From the NCBI GenBank assembly GCA_947449255.1, contig CANFQX010000002.1, positions 124,001 through 188,000 of the forward strand: DNA of 64,000 nt. The letters are read 5' to 3'. Shown piece by piece: positions 1 through 64,000 of this stretch. Both the position numbers and the translations under genes were made by a program. Each line of letters starts with the position of its first letter. The first letter of the stretch is position 1. This stretch comes from Pseudobdellovibrionaceae bacterium. GTDB taxonomy: Bacteria > Bdellovibrionota > Bdellovibrionia > Bdellovibrionales > Bdellovibrionaceae. The notes below the pieces were generated by a model. That model saw only the letters and a list, made by a program, of their open reading frames with translations. It had not been told where the DNA came from and did not search any database.

Positions 1-26
1 ACCCATGGTGCTAAGCCATGGGTTTT
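1..26. terminator. Hairpin, probable terminator at window edge
   Basis: An 8-bp perfect inverted repeat (ACCCATGG at 1-8, CCATGGGT at 16-23) encloses a 7-nt loop and runs into TTTT on the plus strand. It could end a plus-strand transcript entering from outside the window, or, if T-rich sequence lies beyond position 1 on the minus strand, the histone transcript. The stem may extend past the window edge. Confidence 0.5.
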
Positions 27-52
27 AAAAAAGCTGAAATGAAATATAAAAA

Positions 53-247
53 TTAGATGTGATCAATCATAATATCTCGAGCCATAACGGTTTTTCGCCC
101 GTCGGCTTTAGCGCTATCGACGCCTTTCAAACAAAGTTGCTCGATTGCCTTGCTAAGTATATCGATAGTTTCTGCAGAAGTGTTCATCCCACCTTTTTCT
201 TTGATCAACTTTTTTACCTTACTTGTTACAATTAGAACATCTGTCAT
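53..247 (-). CDS. Bacterial histone-fold DNA-binding protein (Bd0055-like)
   Basis: A 64-residue single histone fold with no tail. Helix 1 covers about residues 8-18, the long helix 2 about 23-46, and the DGRKTVMARDI block (49-59) is the loop-2 signature of archaeal histones, with the Arg-Thr pair (R51, T53) and the structural Asp (D58). It strongly resembles the short histone described in Bdellovibrio bacteriovorus (Bd0055), a major chromatin component shown to form dimers that bind DNA in an unconventional way. The ATG is supported by a GGAG ribosome site about 10 bases upstream. It lies 97 bp downstream of a metallophosphoesterase gene on the same strand, and this gap probably carries its own promoter, although I could not fix one. 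The family assignment is from sequence; the role in nucleoid packing is inferred from the relative. Confidence 0.93.
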   Translation of the reverse strand: MTDVLIVTSKVKKLIKEKGGMNTSAETIDILSKAIEQLCLKGVDSAKADGRKTVMARDIMIDHI

Positions 248-344
248 GATTTAAAATCTCCATCCATGTTTATTTTTTACTCTAAAAGGTTTGCATAGCG
301 TCCAGAAATTGACAAAGAAAATTGGTTTTTGCGGTGCGATAAAC

Positions 345-1805
345 CTAACGCACGGCTGGTTTAGTAAGCTCTGATTTTCCATCGAAAAACTTCTTAAGTT
401 CAGCTTTTCTAGGGCCAGCTTTAGTTGGAGCGATCCATATGAAAGTTTTCTGATCAAGAGGTTTAGTACATTCTAAATCAAGAAAAGCAGGGGACCAGCA
501 TCCACTATTTAAGTGTTCAACCGCACCTATTATTTCATGGCGACTGTGGTGGGTGTGTCCATAGATAATTCGCTTAACTTTTGTGATTGCACTTGTCATA
601 GCTAAAACCCGATCATCAGGCTCTTTGTAGCCCGAGACATGTGAATTTATAGACCGACTGTAAAACAAGAAAAAAGGTAATAATGCAAACAATGGAATAA
701 ATGCCCAAAATATTGAAATGTCCAGTACTGCTCTGATAAACACAAAAAGCTGGAATATTAAAAAAAATCCCAAAAAAATTATGAAGGCTCTATCCAACCA
801 AAGCTCTCTTGCTAATAGCATGGGGTTGCTTGCGGCTGGAGCGACAAAAAGCTCCTTCATTTCTCTGACCATACGAGGCTCAGCATTAGATTTTTCGGAA
901 ATGTAAGATATCCTGTCTTCAATTCGAAGTGGATTCCGAATAGGTGCCGATAGCCGATCAATAAACGAATGCACCAAAGTAGCCATAGCGCCCCAAAACC
1001 AAGTAAAAATTAATCCTGGCTGGGCTTTCCACATGTATCTAAAAAAGAATTTTACATACTCTGCAAGTGACATAATATAATTAGTATCAACATGTGGATT
1101 GAAGAAACCCATCCCGTTCATAATATATCGGCAAGCTAAGTTCCCAAATGGCAGCTTCAAGGCAATATAATTGTAGCCCTTTACATAGGGATTAATAGGA
1201 TCTTCACAAAGGCAATAGGGGTCATACTGATTTCCGTGCTCAATCAATGTGTCTTGGTTGCTGATATAGAACCATTCGATGAACCTCACTTGAATTCGAT
1301 TTTCCAGAGGAATACTGAAGTGCTTTAGGATCTCTTCCTGAACAACTTTAAAATGCATCTCTAAATCATGATTTCCCATGATAAATACAACGCGGTGTCC
1401 TCTATTAATAAATCCGCTGAGTGCCTGCATAAATTCAGCATGATCCTCTAAAATTTTAGATATTTTAAATTGAGACCGCTCTGGCCGAGCATAAAGTCCC
1501 CGGTGCCGCTCCAGCCAACTTATGTGAAAAATAGGTTCATCTGGCAATGCCATGACACTATCAAAATCAAAAACATCCCCGTTTAAAATCAACTCGACCT
1601 TTGCTCCATTAGCGCATTCTTCAATATGTTTCAAAAAATTTGTAAAAATATCGTCGAAAAAAAACTGTCTTGTCTTAAACTTCTTCCACAAGGGAAAGCG
1701 CAGATTGACGGGCTCTGCTTCCGACAAATGCAAGTCACTTATTACAGCGGTAAATGTTGCTGATCTGAAATCGGAATTTAGATTGTTCAAAAAAGAAGTG
1801 GGCAA
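345..1805 (-). CDS. Membrane-anchored metallophosphoesterase
   Basis: A 486-residue calcineurin-like phosphoesterase. The metal-binding motifs are in order: SDLHL (D24, H26), GDVFD (D77), GNHD near residue 140 and GHTHH near 427. About residues 340-395, between GNHD and GHTHH, hold two strongly hydrophobic segments, so the catalytic domain is interrupted by a membrane hairpin. It begins like LpxH (DLHLS) but is twice as long and is not a convincing LpxH. The substrate is unknown. The start is TTG at 1805, chosen because a near-perfect GGGAGGAAGAT ribosome site lies directly upstream. Only 17 bases separate it from the divergent murD, so each promoter must lie inside the other gene. Confidence 0.85.
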   Translation of the reverse strand: MPTSFLNNLNSDFRSATFTAVISDLHLSEAEPVNLRFPLWKKFKTRQFFFDDIFTNFLKHIEECANGAKVELILNGDVFDFDSVMALPDEPIFHISWLERHRGLYARPERSQFKISKILEDHAEFMQALSGFINRGHRVVFIMGNHDLEMHFKVVQEEILKHFSIPLENRIQVRFIEWFYISNQDTLIEHGNQYDPYCLCEDPINPYVKGYNYIALKLPFGNLACRYIMNGMGFFNPHVDTNYIMSLAEYVKFFFRYMWKAQPGLIFTWFWGAMATLVHSFIDRLSAPIRNPLRIEDRISYISEKSNAEPRMVREMKELFVAPAASNPMLLARELWLDRAFIIFLGFFLIFQLFVFIRAVLDISIFWAFIPLFALLPFFLFYSRSINSHVSGYKEPDDRVLAMTSAITKVKRIIYGHTHHSRHEIIGAVEHLNSGCWSPAFLDLECTKPLDQKTFIWIAPTKAGPRKAELKKFFDGKSELTKPAVR

Positions 1806-1822
1806 ATCTTCCTCCCAAGAAT

Positions 1823-3139
1823 ATGATCAACCAAATGAAAAAATATATCAAGAACCTCAAGACCCCAATTGCTATTATCGGTATGGGAAAAAGCGGCGAA
1901 GCGGCAAAACGCCTTCTTCTTTTGTCTGGATTTTCTGAAGAGGAAATAGTCACCTTTGATTCTAAAGTAGCGTCGGTGGATTTCAAAGATCCCAGACAGC
2001 TCTTTTCTGTAGCCAAGCCTAGGACTTTAGTCGTCTCTCCTGGCTTCCCACTGTCCACGCCATGGATCAAAGAGGCCATTAGCAGTGGTGTGCATATTAC
2101 AAGTGAGATTTCGCTGACATGTGCATTCCTTTCCACTGAAAAAATTATTGGAGTTACGGGGTCAGTCGGGAAAAGCACCACGATTTCACTGCTACAAGCT
2201 GGACTGAACGCTTTTTCTGCTTCAAATTTTGTCGGGGGAAATCTTGGGACTCCATTTGCTGAATATGCCTCTGATTTAATTGAGGGCAAAAGGACAGTGG
2301 CAGAATGGATTGCGCTGGAGCTTTCAAGCTACCAACTAGAAAACTGTGAGGGTCTAGTTTTAGCCTGTTCAGCAATTACTTTTCTCACTTCAAACCATTT
2401 AGAACGCTACGAGAGTCTTCGGCACTATTATGATACAAAATGGAAAATTTTATCTATTACGAAAGGTAAGATGCTACTTAATAGTAACGGTGGCGACCTG
2501 ATCGAATATGCAACTCAGAAAGGTACCAGGGAAAGGATTTTGATCACCTCCAAAGATGACATGGGACTTTCATCGTTTCAATTAGATAAAGCTCTACTTA
2601 TTGGTAAGCACAACCAGGATAATTTAGCGCTAGCAGCTTCTATGGCGCTAGAATCTGGATGGCCAAATTCAGCAATTGATGGAATGAAGAGCTTTACTGG
2701 ACTACCACATAGGCTAGAAAATCTTGGAGAAAAAGCGGGAATCCGATTTATCAATGACAGCAAAGCGACAGCTCTAGACAGTGTCTTGATTGCTGCCACC
2801 GAGGTTATTAATACAATAAAAGGAAACTCAAATCTTTTTTTACTTTTGGGTGGAAAAAATAAAAATCTTCCCTGGGAACAATTAAAGGTGCTTCGTTCAA
2901 TTATGGGTTTTAAATTTATATTTTTTGGTGAGTGCAGAGAAGAGGCGCAAGATAAATCACAATTAGTAGGTCCAAGCTTCCCTAATTTAGGCGAAGCTAT
3001 AGATTTTACATTAAAAAATGCCAAATTTGGGGATACCGTATTATTGAGTCCAGGGGGCACAAGTCTTGACGAATTTAAATCCTTTGAGGAGCGCGGAAAC
3101 TTTTTTAAAAATAAAATAGCAGATTTTTTCAATAGCTAA
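1823..3139 (+). CDS. murD: UDP-N-acetylmuramoyl-L-alanine--D-glutamate ligase
   Basis: This cytoplasmic Mur ligase adds D-glutamate to UDP-MurNAc-L-Ala in peptidoglycan precursor synthesis. Length 438 aa is normal for MurD. Visible motifs are the N-terminal nucleotide-binding loop (GMGKSGEAA, residues 20-28), the Mur ATP loop GVTGSVGKST (110-119), NHLERYESL with the following Tyr-Lys stretch, NDSKAT, and the C-terminal LLSPGGTSLDEF. The central DHLDRH-type motif has Asn in place of Asp. The start is uncertain: ATG at 1823 or at 1835, and neither has a good ribosome site. It stands alone rather than in a division/cell-wall cluster, and its 3' end overlaps the convergent gene by 4 bp. Confidence 0.93.
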   Translation: MINQMKKYIKNLKTPIAIIGMGKSGEAAKRLLLLSGFSEEEIVTFDSKVASVDFKDPRQLFSVAKPRTLVVSPGFPLSTPWIKEAISSGVHITSEISLTCAFLSTEKIIGVTGSVGKSTTISLLQAGLNAFSASNFVGGNLGTPFAEYASDLIEGKRTVAEWIALELSSYQLENCEGLVLACSAITFLTSNHLERYESLRHYYDTKWKILSITKGKMLLNSNGGDLIEYATQKGTRERILITSKDDMGLSSFQLDKALLIGKHNQDNLALAASMALESGWPNSAIDGMKSFTGLPHRLENLGEKAGIRFINDSKATALDSVLIAATEVINTIKGNSNLFLLLGGKNKNLPWEQLKVLRSIMGFKFIFFGECREEAQDKSQLVGPSFPNLGEAIDFTLKNAKFGDTVLLSPGGTSLDEFKSFEERGNFFKNKIADFFNS

Positions 3140-5133
3140 TGAAAGGTGAGAACAGACAGTGAGTTTGGATCTACGGGCAATACTCTAGAATATATTTTCT
3201 GAGTTTTAGATCCAATCATGACAATTTCATGGGTGTCCTCTGGTACATTATATAAAATGAATCCGCCGCCACCCAATCCTTTGCGATTTTGAAGGACTCT
3301 GCCTTGTACGTCAAAATAGACAATATTTCTTTGATTGAAATCATCTTTACCTGCAATAAAGACTTCAAAATCTTCCTCAGCCATGAACCCAACAACAATT
3401 CCTCCATTAGGAGTGTCATCAATTTTTAATGAAACCTTTATTGAACGCAACCAGTTGTACTGTATCAACGGTATATGAATGAACTCATCGCTGTCATTAT
3501 ACAAATACCTAGCAGATATATAGTCATCTCCGATTGATCGAACTTGCATCATACCAATCCTGCTTACTTGAGGTAGATTAATACTTTTAGAACCACCCTC
3601 AATAAGAAAATCATCTTGAATACTTTGCATAGATATCTCAGCTGAATGGGCTTCCCCAGAAAAAGCATCGAAAATTTTAATAGGAACCGGTTCAAATTTA
3701 ATAGTGGAATCAATGTCGCCCAGAGCGACCGATCCCTCTTCAACCATAACGTTTGCATATCCAAAGATTGTATCAGAACGGCTACCAACTAAAGATTGAA
3801 AACCAGTCTTAACATTAACAAACGCATAAAATCCATTTTCGCTTGTCACTTTTAAATTTGGATCTGGAAGCAAGAACTGATTGAAATAGACTGGCTCAAG
3901 ATCAGGATCCGATTCTAATGAAACTTGAACACCAGATATTGGTTTTCCGTCCAACGCCACTTTACCCCAAACCACATTAGGGTCCTCAGAATATGTCATG
4001 GCTCGCTGTTCACTGATAATTTCTTTGAGAGCCTTAATCATTAATTCTGGATATATAAAAGTTTTGAATTCCTGTCCCGAAACAATAATTTGCGCTGTCT
4101 GCAAATACTTTGGGGCGGCGACACGTAAAACAGTAGATGATCCTTTAGTTACATTCTCCATATTAATAATGCCATCACTTTTAATTTTGACATCATTAAT
4201 ACCCTTGACAAAAGTAGCTCGAGTCTCAGCAGGAACAACTTCAGAGGGCTTTGTATTATAAAAGTTATTAGCGACCCCTGAGAAATCTGGCTGCGGCCGA
4301 ACCCGAAGTCTTGGCCCTCGAAGAGAATTTCCAACTTGCGTAGCTGCCTGATTTAACCGGAAACTACCCTCTCCAAGCGTCCTTCCCTCTTTATCAACTA
4401 AACGAGCGATGATGGTACCAGAAGGCTCACCCACAACAATATTGTAGGTACCCTGACTAAGATCAACCCTTCCAAGTTCGCGCTGAACACCCTCGGAACT
4501 TCTTCTCACCTCAATATGATGTTCATTTGTAATCGCTAAGCCGCCAGTGATTTCAATCGGTCCAGAAATGGATTGACCAAAAGACTCTTTACCATTTTGA
4601 TTTTCTAATCGTGTTGTGTTTTCAATTTTAGGCCGATCTGATGATTCAGTGCTGTGTTTCCAATCTTGGTCTAATACATTATTACGTATCTGTGCCTCAC
4701 GAACTCGCACTTTTTCTCTTTCAGGAAGAGATTCTATCCATTGAAGATCTTCCAATTCTTGATCTTTTAAATTTAGAATTCTGTTGGAGTCAGCAACTTG
4801 AATTGACTCAGGTGATTTTTGGATAACCATTTCATCCAAAACAAGCTTGTTTTCAAATTGTCTAGAAAATTGAAGCGAGGGGCGCAAGCTTGAAGTCAAC
4901 AAAATGGGCTTTTTCTGATTTACAAATTTCCATTCCTCATTTATTTTTTTCACCTCAAAAAGCTCCTCAAAGATTACGTAGGCTGGAGAGCTTTTTTGTG
5001 CCTTTATTATGAGAGGATCATAGATAGCAACAAACCTTGGACCGCCAATATAACTTGACCAGCCAAAAGAAGCCACTGCGGCAATTAAAAAAATAAATCG
5101 CACTAGTTGCTTATCTTGCAACATCCACCCCAT
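3136..5133 (-). CDS. Large exported protein of unknown function
   Basis: A 665-residue protein that I do not recognise. A single hydrophobic segment at about residues 12-30 would act as a signal anchor or signal peptide. Residues about 85-190 are charged and polar. A middle region (about 385-470, beginning VVWGKVALDGKPISGVQVSLE) resembles a carboxypeptidase-regulatory-like beta-sandwich, and the rest looks beta-rich, with several repeated GxV or VxG turns. It is probably periplasmic or surface-exposed, and fits a lineage-specific envelope protein. It follows the 5170-5610 lipoprotein gene by 36 bp on the same strand. The start could also be the fourth codon (ATG at 5124). Function is unknown. 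Confidence 0.7.
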   Translation of the reverse strand: MGWMLQDKQLVRFIFLIAAVASFGWSSYIGGPRFVAIYDPLIIKAQKSSPAYVIFEELFEVKKINEEWKFVNQKKPILLTSSLRPSLQFSRQFENKLVLDEMVIQKSPESIQVADSNRILNLKDQELEDLQWIESLPEREKVRVREAQIRNNVLDQDWKHSTESSDRPKIENTTRLENQNGKESFGQSISGPIEITGGLAITNEHHIEVRRSSEGVQRELGRVDLSQGTYNIVVGEPSGTIIARLVDKEGRTLGEGSFRLNQAATQVGNSLRGPRLRVRPQPDFSGVANNFYNTKPSEVVPAETRATFVKGINDVKIKSDGIINMENVTKGSSTVLRVAAPKYLQTAQIIVSGQEFKTFIYPELMIKALKEIISEQRAMTYSEDPNVVWGKVALDGKPISGVQVSLESDPDLEPVYFNQFLLPDPNLKVTSENGFYAFVNVKTGFQSLVGSRSDTIFGYANVMVEEGSVALGDIDSTIKFEPVPIKIFDAFSGEAHSAEISMQSIQDDFLIEGGSKSINLPQVSRIGMMQVRSIGDDYISARYLYNDSDEFIHIPLIQYNWLRSIKVSLKIDDTPNGGIVVGFMAEEDFEVFIAGKDDFNQRNIVYFDVQGRVLQNRKGLGGGGFILYNVPEDTHEIVMIGSKTQKIYSRVLPVDPNSLSVLTFH

Positions 5134-5169
5134 TTGAAAAATGAGTTCTAATCCACTCTATGATGGTAG

Positions 5170-5610
5170 TTAGAATGATCTAAAGTCGTCAATGATGTTG
5201 CGACCGTCACGACTTTGGTGAAGATATTTCTTTATCAATTCAGCAATGGGAGATGCTTTATCGTCATCTCGGTCAATAAGCTCGAAGTTTCCGTCCACAA
5301 CTCTCTCTTCGCGCAAGACCTCGACCTGAACATCGTAGGGCCTTCGATCCCCAAGTATGGTGACATGAGTAGTAAAACGCTCACGCACCATATTCATCTT
5401 TGAAATTTCCTTACCTTTTTTGTCGTAATACTTTGAAAATATTTCTCTTCCATTTTCACTGACCGATCGTGGCTCACCAATGGCGGCCACGACGCTTTTT
5501 CTTGTTTCGCTAACGTTTAAGGGCGTCTCTCGCAAAACTATACCACCAGAGCTGCAACCTATGAGCCAAAATGAAAAACACAGAATAAAACAGCAAGAAA
5601 AAATCTTCAT
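5170..5610 (-). CDS. Small outer-membrane-type lipoprotein
   Basis: A 146-residue lipoprotein. A short hydrophobic signal ends in LIGC, a standard lipobox with Cys19, followed by SSGG, which does not signal inner-membrane retention in the E. coli scheme. The mature part contains a short SmpA/OmlA-like stretch (ETRKSVVAAIGEPRSV, followed by YYDKKGKE), the type of motif in which a small domain begins with a helix and an IGxP turn. That similarity is weak. Its ATG overlaps the transaldolase stop codon (TAATG), so the two are translationally coupled. No function is known. Confidence 0.75.
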   Translation of the reverse strand: MKIFSCCFILCFSFWLIGCSSGGIVLRETPLNVSETRKSVVAAIGEPRSVSENGREIFSKYYDKKGKEISKMNMVRERFTTHVTILGDRRPYDVQVEVLREERVVDGNFELIDRDDDKASPIAELIKKYLHQSRDGRNIIDDFRSF

Positions 5611-6257
5611 TATTTCTTCATGCCCTTATTCCAGTCGTCCATAAACTGCTTAATACCTTTGTCAGTGAGTGGATGTGAAGTCATTTGCTGCATAACTTTA
5701 TACGGAATAGTGGCAATGTCGGCTCCCATTTCGGCCGCAAATTGAAGGTGCATTGGCCCACGAACACTGGCAACTAATACTTCAGTTTCAAAGTCATATT
5801 GGTCATATATCTGAATAATTTGACTGACAACTTCCATACCATCAGAACCAATATCATCTAATCGACCAACAAATGGTGAAACCATAGTGGCCCCAGCTTT
5901 TGCAGCTAACAGCGCCTGCAAAGGAGAAAACACTAAGGTAACATTTGTTTTAATTCCTTCAGCACTGAATTTCTTGACCGCAATCATTCCGTCTTCACAC
6001 ATAGGTATTTTGACAACAACATTGTCTGATATCTTTGCAAGCTCTTTGCCTTCACGAAACATTTCTTCGTGTTGTAAACTAATAACCTCAGCTGATACTG
6101 ACCCAGGGATCTCTTTACAGATATCACGGATCAAATCATGAAATGGGCGATTTTCACGCGCAATTAGAGAAGGGTTCGTGGTGACTCCGTCTACCCATCC
6201 ACGAAGATTGGCTTGTCTAATTTCCTCAAGATTTGCAGTGTCTATGAAAAACTTCAT
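5610..6257 (-). CDS. tal: Transaldolase / fructose-6-phosphate aldolase-type enzyme
   Basis: A 215-residue small (TalC/F6P-aldolase subfamily) transaldolase that moves a dihydroxyacetone unit in the non-oxidative pentose phosphate pathway. Family features are [10 protein letters not shown] at the N-terminus, the GVTTNPSL motif (24-31), the Schiff-base lysine in VVKIP (K83) and [14 protein letters not shown]. Length matches the compact bacterial class annotated as transaldolase rather than the 316-residue TalB. The ATG at 6257 has a GGGAG ribosome site. It lies 64 bp downstream of the HPPK-like gene and probably belongs to the same long transcript as the dap genes. Sequence alone cannot separate transaldolase from F6P aldolase activity. 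Confidence 0.93.
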
Positions 6258-6321
6258 GAAGGCTCCCTGTCTGATGTCAAAAATTTAAATAACTGCCTAG
6301 TTTCTTGTACTTTGCCACATA

Positions 6322-6828
6322 TTAAAAATCAACCAAGCTTTTTCCCTGCATATGAAACTCTACAAATGGTGCTGATGCTGCTGATTTTGAAATTTCGCGA
6401 AGAGTTTTTTGTAAAATTGGATGCTCGTATGCGCCCCATATCTCAGATGCACACCTTATAATCAGTGAGTCGGTATGTAACAGCGGATATGGCAACGTAA
6501 GATGGGGTGACATTTGCACCAATTCATCAAAAACAAGTAAGGTTAAAGCTGGATGACATTTATGGCTGATTTCATTTCTATCGCCTGAACTAAGGGATAG
6601 AAGCAGCTGTAAAGTCTGCTCAACACTCATAAGGGTTTCAAAATGCAAGACAACTTCAAATCTTGCGCTTAGATCAATATGCGCTTTATTTAAGTATCGT
6701 TTATATACCGACGAGATTGAAATAATTTTACCTAATTCGGAGATTGCACTTAAAATATCGATGGCACTATCTTCGCCACCAACAACATCAAGCGCTAGGT
6801 GAATCAGGGCATTATGAGTAGATTTCAC
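6322..6828 (-). CDS. Degenerate HPPK-fold protein (FolK-like, probably non-catalytic)
   Basis: A 168-residue protein whose pattern follows 6-hydroxymethyl-7,8-dihydropterin pyrophosphokinase along its whole length: an N-terminal strand and helix, SSVYKRYL where FolK has SSxYxT, FEVVLHFETLMSVEQTLQLLL where FolK has NAAVxLETxLxPxxLL, then LTLPYPLLHTDSLIIRCASEIW where FolK has LTxPHPxxxxRxFxLxPLxEI. The catalytic core is lost: the GSN near the start reads ALD, and the metal-binding DLD of the PRTLDLD motif reads LTLLVF. It is therefore probably a pseudoenzyme. Its ATG overlaps the dapB stop (ATGA), so it is co-translated with the lysine/DAP genes. The assignment rests on by-eye alignment and needs a profile search. 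Confidence 0.55.
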   Translation of the reverse strand: MKSTHNALIHLALDVVGGEDSAIDILSAISELGKIISISSVYKRYLNKAHIDLSARFEVVLHFETLMSVEQTLQLLLSLSSGDRNEISHKCHPALTLLVFDELVQMSPHLTLPYPLLHTDSLIIRCASEIWGAYEHPILQKTLREISKSAASAPFVEFHMQGKSLVDF

Positions 6829-7511
6829 TTTTTATTTCCAAACAATACATCACGAATTTCGTAGAGTCCTGGTTTTCTCTTAACAATCCAAACAGCCGAC
6901 GTCACAGCGCCTTTTGCAAACACCGTCCTATTTATTGCATTATGCTCAAAAGTAATAATCTCTTCATCACTCATTGCATAGGCTTTATGAATTCCATAAA
7001 CACCACCCCCCCTTATTGAAATTGGGTCGGGAATCTTTTTTCCAATAATCTTGGTGAGGTTCTCTTGAAGGGTGATAGCCGTCCCTGACGGACTATCCTT
7101 TTTCTTGTTATGGTGAATCTCTTCAATTTGAAAATCAAAATGAGAAACTGCAGAAAAAGATCTAATCGCCTCATTTAATACTGCGACGCCCATACTCATA
7201 TTGGACGACCATAAAATGGGTATGTTATTTGAAGCTTTTACCAATTGTTGCTTCTGTTTTTCATTAAAACCAGTGGTACCGCTAACCAGAGGAGTCTCGT
7301 TTCTAATCGCCACTTTCACTATTTCGCTAAATGCTTCTGGTGTTGAAAAATCAATCCACACATCTACCGATGTTGACTTTATTTTATCAAGCTTTTCATC
7401 TCTAGAGATTGGGTAGTACAGTTCGCAATTAGAACTCTGATGAATGACTTGCGCTATTTCTTTTCCCATTCTGCCGCTGGCACCAACAAGCCCAACTTTA
7501 ATTTTCCTCAC
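6825..7511 (-). CDS. dapB: 4-hydroxy-tetrahydrodipicolinate reductase
   Basis: Reduces the DapA product with NAD(P)H in the diaminopimelate/lysine pathway in the cytoplasm. The Rossmann motif VGLVGASGRMGKEI is at residues 7-20, followed by VSGTTGF, SSNMSMGVAVL and the catalytic/substrate block EEIHHNKKKDSPSGTA. Its 228 residues make it a short DapB, about 40 fewer than E. coli, as in several other bacteria; all key motifs are retained. It overlaps dapA upstream and the HPPK-like gene downstream by 4 bp each, a tight operon. Confidence 0.96.
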   Translation of the reverse strand: MRKIKVGLVGASGRMGKEIAQVIHQSSNCELYYPISRDEKLDKIKSTSVDVWIDFSTPEAFSEIVKVAIRNETPLVSGTTGFNEKQKQQLVKASNNIPILWSSNMSMGVAVLNEAIRSFSAVSHFDFQIEEIHHNKKKDSPSGTAITLQENLTKIIGKKIPDPISIRGGGVYGIHKAYAMSDEEIITFEHNAINRTVFAKGAVTSAVWIVKRKPGLYEIRDVLFGNKK

Positions 7512-8392
7512 GAGAGAACTCCTGTCCTTCTCATTTCAGCCTCGAGCTTCTTGGTATTTTCTTTTGAAAGCTCCATCAATGGTAATCGCATTTCCGCCGA
7601 ATCAATTAGACCCATGAGTTGTGCTGCTTTCTTTACAGGAATCGGATTGGCTTCGACAAATAACAGATTGATAAGGTCGGCAAATTTTGCAATCTCTGTC
7701 CTGGCTTTTTCAATTTCACCAGCTAAAACCAAGGATCTCCACTCAACCATTTGCTTGGGAATGATGTGAGTTGCGACAGAAATAACACCATGCCCCCCAG
7801 CTCCTAAAAAATCTACATAAGTGCCATCATCACCTGAAAGCAGAGTGAAGTCTTCACCACACTTTGACTTAATCTCGGAAGCAAATTCAATATTGCCACT
7901 TGCCTCCTTAATTCCAATGATTCCAGAAACGCCTGAAAGTTGCGTTATTGTCTCTAACGTTAGAGCAGTGATTGTTCTTCCTGGTACATTATAAAGAATA
8001 GTGGGGATTTCAACACTATATGCAACAGCTTTAAAATGCTCATAGAGGCCGCTTTGTGGGGGTTTATTGTAGTAGGGCACAACAACTAAAATTGCATCAG
8101 CACCCAGCTCTTCTGCTTTCTTTGAATCCACTATAGTTTTAGCGGTATCATTTGATCCCGTCCCCAAAATAAGTGGAACTTTTATACCGACAATTTCTCT
8201 GGTGAATTTGAATATTTCAATCCGCTCGGCTTCGGTTAGCGTTGGACTTTCGGCTGTTGTGCCATTTATAACAAATCCATCTATTCCATTTTCCACTTGA
8301 TGACGGACAAGGCGATCCAAAGATTGAAAATCTATTTTACCATCTTTAAAAGGGGTTAATAATGCAGTAAAAGTACCTCTTAAATTTCTCAT
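7508..8392 (-). CDS. dapA: 4-hydroxy-tetrahydrodipicolinate synthase
   Basis: Condenses pyruvate with aspartate semialdehyde, the committed step toward diaminopimelate and lysine. It is a 294-residue TIM barrel of typical length, with GTTAESPTL near residue 43, YNVPGRT (the active-site Tyr) and GIKEASG (Schiff-base Lys). It starts with ATG at 8392, overlapping the dapF stop by 4 bp, and ends in a 4-bp overlap with dapB. No leader peptide or lysine riboswitch is visible, so control must lie upstream of the operon. Confidence 0.97.
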   Translation of the reverse strand: MRNLRGTFTALLTPFKDGKIDFQSLDRLVRHQVENGIDGFVINGTTAESPTLTEAERIEIFKFTREIVGIKVPLILGTGSNDTAKTIVDSKKAEELGADAILVVVPYYNKPPQSGLYEHFKAVAYSVEIPTILYNVPGRTITALTLETITQLSGVSGIIGIKEASGNIEFASEIKSKCGEDFTLLSGDDGTYVDFLGAGGHGVISVATHIIPKQMVEWRSLVLAGEIEKARTEIAKFADLINLLFVEANPIPVKKAAQLMGLIDSAEMRLPLMELSKENTKKLEAEMRRTGVLS

Positions 8393-9258
8393 TTTATTAC
8401 CTCTAAATTATACTGAAAATCACCAATAAATAATGCTTCACCAGACATGTATGGCATAAAATCGGAACCGGTAAATTGAATATCAAGGACTCCGCCGGGC
8501 ATTGTTACCCTAACCTCATCTTTCGCTACAATGGAATTCTGTCGATATACCATTGCCGCTGCAACTGCTCCAGTTCCGCAAGCTAATGTATAATCTTCCA
8601 CACCTCGCTCAAAAGATATAGCATCAATTCCGCACTGGTTGATTGAATAGAAGGTTACATTCGAACCGCTAGGACCAATTTTAGGATGCCCTCTGCACTC
8701 TCGCGCCATTTCTCTTAGACCTTTAGCCTCTGCTATGTCTTGAACTCTTTTAACAAGGTGTGGAACTCCAGTGTTAGTGGAGTAAAAACTTTCTATTTTT
8801 CCAGATTTCAGACTCAAAGTGATATTTTCGTCTAATATTTTAGACTTTGGCATTTTAACTCTTATTTGATTATTCTGAAGAACTTCAGCACTTATCAGCC
8901 CTGCTCCAGTTTTAAATTTAATTGCCTTCAATTTTTGCTTATATTGTTCCGCACAAAAACGAGCTGCACATCGAGCTGCGTTGCCACACATTTCCGCAAA
9001 TGATCCATCTGAATTGTAAAAATCCCAATTAAAATCAAACCCCAGGCTTCCATTTTCTATAATAAGCAATCCGTCAGTGGATATTCCCAGAGCTCTGTCA
9101 CATATTTTTTTGGCAAAATCTGGTCTGGATATTTTATATAATTTTTCAGCTTCTATCCAGTCATTGGGATAGTCTGAATCAGTCGTTCCATCTATTATTG
9201 CGAAGGTATTTCCCGCACCAGACATTTTTGTTATTTTGACAGGAAATTTTTCAATCAC
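8389..9258 (-). CDS. dapF: Diaminopimelate epimerase
   Basis: Converts LL- to meso-diaminopimelate, the peptidoglycan cross-linking residue. It is 289 residues with the two pseudo-symmetric halves of the family. The first catalytic cysteine is in AEMCGNAARC, the second in LACGTGAVAAA, and the N-terminal KMSGAGNTF motif is present. The start codon overlaps the stop of the LptM-like lipoprotein gene by 4 bp (ATGA). The order lptM-dapF is also that of E. coli (yifL-dapF), while the dapF-dapA-dapB grouping is particular to this region. Confidence 0.97.
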   Translation of the reverse strand: MIEKFPVKITKMSGAGNTFAIIDGTTDSDYPNDWIEAEKLYKISRPDFAKKICDRALGISTDGLLIIENGSLGFDFNWDFYNSDGSFAEMCGNAARCAARFCAEQYKQKLKAIKFKTGAGLISAEVLQNNQIRVKMPKSKILDENITLSLKSGKIESFYSTNTGVPHLVKRVQDIAEAKGLREMARECRGHPKIGPSGSNVTFYSINQCGIDAISFERGVEDYTLACGTGAVAAAMVYRQNSIVAKDEVRVTMPGGVLDIQFTGSDFMPYMSGEALFIGDFQYNLEVIK

Positions 9259-9422
9259 TTTTTTTCCTGACTCTCGGTAATTGGTCCTTCACCTAAAAAT
9301 GGAGGCAAAAGTGGGGGAAGTGGCTTTCCCTTAACTCCACAGCCAATCAAATAGAGCGGCAATAAAATACTGAAGAAAATAGATTTAGCTAAGAACTTAA
9401 TTATTCTGTTCGAATTTTCCAT
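9255..9422 (-). CDS. lptM: LptM/YifL-like small lipoprotein
   Basis: A 55-residue lipoprotein starting at ATG 9422, which has an AAGGGGATTA ribosome site. A longer reading from 9446 is possible but lacks one. A hydrophobic signal ends at LIGC (Cys28), followed by GVKGKPLPPLLPP. This matches the CGxKGPLxxP signature of E. coli LptM (YifL), which joins the LptD/LptE lipopolysaccharide translocon and aids LptD maturation. As in E. coli it directly precedes dapF. It starts inside the last codons of the upstream TPR gene (26-bp overlap). The name rests on motif plus gene order; no function has been tested here. Confidence 0.72.
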   Translation of the reverse strand: MENSNRIIKFLAKSIFFSILLPLYLIGCGVKGKPLPPLLPPFLGEGPITESQEKK

Positions 9423-10287
9423 TAATCCCCTTGAGATCCGCTTCAACTGCCTGAATATGACGGCAAAGCATTGGGTCTATCATATACTGCCTTGCCTGAT
9501 TGGCTGAAATATTTTTGCAGCTAACCAAGTATTTTTGTCCATCAATTATGTTAGGCCTCTTTGCGCTGTGGCTTAATTTCCAAGACCAATAAAAGATAGG
9601 CGGATACTTTATATCAATTTTTCTCAAATTTGTCAGCGAATCTTGAGCTTTTATTATATTTTTCTGCTTAAAATTTTTTTCTAACTCCAGAACCACCCAG
9701 AATTTAGCCAAGGGTGATTTCTTGTAGTCAAATTTTCCAGTAAGTTCGTCATATTCCGGCCATTGCGACTGACAAACGTATGCCTGAGCTTGAATAAGCC
9801 TAAGCTCTTCATCGAAAGGGAATAATTTTGAGTATTTTATCACTAACTCTGCAGCTCCGGCACAATCATTTTTTAAGAGCATTGTTCTGGATAAATCTTC
9901 AATGATTGAGTTGTTATCGGGCTCGATACGAAGCGCCTCACTCAGCTTATTGATTGACTGATTCAAATCCGTTTTTTTAAATGAGAGTCCTGACTCATAG
10001 GCCTGTTGAGCTTTGTCGCTAAAAAATAAATGAGATATTTCCACTATAGCTTTGCGAATTTCAGCGACAGCTGCAGGTCTGTTTTCTTTCTGAAGGGCTG
10101 AAATCAAGATGTTAATAGCTTGTTGGCGATCCATCTGAAGGCTAAGATTATATGCCTTTTCAATTATATCCTTATAAGTCTCGGATTTAGGATGCTTCAA
10201 GTCAGAATTTGAATTCGGGGAAACAAATAGGATTAAAAAAAACAGAGTCGCGTAAATCGCGACTCTGTTGGATAGTTTCAAATTCAT
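9397..10287 (-). CDS. Exported TPR-like protein
   Basis: A 296-residue protein with an N-terminal hydrophobic segment (about residues 9-24) that looks like a signal peptide, then a helical solenoid. AYNLSLQMDRQQAINIL, AQQAYESGLSFKKTDLNQSINKLSEALRIEPDN and AAELVIKYSKLFPFDEELRLIQAQAYV fit TPR helices. It is probably periplasmic and scaffold-like; the partner is unknown. It is the first gene of the lptM-dapFAB operon. The ATG at 10287 lacks a ribosome site and lies 3 bp after the previous stop codon. A strong terminator hairpin sits within codons 6-15 (see the terminator entry), so expression probably depends on read-through or an internal promoter. The next in-frame ATG would lose the signal peptide. 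Confidence 0.7.
   Translation of the reverse strand: MNLKLSNRVAIYATLFFLILFVSPNSNSDLKHPKSETYKDIIEKAYNLSLQMDRQQAINILISALQKENRPAAVAEIRKAIVEISHLFFSDKAQQAYESGLSFKKTDLNQSINKLSEALRIEPDNNSIIEDLSRTMLLKNDCAGAAELVIKYSKLFPFDEELRLIQAQAYVCQSQWPEYDELTGKFDYKKSPLAKFWVVLELEKNFKQKNIIKAQDSLTNLRKIDIKYPPIFYWSWKLSHSAKRPNIIDGQKYLVSCKNISANQARQYMIDPMLCRHIQAVEADLKGINGKFEQNN
10235..10269 (-). terminator. Intrinsic terminator inside the TPR gene's signal-peptide codons
   Basis: A perfect 12-bp stem (10241-10252 with 10258-10269), half of it G/C, encloses a 5-nt loop. On the minus strand the second arm is followed by an unbroken T run (complement of 10235-10242). It has the full form of a Rho-independent terminator for the 10291-10869 gene, yet it lies 18 bases inside the downstream coding region. 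It could act as an attenuator separating expression of the two genes. Confidence 0.85.
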
Positions 10288-10290
10288 TTT

Positions 10291-10869
10291 TTAATTTTTA
10301 ATGAATGATCTCAAAACTGTTGTCATTTTTCCAATTGGTGTCGGAGTGACTTGCTTCAAAGTTCCACCGACTGGCACAACTTGTGGATTCATCCAAATAT
10401 TGATTTCATTGTTTTTTGTTGAAGATCTGTTACGTGCAGTTACATGCATGCTATCAAAAGTTCCAGCGGGAACTGTAATTTGTTCTTCTGTTGTTTCGAT
10501 GACTTCAATGTCTTGCTTAGGAGCAGCTTGCTCTTTGCCAGCAACAACAATTTTTTTAGTTGCTCCAGTTGTAGGATCAAGCAGGATCTGAAGTTGTTGC
10601 TTAATCTCATGACCTAAATCGATATCTTCATTCATCCAAATGCCTTCTTCACCAATAGATGCAACTGACATAGTCATCGTACCTTTGATGATAATAGCCA
10701 TTGTTAAATCATAAGTAGACTTGTCTCCAACTTTCCAATCTAGACCAGAAAAATTTGTTTGTTGAATTACTGCGGTTTGAGCTGCAACCACTGCATCTAG
10801 TGCACTAGGGGCCGCCTGAACGTTTGCTGCAAATAAAAGACCAATAACTGAAATCATAGCTTTGACCAT
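10291..10869 (-). CDS. Exported protein, unknown function (DUF3108-like)
   Basis: A 192-residue secreted protein. The signal peptide is clear: MVKAMISVIGLLFAANVQAA with a likely AXA cleavage near residue 19-20. The mature part is beta-rich and its general pattern (WKVGDKSTYDL near the start, TVPAGTFDSMHVTA in the last third, then WMNPQVVP) recalls DUF3108-type periplasmic domains. A strong AAGGAGG ribosome site precedes the ATG, which suggests abundant expression. Its transcript probably ends at the hairpin at 10235-10269. I assign no function. Confidence 0.75.
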   Translation of the reverse strand: MVKAMISVIGLLFAANVQAAPSALDAVVAAQTAVIQQTNFSGLDWKVGDKSTYDLTMAIIIKGTMTMSVASIGEEGIWMNEDIDLGHEIKQQLQILLDPTTGATKKIVVAGKEQAAPKQDIEVIETTEEQITVPAGTFDSMHVTARNRSSTKNNEINIWMNPQVVPVGGTLKQVTPTPIGKMTTVLRSFIKN

Positions 10870-10960
10870 AAATCCTCCTTGTACGGTTTATGACTCGGCA
10901 TCAGATCATAAGTAATTTGAATGTCAATAGGCCAATCATTTTGATTCTGTTACAAGGCTT

Positions 10961-13387
10961 CTAAGCCTCTCTGTAGCTTGAAATTAGAACTTGACGCGGC
11001 TTGCTTCCACTTGCTGGGCCGACCACTCCCTCTTTCTCAAAGACCTCGATCATGCGCGCTGCTCGAGGATAGCCTAGTCGAAACTTTCTTTGAATTAATG
11101 ATGCTGAAATTTCTTTTTGTGCAGATGCCCAGGATAAAATCTCATCATATCGTTCATCAAATTCCTCCTCAGACCCGTCTCCATCAGCACCACTAGAGTC
11201 ACTGCCATCACTGCCTGTGAAGCCTTCAAGGGCTTTCATTGCTAAAGGATCATAATCTGGTTCAGCTTGATTGGACCAATGCTTCACTATATTCGAGATT
11301 TCAGAGTCCTTCATGTAGGGTCCATGATGTCTTGTAGGTTTTCCAATTCCGGGAGCCTGGAATAGCATATCTCCATTGGGCAGTAGACGCTCTGCACCCG
11401 AGTCATCGATTATAATCCGTGAGTCCATCTTTGATGCAACCTTTAGAGCCACTCTTCCCGGAATATTAGTTTTAATTAATCCAGTCACAACATCTTTTCT
11501 GGGTGACTGAGTTGCAAGAATAAGATGGATTCCACAAGCACGAGCTTTTTGAGTCAATCTCTGTATAGGCTCTTCAATATTTTGCTTTTCAACAATCATC
11601 AAATCAGCCAATTCATCTACAACAATCACTATATAGGGAAGTGGCTGAAAATAATATTGATCCAGCCTGGCTTTTCCCTCCTCAAGTTCTTGATTTATTT
11701 TTTCGTGCTCATCAATCTCTTGCTTAGACATCGCTGAAGTTTTTTCATTAAACATTTCAATTTTTCCGACAGCAAATTTTGAAAGTGATTTATATCTTTT
11801 TTCCATTTCTCTTACGGCCCATTTTAGCGCTGTAGCTGCCTTTTTCGGCTCGGTAATATGAGGCAGAGCTAAGTGTGGAACGCTTGCGAAGGGTGCTAAA
11901 TCCACCATTTTGGGATCAATCAAAACAAGCCTCAAGGTTTTTGGTGAATGTCTAAAGAGCATTCCAGAAATGATTGAGCTCACGAATACTGATTTTCCAG
12001 ACCCTGTGGTTCCAGCGATGAGTAAATGAGGCATTTTTCGCAAATCAACAATTTTTGGCTCACCATCAACAGCTCTGCCGACAGCCATTGGAAGGGCAAG
12101 ATCATCACTCCAAAATGAATCTTGCGCGATGAGATCCTTATAATAAACTGTTTCACGCTTTAGATTAGCAGTCTCGATGCCAACAACATCAGTACCGGGA
12201 ATATGTCCAACAACACGAACGGACTCCGAAGATAGAGCTAGAGACAAATCGTCTTCCAGCTCTGATATTTTTGAAATCTTAACATCAGCATTTGGCTTAA
12301 ATTCGTACAAAGTAACTAGCGGACCAGGTTTGGCATCTTGAATAGTTCCCTCAATCGAAAAGTTTTTTAACTTTTCGATGAGTGAGTCGGCTTTCCTTTG
12401 AATTTCTGACTTATCTATCTTTATTCTCGACGCCGGTGGATCCTCTAATAAAGAAAGTTTTGGCATAACCCAGTTTTCAACTCTCCGAGGCGGTCTAGCC
12501 TTCATAATCACTCTGCGTTTTGAAGCAGTTTTAACGCCCTCATCAGATTCGTCGCTAGATTCGCAGACAAAATCATCATCCAATCCCTCTGATTCCTGTA
12601 TTTCAATTCCTTCATTCAGGGAATTGTTTATCAGGCTTTCAGATTTTTTTGCTAGATCTTTGGAAAGTTCACCTGCCTTTTTGGCATCGCAATGCTTGTC
12701 CGAAAAACTAAAGGGAGTGATTTTTTGAATTTTTGGCATTTTTAGCTTATTCGAAATCTTGGAGGGAAGCTTTAACGCTTGATCAGACACAAACATGCTT
12801 TTGAAAAATTTCCCAAATTTTTCGGCATATTTTTTTTGGCTTAATCTGTTTAGGAAGTCGACTGGTACCTCTAAAAGCTCCTGAAGATTTTTTTCGGAGT
12901 AAAATACGATGAGTACAGCCATAATAGACCAGAGTATTATTTGCACCCCTGTAAAAGCAAAAGCCTTTGTCATTGCTTGGGCTACGCCCAAGCCGAGCAA
13001 TCCACCCAGGTAAATTTGACCCTGCATTATTTTTGTTGTTGGCAAATAGAGAGACAAGAGCGCTGCCACGTCAACCAGCAACAGTAGGGCGCCTATGAAT
13101 CTCGTGTCCTTAATTGAAAGGGATTCACCCTTAAAGCTGACATAAGCCATTCTAACCATGCTAGCAACCAGCACCCAGGCCGACAGACCTAATGACTGGT
13201 AAAATATATCTGCTAAGAAGCTCCCCACAATGCCGCAATAATTTTTCGCCTTTAAACCCATCCCAACCGAGTTGAATGAAGGATCCTGCGCATTGTAACT
13301 AATAAGCGCGAAAGCGAGAAAGAGACCTAGGCCCAAGAAAGCGATTGCTATAACGTCCTGACTAAACTTTTTAAGGAATTGATTCAT
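10961..13387 (-). CDS. ftsK: DNA translocase FtsK
   Basis: An 808-residue septal DNA pump that clears and aligns chromosome termini at division. The N-terminal 160 residues contain four to five membrane segments. A charged linker (about 200-310) follows. The motor domain has Walker A AGTTGSGKSVF, Walker B YIVIVVDELADL and the LATQSPRKDV stretch. The C-terminal 65 residues form the winged-helix gamma domain (SASLIQRKFRLGYPRAARMIEVFEKEG), which reads KOPS-type polarity sequences. Length and domain order are normal. The region upstream of the ATG lacks a clear ribosome site. Confidence 0.97.
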   Translation of the reverse strand: MNQFLKKFSQDVIAIAFLGLGLFLAFALISYNAQDPSFNSVGMGLKAKNYCGIVGSFLADIFYQSLGLSAWVLVASMVRMAYVSFKGESLSIKDTRFIGALLLLVDVAALLSLYLPTTKIMQGQIYLGGLLGLGVAQAMTKAFAFTGVQIILWSIMAVLIVFYSEKNLQELLEVPVDFLNRLSQKKYAEKFGKFFKSMFVSDQALKLPSKISNKLKMPKIQKITPFSFSDKHCDAKKAGELSKDLAKKSESLINNSLNEGIEIQESEGLDDDFVCESSDESDEGVKTASKRRVIMKARPPRRVENWVMPKLSLLEDPPASRIKIDKSEIQRKADSLIEKLKNFSIEGTIQDAKPGPLVTLYEFKPNADVKISKISELEDDLSLALSSESVRVVGHIPGTDVVGIETANLKRETVYYKDLIAQDSFWSDDLALPMAVGRAVDGEPKIVDLRKMPHLLIAGTTGSGKSVFVSSIISGMLFRHSPKTLRLVLIDPKMVDLAPFASVPHLALPHITEPKKAATALKWAVREMEKRYKSLSKFAVGKIEMFNEKTSAMSKQEIDEHEKINQELEEGKARLDQYYFQPLPYIVIVVDELADLMIVEKQNIEEPIQRLTQKARACGIHLILATQSPRKDVVTGLIKTNIPGRVALKVASKMDSRIIIDDSGAERLLPNGDMLFQAPGIGKPTRHHGPYMKDSEISNIVKHWSNQAEPDYDPLAMKALEGFTGSDGSDSSGADGDGSEEEFDERYDEILSWASAQKEISASLIQRKFRLGYPRAARMIEVFEKEGVVGPASGSKPRQVLISSYREA

Positions 13388-13506
13388 TTAAAAAATTTAC
13401 GAAATTTCCAGCGGTTAGTCATTCCAATGAATCACTTACTTGACTTAAGGCGAGCCCTGCAGGACCTTCAGCCAAAATACATAAATACATTTGAAATGCA
13501 GACTAT

Positions 13507-14145
13507 ATGCTTAAGATAAACGAGATTTTTTACAGTATTCAAGGCGAGACAAGCTACGTGGGATATCCTACAGTGTTTGTGCGCACAACAGCATGCAATT
13601 TGCGTTGCACCTACTGCGACACAAAGTATTCATATTATGAGGGTGAATTTCAATCTCTGGATTTAATATTAAAGACAATTGAATCACACAAAACTCAGTT
13701 TGTTTGCATTACCGGCGGGGAGCCTCTATTACAAAAAAATGTAATCCCGTTTATGGCAACGCTTTGCGACCAAAACTACAAGGTATCCCTTGAAACCAGC
13801 GGTTCAAAAAGTATTGAAAATGTTGACCCTCGCGTAAAGACCATTCTTGACGTGAAAACACCCGATAGTGGGGCTGCAAATTCATTCCTAATGAGCAATA
13901 TTAATTTTGCAACTTCGAGCACAGAGTTCAAGTTTGTCATTTGTTCGGAGGCAGACTTGGAGTGGAGTGAAAACTTCTGTCGTCAACACAATTTGTTCGA
14001 AAAATTTATGGTTTTATACAGTCCATCATATGGCCAAGTATCTGAACTTTGGTTGGCAGAAAAAATATTGCAAAAAAAATCATCTGCACGGTTGCAATTG
14101 CAGCTGCATAAGTATATTTGGTCAGCAGAAACACGCGGAGTATAG
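13507..14145 (+). CDS. queE: 7-carboxy-7-deazaguanine synthase
   Basis: A 212-residue radical SAM enzyme of the queuosine/preQ0 pathway that converts carboxytetrahydropterin to carboxydeazaguanine. The SIQGETSYVGYP stretch and the [4Fe-4S] cluster motif CNLRCTYC (a standard CX3CX2C) are at residues about 9-39, followed by CITGGEPLLQ. The length fits. Its GTP-derived substrate pathway is not otherwise represented here. It is monocistronic, or at most co-transcribed with the Fis-like gene 103 bp further on. No preQ1 riboswitch is evident upstream. Confidence 0.94.
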   Translation: MLKINEIFYSIQGETSYVGYPTVFVRTTACNLRCTYCDTKYSYYEGEFQSLDLILKTIESHKTQFVCITGGEPLLQKNVIPFMATLCDQNYKVSLETSGSKSIENVDPRVKTILDVKTPDSGAANSFLMSNINFATSSTEFKFVICSEADLEWSENFCRQHNLFEKFMVLYSPSYGQVSELWLAEKILQKKSSARLQLQLHKYIWSAETRGV

Positions 14146-14248
14146 ATATCGATTTATAGCTTTGATGAAAACTGGCAGATAAGCCAGATAATTCAACTAT
14201 AACGAAACAGTCCCGCAAAACATATAAGCCGACATTTTTGGGAGTTCC

Positions 14249-14548
14249 ATGACACCGAACCTGAACAGTTCTGATAATCTTTTTGTCGCTAACCTTCAAT
14301 CGGTGAGCCTTGAAAAACTCGTTAAGAGTAAGCTAGAAGTATTGTTTGCTCAGCAAAAAGAAGCTCAAGTGGATCTCAATGGTCTTTATAATATTGTTAT
14401 TGAACAAGTTGAAAAGCCATTACTTGAACTTGCCTTGCGCGCCTACAACGGCAATCAAGTTAAAACTGCACAAATGTTGGGTATCAATCGCAATACACTT
14501 AAAAAGAAAATTGATAATTACAAAATTAGAGTAAAAAAATTGAACTAA
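14249..14548 (+). CDS. fis: Fis-family DNA-binding regulator
   Basis: A 99-residue protein of Fis size. The C-terminal 45 residues, PLLELALRAYNGNQVKTAQMLGINRNTLKKKI, match the Fis helix-turn-helix closely, including the GNQ turn and the GINRNTLRKK-type recognition helix. The N-terminal half is weakly conserved but has the expected helical dimerisation pattern. The start is supported by GGGAG five bases upstream. It lies just before dnaB. Fis-like proteins bend DNA and regulate growth-related promoters, so together with the histone it may add to nucleoid structure; that is inference. Confidence 0.85.
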   Translation: MTPNLNSSDNLFVANLQSVSLEKLVKSKLEVLFAQQKEAQVDLNGLYNIVIEQVEKPLLELALRAYNGNQVKTAQMLGINRNTLKKKIDNYKIRVKKLN

Positions 14549-14662
14549 GTCAGTTTAATACATTTATTTATCAAAATCACTATACAGCAGCGAGCCTTCA
14601 AGTAACGACGGCATGTTTAGTCTCGCAATTTTCTTCAATCTTGTGAGACGAGAGGGGCTCTA

Positions 14663-16075
14663 GTGAGCGCGCGAATACCGCCACAGAATATCGATGCTGA
14701 ACAGTCTATTCTCGGCGGCCTAATGCTTGATCGAGAAGCCTTGGATCAAATTGGAGACCTACTTTTCTCCGAAGATTTTTATCGACCAAGCCATCAAAAA
14801 ATTTATTCTGCAATCAAAGAGCTGCATAGCAAAAATCAGCCGATTGATATCATCACAGTCACTAATGTCCTGCAATCCGAAGGCTCAATGGACGTTGTTG
14901 GTGGTCCAGAGTATCTTATTAGCCTTCTGGATAAAACTATCTCTTCAGCAAATATAGTTTCTCATGCAAAGATCGTCCGGGAAAAAGCTTTACTACGGAA
15001 AATGATACTCACCAATAGCAAAATCATCGAGAGAGCCTATGATCAGGATTTCACTGATGTTGAAACCTTCATGGATCAGGCTGAGAGTGAAATCTTCAAG
15101 CTAGGTGAAAATAAAACTCAGACCGGCCTAATAGGTTCGATGGAGATCGTAAAGGCCTCGATCTTAAAAATTGAAGAACTTTATCGTCGAAAATCTGATG
15201 TAACCGGCCTTGGAACAGGTTTTACCGAGCTAGATAAAATGACTGCTGGTCTTCATCCCGGCGAGATGACAATCATCGCGGCCCGTCCATCCATGGGAAA
15301 GACTGCATTCTCACTCAATGTTGCACAACATATTGCTCTCAGAGAAAAGAAAACTATTGCCTACTTCTCTCTTGAAATGGGCAAGGAGTCTATGATGATG
15401 AGGATGTTGTCTGCTGAATCAAAGGTAAGCATGGGTGATATTAGAAATGGTAAGATTCAAGACTCTGCATGGCCAAAGTTAATAAATGCGGCCAGTTCAT
15501 TGAGTGAAGCTTCAATTTTCATTGATGATACTTCTGGAATGTCACCTTTTGAAATTCGATCGCGAGCCCGTCGCCTAAAGGCTGAACACGGATTAGATTG
15601 TATAATTATCGATTACTTGCAGCTGATGAGTATGAAGCAGAAGTTTTCGTCAAGAGAGCAAGAGGTCGCTGAGATATCGAAGAGCCTCAAGTCTATTGCT
15701 AAGGAATTGCAAATACCTGTCGTCGCGCTGGCACAGCTTAATCGTGGCGTGGAAGGGCGTTCGGATCGCAGACCTATGTTGTCTGACCTTAGGGAGTCTG
15801 GCTCAATAGAGCAAGATGCTGACGTTATTATGATGCTTTATCGCGATGACTATTATGACAAAGAAGATCCGGATAAACAGGGGCACGCAGAAGTCATTGT
15901 TGGAAAACAGCGGAATGGGGCTACTGGTACTGTGAAGCTCAGATTTGATGCAAAATACAATAGGTTTAAAAATCCAGATGCTGACAGTGGCCCGATAAAT
16001 CATATGCCGCCGCCGCAAGCACCACCAATGATAAACGGTCGACCAAAGAACTTTGCGCCAGGTTCTCCGAAATAG
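14663..16075 (+). CDS. dnaB: Replicative DNA helicase
   Basis: A 470-residue hexameric helicase that unwinds DNA at the fork. The N-terminal domain begins IPPQNIDAEQSILGGLMLD, a family hallmark. The RecA-like domain has Walker A AARPSMGKTAF, IDYLQLM and the SREQEVAEISKSLKSIAKEL stretch. The start is GTG, with GAGGGG just upstream. An 8-bp stem-loop (14620-14649, one G-T pair) lies in the leader immediately before the ribosome site. The C-terminal tail is rich in Pro and Met, as is common. No intein is present. Confidence 0.98.
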   Translation: MSARIPPQNIDAEQSILGGLMLDREALDQIGDLLFSEDFYRPSHQKIYSAIKELHSKNQPIDIITVTNVLQSEGSMDVVGGPEYLISLLDKTISSANIVSHAKIVREKALLRKMILTNSKIIERAYDQDFTDVETFMDQAESEIFKLGENKTQTGLIGSMEIVKASILKIEELYRRKSDVTGLGTGFTELDKMTAGLHPGEMTIIAARPSMGKTAFSLNVAQHIALREKKTIAYFSLEMGKESMMMRMLSAESKVSMGDIRNGKIQDSAWPKLINAASSLSEASIFIDDTSGMSPFEIRSRARRLKAEHGLDCIIIDYLQLMSMKQKFSSREQEVAEISKSLKSIAKELQIPVVALAQLNRGVEGRSDRRPMLSDLRESGSIEQDADVIMMLYRDDYYDKEDPDKQGHAEVIVGKQRNGATGTVKLRFDAKYNRFKNPDADSGPINHMPPPQAPPMINGRPKNFAPGSPK

Positions 16076-16167
16076 TCCTCATAGGACCGACTGGATGCAA
16101 GACCTTGGCCTAATTTAGGTAAAACAAATTGAAATCAAGTTAACCTCTTGATTGAGTGATTGTGTCT

Positions 16168-16205
16168 GATTTAAAAAAGGGTGATGGATCAACCTTTTTT
16201 AAATC
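16168..16205. repeat. 13-bp perfect inverted repeat upstream of small gene
   Basis: Two 13-bp arms (16168-16180 and 16193-16205) are exact reverse complements around a 12-nt spacer. The arms are AT-rich with a GG/CC core. It lies between dnaB and the GGAGG site of the small gene at 16225. It could be a weak bidirectional terminator for dnaB, or an operator. Its conservation as DNA argues that coding begins downstream at 16225. Confidence 0.6.
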
Positions 16206-16224
16206 CCATGGAGGCAGGTCGCTT

Positions 16225-16413
16225 ATGAAAAAAGGGTTGTTAGATTCAGTTATCGCAGAAACAGGCTTGCCCGAAAAAGACCTCCGTGTTGAGCTCTATA
16301 AACTCATTCTAAATAATCAATTTAGCCCGGACAATCTGACTTTGGAAGAATTGCGAGAGGTCATGTCTGAATATCTAAATATAGTTTTTCTTGAAATTGC
16401 GGGCAAAAAATAA
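16225..16413 (+). CDS. Small acidic/helical protein of unknown function
   Basis: A 62-residue protein starting MKKGLLDSVIAETGLPEKDLRVELYKL, with a predicted helix-turn-helix-like all-alpha pattern and an acidic second half. I do not recognise the family. ATG at 16225 is preferred because GGAGG lies at 16210-16214. Earlier in-frame GTG codons at 16156 and 16162 would read through the inverted repeat and lack a ribosome site. Its 3' end overlaps the terminator that serves rplI from the other side. Confidence 0.6.
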   Translation: MKKGLLDSVIAETGLPEKDLRVELYKLILNNQFSPDNLTLEELREVMSEYLNIVFLEIAGKK

Positions 16414-16438
16414 GGTTCTTGGAAATCCAAGAACCTTA
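16411..16438. terminator. Bidirectional terminator between small gene and rplI
   Basis: A 13-bp perfect stem (16411-16423 with 16426-16438) contains AAGGTTCTTGG and its complement. Reading on the minus strand it is followed by ATTTTTT, a good U-tract for the rplI-rpsF transcript. On the plus strand it is followed by a looser AT-rich stretch. It overlaps the stop codon of the plus-strand gene. Confidence 0.85.
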
Positions 16439-16473
16439 TAAATTATTCTACTAATTTTTTTAAGCAAACCTAA

Positions 16474-16917
16474 TTAGGCGCGATCAACTGAAATTTGGAT
16501 TTTAGCTTCCAAACCTTCACCGTAATGAATAACAGCTTTATGCTGACCCAATATTTTAATTGGTTCTGCTAAATGAATATCACGACGGTCTACTGCAAAG
16601 CCCATTTTTTGAAGCTCTTTAGAGATATCAGTAGTTGTTACGGTTCCAAAAAGTTTATCTGTTTCACCAGCTTGCAATTTGAAAGCAACAGTAACGTTGT
16701 TAACTTTAGCAAGAAGTGCTTGTCGCTCAGCTAAAGCTTTTTTGATTTTAGTATCAGCTACGCGCTTCAAATGTTCATACTCTTTAACGCGTTTTTCAGT
16801 TGCTTCTGAAGCCAGACGACGTGGAAACAAAAAGTTCCTTGCAAAGCCTTCAGATACATTTACTAATTCGCCAACACGACCTACATCTTTAACATCTTTT
16901 TGAAGAATAACTTTCAT
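16474..16917 (-). CDS. rplI: 50S ribosomal protein L9
   Basis: A 147-residue ribosomal protein bL9, which binds the base of the L1 stalk and aids frame maintenance. MKVILQKDVKDVGRVGELVNVSEGFARNFLFPRRLA is the family N-terminal signature (the GxxNYLxP-type loop reads FARNFLFP). The long central helix and the C-terminal domain ending in IHYGEGLEAKIQISV are intact. It is the last gene of the rpsF-DUF2232-rplI cluster. Confidence 0.98.
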   Translation of the reverse strand: MKVILQKDVKDVGRVGELVNVSEGFARNFLFPRRLASEATEKRVKEYEHLKRVADTKIKKALAERQALLAKVNNVTVAFKLQAGETDKLFGTVTTTDISKELQKMGFAVDRRDIHLAEPIKILGQHKAVIHYGEGLEAKIQISVDRA

Positions 16918-16961
16918 GTGATCTCCATTTCTACTCTGAACTCAGTCAGAGTTTTTCAAGA

Positions 16962-17852
16962 TTACCGATTAGTTCCGAGAGTCTTCATTCTTTGAATACG
17001 AACTCTGAAATCTACCCAGTAATCAATCAAACCAACAATACTTACTACAAGAAATAATTGGCCGATTAATATTATGTGTGCCAAAAAACGAGTGAAAGCA
17101 CCTGCCTTCATCGAATCAAGAAACACTTCCAACACCGCTAATCCCTGGAAAAAATAGAGAACGACTGCAACGTTCACAATATTTACAGAAAGAATAGCAA
17201 TGGCCTTACCGCCAAAACTCACCATTGTTAGAAGGAAGGCTGTCATCGCTACCCAAATAAAATATTCAGGAAGGCGATATTCTAACAACTTGAGCTGAGA
17301 GGCAATTTTATCATGGGGCAATTTGAGCCATGAAAAAACTCTTCTCTCAAATATAAGCCCCAAACCTATTGCTAAAATTAACATACAAGCAATAGCAGAG
17401 GGGGATTGCTGAATCAAAATGTCTGCATCCAGTTTTAAAGTGGGATTCAACTGTTGAATCGGACTTAAAAAATCTACAATCAGCTTTCTGATTTCAGCGT
17501 ACGTATTAATCCCATTGGCTCTAAATGCTTCATTTATAGTGAAACCTGTAAAACAAGCTCCAAAGAAAACACTTAAAACACCGGATTTCCACCACCCAAG
17601 TCCCTTAACTTCGAATTCACTATAAGCGCCTAAAGTCATCCAAACGGCACCTAAAAAAATTGCTAAGGGTTGAGCGTTGAGGAGCCACGCAGCCCCTATA
17701 ACAAATGAACCCGTACACCAAAAAACCAAGGGTCCATAAGTTTGTCGAAGAACACGAAGAAGTGGAGCACCCAAAATCACAGTAAATATCGACAATAAAA
17801 TCGATAATGAAGATATTGTGATATATTTCTGTATGCTCGCTGACTTCTTCAT
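16962..17852 (-). CDS. DUF2232 (YybS-like) integral membrane protein
   Basis: A 296-residue membrane protein with about eight hydrophobic segments and short loops. The C-terminal third has a YFFQGLAVLEVFL stretch that resembles the DUF2232/YybS family, which often sits between rpsR and rplI in other bacteria. Here it directly follows rpsF (19 bp) with an AAGGG ribosome site overlapping the gap. The function of the family is not known. No rpsR is found on either side, although that is the usual partner at this spot. Confidence 0.75.
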   Translation of the reverse strand: MKKSASIQKYITISSLSILLSIFTVILGAPLLRVLRQTYGPLVFWCTGSFVIGAAWLLNAQPLAIFLGAVWMTLGAYSEFEVKGLGWWKSGVLSVFFGACFTGFTINEAFRANGINTYAEIRKLIVDFLSPIQQLNPTLKLDADILIQQSPSAIACMLILAIGLGLIFERRVFSWLKLPHDKIASQLKLLEYRLPEYFIWVAMTAFLLTMVSFGGKAIAILSVNIVNVAVVLYFFQGLAVLEVFLDSMKAGAFTRFLAHIILIGQLFLVVSIVGLIDYWVDFRVRIQRMKTLGTNR

Positions 17853-17871
17853 GATTTTGCGCCCTTAATAA

Positions 17872-18309
17872 CTATTCGCCTCTGTCAGCGCGATCAGCTT
17901 TTGCCGCTGCAAAGGCAGCTTTACGAGCTTGCATTTTTGCTTCACGTTCTTTTTCACGAGCAGCCGACTCAGAAAGACCTTTTTTGAAGTTTTCTAAGAA
18001 TTTACCCAAAGAAACACGTTCATCTAGACGAGTATGCATAAAACGCAATACTTTATCATTGATGCGCATAGTTCTTTCGATCTCTGTAACAACTTGAGTG
18101 TCTGCCTCAAATGTAGAGTGGAAGTAGAAAGCTTTTTTAAGCTTTCCAATTGGTGTTGCCAAATTTCGTTTACCCCAAGTTTCAAGTGAGTTCACTGAAC
18201 CTTTAAAGTTTTCGATTGTGGCTTTGTTCTTTCTGAAAAGATCCTTTTGATCCTCAACAGTTGCATCTGGATGCATAAGAACAACAACTTCATATGATTG
18301 CTTTTTCAT
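17872..18309 (-). CDS. rpsF: 30S ribosomal protein S6
   Basis: A 145-residue bS6. The start MKKQSYEVVVLMHPDATVEDQ, the NLATPIGKLKKAFYFHSTFEA centre and the LRFMHTRLDERV stretch are typical. The tail beyond residue 110 is a long Lys/Arg/Ala/Glu-rich extension, common in this group. The ribosome site AAGGA precedes the ATG. It normally pairs with S18 on the 30S platform, but the S18 gene is not next to it. Confidence 0.97.
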   Translation of the reverse strand: MKKQSYEVVVLMHPDATVEDQKDLFRKNKATIENFKGSVNSLETWGKRNLATPIGKLKKAFYFHSTFEADTQVVTEIERTMRINDKVLRFMHTRLDERVSLGKFLENFKKGLSESAAREKEREAKMQARKAAFAAAKADRADRGE

Positions 18310-18454
18310 GTATTATCCTTTCGGTTTATAGCCCCCACAATACGGGTGGGAACAAGGATGACTTTTAAAATGTCTAAAGGATGTAACACGGCTAAAGCCT
18401 AAGCACAAGTATTAGGCAATTGAATCCGAAGGAATCCAGTCTTATTATTTAATA

Positions 18455-19147
18455 ATGATTACTTTTATTGAATTTGTTGAGGGGCCTGATGCTGGGGTCA
18501 GACTTCGCGTGGCGCCTAACTTGACGTTGGGACGATCGAAAGCTGACATCATTATACGGGATCCCAAAATTTCGGGAACCCATGCACAAGTCAAATCCGA
18601 CGCCAGAGGACAACTGCTACTCATTGATCTAGATTCTGCAAATGGACTCTATATTAATGGACTCCGTGTGAAGAAAATCGCCTTTTTACAAGGAGTTATA
18701 TTTAGCATTGGAAGAACTCAGTTTAGGGTTGTCCAGGTTGAAGGGGCGGATTCAAGTCAAGCAGCGGTAAGGGTTGAGGGATGGTGTGGCGCTCTGCGAG
18801 ACTCCCTAATTAACGCGAAGCTTAATGATCAAACAGTATCAGAGAAAATTTCAAGCTTCAATCCGACCATTAAACTAATTTTTATTGAAGGAATACAAGC
18901 TGAGAGTGAACTTGTTTTGGGGTATGGACCTAGAAAAATAGGATCTGACTCATTGGATATCGAAATATTAGACAAAGATGCGCCCAGGGAGACCTTTGAA
19001 CTTCACCCACAAGAAGGCGCTGCTGAATTTATAAATAAGGCCCCAGGACATGTTTATATAAACAAAAATTCAATTTCTAAGAAAATTCTTCAAGAGGGCG
19101 ACTTGATCTCTTTTGGCTCGACCTTGATTAAAATCTCATATCTTTGA
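18455..19147 (+). CDS. FHA-domain protein with a second, degenerate FHA-like domain
   Basis: A 230-residue cytoplasmic protein. Residues 1-95 form a forkhead-associated domain: GPDAGVRLRV, LTLGRSKADIIIRDPKISGTHAQV (the GR and SxxH motifs that contact phosphothreonine) and DSANGLYINGLRV. Residues about 140-230 look like a second FHA sandwich (ELVLGYGPRKIGSDS, GHVYINKN, LQEGDLISFGSTLIKI) lacking the phosphopeptide SxxH motif. It probably reads a Ser/Thr kinase signal, but no kinase lies nearby. The hydrolase gene that follows 27 bp later may be co-transcribed. Confidence 0.82.
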   Translation: MITFIEFVEGPDAGVRLRVAPNLTLGRSKADIIIRDPKISGTHAQVKSDARGQLLLIDLDSANGLYINGLRVKKIAFLQGVIFSIGRTQFRVVQVEGADSSQAAVRVEGWCGALRDSLINAKLNDQTVSEKISSFNPTIKLIFIEGIQAESELVLGYGPRKIGSDSLDIEILDKDAPRETFELHPQEGAAEFINKAPGHVYINKNSISKKILQEGDLISFGSTLIKISYL

Positions 19148-19174
19148 GTCTCGGGTGAATATATAAAATACATT

Positions 19175-20044
19175 ATGGAGACAATACCAAAAGTAACCGG
19201 CAAATTTGAGAGTTTTGATGGCACGCCAATTTACTATGAAGTAAGGGGGAAAGGTACGCCCCTTGTGTTGATATACGGCATAGCTTGTCCAATCAATCAC
19301 TGGCACTATCAAATAGAATATTTCTCCAAGTTTTACCAAGTCGTAACTTTTGATCTCCGTGGTCACCAGAAAAGCACGCCCGTTGCTGATATGAAGAATC
19401 TTACAATGGATGCCTTAACCAAGGATATAATTGGCCTGCTCGGTCATTTAAAAATCAAAAAAGCTCACTTTGCAGGCCACAGTTTTGGGGCTCCTTTGTT
19501 GATTCACTTATCGGCAGCAAAACCTCAACTCATTCATTCCATGATTTTTATTAATGGCTTCGCAAAAAATCCAATAAAAGGCATGTTTGGACTCGATGTC
19601 ATTGAGCCATTTTTTTATTTTATAAAATCAAAATACGAAACACAGCCTGATATGTGGAATACTCTGTGGAAAATGGCTATTGATAACCCAATGACGATGT
19701 ACCTGACAGCTTTAGCTGGTGGATTTAATCTTAAGGTTACTCATTTTAAGGATATTGAGGTCTACGCACGCGGAGTTGCCAGAATGAACCTTGAAGTCTT
19801 TCTGCGACTTTTCGAAGCCCTTATGAAATATGACGGCGAAAATGTCTTAGAAAAAATCAAGGCTCCCGTTTTTATAATTGCTGGTGAGCAAGACTTAGTG
19901 ACTCCAGTCAGATTTCAAACCCACCTCAAAGATAAGATAAAACATTCTGAGTTTCTAATTGTTCCTTATGGATCTCACTGCACTCAGCTGGATTTTCCTG
20001 ATTACATAAACTTAAAAATTGAAAAATTTCTGGAGAGTATCTAA
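19175..20044 (+). CDS. Alpha/beta-hydrolase
   Basis: A 289-residue alpha/beta-hydrolase fold enzyme. The catalytic triad is visible: nucleophile Ser103 in AGHSFG, acid Asp240 in AGEQDLVTP and His268 in YGSHCTQ. The oxyanion region is LIYGIACPINHW, in place of the usual HGxP. A cap domain occupies about residues 130-215. Without a signal peptide it is cytoplasmic. The substrate cannot be told from sequence; esterase, lactonase and haloperoxidase-type activities are all possible. Confidence 0.85.
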   Translation: METIPKVTGKFESFDGTPIYYEVRGKGTPLVLIYGIACPINHWHYQIEYFSKFYQVVTFDLRGHQKSTPVADMKNLTMDALTKDIIGLLGHLKIKKAHFAGHSFGAPLLIHLSAAKPQLIHSMIFINGFAKNPIKGMFGLDVIEPFFYFIKSKYETQPDMWNTLWKMAIDNPMTMYLTALAGGFNLKVTHFKDIEVYARGVARMNLEVFLRLFEALMKYDGENVLEKIKAPVFIIAGEQDLVTPVRFQTHLKDKIKHSEFLIVPYGSHCTQLDFPDYINLKIEKFLESI

Positions 20045-20064
20045 AAAATATTTAGGCCAAACTG

Positions 20065-20607
20065 TTACATTTTTTGGCTACGTATATTTACTACCATTCC
20101 AAACCCAATTAAGAATATTGCACCAGTAGCAATATGAAATAAGTGATCTGAGGTACCAAGTTCAATAAATTCAGGGAAAAGTCTCCACCAAAAATTATCT
20201 TCCTTAAAACTTCCCGTTTTCGAAATTTCAGCAAATAGGGCGTGGCTATTTATTCCCTTTATAAATCCGAAAGATCCAAGCAGAAGATAACCTAAACCGA
20301 CGATACTTGAATAAATTTTGGCTGCTTTTTTTCCGATAAATCCAAATGTTAAAGCTAATATACCTGATAAAAGGTGTATTAGCTTCATTATGTAATTGAG
20401 CTGGGCATTGGCTAGATCAGAAGTTGCTAATTCTACCAATCCAAAAGTAATCAGCAGGAACCCAAGAACGATACTCACTTCCTGTGCATAGTTTTTTCTG
20501 AAAACTATTTGTTCTTCTTTTTGCTCGTAAGACGGCTTGATCTCAGTAGAGTTTAAAGTTTTACCTTGGATTTTCTTCTGCGTTTCACGAATTATTTCTG
20601 GATACAC
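20065..20607 (-). CDS. Four-helix membrane protein (DUF4383-like)
   Basis: A 180-residue inner-membrane protein. A charged N-terminal 40 residues is followed by four hydrophobic segments (about 45-62, 74-92, 100-120 and 155-175). The pattern HLLSGILALTFGF, LGYLLLGSFGF and HLFHIATGAIFLIGFGM, with His residues at helix starts, resembles the DUF4383 family. It is convergent with the hydrolase gene, 20 bp apart. Function unknown. Confidence 0.65.
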   Translation of the reverse strand: MYPEIIRETQKKIQGKTLNSTEIKPSYEQKEEQIVFRKNYAQEVSIVLGFLLITFGLVELATSDLANAQLNYIMKLIHLLSGILALTFGFIGKKAAKIYSSIVGLGYLLLGSFGFIKGINSHALFAEISKTGSFKEDNFWWRLFPEFIELGTSDHLFHIATGAIFLIGFGMVVNIRSQKM

Positions 20608-20803
20608 GAAATGCCTCCATATTTCTCGCTTAATATGTGCAGGCTACCATTCATTTAATTCTAAGGCATTGCTATTGGGGAAAATACAAAAAAGGCTAAT
20701 TTATAAAGATTGTAGTACGGTTAAGAATACCCATTTTAAATTCATTGAGGCCTCTTTCAGGGACCTCAACGTGAATAAATTTAAAACTGATGGATTGGCT
20801 CAT

Positions 20804-22444
20804 CTATTTCCAAAAGGCTTTTACAGCGTCCCAACCATTGCGATTAACACTTGAATCAGAAGTAAAAACCATTTTCACGTATTCTCCATCTATTTCAGGG
20901 CTATATGAGTTATCATTTCTCCCGCTGAGTTCACCCTGACTTTGCCCGCTAGCATTAAAAAATTCAACTTTGTCAAAATTAGTTTCGGTATCAAATTTTG
21001 AAAAATAAATTGAGATTTTCTGAGCTCCAGGAACTTTAACCTCATAGACTTCATTAGATCCTGATTTATAGGGATGAGGTGAAGATACCGAAATATCGAC
21101 GGATTTCCAATTTTGAGGATCATTTTCATCTGGCTCTGGTATTGCATTTCTGAGTGCACTATGAGCATTCACTAATCCGGCGATTATCTTTCCTCTGGTC
21201 CCCGGTATAGGGCGGGAAGTTGATATAATTCTCTCTTTTAATTGAGTGTTGGTAAGTTGCGGTTCATGCGCGAAAAGCAAAGCTGCTACTCCTGAAACGT
21301 GGGGTGCAGCCATTGAGGTTCCTGACATAGATTCATAACCATCTCCATCCACTGACGAATATATATTTACTCCAGGGGCTGCCACATGGACTGTCTTCTT
21401 GCCGAAGTTTGAAAAACTAGCCAAAGCTCCTCGATTATTTATGGCCCCTACTGAAATTACATTTGGCACATCATAACTTGCTGGATAGGAAGGTGTCGTA
21501 TCGTTGTTGTTTGACTCATTTCCTGAAGCAGCAATAAAAATCGCACCAGCTTCGTTGGATCGCTGAATCGCCTGTTTTAATGTTTCTGAGTATCCGCCGC
21601 CACCCCAAGAATTTGACAGTACACGCGCGCCCATCTGTGTAGCATAATCTATTGCTTTCAAAGCACCCTCGAGCGAGCCGGACCCATCAGCACTAAGAAA
21701 TTTTACCCCCATCAGGCGAACATTCCAATTTACGCCCGCTATTCCCTTCCCATCATCACCACTTCCGCCAATTGTACCAGAGCAGTGAGATCCGTGACCG
21801 TGGTCATCCATATTTTCGCCACTGGGAGCGTTTGGAATTGCGAAGCTTGCACCATAGATATCATCTACGATCCCATTATTATCGTCATCAATTCCGGATT
21901 TTCCATTGAGTTCAGTTTGATTGATCCAAATATTATTTTTTAAATCTGGATGATCATAATTAATACCTGTGTCTATGACCGCAACAATGACATCTCTAGA
22001 TCCGGTCTCGATGTCCCAAGCTTGAACTGCACCAATATCAATACCAGGTATACCGGGCTTTTTAGCTGAATCTAATTGTCCAAAATTTTGAAGGCCCCAA
22101 AGTTTATCTAAATCAGGATCGTTTGGCTTTTTGCTGATTCGATATATGAAGTTTGGTTCCACAATCTCTACATCTTCATTTTTGGTTAATTCACTAATAA
22201 CGCTTTCGGGCTTCTCAAAGATTGGCCTCTTAATGACTGCGATGTTTCTGCTGGGAATTACTGACTTAATATAACTTCTAAGTTTTTTGCCCAAATTTAC
22301 TTCTGATGTGAACTGAAAACTTTCCTTGAGCTTTACAATATATTCACCCGGGACTGCCTCCTGTTGCATTCCAAAAACTTCAAAACTCATTAATATTAAT
22401 AAAAGCGCCAGAAGCCTGGAGGCTCTATCCATAAGTCCTCTCAT
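20804..22444 (-). CDS. Secreted subtilisin-like serine protease with C-terminal CUB-like domain
   Basis: A 546-residue pre-pro-protease. Signal segment about residues 8-26; I9-type propeptide inhibitor about 30-102 (GEYIVKLKE through VEPNFIYRI); peptidase S8 domain about 135-425 with the complete triad Asp158 (VIDTG), His217 (HGHGSH) and Ser377 (GTSMAAP), plus oxyanion Asn309 (SGNES). Residues about 440-546 look like a CUB-type beta sandwich (KVEFFNASG ... GEYVKMVFTSDSSVNRNGWDA), a substrate- or surface-binding module. An AAGGAG ribosome site precedes the ATG. Secreted proteases of this kind fit a predatory lifestyle, but the target is not known. Confidence 0.93.
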   Translation of the reverse strand: MRGLMDRASRLLALLLILMSFEVFGMQQEAVPGEYIVKLKESFQFTSEVNLGKKLRSYIKSVIPSRNIAVIKRPIFEKPESVISELTKNEDVEIVEPNFIYRISKKPNDPDLDKLWGLQNFGQLDSAKKPGIPGIDIGAVQAWDIETGSRDVIVAVIDTGINYDHPDLKNNIWINQTELNGKSGIDDDNNGIVDDIYGASFAIPNAPSGENMDDHGHGSHCSGTIGGSGDDGKGIAGVNWNVRLMGVKFLSADGSGSLEGALKAIDYATQMGARVLSNSWGGGGYSETLKQAIQRSNEAGAIFIAASGNESNNNDTTPSYPASYDVPNVISVGAINNRGALASFSNFGKKTVHVAAPGVNIYSSVDGDGYESMSGTSMAAPHVSGVAALLFAHEPQLTNTQLKERIISTSRPIPGTRGKIIAGLVNAHSALRNAIPEPDENDPQNWKSVDISVSSPHPYKSGSNEVYEVKVPGAQKISIYFSKFDTETNFDKVEFFNASGQSQGELSGRNDNSYSPEIDGEYVKMVFTSDSSVNRNGWDAVKAFWK

Positions 22445-22841
22445 ACCAACATCTCCTTTGATTGGTGATTCGCCACTATGTTTTTTAAAAACTGTGTCTA
22501 ACTCACATTGACCATTCTAAAATAGTACCAATCAGAGGAATAAGTTCTAAATCCTATTTGAGTTTCACTCTGGAACAGAGATAGATCTAGTAGAAGGTAT
22601 TGCGAAAACGCGACGTTCGTCGAAGGAATCCAGATAGAAGATTTAAGCTGGGTGTTTACACTAAAATTATTTTATATGAACAATCAAATTCGCTTATGAA
22701 AGATGTCTTATATTTGCCACTACAAAAATATTAAGTAATTAAGATAAAAAATGTGAATATTGAGTTTTTGATTTTAAAGAGTCATATGGGTAAAGGCTGT
22801 CTGACAATATTTACTTTACTCATCATAGAAAAAATAGTTTT
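22445..22841. other. Intergenic region without a recognised gene
   Basis: About 400 bp of AT-rich sequence between the protease start and the sdh terminator. I see no credible ORF, tRNA-like fold or repeat. It must hold the protease promoter, but no clean -35/-10 pair stands out. Confidence 0.4.
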
Positions 22842-22885
22842 AAAAAAAGTCCCATCGAGCAGTATTAAAATCGATGGGACTTTTT
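22842..22885. terminator. Terminator of the sdhCAB operon
   Basis: GTCCCATCGA (22849-22858) pairs perfectly with 22871-22880 around a 12-nt loop, flanked by an A run (22842-22848) and a T run (22881-22885). Reading on the minus strand, the hairpin is followed by seven T, fitting the end of sdhB 13 bases upstream. It is symmetrical enough to work both ways. Confidence 0.9.
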
Positions 22886-22897
22886 GAAAAATTAAAT

Positions 22898-23686
22898 TTA
22901 TCCAGCGCCGCCATCTTTATGTTTAGGCCGCTTAGTTGCTGTAGCAGCAAAATATTCACGATTCATACGTGATATATTTGTTAATTGGATTTCCTTCGGA
23001 CAAGCAGCCTCGCAGGCGCCCGTCGTCGTGCAAGATCCAAATCCCTGCGCGTCCATAGCAGCAACCATATTTAGGGCTCGCTCTTTTCTTTCAACTTGCC
23101 CTTGAGGCAACAGGGCCATGTGTGAAATCTTTGCTGAAGTAAAAAGTGCGGCTGAGGCATTTTTACAAGCCGCCACACAAGCTCCACAGCCAATGCATGT
23201 TGCAGATGACATTGCCTCATCAGCATCAGTTTTTGGGATTAAAACAGCGTTTGCATCAACTGCATTGCCATTGTTTACTGAAATAAATCCGCCAGCTGAA
23301 ATAATCCTATCAAATGCAGATCGATCAACCATCAAATCTTTAATTACAGGAAAAGATTTTGCCCTAAATGGTTCAATCGTTAAGGTTGCACCATCACTGA
23401 AATTTCTCATATGCAACTGACAGACAGTCGTTGATTTTAACGGGCCATGTGCCTCACCATCGATTACAAATCCACAGCTGCCACAAATACCCTCACGGCA
23501 ATCGTGATCAAAAGCTATAGGCTCATCACCCTTAGAGATCAGTTCTTCATTGACTGAATCGACCATTTCCAAAAAAGAAGCATCTTCAGAAACATTCTTA
23601 GCTTGGTATTCTACAAGGGAGCCGTGATCTTTAGGACCCTTTTGTCTCCAAACTTTCAAAGTTAGATTTATATGTTTTCCAGACAT
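22898..23686 (-). CDS. sdhB: Succinate dehydrogenase/fumarate reductase iron-sulfur subunit
   Basis: A 262-residue electron-transfer subunit. Ligands for [2Fe-2S] are in [10 protein letters not shown] and the later VCQLHM; ligands for the [4Fe-4S] and [3Fe-4S] centres are in [11 protein letters not shown] and [15 protein letters not shown]. The sequence belongs to the non-proteobacterial-type complex with a single cytochrome subunit (type B). It is the last gene of sdhC-sdhA-sdhB and starts 10 bp after sdhA. Confidence 0.96.
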
Positions 23687-23696
23687 TATATGCCTC

Positions 23697-25613
23697 CTAT
23701 TTGTAGCTTCGAGTTGCTAGATGTACGTTATCGAAAGTCAGCTCTTCTTTGTGTCGAACCTCTGGTTTGTTGTCTCCAGTGTGTTCCCAAGCAGCAACAT
23801 GACAGAAATTTGTGTCATCACGCTGAGCCTCGCCATCAACTTGGTACTCCTCACGGAAATGTCCACCACAAGATTCTTTGCGCTCAAGAGCATCACGGCA
23901 CATCAACTCGCCAAGCTCAATAAAGTCAGCAACGCGCCCAGCTTTTTCAAGCTCAGCATTGATATAATTTACGTCTCCGGGAATTCGCAAATTATTCCAA
24001 AACTCTTCTTTAATTTTTGGGATCTCTTGAAGTGCTTTTTTTAGCCCGACTTCACTTCTTGCCATTCCACAATATTCCCACATAACGTGGCCAAGCTCTT
24101 TGTGGAAACTATCGGCAGTTCGATTGCCCTTAATATTCATTAGTTTCGAGATATCTTTCATAACATTATCTACTGCAGCTTTAAATCCATCATGTGTTGA
24201 AGATATTTTATCAAGCTTAGCACCACCCAGGTAGTTGCCTAAAGTATAAGGAAGAACAAAATAGCCATCTGCCAAACCTTGCATCAAAGCAGATGCGCCT
24301 AAGCGGTTGGCACCATGGTCTGAAAAGTTAGCTTCTCCGGCAACAAATAGACCCGGAACAGTAGATTCCAAGTTATAATCCACCCACAAACCACCCATTG
24401 TATAATGTGGAGCGGGATAAATCATCATGGGTTGCTGGTATGGATTCTGACCGGTAATTTTATCATACATCTCAAAAAGGTTTCCATACCTTTCAGAAAT
24501 CTTATCCTGTCCCAAGCGTTTGATTGAGTCTGCAAAATCAAGATAGACAGCCTTGCCCGTTTCACTAACTCCTCGCCCCTCATCACAACAGTATTTCGCC
24601 TGCCTAGAAGCTACATCTCGAGGAGCTAAGTTTCCAAATGATGGATAGATTCGCTCTAAGAAATAATCTCGTTCGCTTTCAGGTACATCATTTGGATGGC
24701 GCTTATCTCCGACTAATTTTGGCACCCAAATTCGACCGTCATTTCGAAGTGACTCTGACATCAAAGTCAGTTTTGACTGATTTTCCCCATGCACCGGGAT
24801 ACAGGTTGGATGAATTTGTGTGTAGCACGGATTTGCAAAATAAGCGCCGCGCTTATGAGCTTTCCACGCTGCTGTTACTGCACAGTTCATTGCGTTTGTA
24901 GAAAGAAAAAATACGTTCGAATAGCCACCGCTTGCAAGTACGACAGCATCTGCTTCATGAGACTCAATCTCACCAGTCAAAAGGTTTCTAACTATGATGC
25001 CTCTTGCTTTTCCATCGATGACCACTAGATCCAGCATTTCTCGTCGATACCGAAGTTCTATATTTCCTGCATCAACTTGTCTCATCATCTCTGAATAAGC
25101 ACCTAGTAGTAATTGCTGTCCGGTCTGTCCACGAGCATAAAATGTGCGAGATACCTGGGCGCCGCCAAAAGATCTATTAGACAGTGTTCCACCATATTCA
25201 CGCGCAAACGGCACACCTTGCGCTACCATTTGATCGATAATTTTTGCTGACACCTCTGCCAGTCGAAAAACGTTGGCTTCGCGCGCACGGAAGTCTCCGC
25301 CTTTAATTGTGTCATAAAAAAGGCGATAGGTTGAGTCACCATCATTTTGGTAATTTTTTGCAGCATTAATTCCACCCTGAGCCGCAACTGAGTGAGCGCG
25401 ACGTGGAGATTCATGAACACAAAAAACTTTAACCTTATAGCCCAATTCACCCAATGAGGCTGCCGCAGAGGCTCCAGCAAGACCAGCGCCGACGACTATA
25501 ACTGAATGTTTTCTTTTATTTGCAGGATTTACTAGTTTGTTATTGAACTTTGCATTGGTCCACTTGGTCTCAATTGGGCCACTAGGAATTTTATTATCAA
25601 GTTTATTAGCCAT
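23697..25613 (-). CDS. sdhA: Succinate dehydrogenase/fumarate reductase flavoprotein subunit
   Basis: A 638-residue FAD subunit that oxidises succinate (or reduces fumarate). The N-terminal dinucleotide fold is [19 protein letters not shown], and the histidine expected to bind FAD covalently is in [14 protein letters not shown]. Substrate/active-site motifs include [19 protein letters not shown] and [10 protein letters not shown]. It has the length and loops of the type-B family found in Bacteroidetes and epsilonproteobacteria. It lies between sdhC (12 bp) and sdhB (10 bp). Confidence 0.97.
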
Positions 25614-25625
25614 CTTTAAATCTCC

Positions 25626-26285
25626 TTAGTGTGCAGAAAGAAAAATATATAGGGGTTGAGAAATAAAACCGAGAGCGACTATGATTGCATACACGCAGCT
25701 CAGTTTTTTCCATAAATTGCGATATGTACCTTCCATCAACCCCAGGGATTGAAATGTCGAACCAACCCCATGTGACAAATGAAATCCAAGTAAGACTAGG
25801 CATACTACATACCAAGCAACATATCCTGGTTCGCTAAATACTTCCGAAATCAGTTTTGCAAGATCACGCATAACTATGCCATGAACGTTGGTTTCGTAGT
25901 ACGTGCCGTATTTAAAGGTAATAATGTGGAGGATTATAAAGGCCAAAACCATTGAGCCTTGAACTGCCATCGTTCTTGACGCAAGAGTCGCTTTCTTTTT
26001 ACCTTGAGAGACCACAACATAAGCAGATCCCTTAGCTTGCCGATTGGCTCTGGTTAGCAGTACCGCAGTCCCTACATGAATTAACAGAGCCAAAATAAGC
26101 ACTGTTTCAGCAATATAGATAATGTTTCCACTTGTGAGTGCATGCCCATAAGAATTATAGGCATCATTACTAAAGAAAATTAAAAGATTACCAGCCATAT
26201 GAGCAAGGACGAAACCTGCCCAAATTAGACCAGTAATTCCCATCAAGAACTTTTTCCCGACGGTTGACCCGAGAAATATAGACAT
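25626..26285 (-). CDS. sdhC: Succinate dehydrogenase cytochrome b subunit (type B, diheme)
   Basis: A 219-residue membrane subunit with five hydrophobic helices, which anchors SdhAB and carries quinone and haem. Conserved His ligands appear in FVLAHMAGN, LLIHVGTAV, ILHIITFKYG and LGFHLSHGVGS, as expected for two b haems. A single-subunit diheme anchor usually works with menaquinone, so this suggests a menaquinone respiratory chain (inference). It is the first gene of the operon; two small dyads lie just upstream. Confidence 0.94.
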   Translation of the reverse strand: MSIFLGSTVGKKFLMGITGLIWAGFVLAHMAGNLLIFFSNDAYNSYGHALTSGNIIYIAETVLILALLIHVGTAVLLTRANRQAKGSAYVVVSQGKKKATLASRTMAVQGSMVLAFIILHIITFKYGTYYETNVHGIVMRDLAKLISEVFSEPGYVAWYVVCLVLLGFHLSHGVGSTFQSLGLMEGTYRNLWKKLSCVYAIIVALGFISQPLYIFLSAH

Positions 26286-26310
26286 AGCCTAAAACCCCTT
26301 GTTTAAAGTT

Positions 26311-26341
26311 GCTATTGGAAATAGCTGTTCATATTTATGAA
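26311..26341. promoter_or_regulatory. Paired dyads upstream of sdhC, candidate operator
   Basis: GCTATT-gga-AATAGC (26311-26325) and TTCATA-tt-TATGAA (26328-26341) are two adjacent perfect dyads, 26-56 bases before the sdhC start on the minus strand. Their position suits binding of a regulator of respiration, but no known consensus is matched exactly. Confidence 0.35.
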
Positions 26342-26489
26342 TTAAAATTCAATACCTAATATTCTTAACCTCTAAGACACACAGATGTCCATGACGCCGA
26401 GCCTGTTTTGCAATACGTTAAAAAATGATTTTAGTTTTTCATTATCGGGACTTACGATAGAACAAGAGCTTCTCAAAGCGGGGTAAATC

Positions 26490-27263
26490 ATGAAGATTTT
26501 TGTATGTATTAAGCAGGTGCCTGACACCGAAACAAAGATAAAAATCACACCCGACCTCAAGGGTATCGATTCAGCTGGCATTAAATGGGTGATAAATCCG
26601 TATGATGAATATGCGATCGAAGAAGCGCTTAAGCTGCGTGAGTCCCAACCAGGATCGCAAGTTTGGGTATTAACAGTGGGACCAAAATCTCGCGCTAACG
26701 ATTCACTTCGCACAGCCCTAGCAATGGGTGCTGATGAGGCCATTGTAATCAATGCCGATGGTTTAGATAGTTTTGCAACTGCCAAAGCACTTGCTGAAGT
26801 TATTCGGACCGAGGGTGGGGCGCAGGTTATATTTTCGGGCAAACTTGCCATTGACGATAATGCGGCATCCGTTCCTCAAATGATGGCTGAATTTCTAAAT
26901 ATTCCTCACACAACTGTTGTCTCAAAGTTCCACTTAGCTGCTGAAAATATAGTAGTAGAGCGAGATACTGAGGGTGGGTCTAAGGAAGTTGTACAAATGA
27001 TGGCGCCCGCAGTGGTTGCTGCAAACAAAGGACTTAATTTACCTCGCTATGCAAGTCTTCCTGGGATCATGAAGGCTAAAAAGAAAACTATTAAAGAGAT
27101 CGAATACTCAACACTGAACTTGCCAGCTGCTGACCAGAAAGTTTCATACACTGGAATGACTCTTCCAGCAGAGAAACCTGCAGTGAAAATGATTACTGGC
27201 GATTCTGTGGCACAAGTATCCGAATTAGTAAAAATGCTTCGTGATGAAGCAAAAGTTCTCTAA
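26490..27263 (+). CDS. etfB: Electron transfer flavoprotein beta subunit
   Basis: A 257-residue subunit that binds AMP in the soluble ETF dimer and takes electrons from acyl-CoA dehydrogenases. It begins MKIFVCIKQVPDTETKIKI, has the INPYDEYAIEEALKL block, the SGKLAIDDNAASVPQMMAE loop and the VVAANKGLNLPRYASLPGIMKAKKK signature near residue 175-200. It opens the etfB-etfA-DUF374 operon and diverges from sdhCAB across about 200 bp, so fatty acid oxidation and respiration genes are side by side. Confidence 0.97.
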   Translation: MKIFVCIKQVPDTETKIKITPDLKGIDSAGIKWVINPYDEYAIEEALKLRESQPGSQVWVLTVGPKSRANDSLRTALAMGADEAIVINADGLDSFATAKALAEVIRTEGGAQVIFSGKLAIDDNAASVPQMMAEFLNIPHTTVVSKFHLAAENIVVERDTEGGSKEVVQMMAPAVVAANKGLNLPRYASLPGIMKAKKKTIKEIEYSTLNLPAADQKVSYTGMTLPAEKPAVKMITGDSVAQVSELVKMLRDEAKVL

Positions 27264-27275
27264 GGAGTAATGGCA

Positions 27276-28244
27276 ATGGGAAAAATATTGGTTTTTGCTG
27301 AACATACAAATGGGAAACTTAAACGCAGCTCAATTGAACTTTTGCATGCGGGTTTTAACTCAGGGAATGAAGTTGCCGCCGTTGTGTTTGGAACACATGG
27401 TGATGATATTGTTTCAGCCTTGAATCAAAATGGAGCTTCTGAAGTTCATATTCTTAAAGATGGTGCCTTAGACAGTTATAATCCTGAACTCTATGCAACT
27501 AATCTAATTTCAATTATTGGTAAAATTCAGCCCGCAATTATTCTTGCATCGGCCTCTTCGGTTGGAAAAGATTTATTTCCAAAAATCGCGGCACGATTAA
27601 ATACAGGCATAGCAAGTGACTGTGTCAGTTTGAATATCTCTGGCGACAATGTTACCGCAACTAAGCCGATGTACTCTGGTAAAGCTATTGCAACGGTTAA
27701 TTTTGAAAATAGTCCAATTAAAATTGTATTGATGCGCGCAAATCAACTTCCAATTGAATCTATTGATGGTGCCAAGAGTTCAAAAGTTGTGGAGCACTCT
27801 TTAGTGGCCAGCGATCTGAGAACTATGATCAAGGAAATTGTTAAAGGCACAAGCGAAAAGCTTGATCTGACTGAAGCAAATATCATCGTCTCTGGAGGAC
27901 GTGGCCTAAAGGAAGCATCTGGTTTTCAAATGTTGAATGACTTAGCTGATGTCCTCGGTGCAACTGTGGGTGCCTCTCGAGCTGTTGTAGACTCTGGCTG
28001 GGTGGGTCATGGTATGCAGGTTGGTCAAACTGGCAAAACTGTTGCACCTTCCCTTTATATTGCTGTTGGTATTTCTGGAGCAATACAACATTTGGCTGGC
28101 ATGAGCGGATCTAAAGTTATCGTCGCTATTAACAGTGATGCAAATGCACCTATATTTCAAAAGGCGACCTATGGAATTGTTGGCGATGCATTCGAAATTA
28201 TTCCTAAGTTAACTGAGGAATTTAAAAAGGCACTTCACAATTGA
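27276..28244 (+). CDS. etfA: Electron transfer flavoprotein alpha subunit
   Basis: A 322-residue FAD-binding partner of EtfB. The C-terminal FAD domain has the SGGRGLKEASGFQML motif, GASRAVVDSGWV, QVGQTGKTVAPSLYIA and ISGAIQHLAGM. The start at ATG 27276 is preferred: AAGGAG (27262-27267) is 8 bases upstream, whereas it is only 2 bases from the other ATG at 27270. It follows etfB by 12 bp. Confidence 0.96.
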   Translation: MGKILVFAEHTNGKLKRSSIELLHAGFNSGNEVAAVVFGTHGDDIVSALNQNGASEVHILKDGALDSYNPELYATNLISIIGKIQPAIILASASSVGKDLFPKIAARLNTGIASDCVSLNISGDNVTATKPMYSGKAIATVNFENSPIKIVLMRANQLPIESIDGAKSSKVVEHSLVASDLRTMIKEIVKGTSEKLDLTEANIIVSGGRGLKEASGFQMLNDLADVLGATVGASRAVVDSGWVGHGMQVGQTGKTVAPSLYIAVGISGAIQHLAGMSGSKVIVAINSDANAPIFQKATYGIVGDAFEIIPKLTEEFKKALHN

Positions 28245-28900
28245 TCGGCATTAGAAGGTATCTTCTTTCAGTTTTAGTTTTCGTATTTTATAGGATTCTA
28301 TCGCTTACATGGAGGGTTCAATTTATTGAGCCTGAATCATTAAAAAAATCGATGTCAATGAATGAGCCAGTCATCCTGGCTCATTGGCATGGTGACGAGC
28401 TTGCCCTAATAAATACAGTGAAGCGATATAAAATTGCCACCATCGCCTCCCAGTCAAAAGATGGTGAAATAATGGCCAATGTCCTTAGGTGGCTAGGCGC
28501 AAGGACAAGTCGAGGATCTTCTACTCGTGGTGGTGTTCAAGCGCTTAAGGGTTTAATCCGATTACTCAAGGATGGCGGAAACTGCAGCTTCGCTGTGGAT
28601 GGGCCCAAGGGCCCCCTTCATAAGGTAAAGCCTGGAGTCTTTGAGTTATCACGGATAATCCATAGTCCAATTTATGCTTGTGGAGTTTATTGTGATCGGG
28701 CGATCCACTTTCCTAAATCTTGGAATAAGACATATCTGCCAAAGCCATTCGCAAAAATTGTGATTTTTTGGACCAATCCTTTAAGTGCAGTCACCAAGGA
28801 AGTTGATCCCAGAGACCCAGACCTTGCCATAGAGCTAGAGAATCTATTGCATCATGCTAGACGGCAGGCTCTTAAATTCGTTGCCCAAAATAATGCTTAG
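28241..28900 (+). CDS. DUF374 lysophospholipid acyltransferase-family protein
   Basis: A 219-residue protein of the DUF374 family, related to LPLAT acyltransferases. An N-terminal membrane-anchoring helix is followed by PVILAHWHGDELALI (HxxxxD-like catalytic block), SQSKDGEIMANVLRWLGARTSRGSSTRGGVQAL and AVDGPKGPLHKVKPG. Family members are thought to acylate lipids or lipid A precursors. The start is TTG overlapping the etfA stop codon (TTGA), so translation is coupled. The exact substrate is unknown. Confidence 0.85.
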   Translation: MIGIRRYLLSVLVFVFYRILSLTWRVQFIEPESLKKSMSMNEPVILAHWHGDELALINTVKRYKIATIASQSKDGEIMANVLRWLGARTSRGSSTRGGVQALKGLIRLLKDGGNCSFAVDGPKGPLHKVKPGVFELSRIIHSPIYACGVYCDRAIHFPKSWNKTYLPKPFAKIVIFWTNPLSAVTKEVDPRDPDLAIELENLLHHARRQALKFVAQNNA

Positions 28901-28952
28901 TGCTAGCGTTTAGTACATATTGAATTCAACTTTTTAAAGGGACTTTTAAAGT

Positions 28953-29762
28953 ATGAAACTTGCCATCTGCCTCTTGATGCTTATCTCGATTCAATCCTTT
29001 GCACAAAAAACCACAGAAGTGGTTGCTCAAGTAGGATCAAAAATAATAACACTTGAAGATTTGAATAAAAAGTTCAACGAAATTAAGTCGCAAACGATCA
29101 ATCCGCCTACGAAGAGATTGCTTCTAGAAGATATGATTCGATATGAGGTTGGGGTTCAAGAGGCAAGAAAAAGAAATCTTGAAAAAGATCCAATAGTACA
29201 AGATCAGTACAACCAGGTATTATACAGGGCTTTGCTTGAAAAAGATCTGGGCTCCAAGATACAAAAGATTCAAATTTCTGATAAAGAAATGGAAAATTGG
29301 TATAAAATAAATCCTGAACTCAGAACCAGTCATATCCTCATTGAGCACAAACAAGGTGCTACTCAGGCACAAATTGAAGAAGCTAAAAAAAGGGCCATTG
29401 AAATCTTTGAAGAGGTCAAAAAAAGCAAACGACCATTCGAAGAGATGGTTAAACTTTATTCTGATGACGCCCTCTCCAAACAATTGGGTGGTGATATCGG
29501 ATGGCAATCCCGAATCACACTTGTTCCAAATTATTATGATGCTGTTCACTCGATGAAAGTAGGGGAAGTTAAGGGGCTTGTTGAAACTCAATTTGGCTTC
29601 CATATAATCAAGCTGACTGGCCGGAGAACATTTGAAAATGCTAATAAACGACAAATTCGAGCAGCAGTCTTTGATGATAAACGAAAACAGCTGTTTAATG
29701 AATATTTCGAAAAAACAAAAAAGTCCTATAGTATAAAAGAGAACTTAAGCGCCATAAAATAA
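28953..29762 (+). CDS. Exported parvulin-type peptidyl-prolyl isomerase (first of three)
   Basis: A 269-residue periplasmic foldase. Signal peptide MKLAICLLMLISIQSFAQ, an N-terminal SurA-N-like helical domain (about 30-115), then a parvulin domain from RTSHILIEHKQGATQAQIEEA to QFGFHIIKLTG (about 118-225), including KLYSDDALSKQLGGDIGW. It carries one PPIase domain, like PrsA and SurA relatives. It is the first of three consecutive genes of this type, followed by pdxA. Confidence 0.9.
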   Translation: MKLAICLLMLISIQSFAQKTTEVVAQVGSKIITLEDLNKKFNEIKSQTINPPTKRLLLEDMIRYEVGVQEARKRNLEKDPIVQDQYNQVLYRALLEKDLGSKIQKIQISDKEMENWYKINPELRTSHILIEHKQGATQAQIEEAKKRAIEIFEEVKKSKRPFEEMVKLYSDDALSKQLGGDIGWQSRITLVPNYYDAVHSMKVGEVKGLVETQFGFHIIKLTGRRTFENANKRQIRAAVFDDKRKQLFNEYFEKTKKSYSIKENLSAIK

Positions 29763-29778
29763 TAAGGAACAAATCAAA

Positions 29779-30744
29779 ATGAATCTAACTAAGAGCCCTG
29801 TTGTATCAGGGCTTTTCATTTTAGTGATGCTACTGACCGGTTGTCCTTCAACATTTCAAAGGTTGTCGAAAAAGCCAGTTGAAAAGGTGAATGACCACGT
29901 CCTTACAGTTAAAGAGTTTTCAAATCAGCTAGCAAGAAAACTAAGAAATTTCGACGCGCTAGCCGCGAAAGATCCCAACAATTTACAACGAATCAAAGAA
30001 GAAATACTGCAAAATTTCCTGATTACTAGCCTCACCCTTGATTGGGCAAAGACAAATGAAATTGTAATTTCCGAAAATGACCTCGACAAGGAAGTTAACA
30101 AATTAAGAATGAATTACCCTGATGACCTATCATTCAGGCGGTCGCTTGCAAAAGAGAACCTGTCTTTCGCCGATTGGAGAGAGGACTTAAGAAATGTCCT
30201 TATACAGCGCGAGGTGTTCAGAAAATTAAACGAGAAAATCAAGGCACCGACTGAGGAAGAAATAAGGCGCTATTATGAGGCGGAAAAAGAACATTATAAG
30301 CGTAAAGAGCGAATTTATATTCAGCAGATCGTTGTAGATAATGAAGCTAAGGCTGATGCCATTATGGTTGATTTAAAGACTAAGGATTTTGCTGAGACAG
30401 CAAAAAAATACTCAATCACTCCGGAAGCAAAAAATGGTGGAAACGTTGGTTGGATTGAAAAGGGAACTGTTGATTACTTCGATCCATTGTTTTCAAATTC
30501 AAGTGGAATAAAAACAATTAAAAGTCCTTTTGGAATACATTTAGTACGCATCCAAAAGAAAGCCCCAGCCTCAACCGCTGATTTGCCAGAAGTTAGGCAG
30601 CAGATAATATATGCCCTTCGTGCTCAACGCGAGCAGGCAGAGTATATCGCTTGGCTTGATGCACAGATAAGAAGTAGTAGAGTATTAAGGGACTACGAAT
30701 TAATGAACACAATTTCCGTTGATACAAGGGGATTAAATGACTAG
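29779..30744 (+). CDS. Parvulin-domain lipoprotein (second of three)
   Basis: A 321-residue PrsA/SurA-type chaperone anchored by a lipid. The signal ends at LLTGC (Cys22 by my count), followed by PSTF. SurA-N-like helices occupy about 35-175, then the PPIase domain (RIYIQQIVVDN ... NGGNVGWIEKG ... SPFGIHLVRIQKK) is at about 185-275. AAGGAA precedes the ATG. A terminator-like hairpin lies in codons 5-13, inside the signal peptide (see separate entry). The stop overlaps the start of the SurA-like gene by 8 bp. Confidence 0.9.
   Translation: MNLTKSPVVSGLFILVMLLTGCPSTFQRLSKKPVEKVNDHVLTVKEFSNQLARKLRNFDALAAKDPNNLQRIKEEILQNFLITSLTLDWAKTNEIVISENDLDKEVNKLRMNYPDDLSFRRSLAKENLSFADWREDLRNVLIQREVFRKLNEKIKAPTEEEIRRYYEAEKEHYKRKERIYIQQIVVDNEAKADAIMVDLKTKDFAETAKKYSITPEAKNGGNVGWIEKGTVDYFDPLFSNSSGIKTIKSPFGIHLVRIQKKAPASTADLPEVRQQIIYALRAQREQAEYIAWLDAQIRSSRVLRDYELMNTISVDTRGLND
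29791..29816 (+). terminator. Terminator-like hairpin inside signal-peptide codons
   Basis: AGCCCTG (29794-29800) pairs exactly with CAGGGCT (29807-29813) around a 6-nt loop. The stem extends by one G-T and two A-T pairs, and TTTT follows on the plus strand. It starts 12 bases into the coding region of the 29779 gene and follows the preceding PPIase gene by about 28 bp. It may end part of that upstream transcript; the U-tract is short, so efficiency is uncertain. Confidence 0.5.
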
Positions 30745-31684
30745 CCTTTTATTTGCATTAATGCTTGCTACGCCTGCAAATGCTGAATTAATAGAAAAAA
30801 CTTTGGCGATTGTAAATTCGGAAGTTATTTTAGATTCGGATTTAAAATTACTTGAAAAGCGCATTGAGAAGCCGGGACTGGTTGACGAGTCTTTGCTTTT
30901 TGACAAACCTGTAGAAACTCTTAAGCACAACAAACAGTCTCAAATAGATTATTTGATAAACGAAAAAATTATCGAATCAGAAATTAAGCGGCTAAACCTT
31001 TCGATCTCAAATGAAAGAGTTGAGTCTGAGTTCAAAGATATGGCAAAAAAAAACAATGTCTCGGAAGTTGAGCTTGAAAATATCCTCAAAGGGCAAGGCA
31101 TACAATCTAATGAGTATAAGTTGTTTCTGAAAGAAAAAATTGAAAAGCAATCTTTGATGGATACTGAGATTATATCAAAATTAAGAATATCGGATGATGA
31201 TGCATTCAACGAGTACTTGAAAAACAATCCGAATAGCCATCCTTCAATAAATGAATTTACTGCCGCTCATATCTTATTAAACCCCAAAAAAAGAGGGGAC
31301 GAAGAGGCCGCTCTTAAAAGAGCAGAAGAAGTCCTTGTAAAACTGAAGGCTGGTGAAGCTTTTGAAGTCCTAGCAGAGCAGTACAGTGAAGATCCTAATT
31401 TTTCTTCGGGAGGAGCTTTAGGAACTTTCAAATCTGGCGAATTCTTGCCTGAAATTGAGCAAAGCATTTCAGATTTGAAAGTTGGACAGACCACCGGAAT
31501 CGTGAAAACTAAACTGGGCTACCATATTGTAAAGTTAATAGGAAAAAAATTAACTCCTGATCCTAAGTTTGAAAAAGAAAAAGAGCGCCTAAAATCTAAA
31601 GTCCTAGAATACAGCTTTAAGAGACAACTAAAAATTTGGCTTCAGAATAAAAAAGACGAGGCCTTTGTAAGAATTAATGAGTAA
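30737..31684 (+). CDS. surA: SurA-like periplasmic chaperone (third parvulin protein)
   Basis: A 315-residue exported chaperone. Signal region MTSLLFALMLATPANA, SurA-N domain (IEKTLAIVNSEVILDSDLKLLEKRI and following helices), then one parvulin domain from TAAHILLNPKKRG through GGALGTFKSGEFLPEIEQ to TKLGYHIVKLIGK. E. coli SurA has two PPIase domains; this has one. It precedes pdxA with an 8-bp overlap, the same surA-pdxA order as in E. coli, which supports the name. Its likely role is outer-membrane protein biogenesis. Confidence 0.88.
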   Translation: MTSLLFALMLATPANAELIEKTLAIVNSEVILDSDLKLLEKRIEKPGLVDESLLFDKPVETLKHNKQSQIDYLINEKIIESEIKRLNLSISNERVESEFKDMAKKNNVSEVELENILKGQGIQSNEYKLFLKEKIEKQSLMDTEIISKLRISDDDAFNEYLKNNPNSHPSINEFTAAHILLNPKKRGDEEAALKRAEEVLVKLKAGEAFEVLAEQYSEDPNFSSGGALGTFKSGEFLPEIEQSISDLKVGQTTGIVKTKLGYHIVKLIGKKLTPDPKFEKEKERLKSKVLEYSFKRQLKIWLQNKKDEAFVRINE

Positions 31685-32630
31685 AATCAAGATTATACTT
31701 ACAACTGGTGATCTAGATGGGATTGGCCTTGAAGTTGCTACTAAGGCACTCAATAATATCGGGCCCAAAAAAAGTGTCCAATTTATTATCTGGAGACACC
31801 AAGGCACCACCTCTAGATACTTAAAACTCCTAGACCAAAAGTTCTCTAGGGTGACCGTAAGTACCCTAGAGCAGGCTTTGGCAAACGAGACTTCCAGCCT
31901 GGTAGATATTAGTTCTTCACTGCCTCCTGCCTTTTGGGTAGAGCAATCGGCTGTGGCCTGTTTTAAAAAGAAGGTGTCTGCGCTTGTCACTGGACCATTA
32001 TCTAAGACCTCTATTCAAAACTCCGGCCTACATGATCTTGGGCATACAGATATACTTAAAAGAATCGCTAATGTTAAGAGTGTGAATATGGGATTTTTAG
32101 GATCTAAATTTAATGTCCTACTGGCCACCGGTCACCTTCCAATTTCTGATCTCAAGTCAACTTTACAGTTACAGACAATTACAAAGGCCATTGAGCATGC
32201 TCAAAAAATGAAGCTCTGCCTTTCTGCAGCAAAAAGAAGGCTGCCAATTGGAGTCCTGGGTTTAAATCCTCACGCGGGGGAGTCTGGATTAATTGGCCAT
32301 GAGGAGTTGAACCTGTTTCCAAAAATCAAAAAGTTTGCCAAAGAAAAAGGAATATTGATAGAGGGGCCGCTTGTTCCCGATGCCGCATTTCTTGAAAGTA
32401 ACTGGAATAAGTTTTCACTCTATGTTGCACTTTACCACGACCAAGGTCTCATTCCATTTAAATTGGTTCATGGGCAAAACAGTGGTGTTCATATATCAGT
32501 TGGTATTCCTTTTATAAGAACCAGTGTAGATCACGGCACGGCAAAGGATATTTTTGGAAAGAATAAAGCCAATCCTAATTCAATGATCGAAGCCATAAAC
32601 TTGGCAATTAAATTAGCTCGACAGAGTTGA
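31677..32630 (+). CDS. pdxA: 4-hydroxythreonine-4-phosphate dehydrogenase
   Basis: A 317-residue enzyme of the DXP-dependent pyridoxal phosphate pathway, oxidising 4-phosphohydroxy-L-threonine. Metal-site stretches are LGHTDIL, ALYHDQGLIPFKL and TSVDHGTAKDIFG. The usual N-terminal TMGDPAGIGPE reads TTGDLDGIGLE, so the DPAG turn is altered although the rest is kept. It overlaps surA by 8 bp. No other vitamin B6 gene lies in the window. Confidence 0.93.
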   Translation: MSKIKIILTTGDLDGIGLEVATKALNNIGPKKSVQFIIWRHQGTTSRYLKLLDQKFSRVTVSTLEQALANETSSLVDISSSLPPAFWVEQSAVACFKKKVSALVTGPLSKTSIQNSGLHDLGHTDILKRIANVKSVNMGFLGSKFNVLLATGHLPISDLKSTLQLQTITKAIEHAQKMKLCLSAAKRRLPIGVLGLNPHAGESGLIGHEELNLFPKIKKFAKEKGILIEGPLVPDAAFLESNWNKFSLYVALYHDQGLIPFKLVHGQNSGVHISVGIPFIRTSVDHGTAKDIFGKNKANPNSMIEAINLAIKLARQS

Positions 32631-32674
32631 TTGTTAATATTAATTTTAATGTTTTCAGATAGATGAGGGTAAAT

Positions 32675-34045
32675 ATGTTTGAGCCAGTTATATTTAGGGA
32701 ATACGATATCCGAGGTGTTTACAATAAGCAGTTTGATGATCATTTCGCTTATTTGCTAGGTTGTGCCTACGTAGTCTATATGAAGATAAATAAGGGAATT
32801 ACAAATCCCACAGTGACCATAGGTCATGATGCCAGAGTTAGTTGTGCGGCGATTGTAGCTAGTTTAACTAAAGGTTTAAATGAGTCGGGTGCAAAAGTAA
32901 TTCACTTGGGACTTGTAACAACACCCGTTTGCTATTTTTCAACATTTGAACTGCCTGGAGTAGACGGCGCAGTGCAAGTCACCGGCTCACACAATCCTCC
33001 AGAGTTTAATGGGTTCAAAATATCAGTTGGAAAAAGTACTATCTTTGGCGAAGAAATTCAGAAACTTCTGCAAATTATAGAAAAAAATGAGTTTATTTCT
33101 GGCAATGGCACTTCGGAAACTTTTGACATTAAGCCGATGTATTTTGAGCGTTATAAACAAGAATTTAAGAATATGAAGCCAGTTAAGTTTGTCTTGGATT
33201 GTGGAAACGGCGCAGGAGGATCTGTAGTTAGGGGACTCTTTAATGCAGTTGGCCTGTATCCAACTATTCTATTTGAACAACCTGATGGGACCTTCCCAAA
33301 TCATCACCCGGATCCAACAGTCGAGGAAAACCTGAAGGATCTGGCTGCCCAGGTGCTTAAGGAAGGTGCGGTTTGTGGTATAGGCTTCGATGGTGATGCA
33401 GATAGAATTGGCGTCGTCGACCACACTGGTAAAATGATCTATGGCGATGAATTGATGGTGGTTATCTCTAGGGCTATTCTTGCACAAAGTAAGGGGTCTA
33501 AGATTATCGGAGATGTTAAGTGTTCGGATCGTTTGTATCATGATATTTCGAATCATGGAGGGGTGCCTATTATGTGGAAAACTGGGCACTCATTAGTTAA
33601 AGAAAAGATTAAGATTGAAAAAGCTCCTTTTGGTGGAGAAATGTCAGGCCACGTTTTCTTTGCTGACCGAAATTATGGCTATGATGATGCCCCCTATGCA
33701 GCTCTTCGCCTAATCGAAATTATTGGAAATTCTGGTAAAAATATTCAGCAACTTCTTGAAGGTTTGCCGCCTGCTCACAATACGCCAGAAATTAGAATCG
33801 ACACAACCGAGGAGAAAAAGATCCTTATTGTAGAGGAAATGATTCGTGCATTTCCTAACAACCCAAAGGCTGACTATAAAGTAGATCTAACGGACGGAAT
33901 TCGCCTTAGTTTTGAAGATGGATGGGCTTTGTGTAGATCATCAAACACTCAACCAGTGCTAGTTGTTCGTTATGAAGCAACAACTGCTGAGGGGCTTAAA
34001 CGCATACGAGACAGGGTAGAGTCTGTTGTAAATAAATATTTATAG
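32675..34045 (+). CDS. manB: Phosphomannomutase/phosphoglucomutase
   Basis: A 456-residue alpha-phosphohexomutase (AlgC/ManB/Pgm group) interconverting hexose 1- and 6-phosphates for nucleotide-sugar and LPS synthesis. Motifs: FREYDIRG at the N-terminus, active-site serine loop TGSHNPPEFNGFK, metal loop GFDGDADRIGV, sugar loop GGEMSGH and the phosphate-binding C-terminal RSSNTQPVLVVRYEA. ATG 32675 is preferred over 32663 because GAGGG lies 5 to 9 bases before it. Whether mannose or glucose is preferred is not clear. Confidence 0.93.
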   Translation: MFEPVIFREYDIRGVYNKQFDDHFAYLLGCAYVVYMKINKGITNPTVTIGHDARVSCAAIVASLTKGLNESGAKVIHLGLVTTPVCYFSTFELPGVDGAVQVTGSHNPPEFNGFKISVGKSTIFGEEIQKLLQIIEKNEFISGNGTSETFDIKPMYFERYKQEFKNMKPVKFVLDCGNGAGGSVVRGLFNAVGLYPTILFEQPDGTFPNHHPDPTVEENLKDLAAQVLKEGAVCGIGFDGDADRIGVVDHTGKMIYGDELMVVISRAILAQSKGSKIIGDVKCSDRLYHDISNHGGVPIMWKTGHSLVKEKIKIEKAPFGGEMSGHVFFADRNYGYDDAPYAALRLIEIIGNSGKNIQQLLEGLPPAHNTPEIRIDTTEEKKILIVEEMIRAFPNNPKADYKVDLTDGIRLSFEDGWALCRSSNTQPVLVVRYEATTAEGLKRIRDRVESVVNKYL

Positions 34046-34100
34046 GTCATTAGAATAATGATCGAAGGTACTCAGTCAGAATACAAAGAACTAGTCAAAA

Positions 34101-34134
34101 TATAAAAAAGCCGGGATTCCCCGGCTTTTTTATA
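34101..34134. terminator. Strong bidirectional terminator between phosphohexomutase and atpE
   Basis: A 15-bp perfect stem with core GCCGGG/CCCGGC, loop ATTC, and A6/T6 flanks lies between two convergent genes. It should end transcription in both directions. Confidence 0.95.
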
Positions 34135-34164
34135 TTCTAACGCTCTAAAATTAAAGTTTTAAAA

Positions 34165-34485
34165 CTACGAAAGTTTCAAAGCAATAATCAATGCGTAGAT
34201 TACCAATGACTCGATCAAAGCAAGACCCAAGATCATTGGAATCAAGATTTTACCAGAAGCAGCTGGATTGCGAGCGATACCTTCAAGTGCAGTTGCTGCA
34301 GTTTTACCTTGAGCCATAGCTCCACCGAAAACTGAAATTGCAATTGCTAAAGCAGCTGCGATAGCAATAAGACCTTTATCAGAGCCAGCAGCAGCAACCG
34401 CAGGTGCAGCAGCAGTTGCTGCCTCTTGTGCGAACGCAGAAACAGAAGCTAACATCGCAACCATTGTGATAATCATTTTTTTCAT
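34165..34485 (-). CDS. atpE: ATP synthase F0 subunit c
   Basis: A 106-residue proteolipid with an unusual N-terminal extension: a cleavable-looking signal peptide (residues 1-19, ending AFAQ) plus an Ala-rich linker. The two helices follow, joined by the polar ARNP loop (71-74). The ion-carrying carboxylate is Glu92 in helix 2, with Ser93 and Tyr97 beside it and Gln59 in helix 1. The spacing is the same as Gln32, Glu65, Ser66 and Tyr70 in the Na+-translocating Ilyobacter c subunit. A strong AAGGAGAA ribosome site fits the high copy number of c. It is last in the atpZ-atpI-atpB-atpE cluster. Confidence 0.96.
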
Positions 34486-34522
34486 AAAATTCTCCTTAGT
34501 GAGAGTGGTTAGGTTTTACCTT

Positions 34523-35212
34523 TTAGTGATCGTGTGCAATCGCAAATGCTACGTAGACCATTGAAAGTAAAGTAAAAACAAAAGCTTGAACAAAACAAAC
34601 AAAAAGACCCATCACATAAAATGGAATCGGAACACCAATTGGAACTAAATCCAAAAATACCGACAACACAGTGTGATCACCCATCATTACGTTAGCTAAC
34701 CTAAGGCCTAAAGAAAAAGGTCTAACCAAATGAGATACAATTTCAATAACAAACATAAGAGGGGCTAAAAAGATAACCGGACCCATAAAGTGCTTAAGAT
34801 AAGCTACTATTCCATTTTCTTTAACACCCATAAAGTTATAGAAGGCGAACATTAAAATACCAAAACCAAAGGTCGTATTTATATTTTCTGTCGCAGGAGT
34901 CATCCCAGGGATCATGCCAACTAAATTATTGAAAACTATAAAGAAAAATACTGAAGTAAAAAATGGAACGTAATGCTTTCCGTGTTCACCAATAACCATA
35001 TCAGCAAGTCCAGACATCATTTCAGTTAGCATTTCCATAATTCCACGCAATGAAAAACGATCGGCAGGTAATACTGCTGTCTCTCCAGTGCCTAATGATG
35101 ATCTCGCTGCTAAGCCAATACCCACAGTTGCAAGTGTCACTATACCAAGTGTTGCTACATGATCAAATTCATGGCCTACGCCGGGTATAAGTTGTGTCCA
35201 ATTAAATGACAT
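34523..35212 (-). CDS. atpB: ATP synthase F0 subunit a
   Basis: A 229-residue membrane subunit forming the two ion half-channels beside the c ring. The essential arginine is Arg171 in SLGLRLANVMMGDH, followed by the C-terminal helix VQAFVFTLLSMVYVAFAIAHDH. It has 5-6 hydrophobic helices, and NNLVGMIPGMTPATENINTT is the typical loop. It overlaps the AtpI-like gene by 11 bp and precedes atpE by 37 bp. The genes for the rest of the enzyme are 20 kb away. Confidence 0.97.
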   Translation of the reverse strand: MSFNWTQLIPGVGHEFDHVATLGIVTLATVGIGLAARSSLGTGETAVLPADRFSLRGIMEMLTEMMSGLADMVIGEHGKHYVPFFTSVFFFIVFNNLVGMIPGMTPATENINTTFGFGILMFAFYNFMGVKENGIVAYLKHFMGPVIFLAPLMFVIEIVSHLVRPFSLGLRLANVMMGDHTVLSVFLDLVPIGVPIPFYVMGLFVCFVQAFVFTLLSMVYVAFAIAHDH

Positions 35213-35558
35213 TTTTATTTCCTTCTTTTAGTGATTCACTTACAGCAAAGCTAATTGCTGGGATAATAAAAGTTGTTACACCCGCCGCAAACCATAATGG
35301 AGCAAACCAAGGTTGATCCACGATAGAAAAGATAATAATCCCAAAAATCGCGTACTTAAATACAATGATCACTACTGCTAGTGCAACCAATTTCTTCTTA
35401 AAGATTAAACTCCAGCCAATTGAATAAAACAAAAAACTGGAAAATAAAAGCGCAGAGCCACTAAAATAGGAATATGCTTGCCTTGCTGCGGCATATTTTA
35501 ACAAAATAGCCGTTCCCAAAATGCACAAAATGGCCTGAATTATTAATACTAATTTCAC
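35202..35558 (-). CDS. AtpI-like ATP synthase assembly protein
   Basis: A 118-residue protein with four hydrophobic helices and little else. Position between an AtpZ-like gene and atpB, with 4-bp and 11-bp overlaps, and the FKYAIFGIII stretch in helix 3 suit the AtpI/UncI family, which helps c-ring assembly and Mg2+ supply. Sequence similarity to AtpI is weak by eye; the context carries most of the weight. Confidence 0.65.
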   Translation of the reverse strand: MKLVLIIQAILCILGTAILLKYAAARQAYSYFSGSALLFSSFLFYSIGWSLIFKKKLVALAVVIIVFKYAIFGIIIFSIVDQPWFAPLWFAAGVTTFIIPAISFAVSESLKEGNKNVI

Positions 35559-35782
35559 TTTGATTTATCTTTTGCTTCGTTAAGTTCTTCTTTTTCTTGA
35601 ATTCGCTTTAACAGCCACATCACTCGAATAAGCCAACCTATCAGCGAAGTTACACTAAGTCCTACGAAAAAAAGACCTTTTGTATGAAATTTGGCATCCA
35701 AAAATTCACCAAGATAGAAGCAGCCTACTATTAAACCAACAAGCTCAAACCCAATGGATGCAAAAACAATATAGCTTTTCAT
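35555..35782 (-). CDS. AtpZ-like small membrane protein
   Basis: A 75-residue protein with two membrane helices and a charged C-terminal tail (KRIQEKEELNEAKDKSK). GFELVGLIVGCFYLGEFLDAKFHTKGLFF fits the AtpZ/AtpI_2 pattern of Gly-spaced helix, LDxxF and a short loop. Such proteins pair with AtpI upstream of atpB in many bacteria. It overlaps the AtpI-like gene by 4 bp and the TPR lipoprotein gene by 1 bp. Confidence 0.8.
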   Translation of the reverse strand: MKSYIVFASIGFELVGLIVGCFYLGEFLDAKFHTKGLFFVGLSVTSLIGWLIRVMWLLKRIQEKEELNEAKDKSK

Positions 35783-36591
35783 TATTTTTTGAATCCCTTT
35801 GCCCCCGGGGCATTTTTTAATCTTTCAGAAAGGCGCTTTAGGCGCAGTTCAATATATTCAGGAGGACTGTACTTCCCGCGAAACGATTCCAAAACTCTAA
35901 TGGCATCCTTAAAATTATTATTTTCCTCATAGCATACGGCAAGCGTAAGACCCACATTTTCTTGGGTAGCATATTCTGGGCTCTCGGCCATAAGAGTCTT
36001 AAATACATCAATGGCTTTGGGATACTCTTTGCGGGCTATTAAGATATTTCCTTTTAGCAGCAAAGCTCCAGCGCGAAGTGTTCCGATGGCCTTTAATTTC
36101 AGTAAGGTATCAATTTCAGACTCAGCTTGAAAAAAATTATTTAGATAAAATTGAGCACGAGCAACGCTCAGTTTGTATTGAGCAGCCTCAAGATCACTAT
36201 GCGGCATTTGTTGAAGCTTACTGTATTCAATTATTGAGGCTTGATAATCCTGCAGATCATTAAAATAAATTGATGCAATTTGTTTCTGTGATTCGAGCCT
36301 CTCTTTTTGATCACCAGAATGTAAAACGAGAAATCTCAGATAATTGACTGCTTTTGGGTAGTTCTTGAGCTCATAGAAAGAGAGTTTAAAAGCCTCTCTT
36401 GCAGCCTCTAACCCATAAGATGTATTTGGTGAGTTGCGCTTAACAATTCTATCCAAGTAACCCAGGGCTACTTTATAGTCGCCCCGTTTTGAATTTTTTT
36501 GCGCCTCTTTAAAATCGTGTTCTTCCGGCGCTGAACACGACATTAAAAAAGATAAGGCAAAAAATAGAAAACTCCACCTGATACTTGGCAT
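35782..36591 (-). CDS. TPR lipoprotein
   Basis: A 269-residue lipoprotein. Signal peptide with lipobox FLMSC (Cys19), then SAPEEHD. The mature protein is built of TPR-like helix pairs: AQKNSKRGDYKVALGYLDRI, LSFYELKNYPKAVNYLRFLV, LQDYQASIIEYSKL and LIARKEYPKAIDVFKTLM. It resembles YbgF/BamD-type outer-membrane scaffolds in architecture only. It is 1 bp from gyrA upstream and overlaps atpZ by 1 bp, so it may be transcribed from gyrA into the atp block. Confidence 0.8.
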   Translation of the reverse strand: MPSIRWSFLFFALSFLMSCSAPEEHDFKEAQKNSKRGDYKVALGYLDRIVKRNSPNTSYGLEAAREAFKLSFYELKNYPKAVNYLRFLVLHSGDQKERLESQKQIASIYFNDLQDYQASIIEYSKLQQMPHSDLEAAQYKLSVARAQFYLNNFFQAESEIDTLLKLKAIGTLRAGALLLKGNILIARKEYPKAIDVFKTLMAESPEYATQENVGLTLAVCYEENNNFKDAIRVLESFRGKYSPPEYIELRLKRLSERLKNAPGAKGFKK

Positions 36592-36592
36592 A

Positions 36593-39076
36593 TTAATGTT
36601 GGGTATCTTGAGGTGCAGCTCCAGAAACTACTTCTTCAGGAGCTTCATCTTTAACAACGGCAACTCCTGTAACTGTCTCATTTTTCTCATCAATATTAAT
36701 AAGCCTGACGCCCTGAGTGTTGCGTCCCAAAATTGAAATATCAGACATTTTCATTCTAATGACCTGACCTTTATCTGTTGATAATATCAATTCGTGGCTT
36801 TCAGATACTTTTTTTGTACCAATAACTTTTCCAACTTTATCTGTGGTTTTTTGAGTGATTACTCCAACACCCCCACGCGATTGAATTCTATACTCGACGA
36901 TCTCTGAGCGTTTACCATAGCCCTTAGACGTAACCATGAGGATTGTGTCAGTTGGATTCTTTTCAAGAACCTCCATAGCGACCACTGCGTCCTCTTTCGA
37001 AAGGGCAATAGCCTTAACACCTCTAGCTGTGCGGCCCATTTCACGAACATCATTTTCATTGAAACGAATCGACATACCTTCTTTCGTAACTAAGAAGATG
37101 TCACTTTGCCCATCTGATATTTTTACATCTATCACGCAGTCATTTAAATCGGTCGTAAGAGCAATGATTCCCGACGGTCTAACGCTTGAGAATGAATTCA
37201 AAGCGGTTTTTTTGATAATTCCCTTTTCCGTTAACATCACTACGTATTTATTCTCGCTAAATTCATTTACTGGTAAGATAGCTCTAACGCTTTCACCGCT
37301 AGTTAGTTGAACAACGTTGGCAAGTGACTTACCTTTTGAAATCCGACTGCCTAATGGAAGCTTGTGTACTTTACATTGGTAAGCTTTGCCCTTATCCGTG
37401 AAAACTAGAAGTGATGTTTTTGTAGTTGTTGAAAAAAGATTTGTTACATAATCTTCCTCAACGGTTTCCATCCCTTTTAAGCCTTTGCCACCGCGTTTTT
37501 GAGTTCTGTATTCAGCTGTTGGCATTCGTTTAATTAGGCCGGTATTTGTAACTGTTACAACCATATCTTCGTCAGCAATAAGATCTTCATCTTCAAGTTC
37601 TTCTAGGCTGCCAGTGATTTGGGACCGTCTTGGATCAGCATATCTTTTTTTGATATCCTCAAGCTCGGTCATAATGATTTTGTAAATTTCTCGAACATCA
37701 GAAAGTATAAACTTAAGCGACTCGATGGCTTTCATTAATTCAGCCAGCTCATTAATGATTTTATCGCGCTCTAATCCTGTTAGACGTTGTAATCTCATTT
37801 CTAAAATAGCAATGGCTTGTTTCTCAGAGAAGGCGAATATTTCAATTAGAGCTTCGCGAGCAATTGTGGCCTCTTTAGATGCTCTAATTGTTTTAATAAC
37901 CTCGTCAATATGATCGAGAGCTTTTTTAAGACCCTCTAAAATATGTGCTCGCTCTTGTGCTTTCTTTAGTTCAAAAATACAACGCTTTGTTACTACGTCA
38001 CGACGATGATCAACAAATGCCTCGAGCATACCCTTAAGTGTGAATGTAACTGGTTGGTTTTTAGCGTCTAGTGCTAGCATAATAATACCAACACTCACTT
38101 GCATTTGTGTATATTTATAAAGCCGATTTAATATTACACCAGAGTTTTCACCGCGCTTAAGTTGGATTACAATTCTCATTCCTTCGCGTGACGATTCATC
38201 ACGAATATCAGAGATACCCTCGATCTGTTTGTCGCGCACTAGATCGGCAATATTTTCTATCAATCTAGCCTTATTTACTTGGTAAGGTATTTCCGTAATA
38301 ATGATTTCTTCTCTGTCTTTAACCTGATAAATTTCAGAGACTGCCTTTAAAGAAATAATTCCCCGGCCCTTTTTGTATGCCTGCAATATTCCTTCTCTGC
38401 CTGCAATAATACCGTAAGAAGGAAAATCAGGACCTTTAATGTGTTGCATGAGATCTTCAAGCTCACAGTCGGGATTTTGAATTAAATGGATACAGCCATC
38501 AATAATTTCGCCCAAGTTGTGCGGAGGTATGTTTGTAGCCATGCCCACAGCAATACCTGAAGACCCATTCACCAAGAGATTAGGAAATTTTGATGGTAAA
38601 ACTGTTGGAATTTCAAGAGAGTCATCATAATTTGGGGTAAAAGAGACCGTCTCTTTTTCTAAGTCATTAAGAAGCTCTTCAGCTAGATTAGTAAGGCGAA
38701 TTTCTGTGTACCGCATAGCTGCTGGACTATCGCCGTCAATAGATCCAAAGTTTCCCTGACCGTCTTCCAGAGGGTAGCGCAGGGAAAAGTCTTGAGCCAT
38801 ACGAACCATGGTATCATAGACTGAAGCATCCCCATGTGGATGATATTTACCGATCACATCGCCGACCACACGTGCAGACTTCAAATAAGGTCTATTGTGC
38901 CGGTTGTTCATTTCATTTTGCGCAAATAAAACCCGTCGATGCACTGGTTTTAAACCATCACGAACATCAGGAAGTGCACGACCAACAATGACTGACATTG
39001 AATATTGAAGGTATGCACCCCGCATTTCCTTACTAATATCAACGAGTGTTACGCCTTTTTCTTGTGTATTTTCCAT
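36593..39076 (-). CDS. gyrA: DNA gyrase subunit A
   Basis: An 827-residue subunit that cuts and rejoins DNA in negative supercoiling. Catalytic Tyr123 is in AAMRYTE. The GyrA box QRGGKGLKG (within [10 protein letters not shown]) and six-bladed beta-pinwheel are present. In the quinolone region HGDASVYDT, residue 84 (E. coli 83) is Ala rather than Ser, while the Asp at 88 (E. coli 87) is kept. The C-terminal tail is short and acidic. It lies 38 bp after gyrB. Confidence 0.98.
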
Positions 39077-39114
39077 AGGTCACCATTTTCAAAAAAATCT
39101 AAAAATAAAAAAAT

Positions 39115-41535
<2,421 letters not shown>

Positions 41536-41548
41536 TCACTACAAAGAT

Positions 41549-42673
41549 TCAATCAAGGATGATCCCATCCTTGATTCGCACTACGGATAATTGTTCTAGG
41601 CTGAAAATATTTGGCAAAGAAAAATCTGTGGTCGTAATAAAAATTTGCGTATTGATTTCATGCAGAAATGAAATCAACGCATCTTTTTTGCTATTATCGA
41701 GTTCAGATAAAACATCGTCTAACATAAGCACTGGATAGGTTCCGTAAGCCTTCCTATGATACACAATCTGGGCTATTTTGAAAGACAATATGATAGCCCT
41801 CTGCTGCCCCTGGCTACAGAAAAATCTTGAGTCATTTTGATCATATAGGAAGACTATGTCATGTTTATGCGGTCCAACTAAACTGGTTCCAGCTGTAAGC
41901 TCTGCATCATGAAGCTCACTCATTCGCTTTTCGAGATAGAATTTAATCTCAGATTTAGTAGCTGAAAGCAAATTTCTATCGGAAACAAGGTATTCCACCG
42001 AGATATCCACATTCGGATTAGTTGAAATGTATTGCATAGCGCTATTAAATTCGCCCAACAAACCAATTAAGGCATATGTGCGTGCAAAAGTTAATTCAGC
42101 AGCCAATCGCACAAACTCAGCCTTTAGAGATTCTAAAAGGTTTAGGGTGGTTGGTAGGTCGAAAACCCCTAGAACGTTGTTTTTAAGTACTTTATTGCGA
42201 GTTTTTAATATCTTTCGATAGTCGGCTAATAAATTACTGTTCCTTTTATCAAAAGTGATCAACATTTCATCGATCAATGATCTTCTGTGTTCAGCACCTT
42301 CTTTGATTGAAGATAGGCTTTCTGGACAAAATATCACACAAGAGAACATTTTCTTTGCATCTGCCGATGTAATTTTCTTACCATTTAGGGTTTGAAGTTT
42401 TTTTGTCTTAGCTAATCCAAGTTGTATTTTATATACGAGATCTTCCTGAGTAAGCAAAGATTGAATGATACTTTGTTCGTATGATTTTTGAATAATTGTC
42501 GAGTTGCTTGAATATCTAAAAGACTCACCCTGTGTAACTAGGTAAAGTGCTTCTAGAAGATTTGTTTTACCCTGACCATTTTCACCAATAAAGACATTTA
42601 CGCGTGGACTGAAACTCATATTGACGTCTTGGTAATTCCTAAAATTAACAAGACGTATGTTTTTAAAAATCAT
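41549..42673 (-). CDS. recF: DNA replication and repair protein RecF
   Basis: A 374-residue SMC-like ATPase that loads RecA at gaps with RecO and RecR. Walker A is GENGQGKTNLLEAL, the ABC signature region is FCSQGQQRAIILS and Walker B is PVLMLDDVLSELD. The start is taken as ATG 42673, which overlaps the dnaN stop (TAATG) and matches the usual IFKNIRLVNFRNY beginning. A longer in-frame ATG at 42700 would lie inside dnaN and add nine unusual residues. Confidence 0.96.
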   Translation of the reverse strand: MIFKNIRLVNFRNYQDVNMSFSPRVNVFIGENGQGKTNLLEALYLVTQGESFRYSSNSTIIQKSYEQSIIQSLLTQEDLVYKIQLGLAKTKKLQTLNGKKITSADAKKMFSCVIFCPESLSSIKEGAEHRRSLIDEMLITFDKRNSNLLADYRKILKTRNKVLKNNVLGVFDLPTTLNLLESLKAEFVRLAAELTFARTYALIGLLGEFNSAMQYISTNPNVDISVEYLVSDRNLLSATKSEIKFYLEKRMSELHDAELTAGTSLVGPHKHDIVFLYDQNDSRFFCSQGQQRAIILSFKIAQIVYHRKAYGTYPVLMLDDVLSELDNSKKDALISFLHEINTQIFITTTDFSLPNIFSLEQLSVVRIKDGIILD

Positions 42674-43779
42674 TAAATTCTCATTGGCATTAAAACACAA
42701 ATATACGAAGAATCTTCATGGGGCCTTATAAGACCTGGTGAAATATGATCATTCAATTCAAAATCAATTTTTTCGTTGTTTATACTAGTTAGGATATCAG
42801 TGATATATTTCGCATTAAATCCAATTTTCAAATCAACGCCTGAATATTCTACTTCGATTTCCTCTTTAGCATCACCCAATTCAGGATTATTCGAAGAAAT
42901 TTCCATTCGTCCAGCAGTTAAGTTTAATTGAACAGCCTTTGATTTTTGATTTGCTAGTAATGAAACCCGCTTTAGAGATGTTAAAAATAATTCCTTATTT
43001 AAAACAACTTTGTATGAAAGCTTCTGTGGAATAAACTGTTGATAATTCGGGTACTTGCCTTCAATCAATCTAATCATAAGAATTGTCGATGAGTGTTTTA
43101 GGACGAATTGAGAACCCTCTATGGCTATTTCAACCTGACCATCAAGGCCTTCTAGTAATTTCTTTATTTCATATAAACCTTTGCGAGGTAAAATTACACC
43201 TTGTGAGGTTGTTACTTTTGCATCGATTAAAGGTTTATTTACTAAACTCATCCGGTGACCATCGGTAGCTATCATTTTAAATCCTGATTGAGGGTTTAAC
43301 TCAAAAAAGACTCCGTTCAGGTGATATCTAGTTTCGTCATTTGAAACGGAATAGATCGTTTTATCGATCATCTCTTTCAAAACTTGGGCATTTATTTGGA
43401 TAAAGGATTGGAAATTAACAGTTGGGAATATTGGATATTCTTCAGACGATATACCAACGATTTTTGAAGTGTATTTCCCTTGTTTTATTTCTAGCCAATT
43501 ATTTTCTTTTTTAATAAGTGTTATAGTGCCCTCAGAGAGCTCTTTTGCTATTTCGAATAAGCTCTTTGCCGATACTGCAACTTTTCCTGATTGGTGTATC
43601 TGCGCCTTAATTTGATCAGTTAGGCTAACTTCTAAATCTGTAGCAAACACTTTCAAGTGATTTTGATCAGCATCTAATAAAACATTAACAAGGATCGGCA
43701 TCGTATTTCGTTTTTCAACGATATTTTGCGTTTTTCCTATCAGGCTTAATAAATCTCTCTTATCAATTTCAATTTTCAT
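42673..43779 (-). CDS. dnaN: DNA polymerase III beta sliding clamp
   Basis: A 368-residue clamp of normal length with three repeated domains. It has the MKIEIDKRDLLSLIGKTQNIVEKRNTMPIL start, the YHLNGVFFE centre and the conserved MPMRI C-terminus that forms the clamp's protein-binding groove. AAAGGGAC precedes the ATG. The origin element lies immediately upstream of the start and the gene runs away from it. Confidence 0.98.
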   Translation of the reverse strand: MKIEIDKRDLLSLIGKTQNIVEKRNTMPILVNVLLDADQNHLKVFATDLEVSLTDQIKAQIHQSGKVAVSAKSLFEIAKELSEGTITLIKKENNWLEIKQGKYTSKIVGISSEEYPIFPTVNFQSFIQINAQVLKEMIDKTIYSVSNDETRYHLNGVFFELNPQSGFKMIATDGHRMSLVNKPLIDAKVTTSQGVILPRKGLYEIKKLLEGLDGQVEIAIEGSQFVLKHSSTILMIRLIEGKYPNYQQFIPQKLSYKVVLNKELFLTSLKRVSLLANQKSKAVQLNLTAGRMEISSNNPELGDAKEEIEVEYSGVDLKIGFNAKYITDILTSINNEKIDFELNDHISPGLIRPHEDSSYICVLMPMRI

Positions 43780-43789
43780 TAAAAGTCCC

Positions 43790-43991
43790 TTTTTCTGGTT
43801 CCTTATTATCTATTACTTATTATATTAATAACTAGTAGTAGTAGTAGGGGTGTGGAAAACCTAACAAATCACCTAAATATCTGTAAATACTAAAAAACAT
43901 GGGTGGATAAGGTCTCTGTATAACTTTACCCCAAAATCGTCATTTTTGTGGGAAACTGAAACTCACATTTATTACCACAAGTTTATCCACA
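43790..43991. other. Replication origin (oriC) with DnaA boxes, TAG trios and AT-rich unwinding region
   Basis: In the dnaA-dnaN spacer, read toward dnaN, the elements are in order: a perfect DnaA box TTATCCACA (43983-43991), a near-consensus box GGTGGATAA (43902-43910, minus), and TGTGGAAAA (43851-43859, minus, 8 of 9). The last is followed by a GC cluster GGG (43848-43850), five TAG trios (43833-43847), and an A/T-rich tract (about 43790-43832). That box, GC cluster, trio and AT-rich order is the bacterial basal unwinding system described in Bacillus. Gene direction turns over nearby, which supports the assignment. Function is inferred from sequence and context. Confidence 0.85.
43833..43847 (-). 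promoter_or_regulatory. DnaA-trio array (five TAG triplets)
   Basis: Five uninterrupted TAG triplets (CTA on the minus strand) directly adjoin the GGG cluster and the 43851-43859 DnaA box. DnaA is known to extend a filament on single-stranded trios (3'-GAT-5' repeats) to open the duplex. On the minus strand the order box, CCC, CTA repeats, AT-rich matches the described element. The repeat number is high and uniform for an element that usually contains variant triplets. Confidence 0.75.
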
Positions 43992-44011
43992 TACTTAAAC
44001 ACAGTCCACAT

Positions 44012-45436
44012 TTACACACCTGTGATATTGTGGATTCTTTGCTCTAAGTCCTCAATATCTTTAGCTATATCCTGGTCTGAGGCCTGTAGAGTTCTTACCC
44101 TGTTAAGAGCATTCATAACTGTAGTGTGATCTTTTCCGCCAAAAGCCTTGCCGATATCAACCAATGATTTTTCCAAAAACTTTTTTATCAAGTACATCGC
44201 GATTTGACGTGGAACAACAATTGGTTTTGCTCTAGTGGAAGATTTAAGATCTAAAATTCGCACTTTAAAATGGTCAGCAACCAATTTCATGATTTCCTCC
44301 ACCGATATGGTAGATTGAGTTTCATGATGTGATAAAATCTTTCTAACCAGCTCACCATCTATTGGTAAACCTTGTAACTCGGAGAACATTTTAACTTTTT
44401 TTAAGTTGCCCTCAAGTTCCCGGATAGATCGTTTAGAGATCCTTGCGATATAATTTACAACGTCCTCAGACATACGAATGTTATATTTCTCAGCTTTATA
44501 TCTAAGAATGGCAATTCTTGTTTCAAGGTCTGGCATTGTAATATCAACAATCAGGCCACGCTCTAGTCTTGTTCGACTTCTGTCTTCCAGGCCATGTATA
44601 TCTTTTGGCATGCGGTCACTAGCTAGAATGACTTGCTTTCGGTTATCAATAAAGCTGTTAACTGTATGAAAAAACTCTTCTTGCACAGCTTCGCCGCGAG
44701 CGATGAATTGCACATCGTCAACGAGCAAGATGTCCGAGTTTTCTCGGTATTTTTGGCGAAATTTATCCATTTCGTGCCGTCTTATTGAAGATATACATTC
44801 ATTCATAAAACGTTCAGCTGAAATATAGGTAATCCTAAGTTGCTGAAACTGCTGCCTTATATAGTTTCCTGTGGCATGTAGCAAGTGGGTTTTACCCATT
44901 CCAACCGGCCCATATATATAAAGTGGGTTATAATCATCAGCTCCTGGATTTCTAGCAACATTGAAACATGCAGCGTGCGCAAACTCTGAATTTTTTCCAA
45001 CAACAAAGGTTGAAAATGTTAACTCAGCATTTAAAGCTCCATCCGAAGACATCCTAGGTTGATTCACCAATATTGGTTGAGATCTTGAAAGTTGTGCGTG
45101 GAGGACATCATTACCGCCCCCAGTATCGTCAGAGCTATTTGAATTTAGACTATCAATATTATTGTTTATTTTATGGCCTGTAATTGTAAACTCAACCTCA
45201 AATGGAAGTCCGTAAGTATCTGAAATTTCATAATAAATTTTATCCTGGAGGTTCTCTATAACAAAATATTGATGGAGAGCGTTAGGGACCCCTAATATAA
45301 TCCGGGGACGCTCCTGGGTGCCACTTGTGGTGATGTACTCAATAGGGTCCAACCAAGTATCTAACAACTTATTATTGTCGTTCCTGCTTTTCATTTTAGA
45401 TTTTATCAGGTTCCAGAAAGAAGAGTTTAACTCCAC
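44012..45436 (-). CDS. dnaA: Chromosomal replication initiator DnaA
   Basis: A 474-residue AAA+ initiator. Domain I begins ELNSSFWNLIKSKMK; the linker about residues 95-140 is Asn/Ser-rich; Walker A is GPVGMGKTHLL, Walker B DILLVDDVQF; the C-terminal DNA-binding domain has VVPRQIAMYLIKKF and GKAFGGKDHTTVMNALNRV (the DnaA signature). The GTG at 45436 is preferred: it puts the conserved Trp at residue 8 and has GGAT upstream. An in-frame TTG at 45469 would add 11 residues but has no ribosome site. The gene diverges from rpmH. Confidence 0.96.
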   Translation of the reverse strand: MELNSSFWNLIKSKMKSRNDNNKLLDTWLDPIEYITTSGTQERPRIILGVPNALHQYFVIENLQDKIYYEISDTYGLPFEVEFTITGHKINNNIDSLNSNSSDDTGGGNDVLHAQLSRSQPILVNQPRMSSDGALNAELTFSTFVVGKNSEFAHAACFNVARNPGADDYNPLYIYGPVGMGKTHLLHATGNYIRQQFQQLRITYISAERFMNECISSIRRHEMDKFRQKYRENSDILLVDDVQFIARGEAVQEEFFHTVNSFIDNRKQVILASDRMPKDIHGLEDRSRTRLERGLIVDITMPDLETRIAILRYKAEKYNIRMSEDVVNYIARISKRSIRELEGNLKKVKMFSELQGLPIDGELVRKILSHHETQSTISVEEIMKLVADHFKVRILDLKSSTRAKPIVVPRQIAMYLIKKFLEKSLVDIGKAFGGKDHTTVMNALNRVRTLQASDQDIAKDIEDLEQRIHNITGV

Positions 45437-45491
45437 ATCACATCCAATCGGTGTAGGACCTATTAACAAGGGGAGCTGAAGTTTTCAACAG

Positions 45492-45520
45492 TTGACCTTG
45501 ATGCCGCAATGTGCTTTATT
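45492..45520 (+). promoter_or_regulatory. Possible sigma-70-type promoter for rpmH-rnpA
   Basis: TTGACC (45492-45497), a 17-bp spacer and TTTATT (45515-45520), the latter preceded by TG one base before (extended -10). The -10 matches TATAAT in four of six positions. It would give a leader of about 118 bases before rpmH. A second AT-rich stretch near 45593 (TATAAT) has no partnering -35. Confidence 0.35.
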
Positions 45521-45644
45521 GGGCCCCCACGTATTTAGTTATTATTAACTTTGTGGAATGTATAGGAATATATCCAATATATATTTTTATATTATAATTA
45601 ATGACATATTTGTCGTAAAATTTAGACTTTTCAGGAGATTAGTT

Positions 45645-45794
45645 ATGAAACGTACATATCAGCCATCAAACAAACGTCGTAAAACTACTCACGGTTTCCG
45701 TGCAAGAATGGCCACCAAATCTGGTCAAGATGTTATCAATCGTCGCCGCGCTAAAGGTAGAAAACGATTAACCGTTTCTATTAGTGGAAAATAG
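45645..45794 (+). CDS. rpmH: 50S ribosomal protein L34
   Basis: A 49-residue, highly basic protein: [44 protein letters not shown], the bL34 sequence almost in full. AGGAG is eight bases upstream. A longer in-frame reading from 45558 adds a hydrophobic extension found in no L34 and was rejected. The last codons overlap the GTG start of rnpA by 11 bp. Confidence 0.98.
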
Positions 45795-46143
45795 TTCTCC
45801 GCTCATTATTAAGCGGAGTTCAGACTTTTACTCACTCAAACAATCTGGAAAAAGATATTGGCCCACTAAATGGTTGCTGTTGAACTATGGCAAAAATGAT
45901 CTGGGTCAAATTCGTTTAGGGGTAACTGCGAGCCGAAAAGTTGGCTCGGCGGTTGTTCGTAATAAACTAAAGCGTTGGAGTCGTGAGTATTTCAGAAAAT
46001 CGCTGAAAGCTGGTAATTCGAATGCGGCAGACATCAATCTTATATTTAAGCCTATCGATAAAGAATTTTATAAGGTCCTTAAATATCAGGAATTTGTTGA
46101 AGCCATGGATGCTGGTATGCTTGTTGTTAGAAAATACCTTTAG
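45784..46143 (+). CDS. rnpA: Ribonuclease P protein component
   Basis: A 119-residue basic protein that aids RNase P RNA in 5' processing of tRNA. The RNP signature is [27 protein letters not shown], with the RNR-like motif. A GTG start is inferred from overlap with rpmH; no ATG fits the expected N-terminus. The RNase P RNA gene is not in the window. Its 3' end overlaps the yidD start in another frame. Confidence 0.93.
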
Positions 46144-46363
46144 TTACCTTCTATGGTTTTCTGTAGGATTTTATCGAACGATTGGCACTAATCATTTAGG
46201 TGGATGCTGTCGGTTTGAACCAAGTTGCTCAGCTTATGCGCTCGAGACTATTAAAGTTTATAAATCACGCAAGGCTCTTTGGTTAATCTCAAAAAGAATT
46301 TGTAAATGTAGGCCGGGTGGTCCTTTTGGTTTTGACCCGGTACCAATCCCGGGAGGGAAGTAG
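46109..46363 (+). CDS. yidD: Membrane protein insertion efficiency factor YidD
   Basis: About 84 residues. The core is typical of YidD: LLWFSVGFYRTI, CCRFEPSCSAYALETIKVY, KALWLISKRICKCRPGGPFGFDPVP. It helps YidC insert membrane proteins. The start is set at ATG 46109 inside rnpA; TTG codons at 46121 and 46124 are alternatives, and none has a clear ribosome site. It sits between rnpA and yidC as usual. Confidence 0.88.
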   Translation: MLVCLLLENTFSYLLWFSVGFYRTIGTNHLGGCCRFEPSCSAYALETIKVYKSRKALWLISKRICKCRPGGPFGFDPVPIPGGK

Positions 46364-46364
46364 T

Positions 46365-47972
46365 ATGCAAAATCAGCCTAATAAAAATGTCTTTGATTCA
46401 AAAACAATAATAGTGATGGTCTCCGTAGCATTGGTTTATTTTGGTTGGCAGTCTTATTTGGGAAAGAAATACCCGGATTACAACAAGCCCAAGTCGACAA
46501 ACGTCAGCACAGATACATCAAAGAGTTTAGATAAAAATACCTCAGCAAATCAAACAGTAGTCGAATCTGTACATTCACAAGTTGCACCTAGTGATTTGTC
46601 GACAGTGGAAAAGACGATTTCTTTTGCCAGCGAAAAAGTTTCCTTTGATATCACCAGTCAAGGTATGGGTTTAAAAAATTTCACGGTTAATCAATATCAA
46701 GATAAAGAAAAAAATAAAATTAAGCTTGGGCTTTCAGATAGCCAATCCTTATTTTCAATGCACCTAAATAGCATTCCTGGCCCTTTGAATTTCGATGTTG
46801 TTCAGGAGAGTCCAGGGAATTTTGTAGGGATTGCTAAGGTCGGTGGGATGACCATTAAAAGAGAATTAAAATTTAATTCTGAGACCTCATCATTTAAAAG
46901 CACTATAACGATCAATAATCCCACTGAAGATGTTAAGAAGGGAGTTTCGATTTTGATTCCTGAAAAAATTCAGGCAAGTCAGTCGAAATCATTTTTATTC
47001 CCATCCTATTCACACCAGGATTTCTTTATTGGTCACTCCAGCAAAACAGAGAGTATGAATTTCAGCTCTGCTAAAGAAGATTTTGAAAAGATCTTTGAAA
47101 ATACGAAGCTTATTTCAGTTGGATCACAATATTTCACGGCCTTGGTTTTCGACCAGTCTGCAATTTCTCCAGAGGTGAAGGTCAGCGCTGAAGTTGCGTC
47201 AAAAACTGCACTTGCTGAATTAACATATAAACCTGTTCAATTAGCTAATGAGATGAGTTTTGCCGAAGTATTTTATGCAGGCCCAAAAGCTATAGACGTT
47301 TTAAAGTCTGTAGACCCAGAACTTGCGGGTGTGATTGATTTAGGATTTTTTGAGATGATTGGTCAGCCCTTACTTTATATCATGAAAGCTTTTCATGGTT
47401 GGGTTGGAAACTGGGGTTTTGCAATTATTATGTTAACGCTTATGGTGCGCTTTTGTGTTTTGCCTTTCAATCTTATGTCTGCCAAATCCATGAAAGCAAT
47501 GCAGAAGGCGCAACCTGCTATCCAAGCTCTTCGAGATAAACACAAAGACGATCCAATGAGATTGAATCAGGAAATGATGTCTACAATGAAGCAGCATGGA
47601 GCTAACCCTATGGGTGGTTGTTTGCCTATGTTGATTCAGATTCCAGTATTCTTTGCTTTATATCGGGTGATTGGAAGTAGTGTGGAACTTTATAATTCTC
47701 CCTTCGTTGGGTGGATTCATGATCTGAGCGCTCACGATCCTTTCTATGTATTGCCTATTTTAATGTCCGTCTTCATGTTTATTCAGCAAAAGATTACTCC
47801 ATCAACAATGGACCCAGCTCAGGCTAAAATTATGTTGTTTTTGCCTTTAGTTTTTTCAGTTTTCATGTTGCAACTTCCTGCAGGGCTTACTCTTTATATG
47901 GTTGTGAGTACTTTGTTTGGGATTATACAGCAGTATTTTATTATGAGAGATGCCAAAGTTAGTCGGGCATAG
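46365..47972 (+). CDS. yidC: Membrane protein insertase YidC
   Basis: A 535-residue insertase. An N-terminal signal-anchor helix (about 13-28) is followed by a large periplasmic beta domain (about 75-315), as in Gram-negative YidC. The C-terminal insertase core has HGWVGNWGFAIIMLTLMVRFCVLPFNLMSAKSM, GGCLPMLIQIPVFFALYRV and LPAGLTLYMVVSTLFGIIQQ. GGGAGGGAAG lies just before the ATG, and an earlier in-frame ATG was rejected. It follows yidD by one base. Confidence 0.97.
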   Translation: MQNQPNKNVFDSKTIIVMVSVALVYFGWQSYLGKKYPDYNKPKSTNVSTDTSKSLDKNTSANQTVVESVHSQVAPSDLSTVEKTISFASEKVSFDITSQGMGLKNFTVNQYQDKEKNKIKLGLSDSQSLFSMHLNSIPGPLNFDVVQESPGNFVGIAKVGGMTIKRELKFNSETSSFKSTITINNPTEDVKKGVSILIPEKIQASQSKSFLFPSYSHQDFFIGHSSKTESMNFSSAKEDFEKIFENTKLISVGSQYFTALVFDQSAISPEVKVSAEVASKTALAELTYKPVQLANEMSFAEVFYAGPKAIDVLKSVDPELAGVIDLGFFEMIGQPLLYIMKAFHGWVGNWGFAIIMLTLMVRFCVLPFNLMSAKSMKAMQKAQPAIQALRDKHKDDPMRLNQEMMSTMKQHGANPMGGCLPMLIQIPVFFALYRVIGSSVELYNSPFVGWIHDLSAHDPFYVLPILMSVFMFIQQKITPSTMDPAQAKIMLFLPLVFSVFMLQLPAGLTLYMVVSTLFGIIQQYFIMRDAKVSRA

Positions 47973-48007
47973 TTTTAAATATATATTTTATTTTTTCAGG
48001 AGGATTT

Positions 48008-48568
48008 ATGGGGTTTTTTAGTAAGCTATTCGGCGGAAAAAGCAAGAGTCCAGAGAGTCAAATTGAGGCATTAGTTAAGAAGACCTTGGATGGTATTATT
48101 GAGAAATCTAAGTTTGATCTCACCTTCTATATAACAAGCGAAAAAGAGGCTGAAGGCGGCGCTGTTTTATCTATACAGTTTGAGGGCGCGGACGAAGAGA
48201 TGTTGAAGGATAAAAAGGGTCAAATGTTGGACGCTTTTCAACTTATCATTAAACGCGTTGTTCAGCACAATTATCCAGAAGATAAAACGAACATCATGGT
48301 CGACTGCGGTGGTTACCGCGATGAGACTGCAAACGCCCTTATTGAGCGTGCAGAAAATCTGAAGCAGATTTGTATTGAACAAGGTAAGTCGGTTTATTAT
48401 CGAGCTTTGCCACCAAAAGAAAGAAAAGTCGTTCATCAGTATTTAGCTAAAGACCCTCGAATTAAGAGCCGTTCTTTGGGTGATGGTTTGTATAAAAAAA
48501 TTAAAATTTATCCTGCTAAGGCTACTGGTTTAGCTTCAGGCAACTCTGAAGATGCACAGCAGGAGTAG
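48008..48568 (+). CDS. jag: RNA-binding protein Jag/KhpB (KH and R3H domains)
   Basis: A 186-residue protein that lacks the N-terminal Jag-N domain but keeps the KH region (about 65-105; KGQMLDAFQLIIKRVVQHNY) and R3H region (about 135-165; LPPKERKVVHQYLAKDPRIKSRSLGDG). RNA binding is expected from the domains; partners are unknown. The ribosome site AGGAGG fits the ATG at 48008. It follows yidC in the common yidC-jag-mnmE order. Confidence 0.9.
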   Translation: MGFFSKLFGGKSKSPESQIEALVKKTLDGIIEKSKFDLTFYITSEKEAEGGAVLSIQFEGADEEMLKDKKGQMLDAFQLIIKRVVQHNYPEDKTNIMVDCGGYRDETANALIERAENLKQICIEQGKSVYYRALPPKERKVVHQYLAKDPRIKSRSLGDGLYKKIKIYPAKATGLASGNSEDAQQE

Positions 48569-48585
48569 CGAAAGGTTTTCGTTTT

Positions 48586-50016
48586 ATGCTTAGAGGAGAT
48601 CGTGACAAAGATACCATCTGTGCGATCTCCACTCCTCCTGGAGTGGGGGGGATTTCTGTAATACGGATCAGTGGATCCAGTGCTTTTAACTTTACTTCTA
48701 AAGTCTGTCGTTTTCTTCCGACATCTCCCGAATCCCATCGGGTTTATTTTGGCAATTTAGTTCATGCTTCTTCGAGAGAGCCTATTGATGAGGTTCTTGT
48801 TACCTATTTTCAAAATGGGAGATCCTTCACAGGCGAAGAGGTTGTCGAAATTTCATGTCATGGTAGCCCAATAATATGCCAAACTATCTTGAGCGAATTT
48901 GCGATTCTAGGTGTTAGACCTGCGGATAGGGGTGAATTCACGTATAGATCCTTTATCAATGGGAAAATCGATTTAATTCAGGCGGAAAGTGTTTTGAGTT
49001 TGATAGAGTCCCAAAGTCAGCAATCTGCTAAATTAGCAATTCGACAACTTAAAGGCGTATTATCAAATAGGCTAGAGGCTATAGAAGATAAAATGACTTG
49101 GATTCTTGCGCACGCTGAAGCAAATATTGATTTTTCTTCCGAGGGCATACAGGTAGTGGATGATCACATAGTTAAAGAGAAGTTATCAGTGATTATTTCG
49201 GAGCTCACTTCGCTAGTTGATACTTTTCGTCTAGGCAGAGTTTTAAAAGATGGCCTTAGCGTTGTTTTGACAGGCCTTCCTAATGTGGGTAAATCCAGCT
49301 TATTGAATTTATTTTTAGAGGATGACCGAGCAATCGTTACAGATATTCCAGGGACTACTAGAGATGTAATTAAGGGCGATACTAGCTATAAGGGTCTGAA
49401 GTTTACATTCGTTGATACAGCTGGACTTAGGGATGATACAACTGACCTGGTTGAACGCATAGGTATTCAACGAAGCTACGAGGCTCAGTCTGATTCTGAT
49501 GCTGTTTTTTTTATTTTTGATGCTTCTAGTGGGCTTAGCCAAGAAGAGCTTGTTATTCTTGACTCCTTAGAACCGTCCCGCACCTATATTTTGGGAAATA
49601 AAACTGATAAAATTGCCTACAATATTGATTTATCTGCTGTTAAACAATTGATGAGTGCCAGTAAATTTTACCAGAAAATTCAGGATACTGATGAGTTCTT
49701 CAAAAGAAGGATGTTCTTTGTAAGTGCACTTGATAAAAACATTCGAGATGAAGTGTTCAAAGAGCTGGTCCATGAGTTTTCTGATTTGCAGGTTTCAAAT
49801 ATTGTATTGATCTCCAATGCTCGTCATTTTGAGAACTTAAGTAGAGCGCTTGAAAATGCCCGCAGGTCTAGCGAGTTGGTGAGTGGTGGTTTGGGTTTTG
49901 AGTTTTTAGCTCTAGAACTCAAGGAAGCTTTGATTGCCGTCCAGGAAACTTTAGGAAAGCGGTTCGATGATCAGATTATGGATCGTGTTTTCAAAGAATT
50001 TTGTATCGGAAAGTAA
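48586..50016 (+). CDS. mnmE: tRNA modification GTPase MnmE
   Basis: A 476-residue enzyme that with MnmG makes the cmnm5U34 modification of some tRNAs. The N-terminal tetrahydrofolate-binding domain begins DTICAISTPPGVGGISVIRISG. The GTPase domain has Walker A GLPNVGKSSLLNLF, DTAGLRDD and GNKTDK. The C-terminal FCIGK is the catalytic-cysteine motif. It is followed by mnmG within two bases. Confidence 0.97.
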   Translation: MLRGDRDKDTICAISTPPGVGGISVIRISGSSAFNFTSKVCRFLPTSPESHRVYFGNLVHASSREPIDEVLVTYFQNGRSFTGEEVVEISCHGSPIICQTILSEFAILGVRPADRGEFTYRSFINGKIDLIQAESVLSLIESQSQQSAKLAIRQLKGVLSNRLEAIEDKMTWILAHAEANIDFSSEGIQVVDDHIVKEKLSVIISELTSLVDTFRLGRVLKDGLSVVLTGLPNVGKSSLLNLFLEDDRAIVTDIPGTTRDVIKGDTSYKGLKFTFVDTAGLRDDTTDLVERIGIQRSYEAQSDSDAVFFIFDASSGLSQEELVILDSLEPSRTYILGNKTDKIAYNIDLSAVKQLMSASKFYQKIQDTDEFFKRRMFFVSALDKNIRDEVFKELVHEFSDLQVSNIVLISNARHFENLSRALENARRSSELVSGGLGFEFLALELKEALIAVQETLGKRFDDQIMDRVFKEFCIGK

Positions 50017-50018
50017 TT

Positions 50019-51914
50019 ATGAACAATATTAATTTTGATGTGATTGTTGTTGGTGCTGGTCATGCTGGTATCGAGGCTTGTCTTGCTACGTCTCGTTTAG
50101 GTTTAAAGACCTTGTTGGTGACTAGTAATATTCAGCGCATTGGTTATATGAGCTGCAATCCATCTATTGGTGGACTAGCCAAAGGTCATATGGTTCGCGA
50201 GCTTGACGTTCTTGGTGGACAGATGGGTATTGCTGCTGATGAAACTACAATTCAATACAAGCGCCTAAATTCCTCTAAAGGTCCGGCTGTTCGTGGGACT
50301 CGGGTACAAAATGATAAACATCTCTACTCTTCGTTTCAGAAAGAGGCGCTTTTAAATCAGGAAAATTTGACCGTATTAGAGGGTGAAGTTAAACGACTAG
50401 TTCTCGATAAAGATATTTGTAGGGGAGTTGTGTTACAGGACGGCTCGGAAATTCATGCCAAGGCCAGTATTATTACCACTGGAACCTTTATGAATGGAGT
50501 TATGCATATCGGTTTGAAGCAAGAATCTGGTGGACGAGTCGGTGATAAAGCTTCTATCGGTCTTTCTGATCAGTTGGCTGAATTTGGGTTTGAAGTTAAG
50601 CGTCTGAAAACTGGAACCCCTGCTAGATTACTTAAAGATAGTATAGATTGGTCTAAAACTATCCCTCAGGCAGGTGACGAAAAGGTCTATCCATTTAGCT
50701 ATAGATCATCTGATAAACTGAAACTTCCTCAAATTCTTTGTTATCTAACAAGGACCACCGAAAGCACCCACGATATTATTCGTGGTAATTTGGATAAATC
50801 CCCAATGTATTGCGGGTTGATCGAGGGAGTCGGTCCTCGGTATTGTCCATCTATCGAAGATAAAGTGACTCGATTTAGTGACCGGGATAGCCATCAGACT
50901 TTCCTGGAGCCTGAAGGTCTGACTACTGATCTTATTTATCTTCAAGGTATTTCAACAAGTTTACCTGAGGATGTCCAAGATCAGTTTCTTAAGACAATAC
51001 CTGGGTTAGAGAATGTTAAAGTTGCTCGCTATGGTTATGCTGTTGAGTACGATTACGTTGAGCCTTCGCAAATTTGGCATCGCCTAGAAACTCGAACGAT
51101 CAATAGTTTATTCTTAGCCGGCCAGATTAACGGTACTTCTGGATATGAGGAGGCCGCTGTTCAGGGTTTCGTAGCTGGTGTTAATGCGGCCCATAGAATA
51201 TTGGGTCGAGAGGAATTTATTCTTGGACGTGATGAGGCCTATATTGGAGTCTTGATCGATGATCTTGTTACCAAGGGAACTCGAGAGCCCTATAGAATGT
51301 TTACTTCTCGGGCTGAACACCGTCTTGTTTTAAGAGAAGATAATACTATCGATAGGTTAGGTGTTTTAGCTAGTAAGTTGGGTATTGTTTCTTCTGCCTC
51401 ATTAGGTATTTTGTCAGCACTTCATGAGAAGCGGATGCTTCTCCATGCCCGACTTAAAGAAACAAAGGTCTATCCCACCAAAGACGTGCAGGAGTTGTTG
51501 CTAAAAATTCCGACGACAGCTTTAACAAAGTCATTGAGTTTCGAGGAGTTGCTGCGACGTCCTGAAGTTTCTAGTTTCGACCTTGAGGCGCTAAACTTTA
51601 GTGTCGATAAGGATGCGAATGTTTTTGAGCCTGTGGAAATTGAAGTTAAGTACTCTGGCTACATTCGTCGTCAACAAGAATTGATTGAGCAGTCGAAGAG
51701 GCTTGAAGAGTTGTTGCTGCCACCTGGACTTTTGTATAGTGAGATTAGAGGTCTTTCTAATGAGGAACGAGACAAGCTGCAGCGCATCAAGCCGCGCACA
51801 TTAGGTCAGGCTCAGCGCATTAGTGGGGTTAATCCCTCAGCCATACAGGCTATAATGATTCATCTCAAAGGCCAAAAAAAGTTGAAAGATGTAGTGGTTG
51901 AACCAGCGCCTTAG
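50019..51914 (+). CDS. mnmG: tRNA uridine 5-carboxymethylaminomethyl modification enzyme MnmG
   Basis: A 631-residue FAD protein, partner of MnmE. The N-terminal Rossmann fold is VIVVGAGHAGIEACLATSRLG; GGLAKGHMVRELD, QYKRLNSSKGPAVRGTR and GQINGTSGYEEAAVQG are family signatures. ATG 50019 was chosen over the upstream start inside mnmE. The C-terminal helical domain (KYSGYIRRQQELI, RPRTLGQAQRISGV-like) is intact. No rsmG follows, although this is its usual place. Confidence 0.97.
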   Translation: MNNINFDVIVVGAGHAGIEACLATSRLGLKTLLVTSNIQRIGYMSCNPSIGGLAKGHMVRELDVLGGQMGIAADETTIQYKRLNSSKGPAVRGTRVQNDKHLYSSFQKEALLNQENLTVLEGEVKRLVLDKDICRGVVLQDGSEIHAKASIITTGTFMNGVMHIGLKQESGGRVGDKASIGLSDQLAEFGFEVKRLKTGTPARLLKDSIDWSKTIPQAGDEKVYPFSYRSSDKLKLPQILCYLTRTTESTHDIIRGNLDKSPMYCGLIEGVGPRYCPSIEDKVTRFSDRDSHQTFLEPEGLTTDLIYLQGISTSLPEDVQDQFLKTIPGLENVKVARYGYAVEYDYVEPSQIWHRLETRTINSLFLAGQINGTSGYEEAAVQGFVAGVNAAHRILGREEFILGRDEAYIGVLIDDLVTKGTREPYRMFTSRAEHRLVLREDNTIDRLGVLASKLGIVSSASLGILSALHEKRMLLHARLKETKVYPTKDVQELLLKIPTTALTKSLSFEELLRRPEVSSFDLEALNFSVDKDANVFEPVEIEVKYSGYIRRQQELIEQSKRLEELLLPPGLLYSEIRGLSNEERDKLQRIKPRTLGQAQRISGVNPSAIQAIMIHLKGQKKLKDVVVEPAP

Positions 51915-51961
51915 ATTTTGGGCGATTCTTATTCAAGATTTTTATGGCTGCTGTTGGTTTT

Positions 51962-51995
51962 TTTCATTAATGTTCCACGTGGAACATTAATGAAA
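51962..51995. promoter_or_regulatory. parS centromere site inside a 34-bp perfect palindrome
   Basis: The 16-bp core TGTTCCACGTGGAACA (51971-51986) is the near-universal parS motif with the CACGTG centre. The symmetry continues perfectly for 9 bp on each side, to 34 bp in total. It lies between the convergent mnmG and lipoprotein genes, 676 bp before parA. ParB would load here as a clamp. Confidence 0.95.
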
Positions 51996-52018
51996 TATCT
52001 TAATCGATAGGGCTTTTT

Positions 52019-52543
52019 CTAATGTTCCGCTGACTCAGCTTTCTTTTCAGAATGCTCCGAATTGCCTGACCCATGATTTCCGCCAGGTCCTGGCGGATTC
52101 AATTCCTTGATTCGATCCTTAGCACTCCAGGTCCGTTTTGCTGACCTAAGTTTTTGCTCAATTTTGTATGATTTGAGTTCGTTGGGATTGGGCCAAGGTT
52201 CTTTTTTTTTGTATGCTTTTGAGTATGCGATTATATCACTATTTTTTCGACTCTCTACCTTTAGAAGTAGATATGCCTTTTCTTGTTCAAGTTTGTTGAT
52301 CTGGTTCCTTGAGTCAGTGATTTTTTTTTGGACTGTTTTAATCTCGCCCGATTGTGGCGTTACCATCTCAATGTCATGCTGATGTCCCTCCAGCAGCTTG
52401 ATCTCTCCTTCAAGCGCCTTCTTCGTTGAATCAAATTGTGATTGAAGGTCTGAGTAAATGGGGTCCTTGAGCTCTGGATTAGGGTCAGGCTTATCACAGG
52501 AAGTTAATAAAAAAAGCGTAATTACTAAAGACAAAATTTTCAT
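52019..52543 (-). CDS. Lipoprotein with coiled coil, flanked by parS sites
   Basis: A 174-residue lipoprotein. Signal peptide with lipobox LLTSC (Cys17), then DKPDPNPEL. The middle (about 30-105) is rich in charged heptads (QSGEIKTVQKKITDSRNQINKLEQEKAYLLLKV), probably a coiled coil, and the end is rich in Gly, Ser, Glu and His. I do not recognise it. ATG 52543 is preferred; an upstream start at 52627 would read through the parS sequence. It has no strong ribosome site; a parS site ends only 8 bases from the ATG. Confidence 0.7.
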   Translation of the reverse strand: MKILSLVITLFLLTSCDKPDPNPELKDPIYSDLQSQFDSTKKALEGEIKLLEGHQHDIEMVTPQSGEIKTVQKKITDSRNQINKLEQEKAYLLLKVESRKNSDIIAYSKAYKKKEPWPNPNELKSYKIEQKLRSAKRTWSAKDRIKELNPPGPGGNHGSGNSEHSEKKAESAEH

Positions 52544-52551
52544 ATAATTAT

Positions 52552-52567
52552 TGTTCCACGTGGAACA
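52552..52567. promoter_or_regulatory. Second parS site, upstream of the lipoprotein and parA
   Basis: A second exact TGTTCCACGTGGAACA, without the extended symmetry of the first. It falls in the 5' leader of the lipoprotein gene and 104 bases before the parA start, so bound ParB could affect both. Confidence 0.95.
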
Positions 52568-52670
52568 TCGGCATTTTCCAAAATAAACATAAGGTGGGGT
52601 GCGAAAAACAGGTCTTAGTACTTGCAAGATATTCGAAAACGAGGGACTTTTTAAACATCAAGGAGGAACA

Positions 52671-53501
52671 ATGGCAAAAACAATTTGCATAGCAAATCAA
52701 AAGGGTGGAGTGGGGAAAACAACAACCTCAGTCAATCTATCATCCGCATTAGCAACTTTAGGTAAAAAAGTGCTTTTAATCGATATGGATCCACAAGGTA
52801 ATGCTTCGAGTGGTTTAGGTTTAAAGCGACATGAAAGTCAGGACTCAAATTCATACCATGTGTTGATTGGCGAGAAAACTTTAACTGAAGTAACTCAAAA
52901 AACTTCCAACGCTAATCTAAAAATTTCAACAGCAAATCCAGATCTGGTTGGTGCTGAAATTGAACTTGTTGATATGCCACAAAGAGAATACAGATTAAAA
53001 CAGGCTATTGCCACTGTTTCAGATCAATATGATTTTATCTTGATTGATTGCCCCCCATCTTTGGGGCTCCTAACGCTAAATGCTTTAAATGCAGCCGATA
53101 GTTTTTTAGTTCCATTGCAATGCGAATATTACGCCCTAGAGGGTCTAAGTCAGCTCCTAAATACAGCTGGTATTATCAAGAAAAGTTTAAATCCAAAGCT
53201 TCATATTGAAGGCATTGTATTAACGATGTTTGATGTTCGGAATAATTTAAGTCACCAGGTCGTGACAGAAATTCGCAATCATTTTGGAGAAAAAGTATTT
53301 GCGGCTGTAATACCAAGAAACGTAAGACTCAGCGAAGCGCCAAGTCACGGCCAATCCATTTTAGACTATGACATCAAATCTATTGGCGCTGTGCGTTATC
53401 TTGAGCTAGCTAAAGAAGTGATAGCTAACTTGGAGCAAAAGCAAGCCTCAGAGGCTCCTGAGTCTGAACAAAATATTAATCAAGGTGATTTAAATGTCTA
53501 A
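52671..53501 (+). CDS. parA: Chromosome partitioning ATPase ParA (Soj)
   Basis: A 276-residue MinD/ParA-type ATPase that drives chromosome segregation with ParB-parS. The deviant Walker A is KGGVGKTTTS (residues 11-20), LLIDMDPQGNASSG is the A'-like block, and FILIDCPPSLGLLTLNAL the Walker B region. ATG 52671 has an excellent AAGGAGG site. The longer reading from 52599 was rejected. The short N-terminus without a DNA-binding domain marks a chromosomal Soj-type protein. It overlaps parB by 8 bp. Confidence 0.97.
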   Translation: MAKTICIANQKGGVGKTTTSVNLSSALATLGKKVLLIDMDPQGNASSGLGLKRHESQDSNSYHVLIGEKTLTEVTQKTSNANLKISTANPDLVGAEIELVDMPQREYRLKQAIATVSDQYDFILIDCPPSLGLLTLNALNAADSFLVPLQCEYYALEGLSQLLNTAGIIKKSLNPKLHIEGIVLTMFDVRNNLSHQVVTEIRNHFGEKVFAAVIPRNVRLSEAPSHGQSILDYDIKSIGAVRYLELAKEVIANLEQKQASEAPESEQNINQGDLNV

Positions 53502-54630
53502 TAATACTACGGAAGTTCAAAACAAAAAAAAAGGGCTTGGTCGTGGGTTGGGATCTTTACTGGGTGGGCCTGGTCCAAGTGAGAAATCAGTGACAAAACC
53601 AGTGGCAGCAACTCCTGCTTCAGCAGTCACTCCACAACCATTGAAACAACCTGTAAATATCGCCGCTAATTTACAAGCACCTGTTTTAAATGGAGCGCAG
53701 ACACAGCCCACACTGGCTGTACCTGTTGTTGCTTCAGCTAAACAAGAGCCCAATATTTTGGCAACTAAGGCGCCAGCTATAAGTCCTGTTACAGCGACAG
53801 AACAAGTTTCTCCTGTAGACCCAGAAAGTAAGATCTGGAAAGTCGGAGTTGATAAGTTGTCTCCAGGACAGTTCCAGCCAAGGAGAACTTTCGAAAAAGA
53901 GGCGCTTCAGGAGTTGGCGCAATCAATAAGAGAAAATGGAATTCTGCAGCCAATTATAGCCCGAAGGATTCCAAGCGGAAAACTTGAAATTATTGCGGGC
54001 GAACGCCGCTGGAGGGCATCCCAAATTGCAGGAATGCATGAAGTTCCAGTAATCCTTAGAAGTTTCAATGACAAAGAAGCGTTAGAGTTGTCAATTGTTG
54101 AAAATATTCAGCGCGAAGATTTGAATGCAATTGAAGAAGCTGAGGGCTATTCGCGATTAATTGCAGAATTTAAGCTATCTCAACAGCAAGTTGCTGAAAA
54201 AGTTGGACGCGATCGTGCGACCGTTGCCAACGCAGTTCGGCTGCTTTCTCTGCCTCTAACCGTCAAGGAAATGATATCAAAAAATGAGATTTCTGTCGGC
54301 CACGCCAAGGTCTTGCTGTCTTTACCTGATCCCAAAAAACAGGAAGAGCTCGCTAAAAAAATAGTGAGAGAAAAAATTGCTGTAAGAAAATTGGAAAAAA
54401 TAATTCAAGGCATCATTAAGGGTGATTCTGAAGAAGAGATTAATCCAACGAAAACCAATGCAATGAAGCAAAGACTCGTCGATGGCTTAAGTAATGACTT
54501 ACAAAAGCTCATGGGCACAAAGGTTAATATTGATTACTCCGCCTCTAAGGGTAAAATTAGTATCCACTTCTATTCTGATGAAGAATTGAACAATTTAACA
54601 GATAGGCTTAAAGCGGGATGGCAAACTTAA
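53494..54630 (+). CDS. parB: Chromosome partitioning protein ParB
   Basis: A 378-residue CTP-dependent parS-binding clamp. The N-terminal KKKGLGRGLGSLLGG motif stimulates ParA; a Pro/Ala/Val-rich linker (about 30-115) follows, longer than in most ParB. The core has IRENGILQPI, GERRWRAS (CTP site) and VENIQREDLNAIEEAEGY; the helix-turn-helix is SQQQVAEKVGRDRATVANAVRLL. The C-terminal dimer domain is present. It overlaps the bactofilin start by 13 bp. Confidence 0.97.
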   Translation: MSNNTTEVQNKKKGLGRGLGSLLGGPGPSEKSVTKPVAATPASAVTPQPLKQPVNIAANLQAPVLNGAQTQPTLAVPVVASAKQEPNILATKAPAISPVTATEQVSPVDPESKIWKVGVDKLSPGQFQPRRTFEKEALQELAQSIRENGILQPIIARRIPSGKLEIIAGERRWRASQIAGMHEVPVILRSFNDKEALELSIVENIQREDLNAIEEAEGYSRLIAEFKLSQQQVAEKVGRDRATVANAVRLLSLPLTVKEMISKNEISVGHAKVLLSLPDPKKQEELAKKIVREKIAVRKLEKIIQGIIKGDSEEEINPTKTNAMKQRLVDGLSNDLQKLMGTKVNIDYSASKGKISIHFYSDEELNNLTDRLKAGWQT

Positions 54631-54983
54631 ACCAAGAAACCATGACTGATGAAGTTCTCGCGGGGAACGTAACAGCCATACTAGACCAGGGGACGCACTT
54701 TGAGGGTAAGCTCAGTTTTGAGGGTACTGTCCAAATTCGTGGTGATTTTAAGGGTGAGATCTTCACAAAGGATACAATTATTATTAATCAAGGTGCTACG
54801 ATTGAGGCACAAATTGAAGCTGACACCATAATTATAAGCGGTCGAGTCGAAGGAAATCTTTTTGCTCGACGAAGAGTAATTATGCACCCACCCGCAGTTT
54901 TTAAAGGAACCGTAACTTCTCCGAGCTTGAGGATAGACGAGGGTGTTGTCTTTGAGGGCGCTTCCTATATGCCTAAATCTTAA
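54618..54983 (+). CDS. Bactofilin
   Basis: A 121-residue bactofilin, a polymer-forming beta-helical cytoskeletal protein. Residues about 25-115 hold the right-handed beta-helix repeats (GTHFEGKLSFEGTVQIRGDFKGEI, IINQGATIEAQIEADTIIISGRVEGNLFARRRV). It starts inside parB. In Myxococcus, bactofilins recruit ParAB near the poles, so this linkage suggests a scaffold for the centromere complex; that link is inference here. Confidence 0.9.
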   Translation: MANLNQETMTDEVLAGNVTAILDQGTHFEGKLSFEGTVQIRGDFKGEIFTKDTIIINQGATIEAQIEADTIIISGRVEGNLFARRRVIMHPPAVFKGTVTSPSLRIDEGVVFEGASYMPKS

Positions 54984-55101
54984 GCAAGCTGTTGAGGGGT
55001 TAAAACCTCTCAACCTTACTACCTTGTCAAATTGACCTTGACCTTTTCTAGAATGAAATGCTAATTCCGAAGGTCAAAAAAACATTAGGGATTTCATACA
55101 A
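54984..55101. other. Spacer before the second ATP synthase operon
   Basis: A 118-bp gap. A nine-pair stem (one G-T pair) at 54991-55014 follows the bactofilin stop but has no T run. TTGACC occurs twice in tandem (55032-55043) and TAGAAT lies at 55049-55054; TTGTCA (55024-55029) with TAGAAT gives a 19-bp spacing, slightly long for a promoter. This is where the atp promoter should lie. Confidence 0.4.
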
Positions 55102-55536
55102 ATGGACATTTTCGGACAATTGGGGATTAACCCCACAACAGGCATCCAGTTCGTTTTTTTCGCAATAGCTTTGTTATTTTTATCAAAGGTTGTTTTTGCG
55201 CCTTATGCAAATGCGCTTGAAGAACGAGAAAAGAAAACCAAAGGCGGCGAAGAGCTTGCACTTGAGTACCAGGCAAAGGCAATCCAGCTTCAATCCGAAT
55301 ATGAATCAAAAATCAGACACTTAAATAATGACATGAAAAATATCGTGGATTTATCAAAATCTGATGCAAGCAGGCATTACGATTCAGCAATTGAAAAATC
55401 TAGATTAGAAGCGGAAAAATTAGTTAATGAAAATCGACAAAAAATACTCAAAGAAATAGAGTCTGTGTCGATGGAGTTAAGGGCGCAAACTCAGACGATA
55501 GCTCTTTCAATAACCTCTAAATTACTAGGTAAATAA
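55102..55536 (+). CDS. ATP synthase F0 subunit b' (AtpF-like, first b gene)
   Basis: A 144-residue b-type stator subunit: a short N-terminus, one membrane helix (about 15-32), then a long charged coiled coil (ALEEREKKTKGGEELALEYQAKAIQL onward). It is one of two adjacent b genes and together with the next would form a heterodimeric stator as in cyanobacteria and many proteobacteria. No signal peptide. Confidence 0.88.
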   Translation: MDIFGQLGINPTTGIQFVFFAIALLFLSKVVFAPYANALEEREKKTKGGEELALEYQAKAIQLQSEYESKIRHLNNDMKNIVDLSKSDASRHYDSAIEKSRLEAEKLVNENRQKILKEIESVSMELRAQTQTIALSITSKLLGK

Positions 55537-55546
55537 AGTGGTCAAA

Positions 55547-56112
55547 ATGAAGCTCATATTAAATCTTTTGGTATTTATATTGCCGACTCTTGTTTTTGCT
55601 TCCAGTCCCGAACATGGATCAGGTCACCACCCCATTGAGGTTCCAACGTCCGTGATTTACCAGGCGATCAATGTTGGAATACTTATTTTTGCTTTGATCT
55701 ATTTTACTAAGGCAGAAATTGGTAGTTTTTTTGCAGGCCGAAAAACAGCTTATCTTCAAGCCGCCCAAAAAGCTGCTTTTGCAAGAGAGCAAGCTGAAAA
55801 GGAATTCGAAGAGCTTAAGAATAAAATTGCTCAATTGGATAAAACTAGAGAAGAGCAGTTAAATAAAGCTAAGGCTCATGCTGAGGATTTAAAGCGTCAA
55901 ATTGTTAATGAGGCTGATCTAGTGTCTAAAAGAATTCGAAGCGAAGCAGAGATCACTGCTAAACTTGAAATTCAACGCGCTCAAAATGAATTAAGGCATC
56001 AACTTCTAAGTGATTCCATGACTGCCGCACAAAATGTGTTGAGTAAAGATATTGGAGCTGGCGATCAACAAAAACTTCAAAATGAATTTATTAAAAATAT
56101 TGAGGTTACTAT

Positions 56113-56116
<4 letters not shown>
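55547..56116 (+). CDS. atpF: ATP synthase F0 subunit b
   Basis: A 189-residue stator subunit. Unusually it begins with a signal-like hydrophobic segment (MKLILNLLVFILPTLVFASS) followed by a His/Gly-rich linker, then the true membrane helix (VIYQAINVGILIFALIYF) and a long coiled coil. If cleaved, this would leave an N-terminus outside, in line with the b topology. ATG 55547 is preferred to GTG 55538. The stop overlaps atpH (ATGA). The c subunit carries a similar extension. Confidence 0.9.
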
Positions 56117-58187
<2,071 letters not shown>

Positions 58188-58198
58188 TTGGTGCTTAA

Positions 58199-59083
58199 AT
58201 GGCAAGCTTGAAGGATATCCGGGCTCGAATTGAGTCCACTAAAAACACTCAGCAGATAACGAAAGCCATGAAGCTCGTTTCTGCCGCAAAATTGCGAAAG
58301 GCGCAGAATAACATCGTTAATATGCGTCCTTACGCTTTGACTTTGCGCAAAGTGATTGCGGATATCGCTGTGACAAATAAGGTTACACATCCACTCATGG
58401 AAAAGAAGGACCAAGTAAAAAGTATTTTACTTGTCGTTATTACTTCTGACCGTGGTTTGTGTGGCGCCTTTAACAGCAATATCAACAAATTTTCTGAAGC
58501 CTATTATAAAGAAAATAAAGATAAATTCGAGAAAATTGATTTTATGTTTATTGGTCGCAGAGGCCATGATTACTTCATGCGAAGAGATATTAAGCCTATT
58601 GATTACATCACTAAGCTTGATAAAGATATTTCGTATGAGTTGGCATCTAAGGTTGCTAACAGAGTGATGAATGATTATTTAGACGGACATTATGATGAAG
58701 TTCGAGTTGTTCATAATGAGTTTAAATCGGCGATCTCTCAAGTTGTGGTTTGTGAAACTATATTGCCAATTGATCTTGAATTGACGTCCTTTAATAAGGA
58801 ATCGGAAATTGAAACTGGCTTTTCTGTGGATATGATATTTGAGCCTTCTCCTGAAAGTATCGTTAAAGAACTTCTTGAGAAGCATTTTGATCTGCAGATT
58901 TACAGATGTATGTCAGAATCGGTTGCTGGAGAACATGGAGCTCGCATGAGCGCCATGGAAGCTGCTTCCAATAATGCCAGAGACATGATCAACAAGCTCA
59001 CTTTGACATACAACAAATTGAGACAAGAAAAAATTACTACAGAATTGACTGAAATCGTATCTGGCGCGGAAGCGCTAAAATAG
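58199..59083 (+). CDS. atpG: ATP synthase F1 subunit gamma
   Basis: A 294-residue central shaft. N-terminal helix LKDIRARIESTKNTQQITKAMKLVSAAKLRKAQ and C-terminal helix EHGARMSAMEAASNNARDMINKLTLTYNKLRQEKITTELTEIVSGAEAL are both typical. Its ATG lies 11 bases after atpA, with no strong ribosome site. It is followed by atpD in 11 bp. Confidence 0.97.
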   Translation: MASLKDIRARIESTKNTQQITKAMKLVSAAKLRKAQNNIVNMRPYALTLRKVIADIAVTNKVTHPLMEKKDQVKSILLVVITSDRGLCGAFNSNINKFSEAYYKENKDKFEKIDFMFIGRRGHDYFMRRDIKPIDYITKLDKDISYELASKVANRVMNDYLDGHYDEVRVVHNEFKSAISQVVVCETILPIDLELTSFNKESEIETGFSVDMIFEPSPESIVKELLEKHFDLQIYRCMSESVAGEHGARMSAMEAASNNARDMINKLTLTYNKLRQEKITTELTEIVSGAEALK

Positions 59084-59091
59084 GGAGCTGA

Positions 59092-60501
<1,410 letters not shown>

Positions 60502-60571
60502 TCTTAGTATCGTAAGACAGCTTGCGCTGCCTTGCTGCTAAAACATAACTTAAGGCTTGAAAGGTTTGGAT

Positions 60572-60988
60572 ATGTTTAAACTTACAATTGTAACACCTGA
60601 GAGAAGACTTTTGATCAATCAAGAGGTTGAGGAAGTCACTGTGCCGGGTTTTAAGGGAGAATTGAATATTCTTTCTGGGCACGCCCCACTAATCACTACT
60701 TTAGGTACTGGTGTAATGAAGTGGAAACTTAAAGACAGTGAGTTATTCAACAAAGCCGTCATTAGCTGGGGTTATTGCCAAGTAAGTCCAGAAGGTGTGA
60801 ATATTCTTGCTGGTTTGGTAGAACTTCCTGAAGAGATTGAGTTGGCGGCAACTCAAGAGTATTTATCAAGTTCTGAGAAGAAAGTTTTAAACACTGATGT
60901 TTCTGAGGTTGAGTGGATTGAACTTCAAAAAGAATGGGCAAGAGCGCGTTCTAAAATTGATCTTATGGAAACTCATTTAAAGAGATAA
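60572..60988 (+). CDS. atpC: ATP synthase F1 subunit epsilon
   Basis: A 138-residue rotor subunit with an N-terminal beta sandwich (LTIVTPERRLLINQEVEEVTVPGFKGELNILSGHAPLITTLGTG) and C-terminal helical hairpin. ATG 60572 is used because AAAGG lies 8 bases before; a TTG at 60557 would add five residues. It ends the operon, with a terminator soon after. Confidence 0.95.
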   Translation: MFKLTIVTPERRLLINQEVEEVTVPGFKGELNILSGHAPLITTLGTGVMKWKLKDSELFNKAVISWGYCQVSPEGVNILAGLVELPEEIELAATQEYLSSSEKKVLNTDVSEVEWIELQKEWARARSKIDLMETHLKR

Positions 60989-61013
60989 AAAGTATTAATT
61001 ATGGTTTTTTTAG

Positions 61014-61050
61014 AAGCCCCATAGTGGAAATACTATGGGGCTTTTTTTTT
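61014..61050 (+). terminator. Terminator of the atpF'FHAGDC operon
   Basis: A 12-bp perfect stem (61014-61025 with 61032-61043, core AGCCCCATAG) around a 6-nt loop, then a nine-base T run (61042-61050). This is a strong intrinsic terminator for the plus strand. The minus side lacks a clean T run. Confidence 0.95.
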
Positions 61051-62689
61051 AGTTGATAATTTCGGTCAAATTTTCAGCAATTTTTTGACCTGAGTTTTTA
61101 TGGTTGAAATATAGCTGTATTACTTTTTTAAATTGATCTGAATTTTTAACTAGATTTGGTGTATTTAAGTTTACAACGATAAGTTTTCTTTTTGTTTCCA
61201 GGGGTAGGGATTCTAACAGCTTGGCTGATACTTTCCCGTTCACAGTGATAATACTCGAAGAGCAATGTTTCATGTCACTCCAGCTTCGTAAGTTGGATTC
61301 AGTTGTATTTGATCTCAATCTATAAAAAGAAAAATCATAAGCTATTGGGTGCTTAAATGATGCTAGAAACTCCGGTGAGCTAGAAATCACACATACCCTA
61401 TCTTGCGCCGTTGGCTTTCGTGTGATTTTTTGAGTTATAGAATCAAAGGTGGCATTTAAATTATTTTTAAAATTGATGGATAGAATTTCATCCTCAAGAG
61501 CTGAGTATTTTAAAGAAGTTAAATGCTGAGTTGGTTTTGGTAAAGGGTGCTGGCGTTCTTGTCGAAAGGCATTAGTGAAGGCTTTTGCATTCAGTATTCT
61601 TGTTAGTTTTGAATTTAGTTCAGCATTTGTTATCTCACCTTTCGTAATAGCTAGTTTCACAGCATTTATAGTTTTGATTTGGTCGGCCTGGGACCAAGTC
61701 ATCATAACAATATCAGTGCCTGCTTGAAGGGATTTCACAGCAGAAAACTCAGGTCTTAGCAGCTGCCTTGATCCTCTCATTTGAAGATCATCTGTTATGA
61801 CCAATCCCTGATATTTAAATTCACCGCGAAGTAAATCCGTAGTTATTTTTCTGGAAAAGCTAGCAGGCTCACCACTTGCATCTAAAGATGGAAAAATTGA
61901 ATGAGAAAGCATTAAAGCAATATTTTTACCAAGTCCCGTGTATCCCTGAAATGGGATGAGGTCGCGATCTCTGAGGCTATTAATGGATGAATTATTTTTA
62001 ACTATAGTAGAATGTGGATCGGATTTCATACTCCCGGTGCCGGGAAAGTGCTTCGCTGTAGGAATAACATGTGCACGCAATAAACCAGTTGAATAGGAAA
62101 CACCGATATCCCTTACAGTTGCAGGGTCAGAGCCAAATGAGCGAGCTCCTATGAAGCTTGGGATAAGAGGGTCGGAGACATCTAAAACGGGTGCTAGGTT
62201 CATGTTGAACCCAACCTCTCTTAGAAACACTCCAGTCTGATAGCCCATTTCCTCCGCCAATAGTGGTGATTTTGTCTTGCCCAAGGCCAGAGCGTTAGGT
62301 TGAGCTGGGTAAATGGGGAGTCTAGATACGGACCCGCCTTCTTGATCAATAGCAATCAAAGGCGGTAGTTTTGAGTATTTGTAAGAGGCTTGATAAAGCA
62401 TTGAGGTTAAGGTTTCAACTTGCTCAATGGATTTAATGTTTCTCTTAAAAACAATAAATGATCCTGGTTTGTACATTGACAAGAAAGATAAAAATTCTGA
62501 GTCCATGCTCCGATTTGGAAATCCAAGAATAAACAGTTGGCCGGCCTTTTCCTCAAGAGTCATGCTAGATATCTTGGCTTCAATAATTGAGTCTAATGAA
62601 TTCAGCTGAGCTGGAACAAGGACGGGAATTATGCAAATTAAAATACTAATACTCAATTTTATGTGAAATTCCCTGATATAGTTAAACAT
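61049..62689 (-). CDS. Exported beta-N-acetylhexosaminidase-like GH3 enzyme (NagZ-like)
   Basis: A 546-residue glycoside hydrolase family 3 protein. A signal-like N-terminal segment (about 10-28) is followed by the catalytic barrel: EEKAGQLFILGF, IAIDQEGGSVSRLP, NMNLAPVLDV, AKHFPGTGSMKSDPHS and VITDDLQM with the Asp nucleophile. NagZ normally reads KHFPGHG and DSH; here the second residues are Thr and Pro, while the catalytic His is kept. A C-terminal domain of about 170 residues is extra. The signal suggests action in the periplasm on peptidoglycan fragments, unlike the cytosolic E. coli NagZ. Confidence 0.88.
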   Translation of the reverse strand: MFNYIREFHIKLSISILICIIPVLVPAQLNSLDSIIEAKISSMTLEEKAGQLFILGFPNRSMDSEFLSFLSMYKPGSFIVFKRNIKSIEQVETLTSMLYQASYKYSKLPPLIAIDQEGGSVSRLPIYPAQPNALALGKTKSPLLAEEMGYQTGVFLREVGFNMNLAPVLDVSDPLIPSFIGARSFGSDPATVRDIGVSYSTGLLRAHVIPTAKHFPGTGSMKSDPHSTIVKNNSSINSLRDRDLIPFQGYTGLGKNIALMLSHSIFPSLDASGEPASFSRKITTDLLRGEFKYQGLVITDDLQMRGSRQLLRPEFSAVKSLQAGTDIVMMTWSQADQIKTINAVKLAITKGEITNAELNSKLTRILNAKAFTNAFRQERQHPLPKPTQHLTSLKYSALEDEILSINFKNNLNATFDSITQKITRKPTAQDRVCVISSSPEFLASFKHPIAYDFSFYRLRSNTTESNLRSWSDMKHCSSSIITVNGKVSAKLLESLPLETKRKLIVVNLNTPNLVKNSDQFKKVIQLYFNHKNSGQKIAENLTEIIN

Positions 62690-62731
62690 AGATTAATAAT
62701 ATCATTCGCTATTTGTGATAATAGATGAGAT

Positions 62732-63460
62732 TTGAGAAATGACGTGAATTTACACCAAAGTCTTATAGCTATTTTGTTTTTGGCCACACAACTGCTTCAA
62801 AATTCAGCCTATTCAGCTGAAATGGGGTCGCCTTTGGTCGAAGTGCAGATCGCTGAGGACGTCTTAGCGCCCTATCTTGAGCGGCGTGATTCCTATGGCA
62901 TTATGGCAGGAATAGACTATGAATCTCTAGTTTTTAAGAATTTTTATTCATCTGAGGATGGCGCTAGCTACGGGACCATATTTGGTACTGATCCGGTTCC
63001 CTTAGTTCGACTTGCTTTGGATTATAAACAAAATCTAGGCATCGGCTCATTGTCGGTTGGTGTTCACTATGGTGTTGGTAGTGTTTCATCAGTATTAGAT
63101 CGGGCATTGGAAATTAAAAAATATGGAGGCGGCATCAAATTCATTGCGGATGCTTTGATGAAGGAGCCTTATATTGCACCCTACATTGGAGTTGAAGCCT
63201 GGAAAATTCAAACTGTTGAGACGGCAACAAATACGATGGTTACCAAAACAACGGGAATCGGTATGAGTTATTCAGCTGGTGTTTTATTGCAGCTGAATTG
63301 GATAGACCTTCGCACTGCGAATTTAACTGCGCTTAACTATGGGCTTGAAAATACATTTATAAATTTATATGCAACTCAATACTCGAAGACGCAAAATGCA
63401 GTGGATTTTGATACCACGACCGACCTTCTATGGGGTGCAGGAATTAAGCTAGAGTTTTAG
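62732..63460 (+). CDS. Probable outer-membrane beta-barrel protein
   Basis: A 242-residue protein with a signal peptide (IAILFLATQLLQNSAYSA, cleavage near 29) and alternating hydrophobic strands ending in IKLEF, the C-terminal Phe typical of outer-membrane barrels. No family was recognised. The start is TTG 62732 or GTG 62744; both have weak ribosome sites. It is divergent from the NagZ-like gene with a 42-bp gap. Confidence 0.65.
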   Translation: MRNDVNLHQSLIAILFLATQLLQNSAYSAEMGSPLVEVQIAEDVLAPYLERRDSYGIMAGIDYESLVFKNFYSSEDGASYGTIFGTDPVPLVRLALDYKQNLGIGSLSVGVHYGVGSVSSVLDRALEIKKYGGGIKFIADALMKEPYIAPYIGVEAWKIQTVETATNTMVTKTTGIGMSYSAGVLLQLNWIDLRTANLTALNYGLENTFINLYATQYSKTQNAVDFDTTTDLLWGAGIKLEF

Positions 63461-63511
63461 ATCCAAGGTCTTATGTACTAAATTAGAAATACAAAACTTA
63501 TTTACTATCAT

Positions 63512-64000
63512 TTATAGAAGCTTTAAAAGATGTTCCAATTCCTCAAAGACAGCAGACCAACTCAAATTGCTCAATTTGATATTTAATCTGTTGTCTGGAG
63601 TGATAGAATATTTCTTCGACTCACGGACTGCCAACTGAATGACAGTTTCAGGTTTAATTTTGGTCTTCTCAGTAAAAATAAGCGAGATGGATTTAAGGCC
63701 AGCGCTGATGTCTCGAACACCAAGTTCTTTACACTGTCTGCGAATAAGCATGAGGCCCATTAAATTAATTGTCTGATCCGGTATTGGTCCAAATTGATCT
63801 CTAAGCTCTTCTTCAATTCTATCAAGGTCCTCTTGTGAAGTGATATCTGCCAGTGCTTTGTAATAGCCCAATCGTATGCGAATATCCTTAATATAGGATT
63901 CAGGAATTAAAGATGGAATTTTAAGATTAATTTCTGGATCCAACTCTATATCTTCAATCTCCTCGCCTCTTGCTTCTGCAAGAGCCTCATTCAAGAGATC
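63512..64000 (-). CDS. mfd: Transcription-repair coupling factor, C-terminal part (cut by window edge)
   Basis: The last 162 residues of Mfd run from the window edge to the stop at 63512. Visible is the TRCF domain: DPEINLKIPSLIPESYIKDIRIRLGYYKALAD, EEELRDQFGPIP and the following strands. The gene continues beyond 64000; the reading frame is open to the edge (DLLNEAL...). Mfd removes stalled RNA polymerase and recruits UvrA. The N-terminal helicase part is not seen here. Confidence 0.92.
   Translation of the reverse strand, partial: DLLNEALAEARGEEIEDIELDPEINLKIPSLIPESYIKDIRIRLGYYKALADITSQEDLDRIEEELRDQFGPIPDQTINLMGLMLIRRQCKELGVRDISAGLKSISLIFTEKTKIKPETVIQLAVRESKKYSITPDNRLNIKLSNLSWSAVFEELEHLLKLL

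Follow-up and report, generated by a model that had tools for sequence, protein, structure and literature searches.

The window analyzed in this study, a 64,000-nucleotide stretch from a Pseudobdellovibrionaceae genome, carries at positions 53–247 of the minus strand a gene for the Bdellovibrio ortholog of the characterized histone Bd0055/HBb, a known, genus-wide, and expected member of a described family. We place a probability of about 85% on the reading that this singlet histone forms a handshake dimer that bends DNA nonspecifically, compacts the chromosome alongside HU/IHF, and is expressed from its own promoter; an abundant, sequence-nonspecific dimeric DNA bender would be its most likely function. 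The known picture of Bd0055-type histones is left unchanged, and the novelty of the result is low. The small additions to that picture are a promoter-like element of the extended −10 kind, conserved ahead of the gene, and the absence of a ZZ-type histone from this genome.

Identity and class of the histone

As read from the sequence, the ORF (contig position C2:124053-124247, in an assembly of 3.21 Mb rated 99.97% complete) is intact, with an ATG start, 64 codons, a TAA stop, and no tail. Ten nucleotides before the start lies a Shine–Dalgarno-like GGAG (261–258, minus strand), kept as GGAG(AGG) in relatives, which bears out the preliminary description's claim of a dedicated ribosome site. A phmmer search of solved structures returned Bd0055/HBb (8fvx and 8cmp) at E 3e-32 with all 64 residues aligned; the next natural histone was HTkC (9f2c, E 5e-5), and the match to HMfA/B was weak (E 0.15–0.8). 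Bd0055 is of equal length and identical at 56 of 64 positions (87.5%), and the DNA-contact residues published in PMC11317129 are all unchanged. These matches, together with the DGRKT motif and clamp residue D58, confirm the earlier identification of an intact, tailless Bd0055-type histone of 64 residues. Four features expected of a Bd0055/HBb ortholog are present: a singlet fold of about 64 residues, RKTxxxD with the α1 lysines, HBb as best match by a wide margin, and a conserved locus. Generic models score the protein lower. It passes Pfam PF00808, as the predicted profile match to the histone fold required (22.3 bits, cut-off 21.4), scores 19.1 bits against DUF1931, and falls below the cut-off of the NCBIfam archaeal histone model (29.8 against 50). 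A six-frame search of the genome with PF00808 gave no match even though the protein alone passes, which we treat as a limit of sensitivity; PADLOC matched nothing.

R51, K52, T53, and D58 of the RKTxxxD motif, as well as the α1 lysines K10, K12, and K16, stand at their published positions; T8, S9, K10, K12, K16, N22, T23, S24, K52, T53, R57, and D58 are invariant in 47 distinct orthologs. The eight substitutions relative to Bd0055 (T2, D3, I6, G20, I30, D44, M60, and I64) all fall outside the published contacts, and two of them, I6 and M60, are absent from the 47 other distinct orthologs. A single-chain AlphaFold2 monomer model built from 17 orthologs has moderate confidence (pLDDT 77) and a short third helix. 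Its top Foldseek matches are five HBb/Bd0055 chains (among them the HBb–DNA structure 9ezz, TMq 0.82, and 8fvx), followed by HLp and HTkC.

The long α2 and α3 helices and the tetramer histidine used for stacking, which mark the archaeal nucleosomal class, are not found in this protein; by the position equivalence of PMC10627809, the place of the stacking histidine is taken by A48. We assign the protein to the α3-truncated "bacterial dimer" class, whose members form no nucleosomes. The preliminary description had called the histone "archaeal-type"; the DGRKT...D signature behind that term is present, but the term is misleading as to behavior, which would be that of an α3-truncated dimer; DNA is bent but not wrapped by the ortholog (PMC11317129, PMC11390915).

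Distribution, selection, and gene neighborhood

With the single protein as query, 65 of the family's 66 genomes, including all 24 of the genus, gave a match at E ≤ 1e-3, and the exception is 67% complete. Two of the matching genomes (G042 and G046) were recovered through a ZZ-type histone only, leaving singlets in at least 63 of the 66; every one of the 24 genomes in the genus has a singlet ortholog. A profile search of the phylum matched an α3-type histone in 319 of 369 genomes, ZZ-type and other histones being counted in that figure. The earlier remark that histones are rare in bacteria is true overall, but does not hold within this genus, where they are universal. Compared with the window copy, orthologs have near-saturated silent sites (pS ~0.54–0.86) and few replacement differences (pN ~0.04–0.11), with a mean pN/pS of 0.10, a pattern that points to strong purifying selection. 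A Bdellovibrio-type histone with ligA-gatCAB was also recovered on a contig titled as a Streptomyces griseus MAG (CALQIT020000112.1), probably a mislabeled or contaminated bin.

Upstream of the histone and in the same direction lies a calcineurin-like metallophosphoesterase with hydrophobic segments (345–1805, minus strand; PF00149), the usual neighbor of the histone across the family, with murD (named from its sequence, without a profile search) beyond it. Within the metallophosphoesterase, PF00149 covers residues 20–192 and a second phosphoesterase-like piece covers residues 398–439, with the hydrophobic segments between them. The other flank holds a convergent ligA, whose stop at C2:123994 precedes the start of the window, and then gatC-gatA-gatB, also named by sequence. 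Between the convergent ends, just past ligA, an inverted repeat at 1–26 (ACCCATGG-loop-CCATGGGT, followed by TTTT on the plus strand) is a possible ligA terminator; a terminator scanner listed nothing in the region, this repeat included.

Among 42 loci taken from public genomes, many of them from other Bdellovibrionota, the metallophosphoesterase, ligA-gatCAB, or both adjoin the histone in most cases, and the same order is found in B. bacteriovorus kdesi; at some loci, inserted DNA displaces the phosphoesterase or ligA. This conserved order argues that the histone is a core, vertically inherited gene. The core-genome location originally proposed is upheld by it and by the singlets throughout the genus, and the suggested comparison with Bd0055 and its neighbors in related genomes likewise came out in favor of orthology. 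The results confirm that Bdellovibrio genomes carry the Bd0055 histone as a fixed component passed on by vertical inheritance. The Fis-like gene (14249–14548, HTH_8) that had been put forward as a neighbor is irrelevant; 14 kb and many genes separate it from the histone.

Other nucleoid proteins

Three genes of the HU/IHF family (PF00216) are present in the genome; HU/IHF is therefore not absent, as it would be if the histone were an HU-replacing global organizer. No second histone was found in the genome with either the singlet query or a profile built on ten longer histones that relatives carry. In these longer proteins the histone domain comes after a Cys/His-rich ZZ-like domain at the N terminus, as in the published ZZ histone class (PMC11390915). 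The window histone has no ZZ domain, and the longer-histone profile aligns over its histone part only. Judging from length, distribution, and relatives, B. bacteriovorus Bd3044 (PMC10627809) would itself be of the ZZ type. Bd3044-like histones are patchy, occurring in 7 of 24 genomes of the genus. A member of the genus can manage with the singlet histone alone, and this species offers a simpler background for testing the role of the singlet.

Upstream element and expression signals

The 97-nt gap between phosphoesterase and histone contains a putative extended −10 promoter-like element at 315–287 of the minus strand, found through comparison between species: TTGTCA (315–310), a 17-nt spacer ending in TGc (295–293), and directly thereafter the hexamer AAACCT (292–287). 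The pattern TTGTCA-N12..16-TATG, sitting 51–69 nt before the histone start, is present in nearly all distinct upstream regions of close relatives (25 of 26; shuffled mean 0.05) and, among regions from more distant ones, in 11 of 35 (shuffled mean 0.03). More distant copies have AAGCAT, AACGCT, CAGCAT, or CAGTCT as the hexamer, so that A2 and T6 are retained throughout. Although silent sites are saturated, the element is conserved throughout the genus and in part of the family. This genome has one occurrence of the strict pattern and one of its backward control, so that uniqueness alone means little.

Because A2 and T6 are the bases that extended −10 sigma70 promoters preserve, the element may well act as a sigma70-like extended −10 promoter from which the histone would be transcribed on its own. 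A sigma70 consensus scanner reported nothing in the histone region, and an Rfam scan of the histone leader was likewise empty. The attack-phase FliA promoter consensus TTAAG-N16-CCGATA (PMC3627812) was considered and rejected, as it differs from the element. A dedicated control point in TTGTCA-N14-TGn-nAnnnT, for example one sensed by the histone or timed to predatory growth, seems unlikely beside a plain housekeeping promoter. Codon usage of the histone is at the genome background (score −0.053 against a window mean of −0.045), a level as low as that of only 0.5% of ribosomal chunks in a genome whose codon bias is weak; it lends no support to high expression or abundance.

Proposed function and alternative readings

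In the nucleoid fraction of B. bacteriovorus, Bd0055 ranked first in protein abundance, and attempts to delete it failed (PMC10627809); HBb is dimeric, bends DNA, and forms no nucleosomes (PMC11317129). By extension from the ortholog, given 87.5% identity and the model, two chains would pair through their long α2 helices as a handshake dimer; the absence of the archaeal stacking residue (H49) and of the face-to-face tetramer residues (R and N) argues that the protein stays a dimer. The dimer would hold the DNA at the minor groove, its backbones being gripped by T8, S9, K10, K12, and K16 of helix α1 and by the L1–L2 loops (N22, T23, S24, K52, T53, and R57). As for HBb in vitro and in MD, a 36-bp stretch of DNA would be bent by ~84 degrees whatever its sequence, and the chromosome would be compacted by the histone alongside HU/IHF. 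The preliminary description's view of a nucleoid built with histones is only partly supported; three HU/IHF-family genes and background codon usage weigh against its stronger form, which goes beyond the sequence.

That a short helical ORF resembles histones by chance could be suspected from the weak generic Pfam score (22 bits) and the six-frame PF00808 search that missed the gene, but this reading is refuted by the match to solved histones, universal orthology, synteny, and purifying selection; orthologs across the family and a pN/pS near 0.1 against near-saturated silent sites make a chance ORF untenable. It is also very improbable that in this species the histone has given up a global nucleoid role to act as a local regulator or an accessory factor. 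Additional HU/IHF genes and unremarkable codon usage are what such a role might leave behind, but the contact residues are invariant, the order of neighbors is kept across the family, DAP-seq of HBb recovered genome-wide nonspecific binding with no motif, and the ortholog resisted deletion.

The two published studies of Bd0055/HBb disagree on the mode of binding itself, and Hocher et al. proposed, instead of bending, a sheath on straight DNA, in which dimers bind end-on as a filament. The residues involved are identical in the window histone, and whichever mode is true of HBb should, given the identical contacts, hold here too. Later crystal forms, tethered-particle motion, supercoiling and ring-closure assays, and MD nonetheless favor bending (PMC11317129), leaving the sheath an improbable reading and a nonspecific DNA-bending dimer the preferred one.

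Comparison with known histones

Archaeal HMfB and HTkA have the RKT...D clamp and the three-helix fold in common with the window histone, but differ in their longer α2 and α3, their stacking residues, and the wrapping of DNA into hypernucleosomes. The face-to-face histones HLp (Leptospira perolatii, 9qt0) and HTkC are α3-truncated as well, at 37–38% identity; unlike bacterial dimers, they form tetramers. The tetramer residues R48/N52 are described as missing from bacterial dimers (PMC11390915), and the window histone has A and K at its own positions 48 and 52, which may correspond to them. Bd3044-type ZZ histones have a C-terminal histone domain 41–54% identical to the window singlet, preceded by a ZZ-like Cys/His zinc domain and a linker. 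Closest of all is Bd0055/HBb itself (8fvx, 8fw7, 8cmp, 9ezz, and 9f0e), which shares length, fold, 56 of 64 residues, and DNA contacts with the window histone and differs from it by the eight substitutions outside those contacts.
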